Below, piece by piece: positions 1-64,000 of a stretch of DNA of 64,000 bases (positions within the stretch are counted from its first letter, which is position 1; each line of letters opens with the position of its first letter). The notes beneath the pieces are model-generated. The model worked only from the letters and a program-made list of their open reading frames with translations. It did not search any database and was not told where the DNA came from. Position numbers and translations under genes: made by a program. Location: assembly GCF_014696385.1 (NCBI RefSeq), contig NZ_JACJQB010000018.1, positions 1 to 64,000 on the forward strand, given 5' to 3'. Source of the stretch: Pseudanabaena mucicola FACHB-723 (lineage in GTDB: Bacteria; Cyanobacteriota; Cyanobacteriia; Pseudanabaenales; Pseudanabaenaceae).

Positions 1-431
1 CTATAGAGATCAATCTAAGGTATGCGGTTGGTACAGAAGGGAGTATTTACTATTATCTCAAAGGAATTACGGATATTCAGCTTAGTGAAGATCAATTACG
101 TCAAAAGTCAGTTCGCAAAGACCCTGTGGGCTATTACGCTACCTTCACACACCAAAATCGTGCTTATTTAACCGCTTGCATTAATCCACGCGGTATATCG
201 ACCGTCACCCAAGAGCAATTTAATGACAATGCAAGCGATCGAGCGATGGATCGTGAGGTGATCGTCAGTTGGTTGCTGGGGCAGAAAGATCTTCGCGATC
301 GCAGATGTTTATGGACTTTGATGTCCACACCATTAAATACAAATAGTGATCTAGAAACTACTAATCGAAAATTAGAGAAGATCTGGTTTTTGTGGTATGA
401 ATGGTGGCAACCTCGGTTCCCCCAACCCTAG
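1..431 (+). CDS. Cyanoexosortase A system-associated protein (C-terminal part)
   Basis: The reading frame is already open at the window edge (first full codon at base 3), so the N-terminus lies outside the window. The visible ~142 residues include YYATF, RAYLTACINPRG, STVTQEQF, WLLGQKDLRDRRCLWT and a C-terminal WYEWWQPRFP. This pattern is what I recall for proteins encoded beside cyanoexosortase A, the cyanobacterial sorting system for PEP-CTERM-type exported proteins. Its exact role in that system is not known to me. The next gene, on the same strand 73 bp on, is HpsJ-like, another exopolysaccharide/export-associated family, which fits an envelope-export locus extending upstream. The family call rests on remembered motifs, not a search. 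Confidence 0.68.
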   Translation, partial: IEINLRYAVGTEGSIYYYLKGITDIQLSEDQLRQKSVRKDPVGYYATFTHQNRAYLTACINPRGISTVTQEQFNDNASDRAMDREVIVSWLLGQKDLRDRRCLWTLMSTPLNTNSDLETTNRKLEKIWFLWYEWWQPRFPQP

Positions 432-504
432 GTTTAATGCTTCTAGGTCTATACATTTATAAAACGTTTACAAACAAGCTATTTAGCCATTCCATACTGA
501 AAAT

Positions 505-1332
505 ATGAGCAATTCCCCTTCAAATTCTACCGAGGTAATCACTGCTAATTTACTTCGTTTTGCTGGTTATGGACTGTTACTACTAACAATTTCTAATTTT
601 GCCGATGCTTTAATCCCACCAAGATTTGGGCAAGATCCGACATGGGAATTTACAGCTTTAGGCAAATTAGTCGGTACTTCACCTGTACCAATTATTGGTT
701 TGATTCTAGTGTTTTATGGTGAGTCAGCCGCAAGGTCAGCCTTTGGCAAGAAAATCCTCAAATTTCTGTCATGGATATCTTTGTTTTTGAGTATTCTCTA
801 TGTTTTGATGTTGTTAATTGGTATTAGTGCAGCAATTCGGATTAATAATAACAACAATGCCCAAGCAAGTTTAACCCTATCGCAACAGGTTGCCCAGTTT
901 AATACTGCCAAAGAAAATTTAAAAAATACTAATGATGCTAACTTACTAAGAGCCGCAGAATTTCTCGAAAGACAATCGCCAAATGTACCTCTAGACAAGT
1001 CAAATCCAGTGCTATTGAGGCAACAGATTGAAACAGAGATTGGTAGGAGTGAAGAAAGAATTAGAAGTAATATTCAAGATGGTCAGAACCGTGCTTTTCG
1101 TCAGCTAATTAAACAAGCGGGTAAATGGTATTTTGAGGCGATTGTATCTGCTTTTATCTTGTTTGGTATTTGGAGTCAGACCAAATGGGCAAGAACTGCG
1201 GCTGTGCGGCGTAAGAAAAAAGGTTCTAAAACTCCGACTAGCTTGGGCGATATTGCCAGCGCACCAACACTTACAACTAATGCTGATAATGTTGAAAATT
1301 CTGACTCGCCATCAGAAGAACGTCCTGAGTAA
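505..1332 (+). CDS. HpsJ-like membrane protein
   Basis: 275 residues, ATG start. Hydrophobic segments lie near residues 16-36, 60-75 and 88-110, followed by a soluble, Gln/Asn-rich, probably coiled region (about 115-205) and a last membrane segment near 210-225 with a basic, low-complexity tail. The order (two or three TMs with a PVPIIGLILVFYGE-like stretch, coil, one TM) matches my recollection of the HpsJ family, named from the hormogonium polysaccharide locus and common beside cyanoexosortase genes. It directly follows a cyanoexosortase-associated gene. Function is inferred only as envelope or polysaccharide export. It ends at a bidirectional terminator shared with ndbB. Confidence 0.6.
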   Translation: MSNSPSNSTEVITANLLRFAGYGLLLLTISNFADALIPPRFGQDPTWEFTALGKLVGTSPVPIIGLILVFYGESAARSAFGKKILKFLSWISLFLSILYVLMLLIGISAAIRINNNNNAQASLTLSQQVAQFNTAKENLKNTNDANLLRAAEFLERQSPNVPLDKSNPVLLRQQIETEIGRSEERIRSNIQDGQNRAFRQLIKQAGKWYFEAIVSAFILFGIWSQTKWARTAAVRRKKKGSKTPTSLGDIASAPTLTTNADNVENSDSPSEERPE

Positions 1333-1367
1333 ATATAGCAATTCAAGTTTTGCTTAGGAGATATAGC
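1333..1367 (+). repeat. Dispersed repeat with core TTTTGCTTAGGAGATATA
   Basis: The sequence TATAGCA, a short variable stretch, then GTTTTGCTTAGGAGATATA precedes a terminator hairpin. A close copy lies at 33233-33269, also just before a hairpin, and a shorter related copy at 14584-14610. Three similar intergenic copies suggest a dispersed family rather than chance. Confidence 0.6.
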
Positions 1368-1370
1368 TAT

Positions 1371-1423
1371 GTCTAAATAAAAAAGGTGATGCTGCAACAC
1401 AGCATCACCTTTTTTATTTAGAC
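1371..1423. terminator. Bidirectional terminator between hpsJ-like gene and ndbB
   Basis: A perfect 24-bp inverted repeat with a 5-base loop (CAACA). The core is AAAAAAGGTGATGCTG and its complement, giving a U-run in both directions. The ndbB stop codon lies inside the right arm. Confidence 0.85.
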
Positions 1424-2608
1424 AGATTTTCTCAATAAAGCGACTAAAGGTTGCATTAACCAATGTGTGCCGATCTTCCATTGATGTTGTAATGTCGGCA
1501 TTCTTAATAAATAGGCAATGCGGCGCATTGCATGGGCTGGCATTCCATCAATGGTAAACTTGCCAAAAATAGAAGCGGTTGCACCATCAATACCTAAGCT
1601 AATAAATTCGCCGAGGGGAATGTAACTAAAGGGGACTAAGGATTTTTGATTGAGGCTTGCCCAGATATTCCATGCACAATATTGAGACTGCTGGAAGGCA
1701 ACCTGTGCGGTAGCGGGAACTACATTACCATTGGAGTCCAAACAGCTTGCCAAGTCGCCAACCGCAAATACATCGGCTTGACCTTTGACGGTTAGGTTTT
1801 GCTCAGTTGCGATCGCACCTTGACGACTATGCTCAACGGGTAAGGTTTGCAACATTTTTGAGAAGGTGCTACCCACTGTCCATAACACAATATCAACGGG
1901 TAAGGTGTCACTACCATCGGCATAGTCAAGGGTAACTTCCCCATCGCTAATTTGCGAAACCCTTGTATTGAGGTCTGTCCAAACGCCACGTTTAGAGAGA
2001 GCCGTCTCAGCAATCTTGCGATTTGCAGCAGTGGAATCATTGAGGATTTTGTCATTGCGATCGACTAGGCGCACTCGACCACGATCCTGAAGTCGATCAG
2101 CGATTTTACAGGCAAGTTCGACACCACTGCTGCCACCACCAGCGATACAGACACGAATTTTGTCGCGATTTGAGGCTTCTAATAGTTCTAACTTACTATT
2201 GAGGCGATAGAAGTCATTGAGATTACGAAAGGGAATTGCATATTCGGATGCACCATCCACAAGGTTGGTTGGAGTTTCGCCGCCAATTGCTAAGACTAGT
2301 CGATCGTAGGTCAATGTGCTTTTTTGCCCAATATTAACTTCTACTTGTTTGGTATTGAAGTCAATATTCGTAACTAGTCCCTGCACAAATTGAATGCCCG
2401 TGTCTGCTAATAACTCCGTAAATGTGGGCGCAATTTCCCATTCCTGCATTTCATTAGTGACTAGTTCGTAGAGAAATGGGGTAAATACAAAGCGATCGCA
2501 TTTATCAACAAGGATAATTTCAGGCATGATCGCCCAAGGTAGGCGAGCGAGATTAAGTGCAGTATACAATCCGCCAAAACCACCACCAAGAATACAAATT
2601 CGTGTCAT
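1418..2608 (-). CDS. ndbB: Type 2 NAD(P)H dehydrogenase NdbB (demethylphylloquinone reductase type)
   Basis: 396 residues. Two Rossmann nucleotide-binding motifs are visible: GGGFGG for FAD at residues 8-13 and AGGGSSGVE for NAD(P)H near 156-164. A late FAVGDLA motif completes the FAD site. The pattern VDKCDRFVFTPFLYELVT, LWTVG and a C-terminal RRIAYLLRMPTLQHQWKIG resembles Synechocystis Slr1743 (NdbB) much more than NdbA or NdbC, from memory. NdbB reduces demethylphylloquinone ahead of the final methylation in phylloquinone synthesis and may act on other quinones at the membrane. No TM helix is seen, as expected for a peripheral monotopic enzyme. A DHNA-CoA hydrolase of the same pathway sits at 26.9 kb. 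The subtype is less sure than the NDH-2 family. Confidence 0.82.
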   Translation of the reverse strand: MTRICILGGGFGGLYTALNLARLPWAIMPEIILVDKCDRFVFTPFLYELVTNEMQEWEIAPTFTELLADTGIQFVQGLVTNIDFNTKQVEVNIGQKSTLTYDRLVLAIGGETPTNLVDGASEYAIPFRNLNDFYRLNSKLELLEASNRDKIRVCIAGGGSSGVELACKIADRLQDRGRVRLVDRNDKILNDSTAANRKIAETALSKRGVWTDLNTRVSQISDGEVTLDYADGSDTLPVDIVLWTVGSTFSKMLQTLPVEHSRQGAIATEQNLTVKGQADVFAVGDLASCLDSNGNVVPATAQVAFQQSQYCAWNIWASLNQKSLVPFSYIPLGEFISLGIDGATASIFGKFTIDGMPAHAMRRIAYLLRMPTLQHQWKIGTHWLMQPLVALLRKSV

Positions 2609-2744
2609 CAGAAAATCCAGTTTGTTTTCTTTATTTTATAGTAAGCACCATTGTTAAATTTTGGTTAACCACAGGTTATTGATACTCGCTTGCATCCCTT
2701 TGTTACCTTTCGATATTGTTGTGTTTAACAATATTTTTACTATT

Positions 2745-2750
2745 GGGGGT
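2745..2750 (+). promoter_or_regulatory. Shine-Dalgarno-like GGGGGT deciding a GTG start
   Basis: A G-rich hexamer 4 bases before GTG 2755. It favours that start over an in-frame TTG at 2716, whose extra residues are hydrophobic and fall before the first domain. Confidence 0.5.
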
Positions 2751-2754
2751 TTGT

Positions 2755-4746
2755 GTGATTAAATCCGTCTTACTGGCTCACCTGTCGCAAGAACAATCCT
2801 TGATATGGCACGATGTCTTGCTAGCTCATAAAATCGAAGTGTGGGCATTCCATGAATCAGAGGATTTACTGCATATGTTGGAGCAGAAGCGGACCTCTAA
2901 TCAAGGCTTGCCTCAGCTAGTGATCTCTGACATGTATGGGATTAGACCAGGTGGCAGCGGACTGTTACTAGCAACAGAGCTTTGTAAGTGGTGTGCTGAT
3001 TATGTACCACAAATGAAGGTTTTGTTGATTAATCCGCGTCAATCCCAAATTAAGGAAGTTGAGAAAAAGTGGGCAATTCGTCGTGGGGCGATCGACCTGT
3101 TGCCGCAAATATCTGCCAAGAATTTAAGTTCTGCTTTTGTAACTGTCGCTAGAGCCTTAGAGATTGAGGTAAAACCCAAAGTTTTAACTAGTGTCATTAA
3201 AAATATTCAACGTCAACAGCAACATGCTGATAAAGGAGCGATTCAAGGCAAAAATATTCGTCAAACTGCGACGCAGGAGCTAGCGCGCAAAATGGCGATG
3301 ATTCCTTTGATGGTGATGGCAAATGAGCCTGAAATTGAACTAAATGAAGATAAACCATTACTGAATCCAAAAAAGCAACTGGCTTTAGACTCGAATATTG
3401 CTGAATTAGATCTTTTTGATACTCATGTTGATTTAGATAAAACAGGAGCCTTTACAAAACAACTATTTAAAGATAATCCGATTCTGCCCGCCCTTATTGT
3501 CTACGATCGCAATGAGTATGTGGGTATGCTGTCGCGGCGGCGATTTTTAGAATGTTTGAGCCGTCCCTATGCCCTTGAGTTATTCACTAAGAGACCTTTG
3601 CGGGTTCTATATGAGCAAGTTAATGTCGAGGTTCTGGAACTAGATGGGAATATGCCAATTGTGACGGCATCACAATTAGCCTTAAGTCGTCCTGATGATG
3701 AAATCTATGAACCTGTGATCGTTCGTCTTGCTGATGATCAACATGCAGTGCTGGATGTGCATAGCCTTTTACAGTCACAGTCACATATCCATGAGCTAGC
3801 CACTAAGCTTTTGCGCGAACAAGCTCAAACTACGATGTTCCAAACGGAAAAGATGGCAAGTTTAGGACAAATTGTGGCGGAGGTTTCCCATGATATCCGT
3901 AATCCTGCCGTAAAAATCCATAATAATACCGAATCCCTTGTGACCTATATCGATGGATTAATGAAGATCTTGAGAACCTATGAGAAGGAATATGGCACGA
4001 AATCACCGACAATTAGCAAAATGCTTGAAGAAGTTGAATGGGAATTAATTCGTGCGGACTTACCTCAAGTTGTGCAGGGAATTCGTTCGGGTTCGAGGTA
4101 TTTGAATCGATTGGTAGATACATTGCAGTCTCTTTCTCATATGGAAGATCACTCGACCCCAGGCCCACTTAGTATCGTCGAATGTGTGGAAAGTAGTTTG
4201 ACAATCTTGAGTGGACGCACCAAAGGAGTTCAAATTGTCAAAAAATATGGTGAGGTTCCTCAAGTAAATGGACTTTGCGATCGCATAATTCAGGTATTTA
4301 TTAATTTGATTAGTAATGCTATTGATGCCTTGCTAGATTTGAAGTTACACCCTGAGCTAATCGAGCAACGTGAGCATATGCTCCTGCGTGAAGATGCGCG
4401 TTTTGAGGATGGTTTAGCATATAGTAACGTGCAAACTGATGTGGAAACCACATGGCAGCCTTTAGTAATGATCAGTTCTGCGATCGCAACTATTGATAAT
4501 CGTGATTGGGTATCGATTAAGATTGCTGACAATGGCATGGGCATTCCGTCAGACATGCAAAATCATATTTTCGATAGTTTCTTTACTAACAAGGGGGATA
4601 ACAAGCGGACTGGTTTGGGTTTAGCAGTATGTCATCAGGTGATTACGCAGCAACATCACGGCAAAATAATTTTGCGATCTCCCTATCTCAATTACAAAGG
4701 TGATGTGACGATTGGTAGTGAGTTTGAAGTGTTATTACCAATTTAA
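2755..4746 (+). CDS. Histidine kinase with receiver-like and CBS-like N-terminal regions
   Basis: About 663 residues from GTG 2755. Residues 1-115 resemble a degenerate receiver fold (IKSVLLAHL start, ISDMYGI where the acceptor Asp would lie). Residues about 220-350 look like a CBS-type sensory module (PALIVYDRNEYVGMLSRRRFLE). The H-box is EVSHDIRNP with H379, an acidic Asp after the His as in HisKA kinases though the usual ELRNP is replaced. The N-box INLISNAIDA, G1 DNGMGIP, F-box FDSFFT and G2 GLGLAV are intact, so the catalytic domain should be active. No TM segment is seen, so a cytoplasmic sensor kinase is likely. No partner regulator lies next to it. Two strong palindromes follow the stop. 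Confidence 0.8.
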   Translation: MIKSVLLAHLSQEQSLIWHDVLLAHKIEVWAFHESEDLLHMLEQKRTSNQGLPQLVISDMYGIRPGGSGLLLATELCKWCADYVPQMKVLLINPRQSQIKEVEKKWAIRRGAIDLLPQISAKNLSSAFVTVARALEIEVKPKVLTSVIKNIQRQQQHADKGAIQGKNIRQTATQELARKMAMIPLMVMANEPEIELNEDKPLLNPKKQLALDSNIAELDLFDTHVDLDKTGAFTKQLFKDNPILPALIVYDRNEYVGMLSRRRFLECLSRPYALELFTKRPLRVLYEQVNVEVLELDGNMPIVTASQLALSRPDDEIYEPVIVRLADDQHAVLDVHSLLQSQSHIHELATKLLREQAQTTMFQTEKMASLGQIVAEVSHDIRNPAVKIHNNTESLVTYIDGLMKILRTYEKEYGTKSPTISKMLEEVEWELIRADLPQVVQGIRSGSRYLNRLVDTLQSLSHMEDHSTPGPLSIVECVESSLTILSGRTKGVQIVKKYGEVPQVNGLCDRIIQVFINLISNAIDALLDLKLHPELIEQREHMLLREDARFEDGLAYSNVQTDVETTWQPLVMISSAIATIDNRDWVSIKIADNGMGIPSDMQNHIFDSFFTNKGDNKRTGLGLAVCHQVITQQHHGKIILRSPYLNYKGDVTIGSEFEVLLPI

Positions 4747-4755
4747 GACTTACGC

Positions 4756-4801
4756 AAATTGAATATAGGGGCAATTCATGAATTGCCCCTATATTCAATT
4801 T
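4756..4801. terminator. 46-bp perfect palindrome
   Basis: The two arms of AATATAGGGGCAATT and complement meet at a central CATG with no mismatch. It lies 9 bases after the kinase stop, in convergent position to the flavodiiron gene, so termination is the simplest role; A/T runs flank the arms. Confidence 0.65.
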
Positions 4802-4839
4802 TTAATCTCCACTGTTTGGGTGGCACAGGTTAATCGTTT

Positions 4840-4872
4840 GTAGAAAATCGCTCCGAAGGAGCGATTTTCTAC
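4840..4872. terminator. Terminator hairpin of the flavodiiron gene
   Basis: A 15-bp perfect stem (GTAGAAAATCGCTCC and complement) with a GAA loop, directly downstream of the minus-strand flavodiiron stop. Confidence 0.65.
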
Positions 4873-4879
4873 TGTATTG

Positions 4880-6607
4880 CTAATAATTACTAGCGGTTTT
4901 ACGGTGATGAATTGCCGTTAAACCATTGGACTGTAATAGTTTGCCATTCTCCACAGTCGCATAGACAATCCAATGATCGCCACATTCCATCCTTTGCGCG
5001 ACACGACATTCTAAATATGCCAGACTCTCCGTAAGAATTAAACCTCCTTGCCCTGCTTCCACCTGTACATCCTTAAACCGATCTTCTGCAGGTGCAAACT
5101 TTTTCATGAAATGCTTGCGAATCTGTTTCCCTTGTTCAAGAATATTCAAAACAAAATGATCGCCTTCGTACAGGTAGGACTCAATCGCCCGATCCTTCGC
5201 CACTGCGATTGTTAAGCCGGGAGGATTAAAGGTCGCTTGCGATACCCACGAAGCTAACATGGCGGATGAGATTTCGCCGCGCTTAACAGTCAGTACACAA
5301 AGAGAACCCACAATCCTACCTACAGCTTGCTCAACAGTGCTGCCGGGATTAAGCGTTGTTCGCACTTTCTTCGCTCGTTTCAAAGCTTGAGCAAAGTCAG
5401 TGCCAGTTTCTTCGCACATCTGGAGGGTCGCTTCAGTGGGCGTAAACTTAATCCTGATTGGTTCAAAGGCGAGGGTATAACCTGCGTCCTTAAGTTTGCC
5501 AGCAATAATATCTACGGCTTCACCACTCCAGCCATAGGAACCAAAAACACCTGCTTGATAACTTTTAGTTGCTGTTGATAAAACGATACCTAGCGCCGTT
5601 TGCACTTGAGTTGGCAAATGACCTCCCAAGGTAGGCGAGCCAATCAAGAAACCTGACGACTTCTCGATCGCAATTTTGATTTCCTCTGGCTCCGCATTTT
5701 CACAATTGATTAGCTCAACTGCCACCCCTGCCTTCGTAATTCCCTTTGCCAGAGCATTGGCAATCGTTGTGGTATTGCCATAGGCAGACGCAAACAACAA
5801 TGCTACCGAAATATTTTGTTGCTTCTGAGCTTCACTCCATTGACGATAAAGATTCACTAATTCACGCAATCCATAACGCAACATCGGCCCATGACCAGGG
5901 GCATAAAACACAGCAGGGATATCCGCAATTTTATCGAGGGCAGATTCCACTTGGCGGACTTGGTTCGCCATGGTGCTATCGAAATAATAGCGGCGATCAC
6001 CTAGCAAATGACTCCAACCCTCATCAAAGACCTGATCACCACAGATATGCGCCCCAAAGAACTTATCTGTATAGAGAATCTGCGTCTTGACATCATAGGT
6101 ACACATTTGATCGGGCTGTCTAGGCGTGGATGTGGGAATAAACCGCAGAATGTGACCTTTGCCCAGATCAAGATTTTCTTCGCCGCGCACGACTTGGATT
6201 TTAAGGTGATCGCCAAATTTTTCCTCTAGGTTTTGACGTAATGCGATCGCACCCGCATTTGTGCAAACAAAAGTAATACGATTATTGATGGCTAGTAACG
6301 CCTTGAGGGTTTCAATGCGGTTTTGGTTGACATGCCCCAAAATCACATAGCTAATATCGAGAATATTTATACGTTTACGTAATTCATTCAGATAAATTTC
6401 TGTAAAAGTTTCCCCTGGTGGATCAATTAGCGCTTGTAAAGTCCCTTGAATGAGAAAAGAGTTGGCGGTAGTCCCTTTTTCAAGGGCATATTCAACTTCA
6501 AACCGTAAACGATTCCAACTACGCGATCGCAACGCAAAGGTTTCGTCAGCAATATAAATTGCTTGGACATCACGGGGTTTAGTCTTATTCACAATCGCAC
6601 TCTCCAA
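4880..6607 (-). CDS. flv1: Class C flavodiiron protein, Flv1-type
   Basis: 575 residues in the three-domain order of photosynthetic flavodiiron proteins: metallo-beta-lactamase-like (1-260), flavodoxin (about 266-410, ASAYGNTTT at the FMN loop) and flavin-reductase-like (about 428-575). The diiron ligand motif, canonically HxExDH, reads H92-V-N94-Q-N96-R97, the next His position falls at R163 (TPRQPD), and the bridging Asp position appears as K182. Only H92 and H239 persist. Such substitution is known for Flv1 and Flv2, which work as heterodimers with Flv3 or Flv4 in light-driven O2 reduction downstream of photosystem I or II. The Flv1 rather than Flv2 call is from recalled sequence similarity (GKGHILRFIPTSTPR, CTYDVKTQILYTDK). 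No partner flv gene is in the window. Confidence 0.8.
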   Translation of the reverse strand: MESAIVNKTKPRDVQAIYIADETFALRSRSWNRLRFEVEYALEKGTTANSFLIQGTLQALIDPPGETFTEIYLNELRKRINILDISYVILGHVNQNRIETLKALLAINNRITFVCTNAGAIALRQNLEEKFGDHLKIQVVRGEENLDLGKGHILRFIPTSTPRQPDQMCTYDVKTQILYTDKFFGAHICGDQVFDEGWSHLLGDRRYYFDSTMANQVRQVESALDKIADIPAVFYAPGHGPMLRYGLRELVNLYRQWSEAQKQQNISVALLFASAYGNTTTIANALAKGITKAGVAVELINCENAEPEEIKIAIEKSSGFLIGSPTLGGHLPTQVQTALGIVLSTATKSYQAGVFGSYGWSGEAVDIIAGKLKDAGYTLAFEPIRIKFTPTEATLQMCEETGTDFAQALKRAKKVRTTLNPGSTVEQAVGRIVGSLCVLTVKRGEISSAMLASWVSQATFNPPGLTIAVAKDRAIESYLYEGDHFVLNILEQGKQIRKHFMKKFAPAEDRFKDVQVEAGQGGLILTESLAYLECRVAQRMECGDHWIVYATVENGKLLQSNGLTAIHHRKTASNY

Positions 6608-6896
6608 AATTATAGACTGATGGTTCTAGTTTACTGATTATTGATTGCGAGAGGATATAGAGTTTAAGGTTTTCAGGAGTTCAGCATAGTTAAAAATTCC
6701 AACCAAATTTTTGCACCCTCGTAGCGGGCGGCAAAAAATCAACCATTGTCAATCTTTATAAAGCTTGGTGAATAAATGTAATACCATTCCTATGCGGCTG
6801 CGGCTCCGTCAGTATAATGAGAATGCGTCCAAGGTTCTTCTAAATATAGCGAAAACCTAGATGCAATTCTTCTGATTTTGACGAGGAAGTTACATC

Positions 6897-9335
6897 ATGA
6901 CTAGTTCATTTTTGGCTACAGAACTGTCGAGAACCGTTCCCAAAGAACAAGCATTGATACTTTGGTTTGAAGAGGTGGGGATTGCCGATATTCCGCTTGT
7001 GGGCGGAAAAAATGCATCACTAGGGGAAATGATTCGACAACTTCAACCCAAAGGTGTGAATGTTCCCAATGGATTTGCAACCACTGCCTACGCTTTTCGT
7101 TATTTCATTGAGAAAGCAGGTCTAGAAGTCAAATTGCGCGAACTCTTCGCCGATCTGAACATTGATGACATGAATAATCTGCGCGATCGCGGTCGCATGG
7201 CACGCGCTTTAGTTCTAAGCACGCCATTCCCCGACGATCTACAAATGGCGATCGCTATGTCCTATCAAAGACTTTGCGACTGCGAATTATCCTGCGGTAA
7301 AGAAGCTGATGTTGCTGTCCGTTCTAGCGCCACGGCTGAAGACTTACCCGATGCCAGTTTCGCAGGGCAACAGGAAACCTATCTCAATGTCTACGGTGCG
7401 AATGAAGTTGTCGATGCTTGCCATCGATGTTTTGCTTCCCTATTCACCGATCGCGCCATTTCCTACCGCACGATCAACGGCTTCGATCATTTCGATATCG
7501 CTCTCTCCGTCGGCGTACAAAAAATGGTACGTTCCGACCTTGCCGCCTCTGGTGTGATGTTCTCCATCGACACCGAGACAGGCTTCAAAAATGCAGCGTT
7601 AATCACTGCCGCCTATGGCTTAGGTGAAAACGTGGTGCAGGGTGCAGTCAACCCAGATGAGTATTTCGTTTTCAAACCAACTCTCAAACAAGGCTTCCGT
7701 CCGATTCTCGAAAAACGCCTCGGCACCAAAGAAATCAAGATGGTCTATGACATTGGTGGCGGTAAGCTGACCAAGAATATTCCTGTCCCAGTTTCGGAAC
7801 GAGTCAAGTTCGCAATTACCGATGAAGAGATTCTCAAACTTGGAGAATGGGCTTGCATCATCGAAGATCATTATTCAGAAGTACGCGGCAAGCTCTCGCC
7901 GATGGATATTGAATGGGCAAAAGATGGACGCACTGGGGAATTGTTCATCGTTCAGGCAAGACCTGAAACTGTACAGTCCCAAAAGTCAGGCAACATTCTC
8001 AAGAACTACAAGCTGAATGGTTCTAGTGATGTGCTGATTACAGGTCGCGCTGTGGGCGAGATGATCGGTCAAGGCAAGGCGAATGTGATTTTGGAAGTCC
8101 ATAACATCGAAGATTTTCAAGCAGGTGAAGTGCTAGTCACCAACAAGACTGACCCCGACTGGGAACCAATCATGAAAAAGGCTAGTGCGATCGTCACGAA
8201 CCAAGGTGGACGCACCTGCCACGCCGCCATCATTGCGCGAGAAATGGGTATTCCTGCGATCGTCGGTTGTGGCAATGCCACAGGCATTCTCAAAACAGGG
8301 CAAGAAGTCACGATTTCCTGTGCAGAAGGAGAAGAAGGCAAAGTTTACGAAGGGCTAGTCCCCTTTGAAGTCATAGAAACTTCCCTTGATAATTTGCCTA
8401 AACTCTCTACCAAGATCTTGATGAATGTGGGCAATCCCGAAGAAGCCTTTGGCTTATCTTCCATCCCCTGCGATGGCGTTGGCTTAGCCCGTATGGAGTT
8501 CATCATCGCTAACCACATCAAAGCACATCCCCTCGCCTTGATGAACTTCGACACCCTCGAAAACAAAGCCGCAAAATGGGAAATCTCGCAACTGACAGCC
8601 CGCTACGAAAATAAGGCTGATTTCTTTGTAGACAAGTTGGCTCACGGTATCGGCACGATCGCCGCCGCATTTTATCCCAAACCCGTTGTAGTCAGAATGT
8701 CCGACTTCAAGAGCAACGAGTACGCCAACTTACTCGGTGGTCGCGCTTTTGAACCTACCGAAGAAAATCCGATGATCGGCTGGCGTGGCGCATCCCGCTA
8801 CTACGATCCGAAATACCGCGAAGCCTATGGGTTGGAATGTCAAGCTCTGAAGCGCGTCCGCGATGTCATGGGTTTAACTAACGTGATTCCGATGATTCCA
8901 TTCTGTCGCACTCCCGAAGAAGGTCGTAAGGTACTTGCAGAAATGGAAAAACATGGCTTGAAACGTGGCGAAAATGGTCTAGAAGTATATGTGATGTGCG
9001 AAATCCCCAGTAACGTGATCTTGGCGGATGAATTCTCACAAGTCTTTGACGGCTTCTCCATTGGTTCTAATGACCTCACCCAGTTGACTCTGGGCTTAGA
9101 CCGTGATTCTTCCCTTGTTGCCCACATCTTTGATGAACGCAATGAAGCAGTTAAGTCTATGGTTCGTACTGTCATTCAAAAGGCGAAAGCAAACCATCGC
9201 AAGATTGGTATCTGTGGTCAAGCTCCGAGCGATTATCCTGAATTTGCCAAGTTCCTTGTTGAGCAGGGCATTGACTCAATTAGTCTTAATCCTGATTCTG
9301 TCTTAAAGACGATGCTAGAACTGGCGAAAATGTAA
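6897..9335 (+). CDS. ppsA: Phosphoenolpyruvate synthase
   Basis: 812 residues, ATG preceded by GAGG. It converts pyruvate and ATP to PEP, AMP and phosphate in gluconeogenesis. The N-terminal ATP-grasp part begins with VGGKNASLGEMIRQL, the phosphohistidine domain carries GGRTCHAAIIARE with H442 as the phosphorylated residue, and the C-terminal PEP-utilising barrel carries SNDLTQLTLGLDRD and GICGQAPSD with catalytic C773. The length is normal for the family. It is a single gene: ~290 bp of upstream sequence separates it from divergent flv1, and a perfect palindrome follows its stop. Confidence 0.96.
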   Translation: MTSSFLATELSRTVPKEQALILWFEEVGIADIPLVGGKNASLGEMIRQLQPKGVNVPNGFATTAYAFRYFIEKAGLEVKLRELFADLNIDDMNNLRDRGRMARALVLSTPFPDDLQMAIAMSYQRLCDCELSCGKEADVAVRSSATAEDLPDASFAGQQETYLNVYGANEVVDACHRCFASLFTDRAISYRTINGFDHFDIALSVGVQKMVRSDLAASGVMFSIDTETGFKNAALITAAYGLGENVVQGAVNPDEYFVFKPTLKQGFRPILEKRLGTKEIKMVYDIGGGKLTKNIPVPVSERVKFAITDEEILKLGEWACIIEDHYSEVRGKLSPMDIEWAKDGRTGELFIVQARPETVQSQKSGNILKNYKLNGSSDVLITGRAVGEMIGQGKANVILEVHNIEDFQAGEVLVTNKTDPDWEPIMKKASAIVTNQGGRTCHAAIIAREMGIPAIVGCGNATGILKTGQEVTISCAEGEEGKVYEGLVPFEVIETSLDNLPKLSTKILMNVGNPEEAFGLSSIPCDGVGLARMEFIIANHIKAHPLALMNFDTLENKAAKWEISQLTARYENKADFFVDKLAHGIGTIAAAFYPKPVVVRMSDFKSNEYANLLGGRAFEPTEENPMIGWRGASRYYDPKYREAYGLECQALKRVRDVMGLTNVIPMIPFCRTPEEGRKVLAEMEKHGLKRGENGLEVYVMCEIPSNVILADEFSQVFDGFSIGSNDLTQLTLGLDRDSSLVAHIFDERNEAVKSMVRTVIQKAKANHRKIGICGQAPSDYPEFAKFLVEQGIDSISLNPDSVLKTMLELAKM

Positions 9336-9371
9336 ACAAAAAAGGCAGCGCTTAAGCGCTGCCTTTTTTGT
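9336..9371 (+). terminator. ppsA terminator
   Basis: A 36-bp perfect palindrome starting right after the stop; core AAAAAAGGCAGCGCTT and complement, ending in a T-run. Confidence 0.85.
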
Positions 9372-9419
9372 GCTAAAAATCATAAGGTGATCGCATTCAG
9401 CAAAACAACAACATCAAAT

Positions 9420-9710
9420 ATGGCAAAAATATCCCTTTGCGATCGCTGTAATTTTTACTCCCACAGTCAACTTTTAGTCTGTGCAGTTCACCCCTATGGG
9501 CCACAATGGGGAATTTGTGCAGACTTTGCCTCAGCCGAGCTATGGGAGCCCGACGACCCCAAAATCTACGATCCTGCCATGGAATCTGAATGCGGTTGGC
9601 ATCCCATCTTTACGGGGAAATGCCCTGAATGCCGCACCCCATTTTCAAGAATGCGCCTACCTCCAGAACAATGGCGATGCAAGTGCTGCGGTTGGGAAGA
9701 TGATGAGTGA
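9420..9710 (+). CDS. Small zinc-ribbon-like protein
   Basis: 96 residues from ATG 9420 (MAKISLCDRC). A GTG at 9387 would add 11 residues with no conserved look. Cysteine pairs CDRC near the N-terminus and CPEC plus CKCC at the C-terminus could bind zinc; a central acidic WEPDDPKIYDP segment separates them. The C-terminal pair resembles a rubredoxin-like knuckle. I do not recognise a named family and infer only a metal-binding structural role. The gene sits alone between the ppsA terminator and convergent ccmP. Confidence 0.65.
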   Translation: MAKISLCDRCNFYSHSQLLVCAVHPYGPQWGICADFASAELWEPDDPKIYDPAMESECGWHPIFTGKCPECRTPFSRMRLPPEQWRCKCCGWEDDE

Positions 9711-9741
9711 GCAATAGAGCAATATAGTAAAGCTAAATTAT

Positions 9742-10383
9742 TTACTCTTTGCGATCGACTCCATAAACATCACGACCCTTAATATTCTCGATTGTATTCA
9801 ATACCGCCGCCGCTGCTGCCATAATATCCCGTTCTTCGCCACCAAGATATAAGCGGCCAAAACTGCCCACCGCCACAATTTCTAAAATATTAATCGAAGC
9901 CGCTTTTTCGGCTTCATTGGCAGCAAGTGCGGCATAGGCGGCAGGCTCTACTTCCATAATGTACAGAGTTTGACCAGACAAAAGCATCTGACCACGCCGA
10001 AAACGATTAATCAGTTGTGTCTGATGTGCGTCCACATTGCGAATAATTTGGCTAGATAACAATCTTGGTTTAATGCGATCCTCTTCAGAAACTCCCAACA
10101 TTTGCAAAATTGCCCTACCCGCCGCTTGTGTTTCCCCCTGACTTGCCGAGTGGATTTCTAACAAACCATACAAGCGTTCGACAATCTGGACACCTGGTCT
10201 TACCGAAGTTGATTTGAGTGCAACATCAGTGATGCGATTAATTTCAATGCCTGGGGAAATCTCGATCCAGAGAGATGTGTCACCGGGGAGTGGCAAAAAT
10301 CCTTGTGCGATCGTTCCTAAATAAGCAGCATGTTGCTTCTGAAGATTGTCTAAATAGACATAGCTGCGTAAATCGATACCCAA
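9742..10383 (-). CDS. ccmP: Carboxysome shell protein CcmP (tandem BMC)
   Basis: 213 residues, exactly the length I recall for Synechocystis CcmP. It contains two bacterial-microcompartment folds in tandem (about 1-105 and 106-213), with the [24 protein letters not shown] and [18 protein letters not shown] segments typical of CcmP. CcmP forms stacked pseudohexamers with a large gated pore and is thought to pass metabolites such as RuBP or 3-PGA across the beta-carboxysome shell. It is encoded away from any ccmKLMN cluster here, as is common for CcmP. Confidence 0.88.
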
Positions 10384-10522
10384 AAAATTCTTCTCCCACT
10401 CGGCTTTTACTGGGCATGATTAGCGATCTAAACCTAAAAATTTAGACAACCTACCCAATGTGTCATTTTATAGCAATATCGCTACAGCCATTTACATTGT
10501 GGATGATATTGCGAGTGGTTGT

Positions 10523-11572
10523 TTATAAACCAGCTTGAGCTTTTGCCACAACTTGACCATCTTTAAACTCAATGATGGCGTTACTACCCTCTGGGTTTTG
10601 CCAAGAATAAACGCGACCAATACTTTCTCCTGAGCTATTTTCGGCAATAACTTTACCTGACACCCCAAAAATCTTCTCTACTTGGGCAATGCTCATTCCT
10701 TTTTGAATGCGGTTGAATTTATCTAAGGTAATCAGCCGCTCTTCTTGAGGTATCTCTGTATCAATATTCAATAGCTGATCAGCGCCAGAATTACCGTTAA
10801 TTGGTGTTTTTAGCAGTTTCTCATTAGGCTGGTTTGCCTTGACTGGGGCTGAATTCTTGATTGACATTGTTGCTTGAGGCGATGGCGAAGTAGCCAAAGA
10901 ATTTGAATCTATCGTATTTTTATTAGTCAAGGCTCTAACGGTTACACCGATGCCTAAGCCTAGTAACACAATCGATAGTCCTATGGTCATTAGCTGCCAG
11001 TAATTGACCTGACTATGGCGGTGGGAATGCCTTGAGCGACTGCTTTGGTGGGGTGCAAGTGCTAAATTTGGCAACTTATTCAGGTCGATTTTGGGAGCAT
11101 GTGGGTCTACGACAGGCTCGTTATTGATTGGGACAAGCTGATTCTTTTGATAAATTTTTGCGATCGCTCTTTGGAGGACTGACTGCTTGGAAAGCTGTGG
11201 TTCTGGCAAGCGCGTACCAATTTCTTCTGCAAGCAGGTCAGAAGACTGTAAGGATGGATTTGATTGCTCTACCATAAACTGCTCCGTCCATAGTAGGTGT
11301 TGCTCTTGCCTTTCTTCATCGTTACGCCAATAATGAATCCTAAATTTTGCAACTGATTCTACATGCAAGTTTTGGATTTGGTTACGCACTAATGTCAGCA
11401 GTTTTTCTTTGTCAATGGCTGAATTTGTCCGAATTTGTATGTCTAATCGACTGTCATTAATCTTTACCTCAACGCTGAGTTTCTCAATCCCTAGAGGCTG
11501 CAAATCTTGACGCAGGATATTTGCGATCGCATCGGGATCTCTGTGATGGGTAAACTTGGCAATCGAAAGCAT
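10523..11572 (-). CDS. Single-TM protein with SmpA/BLIP-like C-terminal domain
   Basis: 349 residues. The N-terminal ~105 residues (RDPDAIANILRQDLQPLGI...) form a small alpha/beta domain of a kind I recall at the start of several cyanobacterial proteins. A basic, His-rich linker precedes one membrane segment near 200-220. The last ~70 residues (KFNRIQKGMSIAQVEKIFG...VYSWQNPEGSNAIIEFKDGQVVAKAQ) match the fold seen in SmpA/BLIP-like and DUF3862 domains, which often mediate protein-protein contact. Topology suggests a cytosolic N-terminus and an extracytoplasmic C-terminus. Specific function unknown. It precedes ccmP on the same strand with a 139-bp gap, so an operon is possible but not shown. 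Confidence 0.6.
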   Translation of the reverse strand: MLSIAKFTHHRDPDAIANILRQDLQPLGIEKLSVEVKINDSRLDIQIRTNSAIDKEKLLTLVRNQIQNLHVESVAKFRIHYWRNDEERQEQHLLWTEQFMVEQSNPSLQSSDLLAEEIGTRLPEPQLSKQSVLQRAIAKIYQKNQLVPINNEPVVDPHAPKIDLNKLPNLALAPHQSSRSRHSHRHSQVNYWQLMTIGLSIVLLGLGIGVTVRALTNKNTIDSNSLATSPSPQATMSIKNSAPVKANQPNEKLLKTPINGNSGADQLLNIDTEIPQEERLITLDKFNRIQKGMSIAQVEKIFGVSGKVIAENSSGESIGRVYSWQNPEGSNAIIEFKDGQVVAKAQAGL

Positions 11573-13062
<1,490 letters not shown>

Positions 13063-13066
13063 ATAT

Positions 13067-13117
13067 AAAACCAGAACCTGTAGCGCATGCTGCGCGTGCG
13101 CCACAGGTTCTGGTTTT
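13067..13117. repeat. Palindromic repeat, AACCTGTGGCGC-type
   Basis: Outer arms AAAACCAGAACCTG and complement enclose an imperfect GC-rich centre (TAGCGCATGCTGCGCGTGCG). The same ACCTGTGGCGCACGC-type arm recurs as a perfect hairpin at 49552-49600 and as a decayed copy at 39126-39158, so it belongs to a dispersed family. Confidence 0.65.
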
Positions 13118-13150
13118 GGGTTTTAACTATAACTAGCTATCCAAATTCAC

Positions 13151-13187
13151 AAAAAGATAGGCGACATTTGGTGTCGCCTATCTTTTT
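13151..13187 (+). terminator. Terminator hairpin downstream of sqdB
   Basis: A 16-bp perfect stem (AAAAAGATAGGCGACA and complement), 5-base loop, T-run at the end. Confidence 0.7.
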
Positions 13188-13288
13188 GCATGTAGAGGTT
13201 TAGTCCCTGCGGTAGAAGATTTAAAGAAAGAAAAGAGGTATCGTTAGTTACATTAAAGAATTGTCAAGCCCTTCTTACCGAACCTACC

Positions 13289-13666
13289 ATGACAGCTTCT
13301 ACAAAAACCTTGCGCGTTTTGGTGGTGGATGACCACGAACTGACCCGATGTACCCTAAAATTGGCACTCTCCCTACAATCTTGCATTAGCAATGTAGAAG
13401 TTGCAACTAATGGCAAAGAAGCGATCGCACAGGTTCATAAACATGAACCCGACGTTGTCGTTATGGACTTGCACATGCCTGTTATGGATGGTTGGACAGC
13501 ATCTAGCACGATCAAAACAGAATTTCCTCACATTAAAATAGTCGCCTACTCTGCCGCTGATGGTGGTAAAGCCCAAGCAATTTCTAATGGTGCAATGATT
13601 GATGCTTTTTGCGACAAGGGCGCTTGCACTCGCAGTTTACTTGAAGCAATCAAAAGTGTTGCTTAA
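13289..13666 (+). CDS. Single-domain response regulator
   Basis: 125 residues, a receiver domain only. Acidic pair D14-D15 (VVDDHE), phosphoacceptor D60 (VVMDLHMPVMDG), conserved Ser S88 (AYSAAD) and K110 (CDKGA) are all in place, so it should accept phosphate. No output domain, so it probably works by protein contact or phosphotransfer, as CheY-like regulators do. The receiver begins at residue 8 and resembles NarL-type receivers in VVDDHELTR. No kinase is adjacent; its partner is unknown. A GAAA-loop terminator follows. Confidence 0.88.
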   Translation: MTASTKTLRVLVVDDHELTRCTLKLALSLQSCISNVEVATNGKEAIAQVHKHEPDVVVMDLHMPVMDGWTASSTIKTEFPHIKIVAYSAADGGKAQAISNGAMIDAFCDKGACTRSLLEAIKSVA

Positions 13667-13675
13667 AACTTTTTG

Positions 13676-13705
13676 AAATGGGTGATGCGAAAGCATCACC
13701 CATTT
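13676..13705. terminator. Bidirectional terminator with GAAA loop
   Basis: 13-bp stem AAATGGGTGATGC and complement closed by a GAAA tetraloop, between convergent genes. Confidence 0.8.
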
Positions 13706-14326
13706 TTATGTAGTTGGTTTAGTGGGGGATAATAACTTTGCGGCAATAATGCCACCAATAAACCCAAATAAATGCCCCTCCCACGAAATATATGATCGCG
13801 TTGGCAACACTCCCCAGAGCAGACTGCCATAGGTAACGGCAATCGCCACTGAAATTGCGATCGCAACAAAACTGCGGTCAAAGTAGCCACGAAATAGTAA
13901 ATAGCCAAAGTAGCCAAAAATCACACCACTCGCGCCAATATGTGTGGTGCATGGCCTACCAATTAACCAAGTCCCTAAGCCCGCCACCAGAGCTGCCATA
14001 AAGGAAACAAAGTAAAAATCTTTGATATTGCGAATCATAATCAGCCATCCAAAAATAATGAATGGGACTGTATTAGAAACGATGTGATAGAAACTGCCGT
14101 GCAAAAATGGCGCAAACAAAATACCGCGTAAACCAATAAAACTATGTGGCACAATCCCTAATGCATTCAGTCCTCGACGTAAGCCACAGCCATTAGCAAT
14201 GACTAAAATTTTCTCAAGGATAAATTCATTAAGGATAAAGACGACCCACAAAATTGCTACGAATGCTGCCAAGGTTTTGATTTGGGTCTTGAGTTCGCTG
14301 CCGATGGTTTGTAGATTCTGTTTCAC
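13706..14326 (-). CDS. Rhomboid-family intramembrane serine protease
   Basis: 206 residues and about six or seven hydrophobic segments. The catalytic dyad is S133 in GASG and H185 in SWEGHLFGF, and the oxyanion motif HIVSN lies at 81-85 after a L1-loop-like GILFAPFLHGSFYH stretch. These are the diagnostic rhomboid residues. Substrate unknown; rhomboids cleave within or near TM helices of membrane proteins. It stands alone on the minus strand. Its stop overlaps the region of the terminator shared with the upstream response regulator. Confidence 0.85.
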   Translation of the reverse strand: MKQNLQTIGSELKTQIKTLAAFVAILWVVFILNEFILEKILVIANGCGLRRGLNALGIVPHSFIGLRGILFAPFLHGSFYHIVSNTVPFIIFGWLIMIRNIKDFYFVSFMAALVAGLGTWLIGRPCTTHIGASGVIFGYFGYLLFRGYFDRSFVAIAISVAIAVTYGSLLWGVLPTRSYISWEGHLFGFIGGIIAAKLLSPTKPTT

Positions 14327-14407
14327 GATTTTTTGCTACAGAGTAAACTTACTCAACTATAGCAAGCCTATTCGATGCTACTCAATCAAAGAAGCCTTGG
14401 CAGTTGG

Positions 14408-14542
14408 TTAGGTTTTCGGCTTTTCTTGAGCTTTTGCTTGAGCCTGTTTAGCCTTCTCTTGTTCTTGTTTGCGTTGATTCTCATTTAAAATCTGAGAAAC
14501 CCATAAGCAACCAACAACTATCAACGCCCCAATGAGTTCCAT
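14408..14542 (-). CDS. 44-residue predicted membrane protein
   Basis: A short frame starting MELIGALIVVGCLWVS. One N-terminal hydrophobic helix (about residues 3-19) is followed by a highly charged Gln/Lys/Glu/Ala tail (KQEQEKAKQAQAKAQEKPKT) that should form a single helix. The sharp split between membrane anchor and charged helix is typical of small cyanobacterial membrane proteins and less typical of random translation. No clear Shine-Dalgarno is seen. It is 81 bp upstream of the rhomboid gene on the same strand, which could couple them. No family recognised. Confidence 0.5.
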   Translation of the reverse strand: MELIGALIVVGCLWVSQILNENQRKQEQEKAKQAQAKAQEKPKT

Positions 14543-14966
14543 GTCAATTCGGAGTAAATTTGGATAGATCTATATATATCAATGAAAGCTTTGCTTAGGA
14601 GATAAACCCCAAAAATGAGTTGCGGCGTAAAATTAAAAAGGCAAAGTCAAATCCTAAATTCAGCGCTGTTGAATTTGATTGATTACAGTCAGAAATATTG
14701 TTTAATGATTTCTGTTTTGTTTTGGAGAAATAGGTGATCAGATCTGCGGGTGGGGAGATTGCGATCGCAATTTGATATCAAGATTTTAGGACATCAGTTT
14801 GTTGAAAATCTGCAAATATTCTTTTTCACGAAAATCATATTTTTGTGCAACAATCCTGTATGAGATATAACAACGCTGTGCTACGCGATATTGTTTCCCC
14901 TGTAACATTATCTCTTTGGCAATAAAGTAGTTCCGCATAGCTAAAAAATTATATAGAGATTTATCT
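14543..14966. other. Intergenic region upstream of tldD
   Basis: 424 bp, AT-rich. It holds one HIP1 site near 14761 and one member (14584-14610) of the TTTGCTTAGGAGATA dispersed repeat. I see no RNA gene or convincing ORF; the frame on the minus strand that runs into tldD looks like a shadow. Confidence 0.4.
14584..14610 (+). repeat. Dispersed repeat, TTTGCTTAGGAGATA core
   Basis: Third copy of the element at 1333 and 33233; here no hairpin follows. Confidence 0.45.
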
Positions 14967-16355
14967 ATGACTTCATGGCAAGTTAATGATCGTATTTCCA
15001 GCTTAGTAAATAAATACAAGTCCCATGCTGATTTTTTTTCTATTAGGGTAGAACGCTTACAAGGGGCAGATATTTTTTTACGCAGTGGCAAGGTGGAAAC
15101 ACTAAGCACAGGAATTTCGATTGGTGGACAAGTGAGAGCTTGTCACCGTGGCGGGTGGGGATTTGCCAGCTTTAATGATTTAAATAGTTTAGAAAGTAAG
15201 CTGCAAGAAGCAATTGCATCGGCAAAATGGGTCGGTAACGAAGAAACGGTATTGGCAGAAGTTGAGCCTGTTCAAACCAAAGTGTCATTAATTCAAGACA
15301 ATCCGCATCAGGTGTCCCTCCATATCAAAAAGGATCTATGCAGTCATTACACCGAGATTTTGCGATCGTGTTCAGACAGGGTGGTTAGCACAGCAGTCCG
15401 CTATGGCGACTGCACGCAGCAAGTCCTCTTTGCTAACTCTGAAGGAACAATGATTGAACAGGAATGGGCAGATTGGGAGTTAAGATGTTCGGCGATCGCC
15501 AGAAATGGGGATGCCGTCCAAACTGGTCGAGAAACTTTTGGTTCGCGTCTTGCCTATCAGGATTTGCTCAATTTAGATGAGCGCGTCATGGGAGCCGCCC
15601 AACGGGCGGTCACGGCGCTTGATTTGCCCACAGTAGAAGGCAATAGCTATACCGTAGTCATCGATCCAATTTTGGCAGGATTATTTGTCCACGAAGCCTT
15701 TGGACATCTCTCTGAGGCGGATATGCTCTATGAAAATCCTGACATGCTAGAAACTATGAGTATCGGGCGGAAATTTGGCTCAACTGATTTACAAATTTTC
15801 GATGGTGCTGCCCATCCTCACCATCGCGGCAGTTATCTCTATGACGATGAAGGTGTACCTGCGACGACAACACAACTAATCGCCGATGGTGTATTAGTAG
15901 GAAGGTTACATTCTCGTGAGACCGCAGGTAAGTTGGGCGAACAAGTAACGGGTAATGCACGTTGTTTGGACTATCACTACCCGCCGATTGTGAGAATGAC
16001 CAATACATGGATTGGTCGTGGCAACACTTCTGTATCCGACTTATTTACGGATATTCCTGTGGGGGTATATGCCAAAAACTGGCAAGGCGGCATGACCAAT
16101 GGCGAAATGTTTACCTTCACCGCAGGCGAAGCGTGGATGATTCGTGATGGCAAAATTGCTGAACCTGTTAAGGATGTCACACTGTCAGGTAATGCTTTTG
16201 AAACCTTGGCAGATATTGAAGCGATCGGCAATGACTTTATGTGGGATGAGTCAGGAGGATGCGGTAAAGGTGGTCAAAGCGGTTTAGCCGTCGGTTGCGG
16301 TGCGCCAAGTTTAAGGATCAAAAATGCGATGATTGGAGGTGATGCTAATGCCTAA
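14967..16355 (+). CDS. tldD: TldD-type metalloprotease subunit
   Basis: 462 residues. HEAFGH at residues 242-247 is the HExxxH zinc motif of TldD, absent from TldE/PmbA; the C-terminal GCGKGGQSGLAVGCG segment is also typical. TldD and TldE form a heterodimeric protease that degrades unfolded peptides and matures microcin B17 and CcdA in Escherichia coli; cyanobacterial substrates are unknown. The TldE partner is encoded at 33.5 kb, so both halves are in this window but unlinked. The 3' end overlaps the following kinase gene by 8 bases. Confidence 0.9.
   Translation: MTSWQVNDRISSLVNKYKSHADFFSIRVERLQGADIFLRSGKVETLSTGISIGGQVRACHRGGWGFASFNDLNSLESKLQEAIASAKWVGNEETVLAEVEPVQTKVSLIQDNPHQVSLHIKKDLCSHYTEILRSCSDRVVSTAVRYGDCTQQVLFANSEGTMIEQEWADWELRCSAIARNGDAVQTGRETFGSRLAYQDLLNLDERVMGAAQRAVTALDLPTVEGNSYTVVIDPILAGLFVHEAFGHLSEADMLYENPDMLETMSIGRKFGSTDLQIFDGAAHPHHRGSYLYDDEGVPATTTQLIADGVLVGRLHSRETAGKLGEQVTGNARCLDYHYPPIVRMTNTWIGRGNTSVSDLFTDIPVGVYAKNWQGGMTNGEMFTFTAGEAWMIRDGKIAEPVKDVTLSGNAFETLADIEAIGNDFMWDESGGCGKGGQSGLAVGCGAPSLRIKNAMIGGDANA
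16335..16339 (+). promoter_or_regulatory. Ribosome binding site GGAGG inside tldD
   Basis: Lies 8 bases before ATG 16348 and decides that start over an in-frame TTG at 16333 and ATG 16342. It implies translational coupling to tldD. Confidence 0.6.
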
Positions 16356-17967
16356 AGCACAAACAGAGCTGAAGGAAGTTAATTTCCAATTAGTACAAAC
16401 GATCGCCGAACAACAAATCACTGAAGATCGTTTAAATTTGCAACTGACAAGACTGAAGTTGATGTATGACTTCGTGTCAGCATTGAATGCGGCTCAATCG
16501 ATTAATGAGATTTATCAAATTGCCTTAAATGGAATCTGTCCCGCATTGAGAACGACAAGGGCTGCCATCATTACTACCAAACCCAATGAAGGTTTAAAGT
16601 ATCAAGCTGCCATTGGTCTAAGTGAGGTATATAAACAATCAATTGAAGATTTTTTTGCGGATACTAGCAATCAACCAGACAAAAGGTTGAAGTCTTTTCC
16701 CTACTACGCTATCTTACCGAAGGATGTGGTGTTACAAAGCCTACTTCATAATGAAGGTATTGGCGCATTAGCCGTATTCCCATTAGAATATGAGCGAAGG
16801 CATTTAGGGGATATTGTCACTTACTTTGATGCGCCTAAACAATTTAACGAAGAGGAGGTGCAGTTAATCCAAACTATCTTGACCTATATTGCGATCGCAC
16901 TCACGCGCAAACAAACTGAACAAGCACTCAAAGAAAGTCAACAATTTATCCAACGTATCGCGGATACGACCCCTAGTATTCTCTATATTTACGACCTCGA
17001 AGAACATTGCAATATCTACTGTAATCAAGCAATTATGCACCTGTTAGGATATACGCCATGGGAACTGCAAAACATGGGAGAATCAGTTCTCGACAAGGTT
17101 ATACATCCTGATGATCTTAGCAAGGTTAAAGAACATTACGAGCTTGTTCGCAATATTAATCCTGAAGAATGTGTCGAAGATCTATTTGTCTTTGAATACC
17201 GCATGAAAGATATCCATGACAGATGGAAATGGTTTTACAGTCAAGAAACTGTATTTCTATGGAATAGCGAAGGGAAAGTTAAGCAGACTATTGGTGCAGC
17301 CTCGGATATCACCAAATTAAAGGAAGTAGAAACAAAATTGCAATCTTCTCTATCGGAGAAGGAAGTGCTATTAAGAGAGGTTCATCATCGGGTTAAAAAT
17401 AATCTCAGCGTGATTGATGGTTTGTTATCCATGCAAGCGCGTTACATCGATGATGTTGAGGCTCTAAAGGCAATTTCTGACAGCAAAAACCGTATTCATA
17501 CCATGGCGTTGATTCATGAGCAACTCTATCAATCGCATCATGGTGTTGACAAAGTTGACTTTTCCGAATATCTACATCGCTTAGTTGTTAATCTCTATAG
17601 TTCCACCAATTTTAATACTGGGCAAATCGAATTAAAGCTAGATTTAAAGCCCACGATCTTAAATATTGATGCTGCAATTTCACTGGGCTTGATCGTCAAT
17701 GAATTATTAACTAACTCCTTCAAATATGCCTTTCCCGATAGCAATATGGGGCTAATTGAAGTGATTTTATATAGACCAGAGCAGGAAGAAAGCCAGCTCC
17801 ATTTAATTATCCGTGACAATGGTGTGGGTATCCCCGCAGGAATTAATTTTCAAGCTACAGCATCTCTAGGATTGCGATTAGTGGATATTCTGACTAAGCA
17901 ACTTAGCGCGAATTTAGATCTATCCTGCAATGTCGGCACGAGTTTCCATTTTATTGTGCCAGCCTAA
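16348..17967 (+). CDS. GAF-PAS histidine kinase of the HisKA_2/HWE type
   Basis: 539 residues from ATG 16348. A short coil precedes a GAF-like domain (about 30-190), then a PAS domain with PAC tail (about 195-330: DTTPSILYIYDLEEHCNIYCNQAIMHLLGY, then FEYRMKD...WKWFYSQETVFLW). The dimerisation domain reads LLREVHHRVKNNLSVIDGLL, with phospho-His H346 or H347, followed by an HATPase (NELLTNSFKYAF, DNGVGIP, GLRLV). This is the HisKA_2 family, frequent in bacterial light and stress sensing. No chromophore Cys can be asserted in the GAF domain. Overlap with tldD suggests co-transcription; no regulator gene follows. Confidence 0.85.
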   Translation: MPKAQTELKEVNFQLVQTIAEQQITEDRLNLQLTRLKLMYDFVSALNAAQSINEIYQIALNGICPALRTTRAAIITTKPNEGLKYQAAIGLSEVYKQSIEDFFADTSNQPDKRLKSFPYYAILPKDVVLQSLLHNEGIGALAVFPLEYERRHLGDIVTYFDAPKQFNEEEVQLIQTILTYIAIALTRKQTEQALKESQQFIQRIADTTPSILYIYDLEEHCNIYCNQAIMHLLGYTPWELQNMGESVLDKVIHPDDLSKVKEHYELVRNINPEECVEDLFVFEYRMKDIHDRWKWFYSQETVFLWNSEGKVKQTIGAASDITKLKEVETKLQSSLSEKEVLLREVHHRVKNNLSVIDGLLSMQARYIDDVEALKAISDSKNRIHTMALIHEQLYQSHHGVDKVDFSEYLHRLVVNLYSSTNFNTGQIELKLDLKPTILNIDAAISLGLIVNELLTNSFKYAFPDSNMGLIEVILYRPEQEESQLHLIIRDNGVGIPAGINFQATASLGLRLVDILTKQLSANLDLSCNVGTSFHFIVPA

Positions 17968-18110
17968 ACTCAAACCCATAACTGGCACATTAATCTAAAT
18001 ATTTGGCGAATAAATTTGCGATCGCATCACAGCAAACATATTTTAAGCGCCAAAGTTTAATAGGATCGATAATAGGTTAAGTTTTTGTAAAGAATTAGAA
18101 ATAACGAAGT

Positions 18111-20711
18111 ATGTTGTCAGCCTACCGTGACCATGTTGCCGAACGTGCAGCCCAAGGAATTCCCCCTTTGCCTCTCAATGCTCAGCAAGCCTCAGCCCTG
18201 TGTGAGCTATTGCAAAATCCCCCCGCAGGCGAAGAGGAATTTTTACTAGCGTTACTACGCGATCGCATCCCCCCTGGAGTCGATCAAGCTGCCTATGTAA
18301 AAGCAGGATGGCTAACAGCGATCGCTAAGGGGGAATTGCGATCGCCCCTAGTATCCCCTAGCTATGCGGTGGAACTGCTCGGCACAATGGTCGGTGGCTA
18401 TAACGTGCAGACCTTAATTGATTTGCTCACCAATGATGACTTAGGCGACTTGGCGACGACAGCTCTCAAGAAGACCCTGCTCGTATTTGATGCCTTTAAT
18501 CAAGTTTTAGAATTATCAAAAACTAACGCCAGAGCCAAAGCCGTCATCGATTCATGGGCAAATGCCGAATGGTTTACCAGTCGCCCCGCCTTGCCTGAAA
18601 CCGTGACCGTAACCGTATTTAAAGTCACAGGTGAAATCAATACCGATGACTTCTCGCCTGCATCCCAAGCCTTCTCGCGTCCTGACATTCCTCTCCATGC
18701 GCTCTGTATGTTGGAGTCGATGATGCCTACGGGATTGAAAACTATTGCGGAACTCAAGCAAAAAGGTTATCCCGTCGCCTTCGTTGGTGATGTCGTGGGA
18801 ACAGGTTCTTCGCGCAAATCTGCGATTAACTCGGTGCTGTGGCACATCGGCAACGATATTCCCTTCATTCCCAACAAACGATCGGGCGGCGTGATTTTAG
18901 GAAGCACGATCGCACCGATCTTCTTTAACACTGCCGAAGATGCAGGAGCCTTACCAATTCAGTGCGATGTCACCAAATTGGAAACTGGCGATGTAATTAC
19001 GATCCACACGCGCTTGGGCAAAATCACCAACGCCGCAGGTGAAACCCTATCCACTTTCAGTCTCACCCCCGACACGATCGCCGATGAAGTTCGCGCAGGT
19101 GGACGGATTCCTCTCTTGATTGGTCGTAGTCTCACCGCCAGAACCCGTCAAGCTTTAGGACTCCCTGCCAGCGATGTGTTCATCCTTCCCGCCACTCCCG
19201 CCGACACAGGCAAAGGCTACACCCTCGCTCAAAAAATGGTCGGCAAAGCTTGCGGCGTGGCTGGTGTGCGTCCCTACACTTCCTGTGAACCCTTAATGAC
19301 CACCGTTGGTTCTCAAGATACAACGGGACCTATGACTCGCGATGAGTTGCAAGAACTCGCCTGCTTAGGATTTAGCGCCGACTTGGTAATGCAGAGCTTC
19401 TGCCATACTGCTGCCTATCCCAAACCCACCGACATCAAAACCCATAAAGAACTTCCCGACTTCTTCTCCAATCGTGGCGGCGTAGCCCTCCGTCCCAACG
19501 ATGGCATTATCCATTCTTGGTTAAATAGAATGCTCTTGCCCGATACCGTTGGCACTGGTGGCGATTCCCATACCCGTTTTCCCTTAGGCATTTCCTTCCC
19601 CGCAGGTTCTGGATTAGTCGCCTTCGCCGCCGCCTTGGGAATCATGCCTTTGGATATGCCTGAATCGGTTCTAGTGCGCTTTACTGGCGAATTACAAGCA
19701 GGTGTCACCCTGCGCGATGTCGTTAATGCGATTCCCTATATTGCGATTCAACGCGGATTACTCACCGTTGAGAAGAAGAACAAAAAGAATGTCTTCGCAG
19801 GTCGGATTATGGAAATCGAAGGGTTGCCCAATCTCAAAGTTGAGCAAGCCTTTGAATTGACTGATGCCACTGCCGAGCGTTCCTGCTCTGGTAGCACGAT
19901 TAAGCTCAGCACCGAGACAGTTGCCGAATACTTGCGATCGAATGTCGCCTTGATGAAGAACATGATCGCTCGTGGCTACAGCGATGCCAAGACCCTCTTG
20001 CGCCGTATTGCCAAAATGGAAGAATGGCTCGCCAATCCTGTATTAATGGAAGCCGATCCTGATGCCGAATATGCGGAAATCATCGAGATCGATCTCAATG
20101 AGATCAAGGAACCAATTGTTGCAGCACCTAACGATCCTGACAATGTGAAGTTGCTCTCAGAAGTAGCAGGCGATCGCGTGGATGAAGTCTTTATTGGTTC
20201 TTGTATGACCAATATCGGACATTACCGCGCCGCCGCCAAGGTTCTCGAAAAGGAAGCTGCCGTGAAAGCGCGTCTCTGGGTTGCACCACCTACCCGCATG
20301 GATGAGTTCCAACTAAAAGAAGAGGGAATTTACAGCACCTTCGGTGTGGCTGGAGCCAGAACCGAAGTCCCTGGATGCTCTCTCTGCATGGGTAATCAAG
20401 CCCGTGTTGCTGATGGTGCGACAGTGTTCTCCACTTCCACCCGCAACTTCAATAATCGTATGGGTAAGGACGCTCAAGTCTATCTCGGTTCTGCTGAACT
20501 CGCAGCAGTCTGTGCCTTGCTAGGCAAGATTCCAACCGTGGAAGAGTATCAAGCGATCGTCACTAAGAAGATCGATCCTTTTGCCAGTGAACTCTATCGC
20601 TATCTCAACTTCGATCAGATTAGCAATTTTGAAGATCAAGGTCGAGTGATTGCCTTAGAGGATATGCCTCGCATTGAGGACATCTTGGGTATGCCTATGG
20701 CGGCGAAGTAG
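18111..20711 (+). CDS. acnB: Bifunctional aconitate hydratase 2 / 2-methylisocitrate dehydratase
   Basis: 866 residues, the usual AcnB length. It interconverts citrate and isocitrate through a [4Fe-4S] cluster. The AcnB-specific order (HEAT-like N-terminus, swivel domain, then cluster domains) is visible: [15 protein letters not shown] and [16 protein letters not shown] in the swivel, then [25 protein letters not shown], and cluster cysteines in FIGSCMTN and [11 protein letters not shown]. AcnB is the single aconitase of most cyanobacteria and feeds 2-oxoglutarate formation for nitrogen assimilation. The gene is monocistronic by spacing; an accessory island begins right after it. Confidence 0.97.
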
Positions 20712-20812
20712 TTAATTGATTTGCGTATAATATTTAGGGTGAGTCTGTAAAGGGCTTGCCCTAGTTTTTACCATTTGCAAGAGAATCATTATGAGATATT
20801 TTGGTTTACATT

Positions 20813-21085
20813 GTGAAAGCGTTTATTTGGAGTGATGAAAAAAACAAATTACTCCAACAGGAAAGAGGTATATCTTTTGAAGATATTGTGGAAGCGATCG
20901 CTGATAGATATTTGTTAGACAGTATCGAGCATCCTAATTCTGATAAGTACTCAAATCAATCAGTTTTCATAGTCGCTGTTAAAGGATATGTGTATTGTGT
21001 ACCTTATGTTGAGAGCGAATCAGGTGTTTTTCTAAAAACAATTTTTCCTAGCCGTAAAATGAAAAAGATATATTTAGGAGATTAG
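20813..21085 (+). CDS. BrnT-like / DUF4258-like toxin
   Basis: 90 residues from GTG 20813 (KAFIWSDEKN); a TTG at 20801 adds four residues. The pattern FIWSDEKN, ERGISFEDIVEAI, HPN, YVYCVPYVE, LKTIFPSRKMKK is the ribonuclease-fold layout I recall for BrnT-like toxins paired with small antitoxins in cyanobacteria. The Arg/Lys at the C-terminal PSRK motif fits RNA binding. The candidate antitoxin starts 5 bases after its stop, toxin-first order as for brnTA. Target not determinable. Confidence 0.7.
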   Translation: MKAFIWSDEKNKLLQQERGISFEDIVEAIADRYLLDSIEHPNSDKYSNQSVFIVAVKGYVYCVPYVESESGVFLKTIFPSRKMKKIYLGD

Positions 21086-21090
21086 GAACT

Positions 21091-21360
21091 ATGCAACATT
21101 TAGATATAGAAGAACAGGAATTACTAGAAAGTATCGAGAATGATGAATGGGTGAGTATTGCTAATAAACAAGAAGAATTATCCCGTTTTCAAAATATGGC
21201 GAAGCAGCAAATTTTAAAGCAAAACATTGAATTGCAGATGTCAACTCAAGATTCTGACAAAATTTATAGTTTAGCGAATCAACTTGGTATTTCTGTATCT
21301 AGTTTTGTTCAAGATATTGTTCATAAATATTTACAAGGTGAGTTAGTTGAAAAAAGATAA
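21091..21360 (+). CDS. Antitoxin, ribbon-helix-helix-like
   Basis: 89 residues. The acidic N-terminus (EEQELLESIENDEW) and a C-terminal segment IYSLANQLGISVSSFVQDIVHKYL fit the antitoxins that partner BrnT-like toxins: a region that neutralises the toxin and a CopG-like DNA-binding half, probably autoregulating the pair. The start is 5 bases after the toxin stop. Confidence 0.7.
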   Translation: MQHLDIEEQELLESIENDEWVSIANKQEELSRFQNMAKQQILKQNIELQMSTQDSDKIYSLANQLGISVSSFVQDIVHKYLQGELVEKR

Positions 21361-21412
21361 ATTGCGCCTCTTGCTTATTGACAGGTTTATGAGTGTGGCG
21401 ATCGCGTCTTCA
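21361..21412 (+). repeat. Degenerate repeat unit with HIP1-like core
   Basis: TTGCTTATTGACAGGTTTATGAGTGTGGCGATCGCG closely resembles the tandem units at 22127-22270 (for example 22164-22198). It directly follows the first toxin-antitoxin pair. Confidence 0.6.
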
Positions 21413-21453
21413 TCAATAGCTATAATAAAAACTAAGTTAATCGGTTGTTGTGC

Positions 21454-21696
21454 ATGACAAGTCATTACAAAATAGAGGCGTTTTGGGATCAAGAGGCTCA
21501 GGTCTGGGTTGCTGAAAGCTCAGATATTCTTGGCTTGGTGACGGAAGCTGATAATCTCGATCACCTGACTAATAAACTTAAACAGATGATTCCTGAATTA
21601 CTTGCTGCTAATCATCACATGGCTACTGATGATCAACGAAAAGTGATCTCGTTTGAATTAGTAACTCATCGGCAAGAACTAATTCAGGTGGCTTAA
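21454..21696 (+). CDS. DUF1902 / HicB-like antitoxin
   Basis: 80 residues from ATG 21454; an upstream in-frame TTG (21445) is unneeded. The sequence YKIEAFWDQEAQVWVAESSDILGLVTEAD, then MIPELL and FELVTHRQELIQVA is the DUF1902 pattern, a HicB-type partial RNase H fold used as an antitoxin. The HicA-like toxin starts 3 bases after its stop, antitoxin first. No DNA-binding tail is present, so autoregulation may need another factor. Confidence 0.78.
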   Translation: MTSHYKIEAFWDQEAQVWVAESSDILGLVTEADNLDHLTNKLKQMIPELLAANHHMATDDQRKVISFELVTHRQELIQVA

Positions 21697-21699
21697 AAC

Positions 21700-21897
21700 A
21701 TGGCAAGTTCTTTTACTCCCGAATTAAAGAAACTGCTTCTAGAGGCAAATTGCTACTTTGAGCGTCACGGGAAGGGAGATCATGAGATTTGGTATAGTCC
21801 AATTACAGAGCGACGGTTTGTTGTCGATAATGCGATTAAGTCTCGACATACGGCTAATGCCGTTTTAAAGCAAGCAGGGTTAGTAAAGGCGTTTTAA
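21700..21897 (+). CDS. HicA-like mRNA interferase toxin
   Basis: 65 residues. The double-stranded RNA-binding-like HicA fold is suggested by LKKLLLEANCYFERHGKGDHEIWYSP, in which the GxxH histidine (HGKGDHEIW) is the catalytic residue of HicA RNases, and by the C-terminal HTANAVLKQAGL. It is partnered with the DUF1902 antitoxin immediately upstream. Confidence 0.78.
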   Translation: MASSFTPELKKLLLEANCYFERHGKGDHEIWYSPITERRFVVDNAIKSRHTANAVLKQAGLVKAF

Positions 21898-21926
21898 TAT
21901 ATCGCCAAAATTTGAAAGACAAAAGC

Positions 21927-22124
21927 ATGAAAATCAGATATTTTGCAGATACTGACACTTTTTACATCGTCTTTTCTCAGAAAACACCTGCGGAAACACG
22001 GGATTTAAATGAGAATACCTTGTTGGATTTAGATGAGGATGGTCAGCTTTGCAGTATGACAATTGAACATGCTAAGGAAAGGGTAGGTATTCCAGAGATT
22101 GATTATCAAGAGATTGCTGCATAG
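21927..22124 (+). CDS. DUF2283 protein
   Basis: 65 residues from ATG 21927 (MKIRYFADTDTFYIVF); a TTG at 21912 is also in frame. The MKIRYFADTD...YIVF, EETRDL-like and LLDLDEDGQLCSMTIEHA pattern is DUF2283, often found next to DUF4258-type toxins as a likely antitoxin. Here no intact partner follows, so it may be an orphan. Confidence 0.7.
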   Translation: MKIRYFADTDTFYIVFSQKTPAETRDLNENTLLDLDEDGQLCSMTIEHAKERVGIPEIDYQEIAA

Positions 22125-22126
22125 AA

Positions 22127-22270
22127 TGGCGATCGCCCTTCATCTCATAGGTAAAATCGCTTCTTGCTTATTGATAGGTTTGTGAGTGTGGCGATCGCCT
22201 ATTCATTTCATGGATAAAATCGCTTAATTGCTTTTTGACAGGTGTATGATCGCTTATTGATTTCATGAAA
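22127..22270 (+). repeat. Degenerate ~60-bp tandem repeats
   Basis: Two well-aligned units begin TGGCGATCGCC at 22127 and 22189 (spacing 62), each running through TTCAT..., a TAAAATCGCTT block and a TTGAYAGGT block; a third, truncated unit starts near 22247. HIP1 sits in the first two. A related single unit lies at 21361-21412. Confidence 0.65.
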
Positions 22271-22341
22271 AATGTGCATTACATTTCATGAACGCACCTT
22301 AGTAAAATGTTTCACATTTATATCAGTAACTCCATCACGTT

Positions 22342-22530
22342 ATGCCAAGAAGCCCTAAATTCATCCAAAAAGATTTTATTTTAGAGAACAAGAATCTCCC
22401 AACTAAAAAAGAACTTAAATGCATGAGAGATAACACAATTACTTGTAAAGATGACAAAGATGAGGAATCAAAAAGAATTTATAAAAACCATCCAATATTA
22501 AAAGCTGTTTTTCCGCGTAACCACGATTGA
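22342..22530 (+). CDS. Small hypothetical protein, low support
   Basis: 62 residues, Lys-rich (NKNLPTKKELKCMRDN). No recognised family and no clear ribosome binding site. It is in the same frame as the next gene, separated by a TGA and 18 bases. Could be a spurious frame in AT-rich island DNA. Confidence 0.28.
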   Translation: MPRSPKFIQKDFILENKNLPTKKELKCMRDNTITCKDDKDEESKRIYKNHPILKAVFPRNHD

Positions 22531-22548
22531 AATTGGCTTCCATATCAT

Positions 22549-23063
22549 ATGTCATACGAGTTCTGGCGTAAATTGCGGGATGCTAGTAGAGACTCAAAGG
22601 TAAAGCTATTAGAACAGGTTCCTTCAGTTGATGAAGTGTATGAAAAGTTATCTTTCTATGCTTCTGAATCGGATATATCGCCAGTCAAAACAGAAGCTGG
22701 ATGGTGGCTTTTTAAAAACAATTCTTATTCACTGAAAAAGAATATTGTTTTTTCGGATGAGCAAGTTAAGCTGCTGATATTAGACGACTTTGATGAAGAG
22801 AGAATATATTTTGAGAAACTTAAAAATAAACTTGAAACTTTAAATAAGAACAAAGACGAAGCATTCCCCGTCCTGCTATTCCCGAAGCAGTTAGAATTGA
22901 AGTTTGGAGACGAGATTCTGGTCAATGTGTAAAGTGTAGTAGTAGAGAAAATCTTGAATATGATCATATAATTCCTGTTTCTAAGGGTGGCAGTAACACT
23001 ACTAGAAATATCGAACTTTTGTGTGAGGCTTGCAATAGGAGTAAGGGAGCGAATATTCAATAA
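22549..23063 (+). pseudogene. Frameshifted HNH endonuclease
   Basis: The first frame (22549-22932) encodes 127 residues ending in a nonsense tail after DDFDEERIYFEKLKNKLETLNKNK. From about 22850 the -1 frame, running to TAA 23061-23063, encodes IPEAVRIEVWRRDSGQCVKC, then NLEYDHIIPVSKGG and NIELLCEACNRSKG: a complete HNH core with two CxxC pairs and the DH catalytic pair. Joined, the product would be ~170 residues in a layout I recall from intact homologues. One missing A near the run at 22851-22854 would explain the break. A true mutation, a sequencing error or recoding are all possible. Confidence 0.75.
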
Positions 23064-23759
23064 ACGCTTTGCTTAAATCTTTTAAAAACTTTTTAATGAA
23101 TAGGTGATCGCTGATCACTGGTTGCGAAGATTTGACAAGCGGTCGCTAGATTTGCGTTGAGAAAGTTGGAAATCTGAGCAAACACTCTAACCTTAAAGCG
23201 GCGGAGAGGGGATCGAACCCCTAGCATTTACCTTGATAATATACCTAAGATTCTTTAATGTCAGCTTACAAAGAGTTAGTAGTAGCGTTCGCTCGTGGCG
23301 ACTCCGCCATAAATGCCACTCCGACCATACTACTTATTACATTGACCAGAGCAATTACAATTGGCAACTTACTCATGATTGTATCCGAAAGAAGATAGGT
23401 TAAATAACCTACAAACCCTTCGCTGTTAGCTGGCATATGTGAAGCTTGATAAAGGCTTGCTACCAAGTTTTTTGGTAATGGATGCTATTCCAAATCTCCT
23501 CGACGTTGTGTATACAGTATCAATTTTTTCTGGATCTATTCAATTACGGTAAGCCGTCATATTTATTCGGTTAACCCTATTTAGATATAAATTCAGGGAT
23601 AGTGATCACATTATTTTTGTTTTTTTTGAGGAGCGATCGCTGTTTGATTGATTTTTTAGATAGGCGATCGCTGTTTATGGGATGGATTGGCGATTAAGCA
23701 AGCAAATAGAAGTTTCTGGTCGTGATGATAAAAAAAATTAGAATTCACTCTAATTTTTA
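23064..23759. other. Gene-poor end of the accessory island
   Basis: 696 bp with no supported protein gene. It contains the tRNA-3'-like fragment at 23199-23227, a doubtful hydrophobic frame on the minus strand (23266-23466) and direct repeats of GCGATCGCTGTTT near 23634 and 23665. Confidence 0.4.
23199..23227 (-). other. tRNA 3'-end-like fragment
   Basis: On the minus strand the sequence reads AGGGGTTCGATCCCCT followed by CTCCGCC-like bases: a T-arm and a 3' acceptor strand, resembling tRNA-Ser ends. No matching D-arm or anticodon arm is found upstream at normal distance, so it is not a complete tRNA. Integrating elements leave such fragments as attachment-site copies. Confidence 0.4.
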
Positions 23760-24049
23760 GTGACTAAAATTATTACTAGGCTTACATTTGAAAGTGTGCT
23801 TGATGCCGTAAGTCAATTATCAATAGAGCAGCAAGAAATCTTGATTGATATTCTCAAAAAAGAAATGATGAGGTAAGAAGAAAAGAAATCCTTGAAGAAT
23901 GTCGCGAAGGCTTAGCTGAATACCAGTCTGGAGTTCTTCAATCTCAGACGAATGAGGCGGTAATTGTAGATTTGCGTAGTTATATTGGTCATTTTACTTT
24001 GCCTTCTTTAGTTTCGTTATTTATTCATGAACATGTGCGGTTGCCCTAG
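23760..24049 (+). pseudogene. Frameshifted antitoxin-like gene
   Basis: A GTG-started frame gives TKIITRLTFESVLDAVSQL then QQEILIDILKK and soon stops at 23874-23876. The -1 frame continues with RNDEVRRKEILEECREGLAEYQSG and runs to TAG 24047-24049. The joined sequence follows the LSxEQQxxLIDIL...RRxEI...AREGLAxYxxG pattern of short antitoxins found upstream of RelE/PIN-type toxins. The junction is a run of six A (about 23856-23861), so one lost A explains the break. No toxin gene follows. Confidence 0.55.
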
Positions 24050-24133
24050 ATAAGAAGCGAGTAGTAGCAATTCCTGATCGCAAAAGAGAGTAAAATTGAA
24101 GACTGCCCAATTGATCACTGAGTTGATGTCGCC

Positions 24134-25645
24134 GTGCAATCTGACTATTTAGAAAGAATCCTCAAGGCTCGTGTATACGATGTCGCGCAAGAATCGCTAC
24201 TAGAGCTAGCGCCAAATTTATCAGCAAGATTGCATAATCAGCTATTCCTCAAAAGAGAAGATATGCAATCGGTTTTCTCTTTTAAATTGCGCGGTGCTTA
24301 CAACAAAATGGCGCAACTACCGCCCGATTTGCTATCTCAAGGTGTTATCGCCGCATCGGCGGGAAATCATGCCCAAGGTGTTGCCCTCAGCGCTCGCGAA
24401 CTAGGCACAAAGGCAATTATTGTCATGCCCGTGACCACACCATTGGTGAAAGTGAATGCCGTTAAAATGCGTGGTGGTGAAGTGGTTTTACATGGCGACA
24501 CCTATGATGATGCCTATGCCCATGCAAGGCAACTTGAAGCTGAAAAAAATCTTACCTTCATCCATCCCTTCGATGATCCCGATGTGATTGCAGGGCAAGG
24601 CACAATTGGCATGGAGATTTTGCGGCAATATCAAAAGCCCATCCATGCAATTTTTGTGGCGATTGGTGGTGGTGGTCTAATTTCGGGCGTGGCAGCTTAT
24701 ATCAAGCGCCTACGACCTGAAATCAAGATTATTGGTGTAGAACCAGTGGATTCTGACGCGATGTCGCAATCTCTAAGGGCAGGGCATCGAGTCCGTCTTG
24801 ATCAGGTTGGTTTATTTGCCGATGGTGTGGCAGTCCGCGAAGTTGGGCAAGAGACTTTTCGGCTATGTCAGCAATATGTTGATGAGATTTTGCTAGTCGA
24901 TACTGACAATACTTGTGCCGCGATCAAAGATGTTTTTGAGGATACGCGCTCAATTTTAGAACCTGCGGGAGCACTGGCGATCGCTGGTGCAAAAGCTTAT
25001 GTCGAGCGAGAAGGTATTGAAGGTCAGACCCTCGTGGCGATCGCCTGTGGGGCAAATATGAACTTTGACCGTCTGCGCTTTGTTGCTGAACGAGCCGAAC
25101 TTGGAGAACATCGCGAGGCAATTTTTGCCGTCACTATTCCTGAACAATCGGGCAGTTTACGCAAATTCTGCGAACATATGAGTAATCGCAATCTGACCGA
25201 ATTTAGCTATCGAATTGCTGATCAATCAATTGCCCATATTTTTATCGGTGTCCAGATTGTCAATCGTGCCGATGCTGCCAATATCTCTAAGACTTTTGCC
25301 GAAAATGGCTTCACTGCGATCGAGATTACCGATGATGAACTAACAAAGCTGCACCTGCGGCATATGGTGGGTGGGCGCTCACCCCTTGCCCATGATGAAC
25401 TTCTCTATCGTTTTGAATTTCCTGAAAGGCCGGGTGCGTTGATGAAATTTGTCGGTTCAATGAGTCCTAATTGGAATATTAGCCTCTTCCATTATCGGAA
25501 TAATGGTGCAGATTATGGAAGGATTGTGGTTGGGGTACAAGTTCCTCCTTCAGAAATGGAAGCATGGCAAGCATTTCTCGACACCCTTGGCTATCGATAT
25601 TGGGATGAAAGTCAAAACCCTGTTTACAAGCTATTTCTAGGATAA
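24134..25645 (+). CDS. ilvA: Threonine ammonia-lyase, biosynthetic
   Basis: 503 residues from GTG 24134 (an in-frame TGA lies 15 bases upstream, so no earlier start). First step of isoleucine synthesis, threonine to 2-oxobutanoate, PLP-dependent. PLP lysine K51 in SFKLRGAYNKM, substrate loop ASAGNHAQG, phosphate-binding GGGGLISG. Two ACT-like regulatory domains fill about 325-503 (EQSGSLRKFCEHM, PERPGALMKFVG), as in the long, isoleucine-inhibited form. Monocistronic by spacing. Confidence 0.96.
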   Translation: MQSDYLERILKARVYDVAQESLLELAPNLSARLHNQLFLKREDMQSVFSFKLRGAYNKMAQLPPDLLSQGVIAASAGNHAQGVALSARELGTKAIIVMPVTTPLVKVNAVKMRGGEVVLHGDTYDDAYAHARQLEAEKNLTFIHPFDDPDVIAGQGTIGMEILRQYQKPIHAIFVAIGGGGLISGVAAYIKRLRPEIKIIGVEPVDSDAMSQSLRAGHRVRLDQVGLFADGVAVREVGQETFRLCQQYVDEILLVDTDNTCAAIKDVFEDTRSILEPAGALAIAGAKAYVEREGIEGQTLVAIACGANMNFDRLRFVAERAELGEHREAIFAVTIPEQSGSLRKFCEHMSNRNLTEFSYRIADQSIAHIFIGVQIVNRADAANISKTFAENGFTAIEITDDELTKLHLRHMVGGRSPLAHDELLYRFEFPERPGALMKFVGSMSPNWNISLFHYRNNGADYGRIVVGVQVPPSEMEAWQAFLDTLGYRYWDESQNPVYKLFLG

Positions 25646-25649
25646 AACC

Positions 25650-25685
25650 AATAAAAGATTGATATCAAGTGTCAGTCTTTTTATT
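25650..25685 (+). terminator. Possible weak ilvA terminator
   Basis: Imperfect inverted repeat AATAAAAGATTGA and TCAGTCTTTTTATT, 5 bases after the stop, ending in a T-run. Confidence 0.4.
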
Positions 25686-25800
25686 GAGATATCATTCTCA
25701 AGGAAGAGTGGATACAACATTGATCGTAATCCCTTTCTTGCTTCTTTACGATAAGATGTAGGAATGAACTTATAGCAATATCAATTGCTAAATCACAAGC

Positions 25801-25807
25801 AAAGGAG
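25801..25807 (+). promoter_or_regulatory. Ribosome binding site AAAGGAG deciding a GTG start
   Basis: Strong Shine-Dalgarno, 7 bases before GTG 25815; it rules out the in-frame upstream start at 25785. Confidence 0.75.
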
Positions 25808-25814
25808 ACTAGCC

Positions 25815-26846
25815 GTGATCGTAGTAACCAAGATGGGAACACCCGCCACAGAAATTGAGCGGATATGCGATGAACTATCTAGTTGGGGATTATCTCCCGA
25901 AAAAATTGTGGGAAAACATAAAGTTGTACTGGGTTTAGTTGGCGAGACTGCTAGCCTCGATCTGCATCGAATTGAAGAATTAAGCCCTTGGATTGAGACG
26001 GTTTTGCGAGTGGAGCGCCCCTTTAAACGGGCTAGCCGCGAATATCGTCAAAATGAATCGAGTGTAGTGATTGTGCCTACACCCAATGGGGATATTGCGA
26101 TCGGTGAGCATTATCCCCTTGTAGTCGTTGCGGGGCCATGCTCTGTTGAGAATGAAGAGATGATTGTGGAAACTGCCATGCGTGTAAAAGCTGCAGGTGC
26201 TCAGTTTCTTAGGGGGGGAGCCTATAAACCTCGCACTTCCCCTTATGCTTTTCAGGGGCATGGCGAAAGCGCTCTATCGTTATTGGCGGCGGCGCGGGCA
26301 GCGAGCGGATTGGGAATTATTACCGAAGTAATGGATACGGCAGATATTGAGAAGATTGCGGAAGTTGCTGATGTGTTGCAGATTGGGGCGAGAAATATGC
26401 AAAATTTCTCGCTTTTGAAACAAGTTGGCAAACAGAACAAACCAATTCTGTTAAAGCGGGGGCTTGCAGCCACCATTGATGATTGGCTGATGGCTGCGGA
26501 GTATATTCTCGCGGAAGGTAATCCCAATGTGATTCTTTGCGAACGCGGAATTAGAACCTTTGATCGCGAATATACTCGCAACACTTTGGACTTGTCCGCG
26601 ATTCCTGTGCTACGAAAGCTGACCCACTTGCCGATCATGATTGATCCGAGCCATGGTACTGGCTGGTCAGAATATGTGCCATCGATGAGTTTGGCTTCCA
26701 TTGCGGCGGGGGTAGATTCACTGATGATCGAAGTGCATCCTAATCCTAAGAGAGCCTTGTCTGATGGCCCGCAATCACTGACCTTTGAGGATTTTGATCA
26801 ACTCATGCTCAAAGTTAATCACATGGCTAAGGTAATGGAACGTTAA
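25815..26846 (+). CDS. aroF: 3-deoxy-7-phosphoheptulonate (DAHP) synthase
   Basis: 343 residues from GTG 25815 (IVVTKMGTPATEI). First step of the shikimate pathway: PEP plus erythrose 4-phosphate. Type I-beta form, with an N-terminal ~95-residue ferredoxin-like domain (regulatory in related enzymes) and the barrel starting near AGPCSVENEEM. Signature stretches LRGGAYKPRTSPYAFQG, GARNMQNFSLL, LLKRG and IDPSHGTG are intact, with Cys and His metal ligands in place. A strong hairpin follows. Confidence 0.95.
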   Translation: MIVVTKMGTPATEIERICDELSSWGLSPEKIVGKHKVVLGLVGETASLDLHRIEELSPWIETVLRVERPFKRASREYRQNESSVVIVPTPNGDIAIGEHYPLVVVAGPCSVENEEMIVETAMRVKAAGAQFLRGGAYKPRTSPYAFQGHGESALSLLAAARAASGLGIITEVMDTADIEKIAEVADVLQIGARNMQNFSLLKQVGKQNKPILLKRGLAATIDDWLMAAEYILAEGNPNVILCERGIRTFDREYTRNTLDLSAIPVLRKLTHLPIMIDPSHGTGWSEYVPSMSLASIAAGVDSLMIEVHPNPKRALSDGPQSLTFEDFDQLMLKVNHMAKVMER

Positions 26847-26851
26847 TTATC

Positions 26852-26880
26852 AGCAAGGATTCGCAAAGCGAATCCTTGCT
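26852..26880 (+). terminator. aroF terminator
   Basis: 13-bp perfect stem AGCAAGGATTCGC and complement with an AAA loop, 6 bases after the stop. Confidence 0.65.
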
Positions 26881-26900
26881 CTAGGAAGCAGCAGAACCAT

Positions 26901-27353
26901 ATGAATCGATCTTTTCGCTACGATCGTAATATTCATTTTCGTGACACAGATGCCGCAGGAGTTGTTTATTTTGCAAATGGTCTATCCATATGCCATGAAG
27001 CCTATGAAAACTCACTGGCAAGTGCAGGTATTAGACTTCAGGACTTTTTTCGTGGCATTGCGATCGCAGTACCGATCACCCATGCCAGTATTGATTTTTT
27101 TAAGCCAATGTTTTGCGGTGATCGCATTACGGTTCTGCTACAGCCGACCTTAACCAGTGCCAATTCATTTCAAGTTGAATATCAGTTGTATTTCGCTGCT
27201 GATTTTGAAGTGAATCTTGATGGGACTAAAGGGCAATTAGAAAAAGCGGCAATTGCCAAGGCGTTAACTAAACATACTTGCATCGACCCAAACACCAGAA
27301 AACGGTGCAATCTTTCTGAGGAACTTTTGAAATGGATAGAACTTACTAAATGA
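26901..27353 (+). CDS. 1,4-dihydroxy-2-naphthoyl-CoA hydrolase (hot-dog thioesterase)
   Basis: 150 residues. The hot-dog motif FRDTDAAGVVYFANGLSICHEAYE carries the catalytic acid (D15/D17 region) of the 4HBT family, and its overall form resembles Synechocystis Slr0204, the DHNA-CoA thioesterase of phylloquinone (vitamin K1) synthesis. The product releases DHNA for phytylation. It overlaps the next methyltransferase by 4 bases (ATGA), so the two are co-translated. Another short-acyl thioesterase role cannot be ruled out. Confidence 0.8.
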   Translation: MNRSFRYDRNIHFRDTDAAGVVYFANGLSICHEAYENSLASAGIRLQDFFRGIAIAVPITHASIDFFKPMFCGDRITVLLQPTLTSANSFQVEYQLYFAADFEVNLDGTKGQLEKAAIAKALTKHTCIDPNTRKRCNLSEELLKWIELTK

Positions 27354-27988
27354 CAACAATTTTGCGTGATTGGAGTTATCGCTATCAGTGGTTTTACGAT
27401 ACGGTGTCAGCGCTGGCGGCACTTAGTGTTGGTGGTGAAAAGAGATTTCATCGTTTGTTCTTAAAGGATCTGACAATTAATCCCGATGCGAAAGTGCTTG
27501 ATCTTTGCTGTGGTGCAGGGCAAGCGACAAGGGAAATGGTCAAACATTTTCAGCATGTCACGGGCTTAGATGCTTCACCCATAGCCATTAAACGCGCCCA
27601 GCAAAATGTACCGCAAGCTGAGTATGTCGAATCCTTTGCGGAAAAAATGCCCTTTTGTGATCGCAGTTTTGACCTCGTCATCACGAATACAGCAATGCAT
27701 GAAATGGATGCGGCACAATTACGACAAATCATTCAAGAAGTGCATCGAGTTTTGGCTGACAACGGTCAATTCATCATCATTGACTTCCATCGCCCCACTA
27801 ATCCTCTCTTCTGGCTGCCGATTGCCACGTTTTTGTGGCTATTTGAAACGGAAACCGCATGGGAATTACTCCAAACTGATCTCACCCAACTTTTAGCTAA
27901 ATCTGGATTTGAGGTCGCATCTTGCCAACTCTATGCGGGTGGGAGTCTACAGGTTTTGCGATCGGTCAAAGTTGGCGAACAGTCGTGA
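27350..27988 (+). CDS. Class I SAM-dependent methyltransferase
   Basis: 212 residues. Motif I VLDLCCGAGQAT (about 48-59), then GLDASPIAIKRAQQN and a later VLADNGQFIIIDFHRPTNP. The FHRPTNPLFW and TAWELLQTDL segments recur in cyanobacterial homologues as I recall, but I cannot name the substrate. Its ATG overlaps the DHNA-CoA hydrolase stop, suggesting work in the same quinone pathway; it does not look like the UbiE-type MenG. Confidence 0.7.
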   Translation: MTTILRDWSYRYQWFYDTVSALAALSVGGEKRFHRLFLKDLTINPDAKVLDLCCGAGQATREMVKHFQHVTGLDASPIAIKRAQQNVPQAEYVESFAEKMPFCDRSFDLVITNTAMHEMDAAQLRQIIQEVHRVLADNGQFIIIDFHRPTNPLFWLPIATFLWLFETETAWELLQTDLTQLLAKSGFEVASCQLYAGGSLQVLRSVKVGEQS

Positions 27989-28017
27989 AAAAGGAACAGC
28001 ATTGCTGTTCCTTTTTC
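27987..28017 (+). terminator. Terminator after the methyltransferase
   Basis: Perfect inverted repeat GAAAAAGGAACAGCA and complement around one T, overlapping the stop codon, ending in a T-run. Confidence 0.75.
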
Positions 28018-28091
28018 GCGGATTTGCTGCATTTGTTACAAAAAAATGATAATCTTAATAAAAAGTTAAGTTTTGTTGCTCCCCTAAATCT

Positions 28092-29828
28092 ATGCTTCGT
28101 CTTGAACATATTCAGAAAATTTATCCCACTGGCGAAGTCCTCAAAGACGTTAACTGGGAAGTCAAAACAGGTGATCGTATCGGCTTAGTCGGTGTCAATG
28201 GTGCGGGGAAATCAACACAGCTCAAAATTATTGCAGGGGAAATCGAACCGACCGCAGGGCAAATTGTGCGACCTTCGAGCTTAAAAATTGCCTATCTTAG
28301 TCAAGAGTTTGACATTGAAGAGACGCGCACGGTCAAGCAGGAGATGTGGCAAGCCTTTCAGGAAGTACGCGAAATTCAAAAGAAATTAGCAATCGTCCAT
28401 CATCACCTCGAAAACTTGCAAGATGGTGAAGACTATGAGCCGATTCTTAAGAAGATGGATCGCCTCCAGCGTCAGTTTGAAGACCACAATGGCTATGAAC
28501 TCGAAAGTCGCATTGACAAACTCCTGCCAGATTTAGGGTTTAAAGCTGAAGATGGTGAGCGTTTTGTGAGCGAATATAGCGGCGGTTGGCAGATGCGGAT
28601 GGGCTTGGGCAAGATTTTGCTGCAATCCCCTGATCTGTTATTGCTGGATGAACCGACCAATCACTTGGATTTAGAAACAATTGAGTGGTTGGAAAAATAT
28701 TTGCGATCGCTAAGTACACCGATGGTAATTGTCTCCCATGACCGCGAATTTTTAGATCGCCTCTGCACCTCCATTGTGGAAACTGAACGTGGCGTATCCA
28801 CCACTTATTTAGGCAATTATTCATCATACCTAGCTCAAAAAGCTGAAGCAAAGGCAGCACAGGGAGCTGCCTTTGAGCGGCAACAGAAATATATTGAAAA
28901 ACAACAGGTATTCGTTGATCGTTTCCGCGCCAGTGCCACCCGCAGTACCCAAGCCAAGAGTCGCGAAAAACAACTGGACAAAATTGATCGCATCGAAGCT
29001 CCCGAAAGCGATGTCCGCACCCTCAAATTCCACTTTCCCCCAGCCTCGCGGAGTGGACGTGTCACCGTTGAAATCAAAGATCTTACCCATGCCTATGGGG
29101 AGCAAATCTTGTTTTTAGGCGCAAATCTAGAAATTGAACGAGGGGATCGGGTTGCTTTTTTGGGACCCAATGGTGCAGGTAAATCGACGCTTTTAAAAAT
29201 GGTAGTGGGCAAAGAAGCCTATAACGAAGGCGAAATTGTCCTCGGTCATAATGTGCTTGTGGGCTACTTTGAACAAAATCAAGCTGAAGCTCTCGACCTT
29301 AAGAAAGACGTATTTCATACCATCCATGACGACTTTCCCAAGATGACCCATGAAGAAGTTCGCGGCGTATTGGGCAAATTTCTATTTAGTGGCGACACTG
29401 TATTTAAGAGTGTGCGCGACCTCAGTGGTGGCGAAAAAGCGCGGCTTGCCCTTGCCAAAATGCTGCTGACCCCCGTTAACTTTTTGATTCTCGATGAGCC
29501 GACTAACCACCTTGATATCCCTGCCAAGGAAATGCTGGAAGCCGCTCTAAGAGAGTACGAAGGCACTGTGGCAGTGATCTCCCATGACCGTTACTTTATC
29601 TCCCAAGTCGCCAATAAAATTGTAGAGATCCGAGATGGTGATCTTTGCGTATACGCAGGGGATTATGCCTACTACCAAGAAAAGAGGGAAGAGGAGACTA
29701 GAGAAGCTAAGCACAAGGCTGAACTAGCAGCCAAAGCCGCCAAAGAAGCAATAAAACGAGAAAAAGAAAAAGCCAAGCAAGCAGAAAAACGTCAAGAAAA
29801 GCAACAACAAAAGGCGAAAGCAAAGTAA
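28092..29828 (+). CDS. ABC-F family ATPase
   Basis: 578 residues with two ABC domains and no TM segment, the ABC-F layout. Walker A GVNGAGKST at 34-42 and GPNGAGKST near 357-365; signatures YSGGWQMR and LSGGEKAR; Walker B LLLLDEPTNHLD and LILDEPTNHLD. A linker helical pair lies between the domains (AQKAEAKAAQGAAFERQQ region), and a basic coiled tail of Ala/Lys/Glu ends the protein. ABC-F proteins act on ribosomes in translation quality control; the charged C-terminal coil points to a Uup-like or YdiF-like member. Confidence 0.92.
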   Translation: MLRLEHIQKIYPTGEVLKDVNWEVKTGDRIGLVGVNGAGKSTQLKIIAGEIEPTAGQIVRPSSLKIAYLSQEFDIEETRTVKQEMWQAFQEVREIQKKLAIVHHHLENLQDGEDYEPILKKMDRLQRQFEDHNGYELESRIDKLLPDLGFKAEDGERFVSEYSGGWQMRMGLGKILLQSPDLLLLDEPTNHLDLETIEWLEKYLRSLSTPMVIVSHDREFLDRLCTSIVETERGVSTTYLGNYSSYLAQKAEAKAAQGAAFERQQKYIEKQQVFVDRFRASATRSTQAKSREKQLDKIDRIEAPESDVRTLKFHFPPASRSGRVTVEIKDLTHAYGEQILFLGANLEIERGDRVAFLGPNGAGKSTLLKMVVGKEAYNEGEIVLGHNVLVGYFEQNQAEALDLKKDVFHTIHDDFPKMTHEEVRGVLGKFLFSGDTVFKSVRDLSGGEKARLALAKMLLTPVNFLILDEPTNHLDIPAKEMLEAALREYEGTVAVISHDRYFISQVANKIVEIRDGDLCVYAGDYAYYQEKREEETREAKHKAELAAKAAKEAIKREKEKAKQAEKRQEKQQQKAKAK

Positions 29829-29992
29829 TATGCAATCATCTATGGTGGAATCATTGGCATGAGTTACGATATGATCCTGAAATGATCATTAAAGATTGTT
29901 TTGAGTGAGTATTATCCCTCGCGAGGGTTTCACCAGAGATTGACGAACGAGAGAGACGCATCCGTTCTTTTTGACACAGACATCTTTCTTTT

Positions 29993-30937
29993 ATGTTGAA
30001 TCATATTGCCAGAAAACGCAATTTGATAGAACGTTATGCCCAAGGAGAACGAAACTTTGAGGGAGCAGATTTAGAAGGATTAGATTTAAGTAAAGTTGAT
30101 CTAAGTTACGCAATTTTACGCAATGCAAATCTAGTTTTTACAAATCTATGGGAGGCAACTCTCTGTAATGTGGATCTATCAGGTGCCAACTTATCCGATG
30201 CGGATCTGTCTGGTGCATCTTTATTAGATGCCAATCTCAGCAATGCCAATATTACCCGCACCAACTTTGATCACGCTAGTCTGAGTGGGGCGCAATTCAC
30301 AAATGTTAGTTTGGTTCGCGCTAATTTGAGGACAGCTATTTTAAATTGCACCAGTTTTCATGGTCAGGATTTTAGGGGAGTAAATCTCCAAAAAGCCTAT
30401 CTAATTGAGACAAATTTATCTAATACCGACTTGCGTGACGCAAATTTGCATCATGCTTTTCTATTTCGGGCTAACTTAAGTCGCGCTAATTTAGAAAATG
30501 CTGACCTTAGCGAAGCGAATCTCAGTGAGTCCAGCCTGCATGGAGCAAACCTCAAAGGGGCAAATCTTAGTGAAGTAGACTTACGGGAAGCGGATCTAGA
30601 TCGGGTTGATTTTAGTCAAATTAATTTACGTTTAGCGAATTTAAGTGGTCTTAACCTTAGCCATGTCCGATTTATCGGCAGCAATTTAAGCAAGGCGATC
30701 TTGAGTGGCACAATTTTACGCGGAGCTTGTTTTAATGGCTCAAATCTATGGAATGCCGATCTCACAGATGCTGACCTCACAGGTGCTGACCTCACAGGTG
30801 CTGACCTCACAGGTGCAAACCTCACAGGTGCTAATTTAAAACATGCAGCCTTGGATGTTGGTTGGATGAAAATAACCATTATCTGCAATACGACTTTGCC
30901 TGATGGTTCAATTTCCCAACGAGCTTGTCGTCTATGA
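29993..30937 (+). CDS. Pentapeptide-repeat protein
   Basis: 314 residues, almost wholly A(D/N)LXX repeats from about residue 25 to 285, which form a right-handed quadrilateral beta-helix. No TM or catalytic domain. The last repeats are encoded by near-identical 15-bp DNA units (30758-30832). Function unknown; such proteins are abundant in cyanobacteria. Its stop overlaps the rnc start (ATGA), so it is co-translated with RNase III. Confidence 0.92.
   Translation: MLNHIARKRNLIERYAQGERNFEGADLEGLDLSKVDLSYAILRNANLVFTNLWEATLCNVDLSGANLSDADLSGASLLDANLSNANITRTNFDHASLSGAQFTNVSLVRANLRTAILNCTSFHGQDFRGVNLQKAYLIETNLSNTDLRDANLHHAFLFRANLSRANLENADLSEANLSESSLHGANLKGANLSEVDLREADLDRVDFSQINLRLANLSGLNLSHVRFIGSNLSKAILSGTILRGACFNGSNLWNADLTDADLTGADLTGADLTGANLTGANLKHAALDVGWMKITIICNTTLPDGSISQRACRL
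30758..30832 (+). repeat. Tandem 15-bp repeats in the pentapeptide gene
   Basis: Five units, the middle ones GACCTCACAGGTGCT with 0-1 differences, encoding ADLTG. Identity at the DNA level, beyond protein need, points to recent slippage expansion. Confidence 0.8.
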
Positions 30938-31617
30938 AAAATCTCTTTACCTTTAAAAATGACAATTTATTACGGATGGCTCTAACCCATCGTTCTTATG
31001 TCCATGAGCATCCTACGGCTGGCTCAGATAATGAGCGTTTAGAATTTTTAGGTGATGCAATTTTGAATTTCTTGAGTGGATCGTATCTTTATCGCCAACA
31101 TCCTGAATTAGGTGAAGACGAACTGACGCGCCGCCGTGCTGCCTTAGTGGATGAAAAGCAGTTAGCAAATTTTGCGATCGCACTTGGCTTAGACCAACAA
31201 ATATTACTGGGTAAAGGGGCTTTGAGAGATGGCGGCAATAAAAGTGACAACCTATTGAGTTGTGCTTTTGAGGCAATAGTTGGGGCTTATTATTTAGACT
31301 GCCACTGTGATGTGGAGGCATTGCGTCCTGCGGTGGAGACTTTATTTGAGTCAGTACCAGCAGAATTAGTCAACATTCGTGCCGATCTCGATGCCAAAAA
31401 TCGCTTACAGGAATGGGTACAGTCCTATATTGGGCATATTTTGCCAAGGTACGTCACTGAAAAAGTGGGTGGAACCGATCACATACCCGAATTTGCATCT
31501 AAAGTATATGTTGGCGATCGCCTATATGGTCAGAGTCTGCGAAATTTTTCTAGTAAAAAAGAAGCAGAACGAGCCGCCGCGCTCGATGCCTTAGAACAAA
31601 TAGAAAGAATGTTATAG
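30934..31617 (+). CDS. rnc: Ribonuclease III
   Basis: 227 residues from ATG 30934, which overlaps the upstream TGA; a TTG at 30925 is an unneeded extension. Catalytic signature ERLEFLGDAIL at about 34-44, second acidic patch AFEAIVGAYYLD, then a dsRNA-binding domain (about 155-225) with KVYVGDRLYGQ and SSKKEAERAAALDAL. Processes rRNA and structured mRNA; cyanobacteria carry several family members. Confidence 0.94.
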   Translation: MKNLFTFKNDNLLRMALTHRSYVHEHPTAGSDNERLEFLGDAILNFLSGSYLYRQHPELGEDELTRRRAALVDEKQLANFAIALGLDQQILLGKGALRDGGNKSDNLLSCAFEAIVGAYYLDCHCDVEALRPAVETLFESVPAELVNIRADLDAKNRLQEWVQSYIGHILPRYVTEKVGGTDHIPEFASKVYVGDRLYGQSLRNFSSKKEAERAAALDALEQIERML

Positions 31618-31666
31618 GTTTTTTAATTCCTATTTTAAGGGAATTAGCAAGCCAAGGATGAAATAT

Positions 31667-32224
31667 ATGACTGAAGATTGGTTAATGATTGGCAAGATTG
31701 TTTCACCACAAGGACTAAAAGGTGAAGTGAGAATTTTGTCCTATTCAGATTTTCCTGAACGTTTTGAGAACGCTGGTAAACGTTGGATTGCTGCTTCGGA
31801 GAAGGACGAGCCACAAGAGATTATGATGTTGTCGGGGCGAGAGGTGGCAGGCAAAAAAAATCTATTTGTGGTTAGGTTGGAAGGTATTAATGATTGCGAT
31901 CGCGCTGAGGCTCTGCGTAATTATTTGATGTTTATTCCCACTAGCGATCGTCCCTATCTAGAGCATAACGAGTATATGATTGCCGATTTGGTAGGCTGCC
32001 AAGTTTACCATCAAACCACGGGTAAGCTATTGGGTGAAGTGATTAGTATCATCGCCGCAGGAAATGATTTACTCGAAGTTCGCAATTCGTATAATAACGA
32101 AATTGAGTTAATTCCATTTGTGGAAGTAATTGTTCCATTTGTCGATATCAAGCAAAAAAGAATTGAAGTTACTCCTCCCAAGGGACTCATTGACAAGTGG
32201 TTAGAATCTCCCCTGTCAGAATAA
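31667..32224 (+). CDS. rimM: Ribosome maturation factor RimM
   Basis: 185 residues from ATG 31667, chosen because AAGGA at 31654-31658 is 8 bases upstream; ATG 31658 overlaps that site. The N-terminal RimM domain starts GKIVSPQGLKGEVRI, followed by the PRC-barrel (EYMIADLVGCQV, LIPFVEVIVPFVD). It assists 30S head assembly by binding S19. Located between rnc and era, all RNA/ribosome functions. Confidence 0.95.
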   Translation: MTEDWLMIGKIVSPQGLKGEVRILSYSDFPERFENAGKRWIAASEKDEPQEIMMLSGREVAGKKNLFVVRLEGINDCDRAEALRNYLMFIPTSDRPYLEHNEYMIADLVGCQVYHQTTGKLLGEVISIIAAGNDLLEVRNSYNNEIELIPFVEVIVPFVDIKQKRIEVTPPKGLIDKWLESPLSE

Positions 32225-32245
32225 TCGACAATAGGCAGTATAATT

Positions 32246-32278
32246 AGTTAAAAGCCTTACTTTGCAAGGCTTTTAACT
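32246..32278 (+). terminator. rimM terminator
   Basis: 13-bp stem AGTTAAAAGCCTT and complement with a 7-base loop, then TTT. Confidence 0.65.
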
Positions 32279-32315
32279 TTGCTCTGCAAAGATTTTAACT
32301 AATTTACAAATAATC

Positions 32316-33224
32316 ATGATTCCAGAATCGGGCGAAGGGTTTAAATCGGGGTTTGTGGCACTAGTTGGACGACCTAATGTCGGCAAGTCTACTTTGCTCA
32401 ACGCACTCATTGGTCAAAAGATTGCCATTACTTCACCCGTTGCCCAGACGACGCGCAATCGTCTGCGGGGTATTTTGACCTTGCCCGAAGCTCAAATTGT
32501 TTTAGTCGATACCCCCGGTATTCACAAACCCCACCATTTATTAGGTCAAACAATCGTCAAAAATGCGATCGGCGCAATTTCTTCCGTAGATGCTACGGTG
32601 TTGGTGGTTGGTGGTAATGAGCGCATGGGAACAGGTGATCGTTTTGTGGCGGAAACGATTCTCCAAAGTAAAGTGCCTGCTATTTTGGGAATCAATAAGA
32701 TTGATATGTTGGGCGACAATGCCCAAGAAATTTTTGCTAGTTATGAGGAATTTGCCACTGAGCATGGTTGGCAAGTTGCCAAGTTTTCTTCGGTGACTGG
32801 CGAAGGATTGGAATCATTACAAGCCATGATGTGCGATCGCTTGCCGCTTGGGCCTTACTATTACCCACCTGATTTAGTCACCGATCAGCCAGAACGTTTC
32901 ATTATGGGCGAGTTAATCAGAGAGCAGATTCTTTTACTAACTCGCGAAGAAATTCCCCATTCAGTTGCCGTCAGCATTGATCAAGTGGACGAACAACCCA
33001 AAATCACTCGTGTCATGGCAACGGTACATGTGGAAAGGGATTCTCAGAAAGGAATTTTGATTGGCAAGAAGGGACAAATGCTGAAGGAGATAGGCACAAA
33101 TGCGCGGCAACAAATGCAGAAGTTAATAATGGGTTCTGTTCATTTAGAAATCTTCGTTAAAGTTCAACCTAAATGGCGCTCTTCAAGGTTTCAATTATCT
33201 GACCTTGGTTACAGAGTCGAATAA
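32316..33224 (+). CDS. era: GTPase Era
   Basis: 302 residues. G1 GRPNVGKST at 18-26, G3 DTPGIH, G4 NKID; KH domain in the last ~80 residues with GILIGKKGQMLKEIGTNARQQ. Era checks 16S rRNA 3'-end maturation and 30S assembly. Length is normal. Stop followed by a dispersed repeat and a strong hairpin. Confidence 0.97.
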   Translation: MIPESGEGFKSGFVALVGRPNVGKSTLLNALIGQKIAITSPVAQTTRNRLRGILTLPEAQIVLVDTPGIHKPHHLLGQTIVKNAIGAISSVDATVLVVGGNERMGTGDRFVAETILQSKVPAILGINKIDMLGDNAQEIFASYEEFATEHGWQVAKFSSVTGEGLESLQAMMCDRLPLGPYYYPPDLVTDQPERFIMGELIREQILLLTREEIPHSVAVSIDQVDEQPKITRVMATVHVERDSQKGILIGKKGQMLKEIGTNARQQMQKLIMGSVHLEIFVKVQPKWRSSRFQLSDLGYRVE

Positions 33225-33232
33225 TCAGAAAA

Positions 33233-33269
33233 ATATAGCAAAAAAGTTTTGCTTAGGACATATAAAACC
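33233..33269 (+). repeat. Dispersed repeat, GTTTTGCTTAGGACATATA
   Basis: Same element as 1333-1367 with one base changed in the GGASATATA part; it again abuts a strong hairpin. Confidence 0.6.
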
Positions 33270-33314
33270 AAGAAATAGCGATGCGCGGCTGCTCCGCGCA
33301 TCGCTATTTCTTGG
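33268..33314 (+). terminator. Strong hairpin after era
   Basis: 21-bp perfect stem beginning CCAAGAAATAGCGATGCGCG, 5-base loop (CTGCT). Its outer AAGAAATAG arm is shared with the hairpin at 39217. Confidence 0.65.
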
Positions 33315-33340
33315 GTGGGAAGGGAGTATGATTCGAGTAA

Positions 33341-33414
33341 CGGAACCGATCGGGATCGAACCGATGGCCTAGCGCTTAGGAGGCGCTCGCTCTATCCAAC
33401 TGAGCTACGGTTCC
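33341..33414 (-). tRNA. tRNA-Arg (anticodon CCU)
   Basis: Complete cloverleaf on the minus strand: acceptor GGAACCG with CGGTTCC, D-arm with AGTTGGATAGAGC, anticodon stem AGCGC/GCGCT around loop CTCCTAA (anticodon CCT), and T-arm ATCGG TTCGATC CCGAT. Discriminator G; CCA is not encoded. Reads AGG codons. Confidence 0.95.
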
Positions 33415-33423
33415 AATGATTTT

Positions 33424-33458
33424 CAAAGCTAAAAATAGCAACGCTATTTTTAGCTTTG
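33424..33458. terminator. Hairpin upstream of the tRNA, AAAGCTAAAAATRGC family
   Basis: 16-bp perfect stem CAAAGCTAAAAATAGC and complement, AAC loop. The same arms with G for A occur at 60493-60525. Positioned to terminate tldE transcripts before the tRNA. Confidence 0.6.
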
Positions 33459-33484
33459 CTATGCCGTGATTATTATAGCAATTA

Positions 33485-34783
33485 CTAGTGACTGGTAACT
33501 GATAAGCCTTCAATAATCATTGCAGGTACATAGAGTGATCCATGCCAATGTCTATGGCTACCGACAGCGATGACTTGATTGAGTGCTTGATAGATATTAC
33601 CTGATAGCATCGTGTCCTTGACGCGACCGATGATTTTGCCATTTTTAACCCGATATCCCAAATCCACATTGATGGAAAAGTCGCCTGATATATCAGTGTC
33701 ATCACCAAGAACTTGATCAACAATCAGACCATTTTTGAGGGTAGCGGCTAGCTCGACAATATCACCCTGAATCGTTTGGCTGGCTGCGATCGCAAAATTG
33801 AACAGGGCGGGACTGGGATAATTACCAAGATCGCCGCGAAAACCATTGCCCGTCGCCGCTATGCCCAGATCTTGACAAGTCTGCAAATCACCATAAAAGC
33901 CCTGTAAAACACCGCGATCAATCCAAGTTATGTTTTGGGTCGGTGTCCCTTCGTCATCAAAGGGAGCGCTATAAATACCGAAATTTGGCTGTTGGGTAAC
34001 GGTTAGCAACTCAGAAATGACGGGCTGTCCAATTTTGTCCAACCAAGGTGTTGATTTTTGCTGCACCTGTTGCCCACTCATGGCAATTGCGACCACTCCC
34101 CACAACAAATCTGCGGCTTTTCCCGTAAAAATCACAGGTACTTTGCCCGATGGGGCAGGGGCATTTTGTTTCGCCCAATCTAAATATTGCAATACTTTTT
34201 GAGCAATCGCATCGGGCGGCACATCACCCCGTTCTGATTGTCCATACCAAACATTGAGAAAATCGTCACCTCGCGTTAATTCAGCACTCAGCGAACCATC
34301 CACCGTAATATCGGTATAACCGCAGTCTAAGCCTTTACTGTTGATGATGCGAATTGTCTCGCGGCTACAGTCCCAGTCTGCGGTGCAGATTGCATCAGGA
34401 TAGCGCTCAAGCACCGTTGCGATCGCAATTTTCCCCCACTCGATCATTTGCTCAACACTCACCTCCTGTCCATACAGCTTGGGATAGTCAGTAACCGTTG
34501 AATCGCGCAATAAAATCTCGACAGGCTCGTTTAAAACACTGAGATCAAGGGCTTGATGTACTAAGTTCTCTGGTTCTACATCACCATAGGCAGTGACTAG
34601 CCCCATGCGTCCATCTTGCCAAACCCTTAAGCCTAACCCTGACGAGTCAATACTTTCTAACTGCTTAAGCCGATTTGCTTCAAAGAATACGGGATGGGAG
34701 ACTGATGTGGATACGTATACTTCTGCGGCTTCGGCACCAGATTTGAGGGCAAGATCTAATAATTCTTCAGGGTTAAGAGTCAT
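33485..34783 (-). CDS. pmbA: TldE/PmbA-type protein
   Basis: 432 residues of the TldD/PmbA family: ALKSGAEAAEVYVSTS at the start, SGLGLRVWQDGRMGLVTA, and C-terminal DFSINVDLGYRVKNGKIIGRVKDTMLSGN. The HExxxH zinc site of TldD is absent, which identifies the TldE half. It should pair with the tldD product at 15 kb to form the heterodimeric protease. Its start is 107 bp from the divergent EcfT gene. Confidence 0.9.
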   Translation of the reverse strand: MTLNPEELLDLALKSGAEAAEVYVSTSVSHPVFFEANRLKQLESIDSSGLGLRVWQDGRMGLVTAYGDVEPENLVHQALDLSVLNEPVEILLRDSTVTDYPKLYGQEVSVEQMIEWGKIAIATVLERYPDAICTADWDCSRETIRIINSKGLDCGYTDITVDGSLSAELTRGDDFLNVWYGQSERGDVPPDAIAQKVLQYLDWAKQNAPAPSGKVPVIFTGKAADLLWGVVAIAMSGQQVQQKSTPWLDKIGQPVISELLTVTQQPNFGIYSAPFDDEGTPTQNITWIDRGVLQGFYGDLQTCQDLGIAATGNGFRGDLGNYPSPALFNFAIAASQTIQGDIVELAATLKNGLIVDQVLGDDTDISGDFSINVDLGYRVKNGKIIGRVKDTMLSGNIYQALNQVIAVGSHRHWHGSLYVPAMIIEGLSVTSH

Positions 34784-34890
34784 GGGGATTGATTTAGGGG
34801 CTGTAGTTTGCCAGCACTTTTAAGTGCTGCCTCTTCTCTTGCTATATTGTAAGTTGCTAGAATCAAATCCCCGAAAAACATCAGAACATA

Positions 34891-35820
34891 GTGGATATAC
34901 TGCGATCGCTTCCCATTGGACTTTATCTCGAACAGCCGATCACATGGCTACATCGACTCGATCCAAGGATCAAGTTATTTGGCTTACTCACGGTTTTACT
35001 CTCACCAATTCAAGCTAATCAGACTTGGCGGATTGCGATCGCAGTTTCATTAATTGTCCTCACCTTCTCTTCAAATATTCCGATGCGCGTTTGGAAGCAG
35101 CAAATGGGGATCTTGCTATTACTCGCTTTTATGACATTTGCGATCGCAACACTTTCGCCCGATGGCTTTAATGTCAATAGCCAACCCCGTCGCCCCATCC
35201 CCGAAATCAATAACACCACAGTCACCAATCCCGCAGTTAATACCGCACCACTCACCCTAAAGCTGCCTCAGCCTACCTCCTATAGTTATGTACTTTGGAA
35301 AGCAGGTAATATCACGATTACTCGCAAATCCTTAGACTTGGGCGGGCGCGTATGCACATTGATTTTCACCTATCTCTATGCACCTACCCTATTTTTGCTA
35401 GTCACTGCCCCCGAAGAAATCACTGCTGCGATCGCTTCCGTTTTTGCACCTTTAAAATGGATCAAAATTCCCGTCGTGGAAATTGTCTTAACCCTCACTC
35501 TTGCCTTACGTTTTGTGCCTTTAGTTCTAGAAGAAGTCCAGAACCTTGGTAGGGCGATGCGAACTCGTTCGATTAATTGGAAAAGACTTGGATTTAAAAG
35601 AACTACTCAAATTTGGCTAATTCTTGCGGAAAGGCTGATTGATAATCTATTTATTCGGGCTGAGCAAACCGCCAGTGCGATGCAAGTGCGGGGTTTTACC
35701 AGCCCCAATACTCACCTTGTTGTTTGGAATCCGCTCAAGTTTTTCCCCAAAGACATCCTCCTATTAATCTTCCTAATTACCCTGTGGGGAGTCAGGATCT
35801 TATTTGGTAATCAGGTCTAA
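34891..35820 (+). CDS. CbiQ/EcfT-type ECF transporter transmembrane protein
   Basis: 309 residues from GTG 34891. It opens DILRSLPIGLYLEQPITWLHRLDPRIKLFG, the EcfT N-terminal pattern, has about five hydrophobic segments with a cyanobacteria-typical hydrophilic insert (about 90-125), and carries the coupling-helix motifs RAMRTRSI and TASAMQVRGF (Ala-x-x-Arg-Gly) that contact the ATPases. No S component or ATPase gene is adjacent, so the substrate is unknown. It resembles the plastid-encoded Ycf92 group, as far as I recall. Confidence 0.82.
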   Translation: MDILRSLPIGLYLEQPITWLHRLDPRIKLFGLLTVLLSPIQANQTWRIAIAVSLIVLTFSSNIPMRVWKQQMGILLLLAFMTFAIATLSPDGFNVNSQPRRPIPEINNTTVTNPAVNTAPLTLKLPQPTSYSYVLWKAGNITITRKSLDLGGRVCTLIFTYLYAPTLFLLVTAPEEITAAIASVFAPLKWIKIPVVEIVLTLTLALRFVPLVLEEVQNLGRAMRTRSINWKRLGFKRTTQIWLILAERLIDNLFIRAEQTASAMQVRGFTSPNTHLVVWNPLKFFPKDILLLIFLITLWGVRILFGNQV

Positions 35821-35891
35821 CTTCAGAAGCTGTTACTGTTAATCGAGGATTATTTCGGAATCGACTATTTCATAGCGACAAAAAATTTAAT

Positions 35892-36659
35892 TCAGCGCTT
35901 TGCGCTGTAATCGATGCGGTGGACATTATGCAGACGATACCAAGGAGTTTTGGGATATTCGTGATGTTCCCAATGATAATGTCCAAAATTGTAGCAACTC
36001 AAAAATGACCATAAAATTGTCAAGGAATTGCTAGTCGGACGGGGTAGAAAATTAGGATTGCGATGGATTTGGCGATGGGGTAAATAAGTTCCAAAATAAA
36101 ATAATTGTAGGGAACTCAACACTAGTGGCAAAATCCAAAAGCAGATTAAATTAACCATTGATACATGGAAAATCAGCATTAATCCCCAAAAAATCACGCT
36201 CATATTGATCATAAAAATGAGCAGTGATCGCAATGGAAAGTATTCGCGAATAAACTTGAAAAACCAAAATACGGGATGAGGATTACTGCCATGAAAATCA
36301 GGATCATCACTTTGAGAGGTGTAACGATGATGCTTAGCATGGTTACTATGGCAGAGATTGTAAGGTAAAAAGCCATAGACAGTGACGGCAACCCGACCAA
36401 TAAAATTATTTAATCGGCGATGATTGGGAATTAAATTGCCATGCATTGCGTCATGGGCAAGAATAAACATTCCTGTATGGAGATAGGCTCTGCCTAAAAT
36501 AGCCAAGATTAATGCGAGAAAATTAAAGCTGACATTAGGGATAAATAGAAGTCCTAACAAGCTGGCAAACCATAGCCCCACGATAACTGCCACCACCAAT
36601 AACCCTATCCAATCATCTACTTCAAATGTTCTTGGTGATGCACTAAATGTTTGCAGCAT
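35892..36659 (-). CDS. crtW: CrtW-type beta-carotene ketolase
   Basis: 255 residues, membrane-bound di-iron oxygenase. His boxes HDAMH at 69-73, HSNHAKHH at 104-111 and HWEHH at 229-233, plus the CrtW-typical DDPDFHG (118-124) and LFYFGTYLPHR (186-196). It adds keto groups to beta-carotene to give echinenone and canthaxanthin. The orange carotenoid protein gene lies 97 bp upstream on the same strand, and OCP binds exactly such ketocarotenoids. A fatty-acid desaturase is the alternative but fits the boxes less well. Confidence 0.88.
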   Translation of the reverse strand: MLQTFSASPRTFEVDDWIGLLVVAVIVGLWFASLLGLLFIPNVSFNFLALILAILGRAYLHTGMFILAHDAMHGNLIPNHRRLNNFIGRVAVTVYGFLPYNLCHSNHAKHHRYTSQSDDPDFHGSNPHPVFWFFKFIREYFPLRSLLIFMINMSVIFWGLMLIFHVSMVNLICFWILPLVLSSLQLFYFGTYLPHRQIHRNPNFLPRPTSNSLTILWSFLSCYNFGHYHWEHHEYPKTPWYRLHNVHRIDYSAKR

Positions 36660-36701
36660 ATTCTCAAAAGATAGTAATTGTTCAGAACCTAACGAGAACC
36701 C

Positions 36702-36740
36702 AGAAATTAAAAGCGGCGCAATGCGCCGCTTTTAATTTCT
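36702..36740 (-). terminator. Hairpin between ocp and crtW
   Basis: 19-bp perfect stem AGAAATTAAAAGCGGCGCA and complement around one A. It could terminate or attenuate ocp transcripts before crtW. Confidence 0.6.
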
Positions 36741-36756
36741 AAAGGTCAAACCTGAT

Positions 36757-37716
36757 CTAGCGGGCTAGATTTAGCAGTTCTTTTGGAGATGCGAGTAAGT
36801 CGATGGCGACAAAGAAAATCTTGTTGCTAGGATCGAGTAAGAAACGCCAAGAAATATTCATACCAACGCCAGAGCCGAACCAAGGAGTCTGTACTTTACC
36901 AGTAACTTTGATTTGGGTATAGCCACCATCTGCTGGTTCTGCAACACCTCTTTCTGGTACGAGTACCAAGTTCTGACATTCTTCTTTAAAGAACTTCAAC
37001 ACTGCATCCTTACCAACAATTGGTCTTTGGAACGGAGGTTGCAAAGCACCATCGGGAAGGAACAGATCAATCAAAGCATCAAAATCGTTGGCATTGAGGT
37101 TGTTCATGTAGGACAACACAGTGGCATTGTCAATACCTTCAATGGCGACTTGAGTACGCTGAGACATTTCTTTTGGAGGCGAGACTGGCTCTGCAACACG
37201 TACATAGTCACCCAGTTTGTTGGGGTCATAGCCCATATCGACAACTGAATTACGCAAAATTGTGATTTGTTGACCAGGTTCTAAACTCTTGAGGGTTTCT
37301 AGCACAGCATTAGCGTTGGCAGAGAGGCGATAGCCTTCAGGAATTGGGGCAACAATGCCCTGTTCCATCCATTGCCCAAGTTGATACCAGAAGCCCAGTT
37401 TGATATTTTGTGACCAAATGGCGTAGGTACGGCAAATAGGAGTGTCAGCACGATTGGCTAAGTCACACATCACCTGAGTTTGTTGTTGGAAACTCATTTT
37501 CTTGATTTCATTCAAGGTCAACTCAGCCAATTGCATACTGGCGGCTCCAGGAGCGGCAATAGTCACAGTTTTGCCCATTTCCAAGTAAGTAAACCAAATC
37601 CAAGCGAGTTGATCTTCGGGACTTAGTTGGTTAAATCTGGCTGTAGTTGCAGGTACAACGTCGGCAGCTAGGGTATTAGGGAAAATGCTTCTGGCTGAGT
37701 TAATTGTGTAGGTCAT
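36757..37716 (-). CDS. ocp: Orange carotenoid protein (OCP)
   Basis: 319 residues: the all-helical N-terminal carotenoid domain (about 1-165) and NTF2-like C-terminal domain (about 195-319). Key residues fit: W41, Y44, W110, R155 and E246 (inter-domain salt bridge, R155-E244 in Synechocystis), and the carotenoid keto hydrogen-bond pair Y203 and W290 (Y201/W288 in Synechocystis); the linker is 2 residues longer. Under strong blue light OCP opens and quenches phycobilisome energy. No FRP gene is adjacent. OCP subfamily not assigned. Confidence 0.95.
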   Translation of the reverse strand: MTYTINSARSIFPNTLAADVVPATTARFNQLSPEDQLAWIWFTYLEMGKTVTIAAPGAASMQLAELTLNEIKKMSFQQQTQVMCDLANRADTPICRTYAIWSQNIKLGFWYQLGQWMEQGIVAPIPEGYRLSANANAVLETLKSLEPGQQITILRNSVVDMGYDPNKLGDYVRVAEPVSPPKEMSQRTQVAIEGIDNATVLSYMNNLNANDFDALIDLFLPDGALQPPFQRPIVGKDAVLKFFKEECQNLVLVPERGVAEPADGGYTQIKVTGKVQTPWFGSGVGMNISWRFLLDPSNKIFFVAIDLLASPKELLNLAR

Positions 37717-38206
37717 GGGAGATTCTTTAGGTTTTGACTGGAAAATTTAAACTAGTGCTTTGTGTATAGAAGGAACCTACAAACCTTAAAGTGTAAAACT
37801 GAGTTTGTATTTTCTGCTCTATTAAAAGCCAAGACTCAATCAAAAACCCAATTTAAAGATATTGCTGACTTTGCAATTAAAAACTTTGATTAGGATTAAT
37901 GATTAGCAAGCTAGGAAATCGCAATAACTTTTTTATTGTTGATGTTTTGATTTGCCTACATATATATACCCACATTATGGTGATCAACTCAAAACCTCTA
38001 AAGGTAGATATTAAAATTCTATTAAGACCTCAAAATCTCAAAAGCATATTACTGTAGTGCATTAAACCCATGATTATTTTTAATATATAGTTATCATCAG
38101 TAATTTTGATATCTAATCTTCATGTTTAATTTGCAACTAAATTTTTGTTAAATCCAAAAAGTAATTCATTAAATACAACTATTTGCATATTGATGTCTGA
38201 TTGAAA
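37717..38206. other. Intergenic region upstream of ocp
   Basis: 490 bp, AT-rich, between two minus-strand genes. It must hold the ocp promoter. I see no hairpin, RNA gene or convincing ORF, and the bestrophin-like gene upstream ends without an obvious terminator. Confidence 0.4.
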
Positions 38207-39097
38207 CTATGATTCGTACTGATCGATGCTAACGATAATTAAATCTTCGATATTGCGAAGCATAGCATTACAAATATTATCTAGAGGTAAATCATTGGGG
38301 TCATGCCCAAAGGGATCTTCTATCTGAATGCCAATTTCTTCAATCCCCAAAAGAGTGAAACTAATCAATGCCACAATCGGAGCTGTCATCCATTCCAATT
38401 GATCGACCATCTGAAAAGGCAATGATAAGCAATAAATTAATAACAGTTGCTTGAGGTGAATTGAATAGGCGAGAGGAATGGGCGTTTTAAGAATACGTTC
38501 ACAAATGCCAACAACATCCACCATTTGATTGAGCAGTTGAATCATGTCCACTAGTTGATAATGGCTGAGTTTTTCCTGTCGATATTGCTTTTGCAAATAG
38601 TTACTAATCCAAAATCCAATTTCGAGGGGAGGATGATTCATCGATCGCAGTCGCGCAAATTTCTCTGGGGATAGGTTGGCTTCAAGTTCAGCATTGAGTG
38701 GCTGCGATCGCAAATGGAGCTTTAATGCGATCGCAAAAGCTGGTAATAGCTTAACAGCGGCAATTTTGTTTTTGCGATCGCAAGGTTCATTTTCGGAAAT
38801 GGCAACTAAGATTTGGCGAGATAGGTTGCGAACTGTATTGACTAGACTTCCCCATGCTTTGCGACCTTCCCAAAATCGCTCATAAGCAGTGTTAGTGCGA
38901 AAGACAAGTAATAAACCTAAAACAATATTGGGAATTAGACTGCCAAGAATGGGGAGAGAAACTTGGATTTGGTAGAGATGCATTATATAAACGATACCTC
39001 CAAATAATCCGCATAATATCGAGCGGGGCAATACTTCTGGGACAACTGAGCCTCGCCAACTCAGGGCAATATAAAACCATCCATCCTTTTTTTTCAT
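38207..39097 (-). CDS. Bestrophin-like anion channel
   Basis: 296 residues from ATG at 39097 (MKKKDGWFYIALSWRGS); the longer frame to 39151 starts inside a palindromic repeat. The motif SWRGSVV, then LGLLLVFRTNTAYERFWEGRKAWGSLVN, and C-terminal IEEIGIQIEDPFGHDPNDLPLD are hallmarks of the bestrophin/UPF0187 family of pentameric chloride/bicarbonate channels with four TM helices. In cyanobacteria and algae such channels have been linked to thylakoid ion balance or carbon concentration; the role here is not shown. Confidence 0.88.
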   Translation of the reverse strand: MKKKDGWFYIALSWRGSVVPEVLPRSILCGLFGGIVYIMHLYQIQVSLPILGSLIPNIVLGLLLVFRTNTAYERFWEGRKAWGSLVNTVRNLSRQILVAISENEPCDRKNKIAAVKLLPAFAIALKLHLRSQPLNAELEANLSPEKFARLRSMNHPPLEIGFWISNYLQKQYRQEKLSHYQLVDMIQLLNQMVDVVGICERILKTPIPLAYSIHLKQLLLIYCLSLPFQMVDQLEWMTAPIVALISFTLLGIEEIGIQIEDPFGHDPNDLPLDNICNAMLRNIEDLIIVSIDQYES

Positions 39098-39125
39098 TAA
39101 CAGTTTTAAGTATCTGGTTACAATT

Positions 39126-39158
39126 AAAACCTGTGGTACAGCGTGCGTCACAGGTTTT
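39126..39158. repeat. Decayed copy of the AAAACCTGTGG palindrome
   Basis: Arms AAAACCTGTG and complement remain; the centre has drifted. Same family as 13067 and 49552. Confidence 0.55.
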
Positions 39159-39216
39159 AGCTTTGGGTTTTAATTATACCTACTCCCTTCTCACCGAAGA
39201 AATCGACCTGTAAACA

Positions 39217-39261
39217 CAAGAAATAGGGGTGTGCGGGTTTGCCGCACACCCCTATTTCTTG
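39217..39261. terminator. Perfect hairpin upstream of bestrophin gene
   Basis: 20-bp perfect stem CAAGAAATAGGGGTGTGCGG and complement, 5-base loop. Arms start like the hairpin at 33268. Confidence 0.5.
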
Positions 39262-39280
39262 ACTGCGAAAGGAGTAAAAC

Positions 39281-39333
39281 CAAACTCAAAAAGTAAAGGC
39301 GGCGCATCGCGCCGCCTTTACTTTTTGAGTTTG
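39281..39333 (-). terminator. ftsH terminator hairpin
   Basis: 25-bp perfect stem starting CAAACTCAAAAAGTAAAGGC, ATC loop, just after the ftsH stop on the minus strand. Confidence 0.75.
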
Positions 39334-39343
39334 GAATAGAATT

Positions 39344-41230
39344 TTAGATTTGAGGAATAAAGCGTTCCTTAACAGGCACAGTGGTGTATTCACCAATGAT
39401 GCGGCGGAACTCATCACCATCTAGAGTTTCGGCTTCCACTAGTAAATCCACAACACGATCAATTGCTGCACGATTTTCGTACACAATTTGTAGTGCTGTG
39501 TGATAGCACTTCTGGACAATTTCGCGAACCTGTTGGTCAACCTTAGCGGAAATATCTTCGGAGTATTGAGAACCGCCACCCATGCTGCGACCAAGGAATA
39601 CTTCCGAACTTTGACCCTCAAGGGCAAGTTGACCGATATTAGACATCCCGTAACGAGTGACCATTTGACGCGCCATACCGCTCACCTGTTGGAGGTCACC
39701 GCCAGCACCAGTAGTCACTTCCGCAGAACCAAATACGGCTTCTTCGGCAGCACGACCACCGAGAGCTGCCGTGATACGGGCGAGGATTTGACCACGGGAA
39801 ACGAGGGTTTGTTCTTCATCGGGAGTGAACCATGTCAAACCAGCAGCCTGACCTCTAGGAATGAGGGTCACTTTTTGAACTGGATCATGATCCTTGAGCA
39901 ATGTACCGACAATCGCATGACCAACTTCGTGATAGGCAATTAAGCGTTTGTTGCGGCTATCGACAAGGGCTTTGCCTTCGAGTCCAGCAATGACGCGATC
40001 GACGGCATCATCGATTTCTGCCATTGTCATCGCATCCTTACGACGACGGGCAGTCAGAATTGCAGCTTCATTCAAGAGGTTAGCAAGGTCAGCACCAGCA
40101 AAACCGGGGGTGCGTCTGGCGATTGCTTCTAGAGAAACTTCAGGGCTAATCTTTTTGTCACGTGCGTGAACATTGAGAACTTGCAAACGACCTTTGATAT
40201 CAGGTGGATCAACGCCAATTTGACGATCAAAGCGGCCGGGACGTAACAATGCAGAGTCAAGGACATCAGCACGGTTGGTTGCCGCAATCACGATTACGCC
40301 AGAGTTACCTTCAAATCCATCCATTTCCGTCAGGATTTGGTTAAGGGTTTGCTCGCGTTCATCATTACCGCCACCGATACCAGCACCACGCTGACGACCG
40401 ACTGCATCGATTTCATCGATAAAGATAATGCAAGGGGCATTTTCCTTGGCTTTCTTAAACAGGTCGCGCACACGGGATGCACCGACACCAACAAACATTT
40501 CGACAAACTCTGAGCCAGATACAGAGAAGAAAGGTACACCCGCTTCACCTGCGATCGCTTTGGCAAGCAAAGTTTTACCAGTCCCAGGAGGACCAATTAG
40601 CAAAACGCCTTTAGGAATCTTTGCGCCAACCGCCGTAAAGCGTTCGGGCTTTTTCAAGAAAGTCACAACTTCCTGCAACTCTTCCTTCGCTTCTTCAATA
40701 CCTGCAACGTCATCAAACATTACGCCAGTCTGAGCATCCATGGCAAATCTAGCTTTGGACTTACCGAAATCCATCGCTTGTCCGGGGCCGCCCATTTGAT
40801 TGGAACGACGGAAGAGGAAGAATAAACCTGCAATCAGAGCGACAGGGAAAATCAGATTACTAATAAATCCCCAGATTGCGCCATTGTTGCTAGGGGGATA
40901 AATTGCCAAGTCTACGCCGCCTTCGTTGAGTTTATCCATCAACTCAGGTGCGTATAGGGGCAAGTCAACCCTAGCGCGTTGCTCTTTACCCTCAATTTGG
41001 GGATCGCTTGCTACGATTACCGCCGTGCGACCACCATCAAAAATATCAACCTTGCGTACTCGATGCTCGTCGAGGTATTCAAGGAATCTTCCGTAGGCGA
41101 TACGAGTATTTGCCGCATTTACAGTGGGCCGACTAGGGACAGGACGGGCAACTAATGTCTGCCAGCCAAAAAAGCCGATAATCGCTATGGGCAGTAACCA
41201 CAGCAGTGCAGTTCTCCAAGAGGATTTCAT
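39344..41230 (-). CDS. ftsH: ATP-dependent zinc metalloprotease FtsH (FtsH2-like)
   Basis: 628 residues. One TM at 7-24 and a second at about 120-140 around a lumenal domain, AAA domain with Walker A GPPGTGKT at 213-220, Walker [12 protein letters not shown] around [20 protein letters not shown], and protease HEVGH at 434-438. N-terminal SWRTALLW and C-terminal [11 protein letters not shown] match Synechocystis FtsH2 (Slr0228), which degrades photodamaged D1 with FtsH3 in PSII repair. The paralogue assignment is from recalled similarity. Confidence 0.94.
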
Positions 41231-41380
41231 ATAGCAAAGAGCCTGATGTTCAAAATAATTTCTTAACTAAACTTAACTTACCATGATCCTTAATCAATGG
41301 GATCGCGCGATCGCAAATATCTACCCAAAGTAAAGCACCCGTTATTTTGAGCTTGACTGCGATGCAAGCTGATAGTCTGC

Positions 41381-41764
41381 GTGAGTATATTTTGTATTGA
41401 TTTCAGAGTATTTAAAGCCTTGTCACAGCAATATTTAGATTTAATTCATGACTTGCAGCGCCAGTTAGAAGTGTTGCAAACAGCGATCGCAAATCAATCA
41501 GAACCTGCACCCGCAATTGTGAGTGACTGGTTGCGATCTCAAAGTCAAATCCAAGCATTTTTCCATGATCAAATTGTGAATATTGAGATGGAGATCAAGC
41601 CCCAACATTTATCTCTACAGGTGGAAATCGACAAGCAATTAAAGATGTTCGGCGTGGATTTGAGTATGTTACGGGCTGCCCGTAATCCCACCACATGGCA
41701 AAAGCGACATCAACAAATTTGCGATCGCTTGGTATTACTAAACAAATATTTTCAAATGCACTGA
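41381..41764 (+). CDS. PatD-like protein
   Basis: 127 residues from GTG 41381; the true start may be slightly downstream. An all-helical protein with the C-terminal pattern LQVEIDKQLKMFGVDLSMLRAARNPTTWQKRHQQICDRL, which I recall as the conserved core of PatD, the heterocyst-frequency control protein. PatD in Anabaena binds FtsZ-related partners and affects heterocyst number. Its presence here does not prove heterocyst formation. It is divergent from ftsH, with a 150-bp shared upstream region. Confidence 0.65.
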   Translation: MSIFCIDFRVFKALSQQYLDLIHDLQRQLEVLQTAIANQSEPAPAIVSDWLRSQSQIQAFFHDQIVNIEMEIKPQHLSLQVEIDKQLKMFGVDLSMLRAARNPTTWQKRHQQICDRLVLLNKYFQMH

Positions 41765-41927
41765 TTCTTTAAGCCTGTTGACCTTTGCAGTCGTCCAGAA
41801 AAATTTTCATAAAGCGCTTTGCGCTGTATCAATCGGGCAAGTTTAGGCACGAAACGTTTTGATGTAAACTTTTAGAATATTTGATACTTTTTAAGATAAA
41901 CATAGTAAAAACTCTATAGTAGAATCA

Positions 41928-43799
41928 ATGATCCTAGAAACAGCTTGGTTACTTCCTTGCTATGGTCTACTGGGCGCAGGGCTGACACTTCCTTGGTCAT
42001 TAAGGATAATTCGACGTACTGGTCCCCGCCCTGCGGTTTACCTAAATATGTTAATGACCACCCTTGCCCTCGTGCATAGTTGTTGGCTATTGACCTCGGT
42101 GTGGGGTGCGCCCGCACAGCAAATTGAGTTTACTTGGTTTCAATCCCTCGATCTCACCCTGAGATGCTCCTTTGAGATTTCCACGATCAGTGCAGGGGCT
42201 TCGGTGATGATCGCGGTGATGAGTTTAATTTCACAGGTATATGGACTAGGCTCTCTGGAAACCGATTGGGCAATTGCCAGATTTTGCGCCCTAATTGGCT
42301 TTTTTGAAGCTGCAATTACAGGTATTGCCTTTAGTGATTCCCTGTTTTTTAGCTACGCCATGCTCGAAATGCTCACGCTCTCTACTTATCTATTAGTGGG
42401 CTTTTGGTATGCCCAGCCCCTAGTCGTGACGGCGGCGAGAGATGCATTTTGGACAAAGCGAGTGGGTGATCTCTTTTTGCTAATGGGTGTAGTTGCGCTC
42501 TCTAATCTGACCGATAGCCTCAACTTTTCTGATCTCAAATTATGGGCAAATGCACCAGAGACGATCGCCTATTTCACCAACCATCAACAATTTGGCACTT
42601 TATTAGGACTAGCTCTAATTGCAGGCCCCTTGGGCAAATGCGCTCAGTTTCCACTGCACCTATGGCTCGATGAAGCTATGGAGGGACCCAACCCTGCTTC
42701 AATTTTGCGAAACTCAGTGGTTGTCGGTGCAGGAGCCTATGTGCTGATCAAGTTTCAGCCTGTGTTATCGCTGTTTCCCGTGGCGGCTGAAGTATCGGTG
42801 ATCATTGGCGCAATTACGGCAATTGGAGCATCTTTGGTGGCGATTGCCCAAATTGATATGAAACGCGCCCTATCCCACTCCACCAGTGCTTATCTTGGTC
42901 TAGTTTTTATTGCCGTAGGGATGCAACAACCCGACCTTGCATTAGGCTTATTGTTTAGTCATGGCATCAGCAAATCATTGCTATTCCTTAGCTCTGGGGC
43001 AGTGATGATGACGACGATGACCCAAGACCTGACCGAGGTGGGTGGCATCAAAACACGAATGCCCGCCAGTCTGGTCGGCTTTATTGTGGGATCACTGGGA
43101 CTAGTTGCCATGGTTCCCTTCGGCGGATTTTGGACATTGTTACGCTGGGAAGAAACCTTCTGGAATAGTGATCCTTGGCTAATTGCGATCGCATTATTAG
43201 TAAATAGCATTACTGCCTTTGGACTAATGCGAATGTTTGCGTTGGTATTTCTAGGACCAGTGCAACCAAAAACCCGTCGCGCTCCCGAAGTGGCTTGGCA
43301 AGTGGCAATCCCCCTAGTTGCCCTGACGATTATCACTTTGATTGTGCCGATTCTATTGCCATCATGGGAATTTGTGGATATTGACTTAGATACTGTCGAT
43401 ATTTGGGGTACGGCTGTACTTGCTGCTTCAGGATTACTCGGCTTTGGCATTGGTGCATATATCTATGTCAAGCCCTACGAAACAGGCAGCTCAGTACCCA
43501 TGTTACCCAAGGCAACTCGTCAGGCATGGAAAGCGGTGCAGGACTTGCTCGCCTATGACCTCTATGTTCAAGCCATCTATAAGTATACGGTGGTCTTAAT
43601 TGTCGGTGGCGGTTCTAAGGTTTTGACTTGGGTGGATCGCTATCTTGTTGATGGCTCAGTCAACTTTGTTGGCTTTGCTTCTATATTTAGCGGTGAGAGC
43701 CTTAAATACACGGTTACAGGTAGGTTGCAGCAGTATGTACTGACGATCATGATCGGTCTGATTTTGATTGGATTTGCGGCTTTCTATGGATTGAACTAA
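41928..43799 (+). CDS. ndhF: NAD(P)H-quinone oxidoreductase subunit F, CO2-uptake type (NdhF3/F4)
   Basis: 623 residues, about 15 membrane helices. Proton-pumping antiporter-like core: FEAAITGIAFSDSLFFSYAMLEMLTLSTYLLVGFWYAQ, KCAQFPLHLWLDEAMEGPNPASILRNS and KRALSHSTSAYLG carry the conserved charged residues. The LLVGFWYAQPLVVTAARDAF and RRTGPRP features match the F3/F4 forms used in NDH-1MS and NDH-1MS' CO2-hydration complexes rather than respiratory NdhF1. ndhD follows 54 bp later. No cupA, cupB or cupS follows, so F3 versus F4 is open. Confidence 0.85.
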   Translation: MILETAWLLPCYGLLGAGLTLPWSLRIIRRTGPRPAVYLNMLMTTLALVHSCWLLTSVWGAPAQQIEFTWFQSLDLTLRCSFEISTISAGASVMIAVMSLISQVYGLGSLETDWAIARFCALIGFFEAAITGIAFSDSLFFSYAMLEMLTLSTYLLVGFWYAQPLVVTAARDAFWTKRVGDLFLLMGVVALSNLTDSLNFSDLKLWANAPETIAYFTNHQQFGTLLGLALIAGPLGKCAQFPLHLWLDEAMEGPNPASILRNSVVVGAGAYVLIKFQPVLSLFPVAAEVSVIIGAITAIGASLVAIAQIDMKRALSHSTSAYLGLVFIAVGMQQPDLALGLLFSHGISKSLLFLSSGAVMMTTMTQDLTEVGGIKTRMPASLVGFIVGSLGLVAMVPFGGFWTLLRWEETFWNSDPWLIAIALLVNSITAFGLMRMFALVFLGPVQPKTRRAPEVAWQVAIPLVALTIITLIVPILLPSWEFVDIDLDTVDIWGTAVLAASGLLGFGIGAYIYVKPYETGSSVPMLPKATRQAWKAVQDLLAYDLYVQAIYKYTVVLIVGGGSKVLTWVDRYLVDGSVNFVGFASIFSGESLKYTVTGRLQQYVLTIMIGLILIGFAAFYGLN

Positions 43800-43853
43800 T
43801 TGCCTTACCTTTCCATAGGTTTTTACAAAAAAATTTCATGACTTTCATAAAAA

Positions 43854-45383
43854 ATGCTTAGTACATTAGTTTGGTTTCCGATCGCAGGCGCACTGCTGAT
43901 CACCCTACTGGGAGGAGTCCTCGACTTCCAAAATCTACGGCGCATATCCCTCGGAATTGCGATCGCAACATTTGCTTGGTCGCTATTTTTAATTACTAAA
44001 TTTGACCTGAGTCTAGCAACACTCCAACTAGGTGAATCCCTAGCTTGGCTAGATCCCATTGGACTAACCTATTGCTTGGGAGTCGATGGGCTTTCTTTCC
44101 CACTGGTGCTACTTAACGGGCTATTGCTAATGGTCGCGATTTACATCAGCTACGACACTCAACGCCCACGCCTTTATTTTCCGCTCCTGCTCTTGCTTGG
44201 TGGTGGCGTTAATGGTGCATTTCTTGCCCAAAACCTACTGCTTTTCTTCCTATTCTTTGAAGTAGAATTAATTCCGCTGTACCTCCTAATCGCCATCTGG
44301 GGAGGAGAACGGCGGGGTTATGCTGCTACCAAGTTTTTAATCTATACCGCGATCTCAGGTGTACTGATCCTTGCCGCCTTCTTTGGGATGGCAATTTTTG
44401 GCAGTGGCGACGCGGTTGGCTTTACCTTTAACTATCAAGACCTCAATCTTGATGGCGTATCGAAAACCACAAAAGGGATCTTATTGCTATTGCTAATGTT
44501 CGGCTTTGGCATCAAAATTCCGATCGTGCCACTGCATACATGGTTACCCGATGCCCACGTTGAGGCATCTACACCAGTTTCCACATTGCTAGCAGGAGTG
44601 CTACTGAAGCTAGGAACTTATGGCTTACTGCGATTTGGTTTAGGTCTGCTCCCCGATGCATGGCAAGCGATCGCGCCATTTCTAGCGGGTTGGGCTGTGG
44701 TCAGTGTCATCTACGGATGCCTCACCGCCATCACCCAAACCGACATGAAAAAAATGGTGGCCTATAGTTCCGTTGGTCATATGGGCTATATCCTGCTGGC
44801 CCTCGCCGCCGCAACGCCTTTATCTCTAGTGGGCGCGACCTTTCAAATGATTAGCCATGGTCTGATTTCGGCACTGCTCTTTATTTTGGTAGGGATCGTT
44901 TACAAGAAAACGGGTACTCGTGATATTAATTCTCTGAATGGCTTACTCAATCCTGAACGGGGCTTACCGATTACAGGTTCGCTGATGATTTTGGCCGCCA
45001 TGGCAAGCGCAGGCACACCTGGAATGATTGGTTTCATTGCTGAGTTCGTGATCTTCCGCAGCAGCTTTGCCATCTTCCCGATCCAAACTCTGCTTTGTAT
45101 GATTGGGACAGGATTAACGGCAGTCTATTTCTTAATCCTGATCGATCGCGTATTTTTCGGTCGTCTGTCTGTAGAAAAAGCTGCCAGTAAAGCTGTGAGC
45201 AATACTTTTCCTTTTGCCAAATGGCAGGAAAAATTCCCTGCGATTGCCTTAGCCTTAATCATTGTTTTCTTCGGATTGTTACCCAACTTTGCCACGAAGA
45301 TGATCGAAATTTCGGCAAGTGCGATTGCCCCTAATCATCTTCAGTTGCAACCCATCGCCTTGGCTGCAAACCTTAAACCTTAA
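43854..45383 (+). CDS. ndhD: NAD(P)H-quinone oxidoreductase subunit D, CO2-uptake type (NdhD3/D4)
   Basis: 509 residues, about 14 TM helices. The core FEVELIPLYLLIAIWGG, KIPIVPLHTWLPDAHVEASTPVS, KKMVAYSSVGHMGY and GTRDINSLNGLLNPERGLP match NdhD; partnership with an F3/F4-type ndhF makes this the D3 or D4 form of the thylakoid CO2-uptake NDH-1. No ribosome binding site is obvious. The next gene is an unrelated peptidase rather than cupA/cupB, closer to the Synechocystis arrangement in which cupB lies apart from ndhF4-ndhD4. Confidence 0.85.
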   Translation: MLSTLVWFPIAGALLITLLGGVLDFQNLRRISLGIAIATFAWSLFLITKFDLSLATLQLGESLAWLDPIGLTYCLGVDGLSFPLVLLNGLLLMVAIYISYDTQRPRLYFPLLLLLGGGVNGAFLAQNLLLFFLFFEVELIPLYLLIAIWGGERRGYAATKFLIYTAISGVLILAAFFGMAIFGSGDAVGFTFNYQDLNLDGVSKTTKGILLLLLMFGFGIKIPIVPLHTWLPDAHVEASTPVSTLLAGVLLKLGTYGLLRFGLGLLPDAWQAIAPFLAGWAVVSVIYGCLTAITQTDMKKMVAYSSVGHMGYILLALAAATPLSLVGATFQMISHGLISALLFILVGIVYKKTGTRDINSLNGLLNPERGLPITGSLMILAAMASAGTPGMIGFIAEFVIFRSSFAIFPIQTLLCMIGTGLTAVYFLILIDRVFFGRLSVEKAASKAVSNTFPFAKWQEKFPAIALALIIVFFGLLPNFATKMIEISASAIAPNHLQLQPIALAANLKP

Positions 45384-45398
45384 CCCCATAAAAATTCT

Positions 45399-47366
45399 AT
45401 GTCTGTCGCTCCCTACGGTTCTTGGAAATCACCAATTAGCTCTGATTTAATCGTCTCTAGCAGCATTCGCCTTGGCTCGGCGGCGATTGACAATGGCAAT
45501 ATCTACTGGAATGAGGGGAGACCGACAGAGGGTGGGCGTAACCTACTGATGCGCTATGACAATGCAGGAAATAGTGCGGAAAATTATAGAGAGCTAACAC
45601 CCGCAGGTTTAAATGTGCGATCGCAAGTCCATGAGTATGGCGGCGGCGAATATTTGGTACAGGATGGGCGCATTTATTTCACTAACTTTAGCGATCGCTG
45701 TATCTATCGGCAAATTGGTGATAATGCACCACAGCCCCTCACAGCCGTCAATGACTATCGCTATGCTGATTTTGCATGGAGTCGTGACTATGGCAAGTTA
45801 ATCTGTGTGCGCGAAGATCATACGGGCGGCGGCGAACCAGTAAATACGATTGTTGCGGTGAATACCAGCAATGGTGAAGATATTCAAGTGTTAGTCAATG
45901 GTGCAGATTTCTACGCTTCGCCCCGACTCAATCCCGATGGTAACAAGCTGGCATGGATTTGTTGGCATCATCCAAACATGCCTTGGGATGGCACGGAATT
46001 ATGGGTTGGGGACTTAGTGGAGTCGGAGATCGGAGTATTAGCGATCGCAAATCCCCGTTTAATTGCAGGGGGAGTCAACGAGTCCATTTTTCAACCCGCA
46101 TGGTCACCCAGTGGCGAGCTTTACTTTGTGAGCGATCGCACAGGTTGGTGGAATTTATATAGGACTGACCTAACAAACCTCGATGCAATCCAGCCCCTTT
46201 GCCCCATGGAAGCTGAGTTTGGATTACCCCAATGGGTATTTGGGATGTCCACCTATGGCTTTACAGGTGACGGCAAAATTCTCTGCACCTATACCCAGCA
46301 GGGTATTTCCCACTTAGCAATTCTCGATCCTAGTAATCTTGAGGTCGGTTTACAGGAAATTACCACACCATTTACGAGCATTTCAGGAATTCATTGCAAA
46401 GGCGATCAGGCTGTTTTCCATGGCGGCTCAGCGACCGCACCCACGGCGATTGTTTTGCTCGATGTAACGACTAAGGCTTGGCAAAAAATACGGGTCGCAT
46501 CCGATTTACAACTTGACCCTGAATACATCTCAGCCGCCCAGCCCTTGGAGTTTCCCACCGAAAATGGCAAAACTGCCTATGGTTTATTTTATGCACCTAA
46601 AAATAAAGATTTTCAGGCTGAGGCAACCGAAAAACCACCACTACTAGTTAAAAGTCACGGCGGCCCCACGGCTTCCACCTCGGGCAGTCTCAGCCTTGGT
46701 ATTCAATATTGGACGAGTCGCGGCTTTGCGGTACTCGATGTTAATTATGGTGGCAGTACAGGCTATGGCAGAGAATATCGCGATCGCCTCAAGGGAAATT
46801 GGGGCATTGTCGATGTCGATGACTGTGCGAATGGGGCTAAGTTCTTAGCCGATCAGGGATTAGTCGATGAAAATCGTCTGGCGATTTCGGGCGGTAGTGC
46901 AGGTGGCTATACGACTCTTTGCGCGTTAACCTTCCGCGATGACTTTAAGGCTGGGGCGAGCCACTATGGCATTTGTGACCTCGAAGCCCTCGCTACAGAT
47001 ACCCATAAATTTGAATCTCGCTATCTCGATAGTTTGATTGGTAAATATCCCGAACACAAGGAAATTTATATCCAGCGATCGCCAATTCATTTCACCGATA
47101 AGCTTTCCTGTGCGATCGCATTTTTTCAAGGGCTAGAAGATAAAGTTGTGCCGCCCAATCAAGCGGAAATGATGGTGGATGCTCTCCGCCAAAAGGGTTT
47201 ACCCGTTGCCTATGTTCCCTTTGAGGGTGAGCAGCACGGCTTCCGTAAGTCAGAAAATATCAAGCGGGCGCTTGATGGCGAATTTTATTTCTATGCTCAA
47301 ATTTTTGGGTTTACCACTGCGGATGCGATCGAGCCAATTGCGATCGAAAATCATACAAATACCTAA
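45399..47366 (+). CDS. S9 family (prolyl-oligopeptidase-like) serine peptidase
   Basis: 655 residues: a TolB-like beta-propeller (about 15-390) and an alpha/beta-hydrolase domain. Nucleophile S500 in SGGSAGGYTT, acid in GLEDKVVPPNQAE, His in EGEQHGFR. Resembles acylaminoacyl-peptidase/dipeptidyl-peptidase IV-like S9 members; no signal peptide, so cytosolic. It starts 15 bp after ndhD, so it may be transcribed from the ndh promoter without a functional link. A long stem follows the stop. Confidence 0.9.
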   Translation: MSVAPYGSWKSPISSDLIVSSSIRLGSAAIDNGNIYWNEGRPTEGGRNLLMRYDNAGNSAENYRELTPAGLNVRSQVHEYGGGEYLVQDGRIYFTNFSDRCIYRQIGDNAPQPLTAVNDYRYADFAWSRDYGKLICVREDHTGGGEPVNTIVAVNTSNGEDIQVLVNGADFYASPRLNPDGNKLAWICWHHPNMPWDGTELWVGDLVESEIGVLAIANPRLIAGGVNESIFQPAWSPSGELYFVSDRTGWWNLYRTDLTNLDAIQPLCPMEAEFGLPQWVFGMSTYGFTGDGKILCTYTQQGISHLAILDPSNLEVGLQEITTPFTSISGIHCKGDQAVFHGGSATAPTAIVLLDVTTKAWQKIRVASDLQLDPEYISAAQPLEFPTENGKTAYGLFYAPKNKDFQAEATEKPPLLVKSHGGPTASTSGSLSLGIQYWTSRGFAVLDVNYGGSTGYGREYRDRLKGNWGIVDVDDCANGAKFLADQGLVDENRLAISGGSAGGYTTLCALTFRDDFKAGASHYGICDLEALATDTHKFESRYLDSLIGKYPEHKEIYIQRSPIHFTDKLSCAIAFFQGLEDKVVPPNQAEMMVDALRQKGLPVAYVPFEGEQHGFRKSENIKRALDGEFYFYAQIFGFTTADAIEPIAIENHTNT

Positions 47367-47376
47367 AACCTATGGC

Positions 47377-47423
47377 GTATAGAGATTTGTTTCCTGCCTT
47401 CGGCGATAAACAAATCTCTATAC
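47377..47423. terminator. Bidirectional terminator between S9 peptidase and MacB-like ATPase
   Basis: 16-bp perfect stem GTATAGAGATTTGTTT and complement with a 15-base loop, between convergent genes. Confidence 0.6.
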
Positions 47424-47453
47424 ACATCACTGGCTTAAAAATTGCTATGGCTT

Positions 47454-48209
47454 TTAAATCACATTACTCAAATCCGATGGTGACAGGTGATTATGAATTA
47501 CTTGTCCATCCCGAAACCAAATAATTCTCTGGGTATTCCGCGCCACATCAGCTTCGTGGGTGACCATCACCACCGTGATCCCACTAGCATTGAGCGCACC
47601 AAATAACTCCATCACTTCAGCCGTCGTATGCGAGTCGAGCGCTCCTGTCGGTTCATCGGCTAGTAACATTACAGGCTGATTCACAATCGCCCTTGCGATC
47701 GCAACCCGCTGTTGTTGACCGCCCGACATTTGGTTTGGTCGATTATTAAGGCGATGCCCCATCGCCACCCGTTCCAACGCGGCAGCAGCTCTTTCGCGTT
47801 GTTCTTTGGGGCGAATATTAGCGTATGCCATGGGCAGCATCACATTTTCCAATGCCGATAGCTGCGGTAACAGATGATATTGCTGAAAGATAAACCCAAT
47901 TTTGAGATTCCGCACATGCGCTAAATCTTTTTCCTGCATTCCCGACACATCTTGCTGATCTAGGAAATATTGCCCAGATGTACTGCTATCGAGACAGCCA
48001 ATGATATTCATGCAGGTGGACTTGCCCGAACCCGATGCCCCCATGATCGCGCAATATTCGCCTTCTTTAATCACAAAGCTGACATCATCGAGGGCTTTGA
48101 CGAGCGTATCGCCTTCACCGTAAAACTTACAGACATTATTCAGCCGTACAATTTCCCGCCTCTCATCGGCAGTTGTGGCTAAAGTTGCGATCGCATTAGT
48201 GGTAATCAT
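47454..48209 (-). CDS. MacB/LolD-type ABC transporter ATPase
   Basis: 251 residues. Walker A GASGSGKST near 57-65, Q-loop FQQYHLLPQLSALENV, signature MSGGQQQRVAIARA, Walker B LLADEPTGALD, and H-loop VTHEADVA: the MacB/LolD/FtsE subfamily. It follows the permease gene on the same strand by 32 bp and should energise it. Substrate unknown. Confidence 0.9.
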   Translation of the reverse strand: MITTNAIATLATTADERREIVRLNNVCKFYGEGDTLVKALDDVSFVIKEGEYCAIMGASGSGKSTCMNIIGCLDSSTSGQYFLDQQDVSGMQEKDLAHVRNLKIGFIFQQYHLLPQLSALENVMLPMAYANIRPKEQRERAAAALERVAMGHRLNNRPNQMSGGQQQRVAIARAIVNQPVMLLADEPTGALDSHTTAEVMELFGALNASGITVVMVTHEADVARNTQRIIWFRDGQVIHNHLSPSDLSNVI

Positions 48210-48241
48210 GGGCAGTTATTAATTTAGTTATTAATCAGTTG

Positions 48242-49468
48242 TTAAATACTTCGCAGAGCCACAATGGGATCAAGGCGGGCAGCTTGTCGCGCTGGGAAAA
48301 TACCGAAAAATAGCCCAATCCCCCCAGAAACGCCAACGGCTAAGCCAATTGCTCCCAGAGATACCCCTGCTTGCAGAGGCGAAACCGCTGCGATCAACAA
48401 AATGCCACCCACACCGATGCCTGTGCCGATCGCCCCACCCAGCAATGACAGGATTACTGCCTCAATCGTAAACTGGGTGAGAATATCGCTGGGCGAAGCC
48501 CCAATCGCCTTACGGAGTCCGATTTCCTGTGTGCGTTCCGTCACCGACACCAGCATGATATTCATGATGCCGATGCCTCCCACTAACAGCGAAATACCCG
48601 CGATTGCCGCCAACATGACTGTGAGGGCATTGGTGATATTGCCAACAATTTCGAGCGCATCCTGTTGGGTGCGAACCGTAAATGTATCATCGGCATTGAT
48701 GTCTGAAGTTCGGTGGCGCAGTCGGAGCAGGTTGGCAATTTGGAACTGAGCCGCGTCAACATCGGCATTACTTTTGGCTGAGACATTGATCACCTGCACG
48801 GCAATACCATAGGGCGAGGTTTTACCCGTAAGTTGGCTAGTCATTGTGGTAACTGGTAAAAAGATGGTGTCATCTTGGTTCGTCCCCAAAAATGCCCCCT
48901 TCTCAGACATCACTCCAATTACTTCATAGCCAGTGCCACGAATTCTCAGCGTTTGTCCGATTGCTGTGCCATTGGGAAACAATTCCTTGGCGATCGCTGC
49001 CCCCACTGTCAATACTCTGGCATTACGATTCACATCCTCTTTGCTAAAAAATCGCCCCGCACTCACATCTGCATTACGCACAATCGTGTAGTCGCTGGTC
49101 GTACCAATTAAAGTGGCGCGTTTGGTGTTGTTGCCTGCAATTACCAACTCGGAACCATTGATCTGTGGAGCAACACTCCGCACCGTCGGGACTTGTTCTG
49201 CGATCGCATCCGCATCCGCCAAAACAAGCCGATTTGGTGGCGCAATTACATTCCGCCTTGCATTGTCAGTCCCCGTAATCACAAAAATTACATCAGTCCC
49301 AAGGGATTGGAACTGCTCCGAAGCATAGCGCTGCGCCCCCTGACCGACACCTACCATCAAAATGACTGAAGCATTACCAATGATGATGCCCAACATTGTT
49401 AAAGTGCTGCGTAAACGATTAGCGGCAAGGGTTTTTCCTGCCATCCGAAAGCTTTCCCAAGTATCCAT
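48242..49468 (-). CDS. MacB-type ABC transporter permease
   Basis: 408 residues in the MacB layout: one N-terminal TM (LRSTLTMLGIIIGNASVILMVGVG), a large periplasmic domain (about 45-285), then three C-terminal TMs with GGIGIMNIMLVSVTERTQEIGLRKAIGA and FPARQAARLDPIVALR. Such transporters are mechanotransmitters that work with a periplasmic adaptor; none is encoded next to it. Substrate unknown. Confidence 0.9.
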   Translation of the reverse strand: MDTWESFRMAGKTLAANRLRSTLTMLGIIIGNASVILMVGVGQGAQRYASEQFQSLGTDVIFVITGTDNARRNVIAPPNRLVLADADAIAEQVPTVRSVAPQINGSELVIAGNNTKRATLIGTTSDYTIVRNADVSAGRFFSKEDVNRNARVLTVGAAIAKELFPNGTAIGQTLRIRGTGYEVIGVMSEKGAFLGTNQDDTIFLPVTTMTSQLTGKTSPYGIAVQVINVSAKSNADVDAAQFQIANLLRLRHRTSDINADDTFTVRTQQDALEIVGNITNALTVMLAAIAGISLLVGGIGIMNIMLVSVTERTQEIGLRKAIGASPSDILTQFTIEAVILSLLGGAIGTGIGVGGILLIAAVSPLQAGVSLGAIGLAVGVSGGIGLFFGIFPARQAARLDPIVALRSI

Positions 49469-49551
49469 TGTTTAATAGTTGCCTAGTTGGTAAACGCTCA
49501 GAAGACTAGCGATGATTCCTATTATAGGTAGTTAGACAGAATTAAAAACTA

Positions 49552-49600
49552 GAGCTAAAACCTGTGGCGCACGCTGCGCGTGCGCCACAGGTTTTAGCTC
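49552..49600. repeat. Perfect palindrome, AAAACCTGTGGCGC family
   Basis: 23-bp perfect stem (GAGCTAAAACCTGTGGCGCA onward) with a TGC loop, between cdsA and the permease. Best-preserved copy of the family also seen at 13067 and 39126; may act as the cdsA terminator. Confidence 0.65.
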
Positions 49601-49613
49601 TTTATATTGCAAA

Positions 49614-50516
49614 TCAATGCGCAATCGGCAAAATCAAAGTCAAAAAGTAATATACCAAGGGTGCAGTAAACACATAACTATCGGCGCGATCGAGAATGCC
49701 ACCATGTCCGGGCATAATTTGCCCTGAATCCTTAACCCCTGCATCACGTTTCATCATTGATTCTGTGAGATCTCCCAACAAACCTGCGATACCAATTAAT
49801 AGACCTAAAATCGCGCCTGACACCCACCACTGTGCCCATCCCAAGCTAAATGCCCAGATTACCGCAGTCACACAGCAACACAAAAGACCTGCGATCGCAC
49901 CTTCAACGGTTTTTTTCGGGCTAATGTCTGACAGGCGCGTTCGTCCTAGTACCTTGCCAAAGATATAAGCACCCACATCCGATGCCCAAATACAACAAAA
50001 TGCCATCAGCACATAGATACAGCCAGACGATACAGGGAAAGTAATCCTTAACCATGACAATTGGTCGAGGTTGCGTAACTGATTAAAGAAATCGAATTGC
50101 TGCAAGCGATCGCTCACTTCAAAAGGAATCCCATCGCCGATTCCTCGGATTCTCACCCAAAAGCTTGGCAGATAGCCCCCATAAAACAAACCCAATATTG
50201 ATGCGGAAATATCGGAAATTGTGGCAATGCGTGGCTGGAAGAGTAGATAAAAGCAAATAAATGTCCCTGCGATTGGGATGACCGCATCGGCAAGCTCAAC
50301 CCGCAACTGCGAAACAATTAGCAATGCTAGACTGACAGAAATCGTAATTTTACTAGCAGGCACAATGTCTTTAGCGCGGACTAGGGCAAAATATTCCCGC
50401 TCACCAAAAACTATCAGCAACGCAAATGCTGCGGTGAAAGCCCATCCTCCAAAGGCAATCGCTGCCAGTGCGAGGGGAATGACTATTAAAGCGCTGATAA
50501 TCCGAGTCCAAGGCAT
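49614..50516 (-). CDS. cdsA: Phosphatidate cytidylyltransferase
   Basis: 300 residues, about eight TM helices. C-terminal signature SMMKRDAGVKDSGQIMPGHGGILDRADS is the CDP-diglyceride synthase motif with the metal-binding Asp residues. It makes CDP-diacylglycerol from phosphatidate and CTP, the entry to phosphatidylglycerol, which is essential in thylakoids. Start context has a short spacer to the divergent dnaJ gene. Confidence 0.95.
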   Translation of the reverse strand: MPWTRIISALIVIPLALAAIAFGGWAFTAAFALLIVFGEREYFALVRAKDIVPASKITISVSLALLIVSQLRVELADAVIPIAGTFICFYLLFQPRIATISDISASILGLFYGGYLPSFWVRIRGIGDGIPFEVSDRLQQFDFFNQLRNLDQLSWLRITFPVSSGCIYVLMAFCCIWASDVGAYIFGKVLGRTRLSDISPKKTVEGAIAGLLCCCVTAVIWAFSLGWAQWWVSGAILGLLIGIAGLLGDLTESMMKRDAGVKDSGQIMPGHGGILDRADSYVFTAPLVYYFLTLILPIAH

Positions 50517-50710
50517 GAAAATAATGTCGCAGAGAAGGTGAATATGAGAACTAGCAAATCCTAAGCACTCACTAGGGTAAATATAATCCCATCAACAGTT
50601 GAAACTGCAAAATCGTTATGCAAATTTGCGAATTACATGAATCGTGGCAATAAACTTTGCCTGTAGATTGTATCTGTATGTAAATGCTATGTAGAAGTTA
50701 TGTTGAATTT

Positions 50711-51193
50711 ATGCCGAAAACCTACTACGCCATTCTAGGGCTTACACCTTGGGCAAGTGAAATTGACATTCGTCGCGCCTATCGTGACCTCAGCAAAATC
50801 TATCATCCCGATACGACCCAACTCCCCAAAGATGAAGCCGTTGAGAACTTTCGCCAACTTAATGAAGCCTATGCGACGCTCAGCAATGCCGAACGTCGCA
50901 ATGCCTACGATCGCCGCATTCAGTTTTCTCGATTTCAGTATGCAACCTATGACAACGCTCTAAATAACAACGCCAATTCACCTCTAAAAAACCCTAAGAA
51001 TCTACAAACTATTGATGATGATGGCTTGCCCAGTGAGCGACCATTATCTGGTGGTGAACTATTTGCACTATTGCTAATAGGTGTTACGCTAGTTGCCTGT
51101 ACAGTTCTAGTCATTTTAGTCGCATGGCTACGCGGTGATCGCCTTTTTCCTGATGCGATCGCAAATTTAGTAATCTTTTTCGCAACCACCTAA
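50711..51193 (+). CDS. J-domain protein with C-terminal membrane segment
   Basis: 160 residues from ATG 50711 (MPKTYYAILGL); ATG 50684 would add a non-domain extension. J-domain at 1-65 with HPD at 32-34, then a linker and one or two hydrophobic stretches (about 112-160). It probably recruits DnaK to a membrane. A DUF3143 gene follows 37 bp on, a pairing I recall in cyanobacteria. Confidence 0.88.
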   Translation: MPKTYYAILGLTPWASEIDIRRAYRDLSKIYHPDTTQLPKDEAVENFRQLNEAYATLSNAERRNAYDRRIQFSRFQYATYDNALNNNANSPLKNPKNLQTIDDDGLPSERPLSGGELFALLLIGVTLVACTVLVILVAWLRGDRLFPDAIANLVIFFATT

Positions 51194-51230
51194 ATTTTCA
51201 TCCTCATTAACTCCCATCAACACCGTCCCT

Positions 51231-51503
51231 ATGGCGCTCCCCGCACCCACTACTCCCCTCTATAACCATCCCCTGCCAGCCCTTGAAACATGGTTAAATG
51301 AGCAAGGCTGTGATCAAGACAAATCAAATCCGAATATCTGGCGGGTGACGAGACCATCTTGGCAAGCCGAGATTATTATGGATGTTGAAGATATTCGAGT
51401 TCGATACATTCAAGATGCCTACGGCGGTAAAGAAATCCAACGGGCGTTTCCCTATTCCTTGAGCCGCCAAGATGTAGAAGATGCTATTTTTACAGGGCCA
51501 TAA
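51231..51503 (+). CDS. DUF3143 protein
   Basis: 90 residues: LPALETWLNEQGCDQDKSNPNIW, then WQAEIIMDVEDIRVRYI and FPYSLSRQDVEDAIFTGP, the cyanobacterial DUF3143 pattern. Function unknown. Same strand and short gap after the J-domain gene suggest an operon. Confidence 0.8.
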   Translation: MALPAPTTPLYNHPLPALETWLNEQGCDQDKSNPNIWRVTRPSWQAEIIMDVEDIRVRYIQDAYGGKEIQRAFPYSLSRQDVEDAIFTGP

Positions 51504-51663
51504 TTAAAAAAATTAGCAATATTCTGAAAGTTTGTTAATATGATCATAATCATCGTATTGCAGACAGGATCAAGACGTAGATGATGAAGCTACACATAAG
51601 TCATTGCATAGTCTGATCACATCTGATCACAAGTTTCCCAACCCAATTTGACGTTTTTATTTT

Positions 51664-51668
51664 GGAGG
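51664..51668 (+). promoter_or_regulatory. Ribosome binding site GGAGG for a TTG start
   Basis: The strong site lies 4 bases before TTG 51673, supporting that rare start for asd. No ATG or GTG is in place for the conserved N-terminus. Confidence 0.65.
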
Positions 51669-51672
51669 TTCA

Positions 51673-52698
51673 TTGAGTAAGAAGTATAACGTTGCCATTC
51701 TCGGAGCAACAGGCGCAGTTGGCACAGAACTTTTAGCTTTGCTAGAAGAAAGAAATTTTCCCCTAGACAAACTCAAGCTTTTGGCTTCAGAGCGCTCGGC
51801 AGGCAAGTCGGTTGTGTTTGCTGGACAAAACTTGACCATTGAAGTAGTTACAGCAAAATCCTTTGACGATGTGGATATTGTACTTGCGTCGGCAGGGGGT
51901 AGCATCTCCAAGCAGTGGCTACCAATTGCCACAAAGGCAGGAGCCGTATCGATTGATAACTCCAGTGCTTTTCGGATGCATTCCGATGTACCGCTAATTG
52001 TGCCAGAGGTTAATCCTGAGGCGGCCGCACAGCACAAGGGGATTATTGCCAATCCTAACTGCACAACTATTTTGATGGCGGTAGCAATTTATCCATTGCA
52101 TCAAGTACAGCCTATCCAGCGCATCATCGCCGCAACCTATCAGTCCGCTAGCGGTGCTGGTGCGAGAGCAATGGAAGAAGTCAGAATCCAATCACAGGCA
52201 ATTCTCAATGGTGAGCCTGCTGTCCCTGAAGTTCTGCCCTATCCCCTCGCTTTCAATCTATTTCCCCATAATTCACCAATGACAGACAATTCCTATTGCG
52301 AGGAAGAAATGAAAATGGTGAACGAGACTCGCAAAATTTTTGGCGATCAAAGTATCCGCATCTCAGCAACCTGTGTACGGGTTCCCGTACTGCGGGCTCA
52401 TTCTGAAGCTATTAATCTAGAGTTTGCCCATCCCTTTAGTCCAGACAAAGCGAGAGAGATTCTGTCTAGTTCGGCTGGGGTAAAGCTAGTGGAAGACTTT
52501 AGTAAAAACTACTTCCCTATGCCTATCGACGCTAGTGGCAAAGATGATGTACTGGTGGGGCGGATTCGACAAGATATTTCTCACCCTAATGGTTTGGAAT
52601 TATGGCTATGTGGCGATCAAATTCGTAAAGGTGCAGCCCTGAATGCTGTGCAAATCGCTGAACTGCTGATTGCCAAGGATCTACTGACAATTAAATAA
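51673..52698 (+). CDS. asd: Aspartate-semialdehyde dehydrogenase
   Basis: 341 residues from TTG 51673. NADP-binding [11 protein letters not shown] at 11-21, catalytic C130 in [16 protein letters not shown] downstream. Makes aspartate semialdehyde for lysine, threonine, methionine and diaminopimelate synthesis. dapA starts 5 bp later, so the two form an operon for the DAP branch. Confidence 0.96.
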
Positions 52699-52703
52699 TA
52701 TGT

Positions 52704-53603
52704 ATGAGTGAAATCGATTTCGGACGTTTACTAACGGCAATGATTACTCCCTTCGATAGAGAGGGGAATGTTGACTATGCAAAAGCAGAACAGGTTGCTC
52801 TTCATTTAGTGGAGACAGGAACCGATACCCTCGTTGTCTGCGGTACAACGGGAGAGTCGCCCACCCTTAGTTGGGACGAGGAATATAAGTTGTTCTCAGT
52901 GCTAAAAACTGCGATCGCAGGTAAAGCCAAAATCATGGCAGGCACAGGTTCTAATTCTACTTCCGAAGCAATTTCAGCGACTCAAAAAGCCGCACATCTT
53001 GGATTAGATGGTACACTGCAAGTAACACCGTATTACAACAAGCCACCACAAGAAGGTTTGTACCAGCATTTTCGAGCAATTGCCGAAGCTGCACCAGAAC
53101 TGCCGATCCTTCTCTACAATGTCCCTAGCCGCACAGGTTGCAAATTGGAACCTGAAACCGTGGCAAGGCTAGCCGAAATTCCTAGTATTATCGGAATCAA
53201 GGAAGCTACAGGTGACTTAGATCAAGCTAGTCAAATTCGCGCCCTCACACCCGCCGAATTTGCGATCTATTCAGGAGATGACTCTCTAACACTGCCACTG
53301 ATGGCAGTGGGTGCAAAGGGAGTAGTTAGCGTCGCTTCGCATCTAGTTGGTAACCAACTGCAAACTATGATGCAATCTTTTGCCGCAGGCAAAGTGCAAG
53401 AGGCATTACAGATTCACCTTCAGCTTTTTCCTCTGTTTAAGGCTTTGTTTTTAACCAGCAATCCAATTCCGCTAAAGCTAGCTTTACGTTTATTAGGATT
53501 AGACACTGGTGTAGTGCGATCGCCTCTAGTTGCTGGTAGTCATGAACTTGAAGCAAAACTTAAAGCTGTCTTACAACAGGTGGGCATTCTTGCTTCGGAT
53601 TGA
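52704..53603 (+). CDS. dapA: 4-hydroxy-tetrahydrodipicolinate synthase
   Basis: 299 residues. Schiff-base K166 (GIKEATGD), Y138 in YNVPSRTG, and [10 protein letters not shown] at 46-55. Condenses pyruvate with the product of the gene just upstream (asd), first committed step to DAP and lysine. The asd-dapA-rnj order is common in cyanobacteria. Confidence 0.96.
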
Positions 53604-53849
53604 TTAGGATTTTTTAAACCAAGATTTTTAGAGAATATCTAGAAAATGCATTGCCAAGCAATCTGCCAAGCAATCTATTCATATTGCTAATCATCGACCT
53701 ATGGGGGAGATTACACCTTTCTAGCAATTTTAGTTTCTCTCTGAAATATCTATGTATACAAAGTTTTCCATTAAAAATTGAACTGAGCCATTTGCCTTAT
53801 TCAGTTAAATTCTTCCCTTTTATTTTTTTACTTACCAAACAAATTACTT
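53604..53849 (+). other. Long leader upstream of rnj
   Basis: 246 bp with no credible gene; the 70-residue open frame is low-complexity and hydrophobic and runs into rnj in another frame. RNase J and E mRNAs often have long leaders used in autoregulation, which is inference here. Confidence 0.35.
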
Positions 53850-55769
53850 ATGACGACATCTAACTCTCCTTCTCTAAAAATTATTGCTCTCGGTGGATTG
53901 CATGAAATTGGCAAAAACACATGGGTATTTGAATATAACGATGAAATCATGCTCCTTGATGGCGGATTATCATTCCCTGACAACATGATGCCTGGAGTAA
54001 ACGTCGTATTGCCTGATATGACCTACTTACGTGAAAACAAGCATAAGATCAAGGGAATGATTGTCACCCACGGGCACGAAGATCATATTGGCGCAATTTC
54101 CTTCCATTTGAAGCAATTTGAAATTCCTGTGATCTATGGGCCAAGACTAGCAATGGCATTGCTCGAAGACAAGCTACGGGAAGCAGGAGTTCTCAACCGT
54201 ACTGAGTTGCGCCGTGTAATGCCCCGTGACATCGTGCGGGTCGGAACTAACTTCTTCGTCGAATTTATTCGCAACACCCACTCGATTGCTGATAGTTTCT
54301 CGATCGCAATTAATACACCTGCGGGCATGGTTATTCACTCTGGCGACTTCAAAATTGACCATACTCCCGTTGATGGCGAATTCTTTGACCTTGCGCGTCT
54401 CGCAGAACATGGCGAAAAAGGCGTGCTAGCTCTGATTAGTGACTCCACTAACGCCGAATTGCCAGGAATTACACCTTCAGAAAGAGCTGTATATCCTAAC
54501 CTTGAAAAGTACATCATGATGGCAAAGGGGCGCGTGATTATCACAACCTTCGCCTCTTCAGTTCATCGGGTCAACATGATTTTAGACATTGCCGACAAGC
54601 AGGGTCGCGTCGTTGGCGTGGTGGGACGCTCTATGCTCAACGTGATCGCCCATGCCCGTAACCTTGGTTACATCAAGTGCCGTGATGATCTATTTCAACC
54701 TTTGCAAAATCTGCGTCATTATCGCGATGATCAAATTCTGATTTTGACCACTGGTTCGCAAGGTGAACCAATGTCCGCTCTCACCCGCATGTCTAATTGC
54801 AGTCATCGCCAATTAGAAGTCCGTCAAGGAGATACGGTTATTTTCTCGGCAAACCCAATTCCTGGTAACACTATTCCTGTTGTTCGTACCATTGACCGCT
54901 TGATTGCCCTCGGTGCTAATGTGATCTACGGCAAGGATAAAGGCATTCACGTTTCAGGACATGGCTCTCAAGAAGAACATAAAATGATGCTTGCCCTGGT
55001 GCGTCCTAAGTTCTTTTTCCCTGCCCATGGAGAATTGAGAATGCTGAAGCAGCACGCGAAGATGGCGGAAGCTATGGGTATTCCTAGTGAGAATATCGTC
55101 ATAGCCGAGAATGGCGATGTCGTCGAAGTTTGCCAAGACTACATGAAGGTAGTCGATAAAGTTCCTTCGGGTGTAGAGCTAGTAGACTCTTCCCGCGATG
55201 GTATGGTCAAGGGCGATGTCTTGCGCGATCGTCAACAAATATCAGGGGATGGCATCTTCACGATCGCTGTATCCGTTGGTCTTGACGGCAAGCTATCCAC
55301 GACTCCAGACATTCAACTTAGCGGTGTCGTTCTACCAATGGAACGCTCACAGATTATTGCTGCTGTGGCAAAGGCAATCGATAATTCCCTCGCTAATTCT
55401 TGGGGTAACTTTGCCCGCAACGTTGGTTCTCTCGAAGTTGATTGGATTGGTCTGCGCGGTCAACTTGAGCGTGACCTTACCCGTGTTTTGCGTCAACAAA
55501 TGCAGAGCAAGCCAATGATCGTCTTCCTATTGCAAACACCACCCAACTCTACCCAGTCTGCACCTGCACCTGCGGCGAAACCTAATGCCATGGGAGTAAC
55601 TCTCAAGTCAGGTGCAGTCAAGGTGATTCCGACTAAGAAAGTAGTAGAAAATGGCAGTAACAATGGTAACGGCAATGGCGCTGCCACCACTACTGCTGAT
55701 ATCGCAGTTCCTGCAACAGCAACTACAACTAGTGCAGGTAGACGCAAGCGTACTGCGGCAACAGTTTAA
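53850..55769 (+). CDS. rnj: Ribonuclease J
   Basis: 639 residues. Metallo-beta-lactamase/beta-CASP fold: HGHEDH (H74, H76, D78, H79), later HSGDFKID, and beta-CASP HVSGHGSQEEHK with FFPAHGE. 5'-3' exonuclease and endonuclease of mRNA decay. The tail after ~555 is a Pro/Ala/Asn/Gly/Thr-rich linker ending in a basic GRRKRTAATV, a cyanobacterial extension of unknown use. Confidence 0.95.
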   Translation: MTTSNSPSLKIIALGGLHEIGKNTWVFEYNDEIMLLDGGLSFPDNMMPGVNVVLPDMTYLRENKHKIKGMIVTHGHEDHIGAISFHLKQFEIPVIYGPRLAMALLEDKLREAGVLNRTELRRVMPRDIVRVGTNFFVEFIRNTHSIADSFSIAINTPAGMVIHSGDFKIDHTPVDGEFFDLARLAEHGEKGVLALISDSTNAELPGITPSERAVYPNLEKYIMMAKGRVIITTFASSVHRVNMILDIADKQGRVVGVVGRSMLNVIAHARNLGYIKCRDDLFQPLQNLRHYRDDQILILTTGSQGEPMSALTRMSNCSHRQLEVRQGDTVIFSANPIPGNTIPVVRTIDRLIALGANVIYGKDKGIHVSGHGSQEEHKMMLALVRPKFFFPAHGELRMLKQHAKMAEAMGIPSENIVIAENGDVVEVCQDYMKVVDKVPSGVELVDSSRDGMVKGDVLRDRQQISGDGIFTIAVSVGLDGKLSTTPDIQLSGVVLPMERSQIIAAVAKAIDNSLANSWGNFARNVGSLEVDWIGLRGQLERDLTRVLRQQMQSKPMIVFLLQTPPNSTQSAPAPAAKPNAMGVTLKSGAVKVIPTKKVVENGSNNGNGNGAATTTADIAVPATATTTSAGRRKRTAATV

Positions 55770-55784
55770 ACTTTAAAGCAAGCT

Positions 55785-55836
55785 AAAAACGGAGGCTGTG
55801 CCGCCTGCTATGCGGGCGACACAGCCTCTGTTTTGC
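55785..55836 (+). terminator. Imperfect hairpin after rnj
   Basis: Arms AAAACGGAGGCTGTG and CACAGCCTCTGTTTT differ by one base; GC-rich centre; T-rich end. Confidence 0.6.
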
Positions 55837-55906
55837 TATAGCATTAGAAATTTTTGATGGAAAAGCGCTATATTGATCATGTCTAATCATTGTGTGCGCC
55901 AAGCTC

Positions 55907-56506
55907 ATGTCTGAATCCATCTGGTCCTATGTAACCCCTGGCATCCCCGACGAATTGTTCGAGCGACTGCCTGGTATTCCCATGAGCAAATGTGAGACTC
56001 GCCTATTAATCATTGGACAGTTGCGATTGAACACTGATTCGGTACTTTGGGATATTGGTGCAGGTACAGGCACAATTCCGATTGAGACGGGCTTGCTCTG
56101 CCCTAATGGCAAAATTGTGGCGATTGAGCGTGATGAAGATGTCGCAGGATTGATTGCCAAGAATTGCAGGAAATTTGGCGTAGATAATGTGGAAATTAAA
56201 GTCGGTAGTGCGCCAGAATGTTTGACGGGACTGACTGCACAGCCCGATCGCATTTGCATTGAGGGTGGCCGCTCGGTGTCAGCAATTTTGGAATATTGTT
56301 GGGAGCGTTTAAAATCTGATGGCAGAGCGATCGCAACGACAAATAGCTTGGAAGGCTTGTATGCGATTTCTGAGAGTTTTGCCAAATTACAAGCTAGAAA
56401 TGTTGAAGTAGTACAGTCCTCTGTTAACCGTTTAGAGACTCGCGGCAATCGCCAAGTCTTTGCGGCTGTTAGTCCTATGTTTATCATTAGTGGCGAAAAA
56501 ATTTAA
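55907..56506 (+). CDS. cbiT: Precorrin-6Y C5,15-methyltransferase, CbiT-type subunit
   Basis: 199 residues from ATG 55907 (MSESIWSYVTPGIPDELF); a GTG at 55892 is also in frame. IPMSKCETR then DIGAGTGTIPIETGL (SAM motif I) and AIERDEDV are the CbiT pattern. Methylates and decarboxylates at C15 of the corrin ring in cobalamin synthesis. No other cbi/cob gene adjoins it. Convergent with rpiA across a strong terminator. Confidence 0.92.
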   Translation: MSESIWSYVTPGIPDELFERLPGIPMSKCETRLLIIGQLRLNTDSVLWDIGAGTGTIPIETGLLCPNGKIVAIERDEDVAGLIAKNCRKFGVDNVEIKVGSAPECLTGLTAQPDRICIEGGRSVSAILEYCWERLKSDGRAIATTNSLEGLYAISESFAKLQARNVEVVQSSVNRLETRGNRQVFAAVSPMFIISGEKI

Positions 56507-56507
56507 A

Positions 56508-56542
56508 AATCAAAAAAGGGCGCAACGCGCCCTTTTTTGATT
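56508..56542. terminator. Bidirectional terminator between cbiT and rpiA
   Basis: 16-bp perfect stem AATCAAAAAAGGGCGC and complement with an AAC loop; T-runs on both strands. Confidence 0.85.
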
Positions 56543-57254
56543 AGGATATCTCACGAATTTGAGGTTTACCGTCCTTAAATTCACCAACCAAAATTAGGTC
56601 AGTAACACCCACAAAGAGACCATTCTCGACCACACCCGGAATGTTGTTTAGAGTTTTCTCTAGTTCTGCGGCATCGGCTATTTCTGCAAAGGTGACATCT
56701 AAAACCATATTGCCTTGATCGGTAATCACGGGCCCATCCTTTTTAACACCCATGCGGAGGTCGGTCTTACCACCAAGCTTTTCTACAGCTCTAGTTACAG
56801 GGGCAACTGCCATCGGCAAAACTTCAATGGGGACAGCAAAAGTTGAGCCGAGCTTATCGACTAGTTTAGATTCATCAACAACAACGATAAATAATGCTGC
56901 CAGAGAATCAACAACTTTTTCACGAGTATGGGCTGCGCCACCACCCTTAATCAAAGTTTTATGGGGATCAACCTCATCAGCACCATCAATCGCTACATCA
57001 ACGCGATCGACATCATCTAAACTGCGGATGGGAATTCCATATTTTTTACCCAACACTGAAGCTTGAAAAGAAGTAGGAATACCAACAATGTCGGTAAGTT
57101 CACCTGCGGCGATGCGTCGTCCTAGCTCTTCGATCGCAAAAGCAGTAGTTGAACCAGTACCTAAGCCCACTACCATGCCCGACTTTACTCTTTGTGCGGC
57201 GGCAATGCCCACTTCTTGTTTTAATTTTTTAATATCTTCAGCAGAAATACTCAT
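56541..57254 (-). CDS. rpiA: Ribose-5-phosphate isomerase A
   Basis: 237 residues. [16 protein letters not shown] (about 31-46), [26 protein letters not shown] with active-site Asp/Lys, and [15 protein letters not shown]. Interconverts ribose 5-phosphate and ribulose 5-phosphate in the Calvin and pentose-phosphate cycles. Confidence 0.97.
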
Positions 57255-57506
57255 AGGAAATACTTATTTATAAACTTGGCAAATTCAAAAGCAATAAATT
57301 TAATCCTATCGCACCCTGTGAACAGGAGATGCGAAACTGCTAAGAGAAAATGTGTTGTAAAATACATTTGATCTATGATGTAATCGAGATATAACAAAAA
57401 AGTATTTGGGTAACGATTCTGGTCGCGATTTTGGCGATTCTGAGTTTATGTGAGTTCTTGGGGTTGGGTGCAGTAATTACCGCGTATAGCGAAACATAGC
57501 AACGTT

Positions 57507-58583
57507 ATGAAAAGGCTGTCTTATATCAGTAAATTCTCACGAGCGCTTTCTAAAAAGGATATTGATGCGATCGCAAAAGTATCACAGACTAATAATTCGA
57601 GAGATGGTATTACGGGTATTTTATTGAGCTGCGGTGGGATTTTCTTTCAAATCCTAGAAGGCGATGAAGATAGAATTGATCATCTTTACAAGAAAATCTT
57701 AGGAGATGAAAGACATAATCAAATCCTGTGCCTCAAATCAGAGCTAGATGTTCCATCACGGAAGTTTCCTGAATGGTCAATGGAAGTGATTGTTTTAGAT
57801 GAAAACAATGACATCTTGCTACAACCGATCAAAGAACTATTACAAACCTTGGGAGAATCGCAATCAATTTTAGCCACCTACACTCAGTCAGGAGTATTGC
57901 AAGCCATCGAAAATGGCATTAATCCCCTTACCCTAAAACCACGCTATACCGAAAAGATAATTCTCTTTGCTGATATTATTTCCTACTCTAGTATCACAGA
58001 AAAATTACAGGTAACGGAAGTAGTTGAATTGCTCAATCAGTTCTTCACGATTTGTACGCAGGCGATCTCGCAGCGGGGTGGTGAAGTAACTAAGTTTATT
58101 GGGGATTGTGTAATGGCTCATTTTGATGGCAATCTTGCTGATGCGGCTGTACAAGCGAGTCTAGATATTCTTTCAGAATTAGAACTCCTTCGCAATCAAG
58201 CACCTGCTAATAGTCCATTCCGAATTCTCTATGTGGGAATTGGTTTGTCGAAGGGAACGGTTCTCGAAGGAAATATTGGTTCTCTTGCCAAAAAAGAATA
58301 TGCAATTATTGGCGATGCTGTGAATGTTGCCGCTCGTATCGAATCCCTCACAAGGCAATTAAATCGATTTTTGGTGTTTTCTGCACCTGTTCGTGAAGGA
58401 TTAAGCGAGCGCTGGCGACCTGTGCGGCTGGGTGATTTTAAGGCAAAAGGTAGAGAGGCAATTGTTGAAGCTTATTCAATTGATGATGTGTTAACTTTCC
58501 AAAAGTCAGATTTTCAGAAGTTAAAGCAGGAAATTCGGCAACATTTGGAACTGATTGGTAGTCAAACACCAGAGTTGGTGTGA
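57507..58583 (+). CDS. BLUF-domain class III nucleotidyl cyclase (photoactivated cyclase, OaPAC-like)
   Basis: 358 residues. BLUF flavin photoreceptor at 1-95: Y6, N30, Q48 (FFQILEG), W90 and M92 (FPEWSM), the same positions as in Oscillatoria acuminata OaPAC as I recall it. A helical connector (about 96-150) with PIKELLQTLGES leads to a class III cyclase domain (about 148-330): metal Asp D156 and D200 (FIGDCVM), adenine-side K196, and transition-state N273 and R277 (DAVNVAARIE). It should make cAMP in blue light. At the second purine-contact position, where OaPAC has Thr, this protein has A266 (KEYAIIGDA), so base choice or rate may differ. Confidence 0.92.
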   Translation: MKRLSYISKFSRALSKKDIDAIAKVSQTNNSRDGITGILLSCGGIFFQILEGDEDRIDHLYKKILGDERHNQILCLKSELDVPSRKFPEWSMEVIVLDENNDILLQPIKELLQTLGESQSILATYTQSGVLQAIENGINPLTLKPRYTEKIILFADIISYSSITEKLQVTEVVELLNQFFTICTQAISQRGGEVTKFIGDCVMAHFDGNLADAAVQASLDILSELELLRNQAPANSPFRILYVGIGLSKGTVLEGNIGSLAKKEYAIIGDAVNVAARIESLTRQLNRFLVFSAPVREGLSERWRPVRLGDFKAKGREAIVEAYSIDDVLTFQKSDFQKLKQEIRQHLELIGSQTPELV

Positions 58584-58650
58584 GTTGGTGTAAGCAACGC
58601 AAATCACTGTTTATGCTGTACGATCGCTAGTAAGCGATGAAAATACCCCC

Positions 58651-60468
58651 ATGATGTCAAACCTTTTAGATAACCGCTATCGCGTCACTAGTGTCTTGGG
58701 CAGTGGCGGCTTTGGGGAAACCTATTTGGCTGAAGACACCAAAATGCCCTCTAAGCGTCGATGTGTGATCAAGCAGCTTAAGCCCGTGGCTGATAATCCG
58801 CAAATGTATGAGCTTTTGCAGCAACGTTTTCACCGTGAGGCAGCAGTTTTAGAAGCACTGGGCGAAGACAGTCGCTATATTCCTAAACTCTATGCTAATT
58901 TTACTGAAAATGGATTATTCTATTTAGTCCAAGAATGGATTGATGGCATCACATTAACGGAAACAATTGAGCGTAGTGGCAAATGGAATGAAGCTGCGGT
59001 CAGGCAGTTAATGGTCAGCATTCTCCAAACCTTAGTCTATGTCCATGAGCGCGGTATTATTCATCGTGATATCAAGCCCGATAATATTATTTTACGTGAT
59101 GGCGAACCTGTACTCATTGATTTTGGTGCGGTAAAGGAAACTCTTAATGTCAGTACAATTCGGGGTGGAGTGCAGCAGCAAGCGCATTCAATTGTGATTG
59201 GTACGCCCGGTTTCATGGCATCAGAGCAAGCCGCAGGGCGACCTTTTTTTGCGAGCGATTTATATAGTTTGGCATTGACGGGAATCTTTGCTCTGACGGG
59301 TAAATATCCACAGGAACTAGGAACTGATCCGCAAACAGGGGAAGTGCTTTGGCAATCCGATGTCACAGGGATTAGTCCAGATTTACAAGGCATATTTGCG
59401 AAGGTATTGCAATTTGATCCTCGCGATCGCTATGGATCGGCAAGGGAAATGCTCGACGCATTACAGGCAAATGCTAATCCTGCACCAGTGATAGCACCTG
59501 TCAAATCGATTCCTGTTGCCCCTGCAATGTCGAATATGCAAACTGTGGCAGTGACTCCCAAAGGTTATCCACCGCTAACCACACCCAATCAGGTAATCCC
59601 CGATCAATCAGTTTATGTATACCAGCCCCAACAAACTTCTCAAAAAAAGGTGTTCGGGCAGTTGTTAGCAACGGTAATTGTTGGTGGTGCATTGGGTGCG
59701 GCGATCGCAACGGGGATTGTCGTTTCCCAAAATGGTGGCGTTGTGGCGCTGTGGAATAAAATCTTTCCCGCAAGTCAGCCCAATGCCAAGACATCCTTCT
59801 ATTTTCTGGCGGATTCAGCTTTTGCTGATCCTGACAAAGCCAGCATCAGGGTAGAGGAATTGCGATCGCAAGGCTATAAAGATGCAGGTCAGTTCTGGAT
59901 ACCTGACTACCCGAATTTAGGCGATAGCAAGTTTCAACAGGTATATACCAGTCAATTTCAAGATCTTGATAGCTGTATTACTAATCTAAAAAAGCATCGC
60001 ACCTTTGTTGGGGATGCCTATTGCGCTTTTGCTAGTCCTAACGATAAAGATCCAGTGCAAAGAGTTGCGGGTAGCGATTTGCCACCCACGGCTTCCCCAA
60101 CTCCCACCCCAACACCATCAAAAACAGCAACACCAGCACCCGCCAAACCTTCTCCTCAGCAAGCAATTAGAGCTTATTATGGTCTGATTAACGATCGTCA
60201 ATTTCAGACGGCATGGCAAAATCTCACGCCAAAATTTCAACGTGATGGAGCGAATGGTTATCAAACTTTTACAGATTGGTGGCAAAGCGTTGACAAGGTT
60301 GATGTACGTGGATTTCGAGTTGTGGAAATTAAAGATGATGTGGCAGTTATCGATGTTGATTTAACTTATCAGCAAGGAAGTAAAATTACACCTGAGACTT
60401 TGAGAATGAATTTAGTTTGGAACGAAGGTTCTAAACAATGGCAAATTAATACAACTAACAGGCAATAG
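58651..60468 (+). CDS. Membrane-anchored Ser/Thr protein kinase
   Basis: 605 residues. Hanks-type kinase (1-275): glycine loop LGSGGFGETY, K41, HRD at 138-140, DFG at 157-159, GTPGFMASEQ. A Pro-rich linker, one TM at about 335-358, an extracytoplasmic SPOR-like or lumenal region (about 380-460), a Pro/Thr linker, then an NTF2/IMS-like domain (about 500-605: AIRAYYGLINDRQFQTAWQNL...). It starts 67 bp after the BLUF-cyclase in the same direction, so co-transcription is likely; substrate unknown. Confidence 0.9.
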   Translation: MMSNLLDNRYRVTSVLGSGGFGETYLAEDTKMPSKRRCVIKQLKPVADNPQMYELLQQRFHREAAVLEALGEDSRYIPKLYANFTENGLFYLVQEWIDGITLTETIERSGKWNEAAVRQLMVSILQTLVYVHERGIIHRDIKPDNIILRDGEPVLIDFGAVKETLNVSTIRGGVQQQAHSIVIGTPGFMASEQAAGRPFFASDLYSLALTGIFALTGKYPQELGTDPQTGEVLWQSDVTGISPDLQGIFAKVLQFDPRDRYGSAREMLDALQANANPAPVIAPVKSIPVAPAMSNMQTVAVTPKGYPPLTTPNQVIPDQSVYVYQPQQTSQKKVFGQLLATVIVGGALGAAIATGIVVSQNGGVVALWNKIFPASQPNAKTSFYFLADSAFADPDKASIRVEELRSQGYKDAGQFWIPDYPNLGDSKFQQVYTSQFQDLDSCITNLKKHRTFVGDAYCAFASPNDKDPVQRVAGSDLPPTASPTPTPTPSKTATPAPAKPSPQQAIRAYYGLINDRQFQTAWQNLTPKFQRDGANGYQTFTDWWQSVDKVDVRGFRVVEIKDDVAVIDVDLTYQQGSKITPETLRMNLVWNEGSKQWQINTTNRQ

Positions 60469-60492
60469 GCAAGAAGCCCAGCAAGAGTATTG

Positions 60493-60525
60493 AAAGCTAA
60501 AAATGGCATTGCCATTTTTAGCTTT
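60493..60525 (+). terminator. Hairpin before purE, AAAGCTAAAAATRGC family
   Basis: 16-bp perfect stem AAAGCTAAAAATGGCA and complement; same arms as 33424-33458. Probably terminates the kinase transcript. Confidence 0.65.
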
Positions 60526-60563
60526 GGTATAAGATGAATGGCTGTAGTTATGGAAAATTTGAA

Positions 60564-61100
60564 AATATGTCAACTCAACCCGAAGTCAGCATCATTATGG
60601 GCAGTGACTCCGATCTGCCAACGATGCAAGGTGCGATCGCAATTTGCCAACAGTTCCAAATTCCTCACGAAGTCGCGATTATTTCTGCCCATCGCACACC
60701 CGAAAGAATGGTGGAATTTGCGAAATCTGCCCATACTCGTGGCATCAAAGTAATTATTGCAGGTGCGGGTGGTGCTGCACATTTACCAGGGATGGTTGCC
60801 GCACTTTCGCCATTACCAGTAATCGGTGTCCCTGTTTCCACTAAACAACTGAATGGTGTAGATTCGCTATATTCAATTGTCCAAATGCCCAAAGGAATTC
60901 CTGTGGCTACGGTGGCGATCGGCAATGCTGACAACGCAGGACTGCTAGCAGTGCAAATTCTCGCTAGCCACAAGCCTGAACTCCTTGACCAAGTAATTGC
61001 CTATCGTCAATCTCTGAAGGATATGGTGATGGCAAAGCAAGAACAACTCCAACAGTTAGGCAGTCAGCAATATTTAGAACATCATTTACAAAAAATGTAA
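60564..61100 (+). CDS. purE: 5-(carboxyamino)imidazole ribonucleotide mutase
   Basis: 178 residues from ATG 60564 (MSTQPEVSIIMGSDSDL); the open frame reaches back to 60534 but the upstream part overlaps the preceding hairpin. Class I PurE motifs MGSDSDLPTM, SAHRTPERM and GAGGAAHLPGM. Purine synthesis, N5-CAIR to CAIR. A small hairpin follows. Confidence 0.96.
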   Translation, partial: NMSTQPEVSIIMGSDSDLPTMQGAIAICQQFQIPHEVAIISAHRTPERMVEFAKSAHTRGIKVIIAGAGGAAHLPGMVAALSPLPVIGVPVSTKQLNGVDSLYSIVQMPKGIPVATVAIGNADNAGLLAVQILASHKPELLDQVIAYRQSLKDMVMAKQEQLQQLGSQQYLEHHLQKM

Positions 61101-61101
61101 G

Positions 61102-61136
61102 CAAAGCTTCGCAGCACAATTTGCGGTGAAGCTTTG
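61102..61136 (+). terminator. Imperfect hairpin after purE
   Basis: Arms CAAAGCTTC and GAAGCTTTG around an interrupted GC inner stem. Weak T-run. Confidence 0.45.
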
Positions 61137-61148
61137 AGACTTGCCCTA

Positions 61149-62717
61149 TTAGAAGGGAATGATTTGAGCGCTGACACCTGCTTGAGCCAATCTTTGGACT
61201 AGTTGAGTTGCGGTAGGACGCTCACTATAAGCTCCAACTTGCAGCATACTTCTACCACTGCGAGATAGACGAAAAGCGCTAGGAACGATGTTTTTCACCT
61301 TTTGGGTGACTACAGGAGAAGTCGTATTCACAACTACACGATATTGAAATGGCTTGCCAGTGGTAGGATCGACTACCACTGGTGGTAGGGCTGCAACTGG
61401 CGCAGGTCTGGTAGGAGTGCTATATTCACGCTCAATAATAATGGTCGTTGGTGCATTGTTATTTACCCCATTATTTACACTTGGATTAGTGGAAATAACT
61501 GGATTTGGCAATGCTTGATTGGAGCTGGGCGCAGGAAGAAATACGGTAGTTGCACCATTGCTGGGGCTACTATTATTGGGAATCGGTACGGCAGTTCCCG
61601 ATGGTGAGGGAATAGTGCTAACGGTTGTGGGAATGGAGGTAACTGGCTTAGGAGCCGATGCTACTGGCTTAGGATTAGAAGTAATGGGCGCAGGAATTGA
61701 GACTATGGGCTTATTTGCGATCGCATTTACAATAGGCGATTGCGATGCGGTGAGATTCAATAAACCCTTGACGCGAGACTGATTAAATTGATTGCCTACT
61801 GCCACAAGCGGAATTGTGGTGGCATTGTTAATATCTAATTCACGATTATTTCTAAAGGTGTTATTGCCTTGGGAAACTGTCGTGCCAACGTCGGCGCGGG
61901 GCGAGACATTCCCATTGGCAAGCACGACTAAACCATTGCGCCGATTGTCAGAGATGGTGTTACCGCGTAGCATTGGTTGAGCGCTGTTGGAGATAATTAC
62001 CCCATCAACGTTGTTGGTAATACTGTTGTTGGCAACCACAACTTGAGATTGCTGACCAATCGATAGACCAAAGCCTGTATTCTCAAATCGATTGTCGCGA
62101 ATTTCCCCTGTACTAGTACCGACCGCAGAAATACCACTACCACGATTATTCGTGAATAGATTATTGCCAATATAAGCATTAGATCTTCCTGTCAGAAAGA
62201 TGCCGTCGTGGGTACTACCCACAAAACTGTTGTTTGAGATAAACACATTTTGGCTCGACTCTAGCCATAGCCCATAACCACGGGGATTGCTATTCGTGAC
62301 CGTCACGCCTTCGATACGAGAAAAGTTAGCGGCTGCGATCGCAATATTTTGACTGGCAAAGGTAGAACTGAGGAATCGACCACCACCACTAATGACAACA
62401 CCACTTCCATTTGTGCTGGGATTACCACGTAAAATCGCGCCCCTTGGCAGACGAATGGGAAATCTTTCGCCAGTAGCTTCGCTATAAGTACCATTACTTA
62501 ATTGGAAAATAGTGCCTGATTGTGGATTAGCGGCAATGGCGGCAGTAATTGTCCGAAAAGCTTGATTTTGCGAGCCTGCGCCAACGACATCTGCACCTTG
62601 CGGTGAAATAAATACTATTTTTTGTTGAGCACTCTGCGCCCAAGCACTTGCTGTCGTACTTAGTGATACGACAAAAACGACATTTACGATATTCGTAAGA
62701 TAGGAAAACTTGTTCAT
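61149..62717 (-). CDS. Secreted beta-helix protein with C-terminal SPOR-like domain
   Basis: 522 residues. Signal peptide at about 1-27 with cleavage after AWA. DUF1565-like start (FISPQGADVVGAGSQNQAFRTITAAI), then right-handed parallel beta-helix repeats (about 100-290) with N-asparagine ladders such as ISNNSF, YIGNNLF, IRDNRF. A long Pro/Ser/Thr/Asn linker (about 310-440) precedes a SPOR-like domain (FRLSRSGRSMLQVGAYSERPTATQLVQRL...). The SPOR part would bind denuded peptidoglycan; the helix suggests carbohydrate binding or cleavage. No catalytic residues can be named. Confidence 0.78.
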   Translation of the reverse strand: MNKFSYLTNIVNVVFVVSLSTTASAWAQSAQQKIVFISPQGADVVGAGSQNQAFRTITAAIAANPQSGTIFQLSNGTYSEATGERFPIRLPRGAILRGNPSTNGSGVVISGGGRFLSSTFASQNIAIAAANFSRIEGVTVTNSNPRGYGLWLESSQNVFISNNSFVGSTHDGIFLTGRSNAYIGNNLFTNNRGSGISAVGTSTGEIRDNRFENTGFGLSIGQQSQVVVANNSITNNVDGVIISNSAQPMLRGNTISDNRRNGLVVLANGNVSPRADVGTTVSQGNNTFRNNRELDINNATTIPLVAVGNQFNQSRVKGLLNLTASQSPIVNAIANKPIVSIPAPITSNPKPVASAPKPVTSIPTTVSTIPSPSGTAVPIPNNSSPSNGATTVFLPAPSSNQALPNPVISTNPSVNNGVNNNAPTTIIIEREYSTPTRPAPVAALPPVVVDPTTGKPFQYRVVVNTTSPVVTQKVKNIVPSAFRLSRSGRSMLQVGAYSERPTATQLVQRLAQAGVSAQIIPF

Positions 62718-62798
62718 ATAAAGACATCCTCAAGATATCTGGCAAACATGCCTGAATAGACTATTAGCCAATGCTTTTTGTTTCTCTGAAATTTAAAA

Positions 62799-62839
62799 AG
62801 AAGATAGGCGATGAAGCTAAGTGCTGCCACCTATCTTCT
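62799..62839 (-). terminator. Possible terminator of the NB-ARC gene
   Basis: 10-bp stem AGAAGATAGG and CCTATCTTCT with a long loop, 12 bases past the minus-strand stop. Confidence 0.4.
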
Positions 62840-62850
62840 GGTTTTATAAA

Positions 62851-64000
62851 TTACCACCACAAGCCAATTAAAGCTAGATTAATCTCGGTATAGTTATGTT
62901 CTTCTACTGCTTGATTTTGATATTGATTGGCAACTATCTCTCTCAGAGATTCTATTTCTAGATTGTTCTGGGCGATCGCTTTATTCAATTTGTCCTTAAT
63001 TGGTTTAAGGATTAGTCGAATTTGCATCGCTCGAATTGAATCTGCCGCATAGTCTTCCACAAGCACATGACTTTTTAATAGATGAATGGATTTAAGATTT
63101 TGCTCAAAGACAATACTGACGACTTCTTTGCAAACTTCATCAACAAACTGGCGATTTACATATTTGAGGACGACAGGTTCTAGTAAAAATAGCACTTCTC
63201 CATTTTCGGTAACTTTCTCAATTAGAGAACGCCAACGTAAGGACTCTAAAGCATCGATTAACTCTGAGCCAGATGCTTCCAAGCTCATGACCGATCGCAA
63301 AGTCATAAGGGAAACAGGAATATATTTAATCGCAAGCCAGTAAATTACATCCTTTTCGAGTTGAGATAGGCGTTCAAACTGTTGATAAAGTAAAGTTCGC
63401 AGTACATCTCCCAACGCTAGAGCAGTTTGTCGCAGGAATTCGGAAATATTGCCATTAAATAATTCTTGGATTGTCCCAGCCACAATTTTGAGAGCCGAAG
63501 GATTGCCACGATATTGTTGCACTAGAGCTTCAATTCCAGATTCGGAACCTGTAAAACCCTTTGCTCTCAATAGTTCAAGCGCTCCCTGTCGCTGGAGTCC
63601 ATTCACTTTATAGTAACGAATGGTTTGATCTTCGCCTTGGTGCATTGATATTTCCTTGGGTTGTTCGCGCCCAATCAAAATCAATGAGCTTTGATGACGT
63701 TCTGCACCGATGCGCTGCAATAGTTCAGCATGACCTTCGCAACCTTGGCGATAGGCTCCGACCAATTCGCCATCCTGCAATGTTGACTCAAAGTCGTCAA
63801 GCACTAGTAAACAGCGCTTTCGGCGCAAGACTTCTAATAAATCAGAAATATCACAACCTGTTTGCTGGGAATCATTTAGAAATTGCAGGAGATCGGTGAC
63901 TAATTGGCTAGTGGGTTGGGCGCTCCGTAGCGATCGCCAAATAAAGCAGTCAAAATGTGGCTGAATATTTTCGACTAATTTGACTGCCAATGCCGTTTTG
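62851..64000 (-). CDS. NB-ARC (STAND) ATPase, C-terminal part
   Basis: At least 383 residues; the frame is open at the window edge. The visible part begins just inside Walker A (KTALAVKLVE), followed by Walker B RCLLVLDDFE, sensor-like LILIGRE, the GLQ...AL.LL motif (VNGLQRQGALELLRAKGF) and a winged-helix/ARC2-like region (about 210-290). STAND ATPases oligomerise on ligand binding in signalling and defence. No TPR or WD40 repeats follow at the C-terminus, so any effector or sensor must be on the missing N-terminal side, perhaps with an upstream HTH. Confidence 0.82.
   Translation of the reverse strand, partial: KTALAVKLVENIQPHFDCFIWRSLRSAQPTSQLVTDLLQFLNDSQQTGCDISDLLEVLRRKRCLLVLDDFESTLQDGELVGAYRQGCEGHAELLQRIGAERHQSSLILIGREQPKEISMHQGEDQTIRYYKVNGLQRQGALELLRAKGFTGSESGIEALVQQYRGNPSALKIVAGTIQELFNGNISEFLRQTALALGDVLRTLLYQQFERLSQLEKDVIYWLAIKYIPVSLMTLRSVMSLEASGSELIDALESLRWRSLIEKVTENGEVLFLLEPVVLKYVNRQFVDEVCKEVVSIVFEQNLKSIHLLKSHVLVEDYAADSIRAMQIRLILKPIKDKLNKAIAQNNLEIESLREIVANQYQNQAVEEHNYTEINLALIGLWW

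Follow-up and report, generated by a model that had tools for sequence, protein, structure and literature searches.

The question raised by this locus is whether a light-driven cyclase with Ala in place of Thr at one of its base-contact positions uses another purine nucleotide than its relatives. The DNA analyzed (the window) is a stretch of 64,000 nucleotides from Pseudanabaena mucicola FACHB-723. At positions 57507–58583 of its + strand there is an open reading frame, starting with ATG, for a BLUF-class III adenylate cyclase of 358 amino acids (N-terminus MKRLSYISKF) that is an ortholog of OaPAC. Altogether, the evidence makes it likely that this gene encodes a light-driven, cAMP-making cyclase of the OaPAC/bPAC type, in which Ala266 is tolerated and ATP is still preferred.

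Domain architecture and active-site residues

The BLUF domain comprises residues 1–93 (57507–57785, + strand; Pfam PF04940, E 1.1e-27) and is fused to a C-terminal class III cyclase domain made of residues 146–318 (57942–58460, + strand; Pfam PF00211 Guanylate_cyc, E 7.1e-17), which is the architecture of the OaPAC/bPAC type. In a phmmer comparison with the sequences of solved structures, OaPAC (5x4u, 4yus) was aligned without gaps across residues 1–356 with an E value of 2.5e-128, and bPAC ranked next. A chance match or a misread frame was ruled out, as the frame is open and this E value is far beyond chance. By its sequence, the window protein adds a new member to the OaPAC/bPAC family.

The conserved flavin-site residues Y6, N30, Q48, W90 and M92 were all read directly in the BLUF domain. 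The cyclase domain carries the residue set of a class III adenylate cyclase, encoded in every case on the + strand: the first metal-binding aspartate D156 (57972–57974), placed by the OaPAC alignment and in register with CaAC D457; the second one, D200 (58104–58106); the first base-contact residue K196 (58092–58094), the one for adenine N1, invariant in the family and equivalent to CaAC K497; and the transition-state residues N273 (58323–58325) and R277 (58335–58337). All five were read directly, as was A266, and K196, D200, N273 and R277 were aligned too. The Glu that guanylate cyclases display at the first base contact is absent, its place being taken by K196. At the second base contact, where Asp or Thr is typical of class III adenylate cyclases, though not universal, the protein has Ala266 (codon GCA, 58302–58304, + strand), while OaPAC and most relatives have Thr.

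With no gap in the OaPAC alignment, A266 lines up with Thr266 of OaPAC (Thr267 of bPAC). The structure of CaAC with an ATP analogue names K497, C566D, N573 and R577 (PMC5967339). The CaAC spacing 566-573-577 matches 266-273-277 of the window protein, and K497-D501 matches K196-D200, so A266 occupies the site at which, normally, a side chain serves as acceptor for the amino group of adenine. This placement rests on the alignment register, the AlphaFold model (mean pLDDT 69) being mostly above 80 in the cyclase domain, poor in the BLUF half and in residues 256–266, and too weak in the latter to place A266 alone. In a fold search, the best PDB matches of the model were OaPAC and bPAC, and its cyclase domain superposed on that of bPAC (5mbg) at 1.6 Å with a TMt of 0.95. 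The first-pass annotation, which had described an OaPAC-like BLUF-coupled cyclase with the five key BLUF residues, a complete class III set and Ala at the position of the base-contact Thr of OaPAC, was borne out in all these respects.

Distribution of Thr and Ala at position 266

The eight nearest orthologs in genome_contigs, from Pseudanabaena or from relatives of it that are uncultured or go under another name (76–83% identical), all have Thr266, with codon ACA or ACT. This suggested Ala266 to be a unique variant, a view that was overturned by searching 26 genomes of the genus. The BLUF cyclase gene was found in 23 of them, the other three giving no match. Thr was the common state, and Ala was found in seven gene copies: the window gene, G005, copy 1 of G012, and the second copies of G015, G022, G025 and G017. 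Ala266 is not unique to the window gene, as six other Pseudanabaena copies share it. The Ala codon is GCT in G012, whose nearest Thr relatives have ACT, and GCA in the other Ala copies; that Ala recurs, and with different codons, also makes it unlikely that A266 stems from an isolated sequencing error. Position 266 was occupied by Thr or Ala only in all BLUF cyclases compared, which implies constraint.

At least four independent changes between Thr and Ala have taken place, four being needed by the maximum-likelihood tree either with or without column 266. The grouping of the Ala type-1 rows (window, G005 and G012) was disfavoured (p-AU 0.027), and so was that of G005 with G012 alone (p-AU 0.0014). 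The codon pattern looks as expected of separate single transitions. Thr is probably the ancestral residue, because both OaPAC and the outgroup relative G253 have it. The latter (54% identity, Thr266) was the sole relative outside the genus in a phylum-wide protein search. No BLUF cyclase gene was detected in seven other genera of the family at the threshold used; plasmids contained distant cyclases only, and viral contigs gave no match.

Tandem copies and genomic surroundings

Tandem BLUF-cyclase genes occur between rpiA and the kinase gene at L026, L030, L032, L033, L034 and L050 (genomes G012, G015, G022, G025, G021 and G017, respectively), and the order of the copies varies between genomes. 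Wherever the site could be read in a tandem pair, one of the two copies differs from the usual active-site residues. The change is Ala266 for one copy each in G012, G015, G022, G025 and G017; in the G021 pair, which is Thr/Thr at 266, the second copy has R277K. This pattern is suggestive only, because it comes from about three independent lineages. The second copy of G017 (L050:1501-2253) is without BLUF domain, its cyclase part with Ala266 being still open. In G006, a metagenome-assembled genome, the BLUF-cyclase frame is broken between residues ~295 and 306 (L008:6001-7123, same as L044).

The window gene is flanked by a divergent rpiA and, after a 67-base gap, by a downstream Ser/Thr protein kinase gene (58651-60468). 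The order rpiA, BLUF cyclase, kinase is kept in most of the genus where the flanks are available. A promoter scan at the window gene yielded scores at chance level, and there was no terminator match. Besides the window protein, the genome of the window encodes one further, short BLUF protein. Its class III cyclase domains number 11, and so do its cNMP-binding matches, of which ten exceeded the cut-off; cAMP therefore has possible receptors.

Selection on Ala and Thr copies

The genes compared are under purifying selection. Among the type-2 Ala copies of G015, G022 and G025, the dN/dS of the cyclase domain was 0.008–0.017, so this Ala clade is under strong constraint; in those three genomes, the type-1 copies, with Thr, gave values from 0 to 0.042. 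The catalytic domain can thus carry Ala266 while under strong purifying selection. The overall dN/dS of the window gene versus its relatives was 0.043–0.071, within the range of Thr pairs. For the cyclase domain, the pairs with the window gene gave 0.059–0.108 versus 0.025–0.084 for the other type-1 pairs above 0.02, with synonymous sites near saturation.

Second base contact in other class III cyclases

A DNA pattern for the second-base-contact motif was run, in its Ala and Thr versions, on 244 genomes of the phylum. The Thr version matched 174 of them and the Ala version 9 (10 sites). At the ten Ala sites, the first base contact was Lys in eight, including the window gene, Glu in one (L061) and unassignable in one. 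Another of these eight (L062; G000:C23:151030-151067, - strand), with Ala at the second contact and Lys at the first, belongs to a further class III cyclase encoded in the genome of the window. L061 (G026:C32:3033-3070), from a distant member of the phylum, combines Glu at the first contact with Ala at the second, a guanylate-cyclase-like pair. Judging from these motifs, Ala at the second base contact is an uncommon but established state, usually accompanied by the Lys of adenylate cyclases. As the pairing of Ala and Lys turns up repeatedly in related cyclases, the residue at the second base contact was regarded here as free to vary, and Ala was not taken to exclude the protein from the adenylate cyclases.

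Residues peculiar to the window protein

Two other changes, F160Y and Y205H, occur in the window protein alone, at sites otherwise invariant in the 29 other sequences compared. Y160 (codon TAC, 57984–57986, + strand) replaces a Phe equivalent to F461 of CaAC, which is part of the loop binding the terminal phosphates, and H205 (codon CAT, 58119–58121, + strand) replaces a Tyr. Both could alter the window protein in ways absent from its Ala relatives, and sequencing error may be the source of the two codons. Y160 was rejected as a general compensation for Ala266, as the other Ala copies keep Phe160.

Proposed mechanism

We infer that the window protein binds flavin, depends on light and forms cAMP with preference for ATP. 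Within the OaPAC/bPAC family, it would be a photoactivated adenylate cyclase that is soluble and works as a homodimer. On absorbing blue light, the BLUF flavin would rearrange the Y6-Q48 hydrogen-bond network, and the signal would travel via the helix that follows the BLUF domain to the cyclase dimer. There, ATP would be converted to cAMP and pyrophosphate, with two metals held by D156 and D200, the adenine being read by K196 and the transition state stabilised by N273 and R277. Ala266 would represent a recurrent and selectively tolerated replacement of Thr, by which one base contact would be lost together with the Thr hydroxyl.

In CaAC, the adenine amino group is also accepted by the backbone oxygen of L567, next to the second site, while K497 donates to N1 (PMC5967339). 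The residue equivalent to L567 is I267, and both adenine contacts of the CaAC type are still possible in the window protein. With K196 and the residue-267 backbone carbonyl in place, the preference for ATP should persist with, at most, an altered Km or rate. It seems reasonable to interpret Ala266 as probably a tolerated variation with no substrate change, because close relatives, under strong selection, acquired Ala on several occasions. Perhaps its consequence is an altered Km, rate or dark activity.

Alternative interpretations

It is conceivable, but improbable, that Pseudanabaena toggles Thr and Ala, one of each per tandem pair, either tuning kinetics or the response to bicarbonate, or building mixed dimers with unlike active sites; the Y160 of the window protein might then supply a replacement hydroxyl near the substrate.

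Also improbable is an effect of Ala266 on regulation and not on base choice, the response to bicarbonate/CO2 being removed or changed, so that Thr/Ala toggling would tune the way in which the enzyme integrates light and inorganic carbon. The Thr at the second base-contact site has been proposed as the source of the bicarbonate/CO2 response in cyanobacterial cyclases. Structures of CyaC with bicarbonate are in the PDB (1wc5, 1wc6), and this interpretation would be in line with repeated changes at a site that is flanked by invariant residues, where Thr and Ala are the sole residues used and most tandem genomes have one copy of each. However, a literature search found no bicarbonate data for OaPAC or bPAC, and, since one transition is enough to turn ACN into GCN, the recurrence may be neutral.

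A relaxed or changed purine selectivity, which would make of this protein a natural light-driven cyclase also producing cGMP, is very unlikely. Class III cyclases contact the base through two residues, of which position 266 is one (PMC7384201), some guanylate cyclases carry Ala or Gly at the second site (PMC4215837), and L061 pairs Ala with Glu. Nevertheless, K196 is retained, Ala with Lys is recurrent and conserved, and the backbone contact to adenine should persist. Moreover, Ma1120 K101E/D157G, with both Glu and Gly, was still more specific for ATP (PMC4215837). The conversion of bPAC to a guanylate cyclase took K197E/D265K/T267G together, and the product was weak (PMC4569695). On the other side, bPAC T267Y is without activity, which shows that this position can be important, even if Tyr is a bulky residue; bPAC K197A still photoactivates (PMC8522238). 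According to the published mutants, base choice depends chiefly on the Lys/Glu position, where the window protein shows no change. So, the relaxation of purine specificity that the first-pass annotation had put forward as a possible outcome of the loss of the Thr side chain finds no support (the lower activity that it also mentioned is conceivable), and Ala266 with Lys196 kept is not expected to admit GTP by itself.

That the unusual residues A266, Y160 and H205, all located in the active site or close to it, together weaken an enzyme whose gene is being lost is very unlikely, even if decay is known in the genus (the BLUF-less G017 copy, the broken frame of G006 and the three genomes with no match), as the frame is open, all the catalytic residues are kept, the overall dN/dS is like that of relatives, and the somewhat higher values of the cyclase domain come with nearly saturated synonymous sites.

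Significance

BLUF cyclases are in use as optogenetic tools and, to our knowledge, few natural ones have been described. The Thr/Ala series offered by the genus, with 71–83% identity and matched tandem pairs, makes the role of the base-contact site testable without engineered mutants. If Ala lowered dark activity, shifted Km or changed the response to bicarbonate, this would be useful; a substrate switch is unlikely.

Comparison with known systems

Most other Pseudanabaena BLUF cyclases, including type 1 and tandem type 2, have Thr266, and the Ala266 of the window protein is common to G005, to copy 1 of G012 and to some type-2 copies. The full-length copies are those of the series just mentioned, and their genomic position is the same as that of the window gene. 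OaPAC of Oscillatoria acuminata (PDB 4yus, 5x4u) has the same domain order and length as the window protein, about 54% identity, and identical BLUF and catalytic residues, but Thr266, Phe160 and Tyr205 where the window protein has Ala266, Y160 and H205. The architecture is also shared by bPAC/BlaC of Beggiatoa (PDB 5m27, 5mbg), which in the fold search had about 50% identity; its numbering is offset by one, and it displays Thr267 and His266 in contrast to Ala266 and Tyr265 of the window protein.
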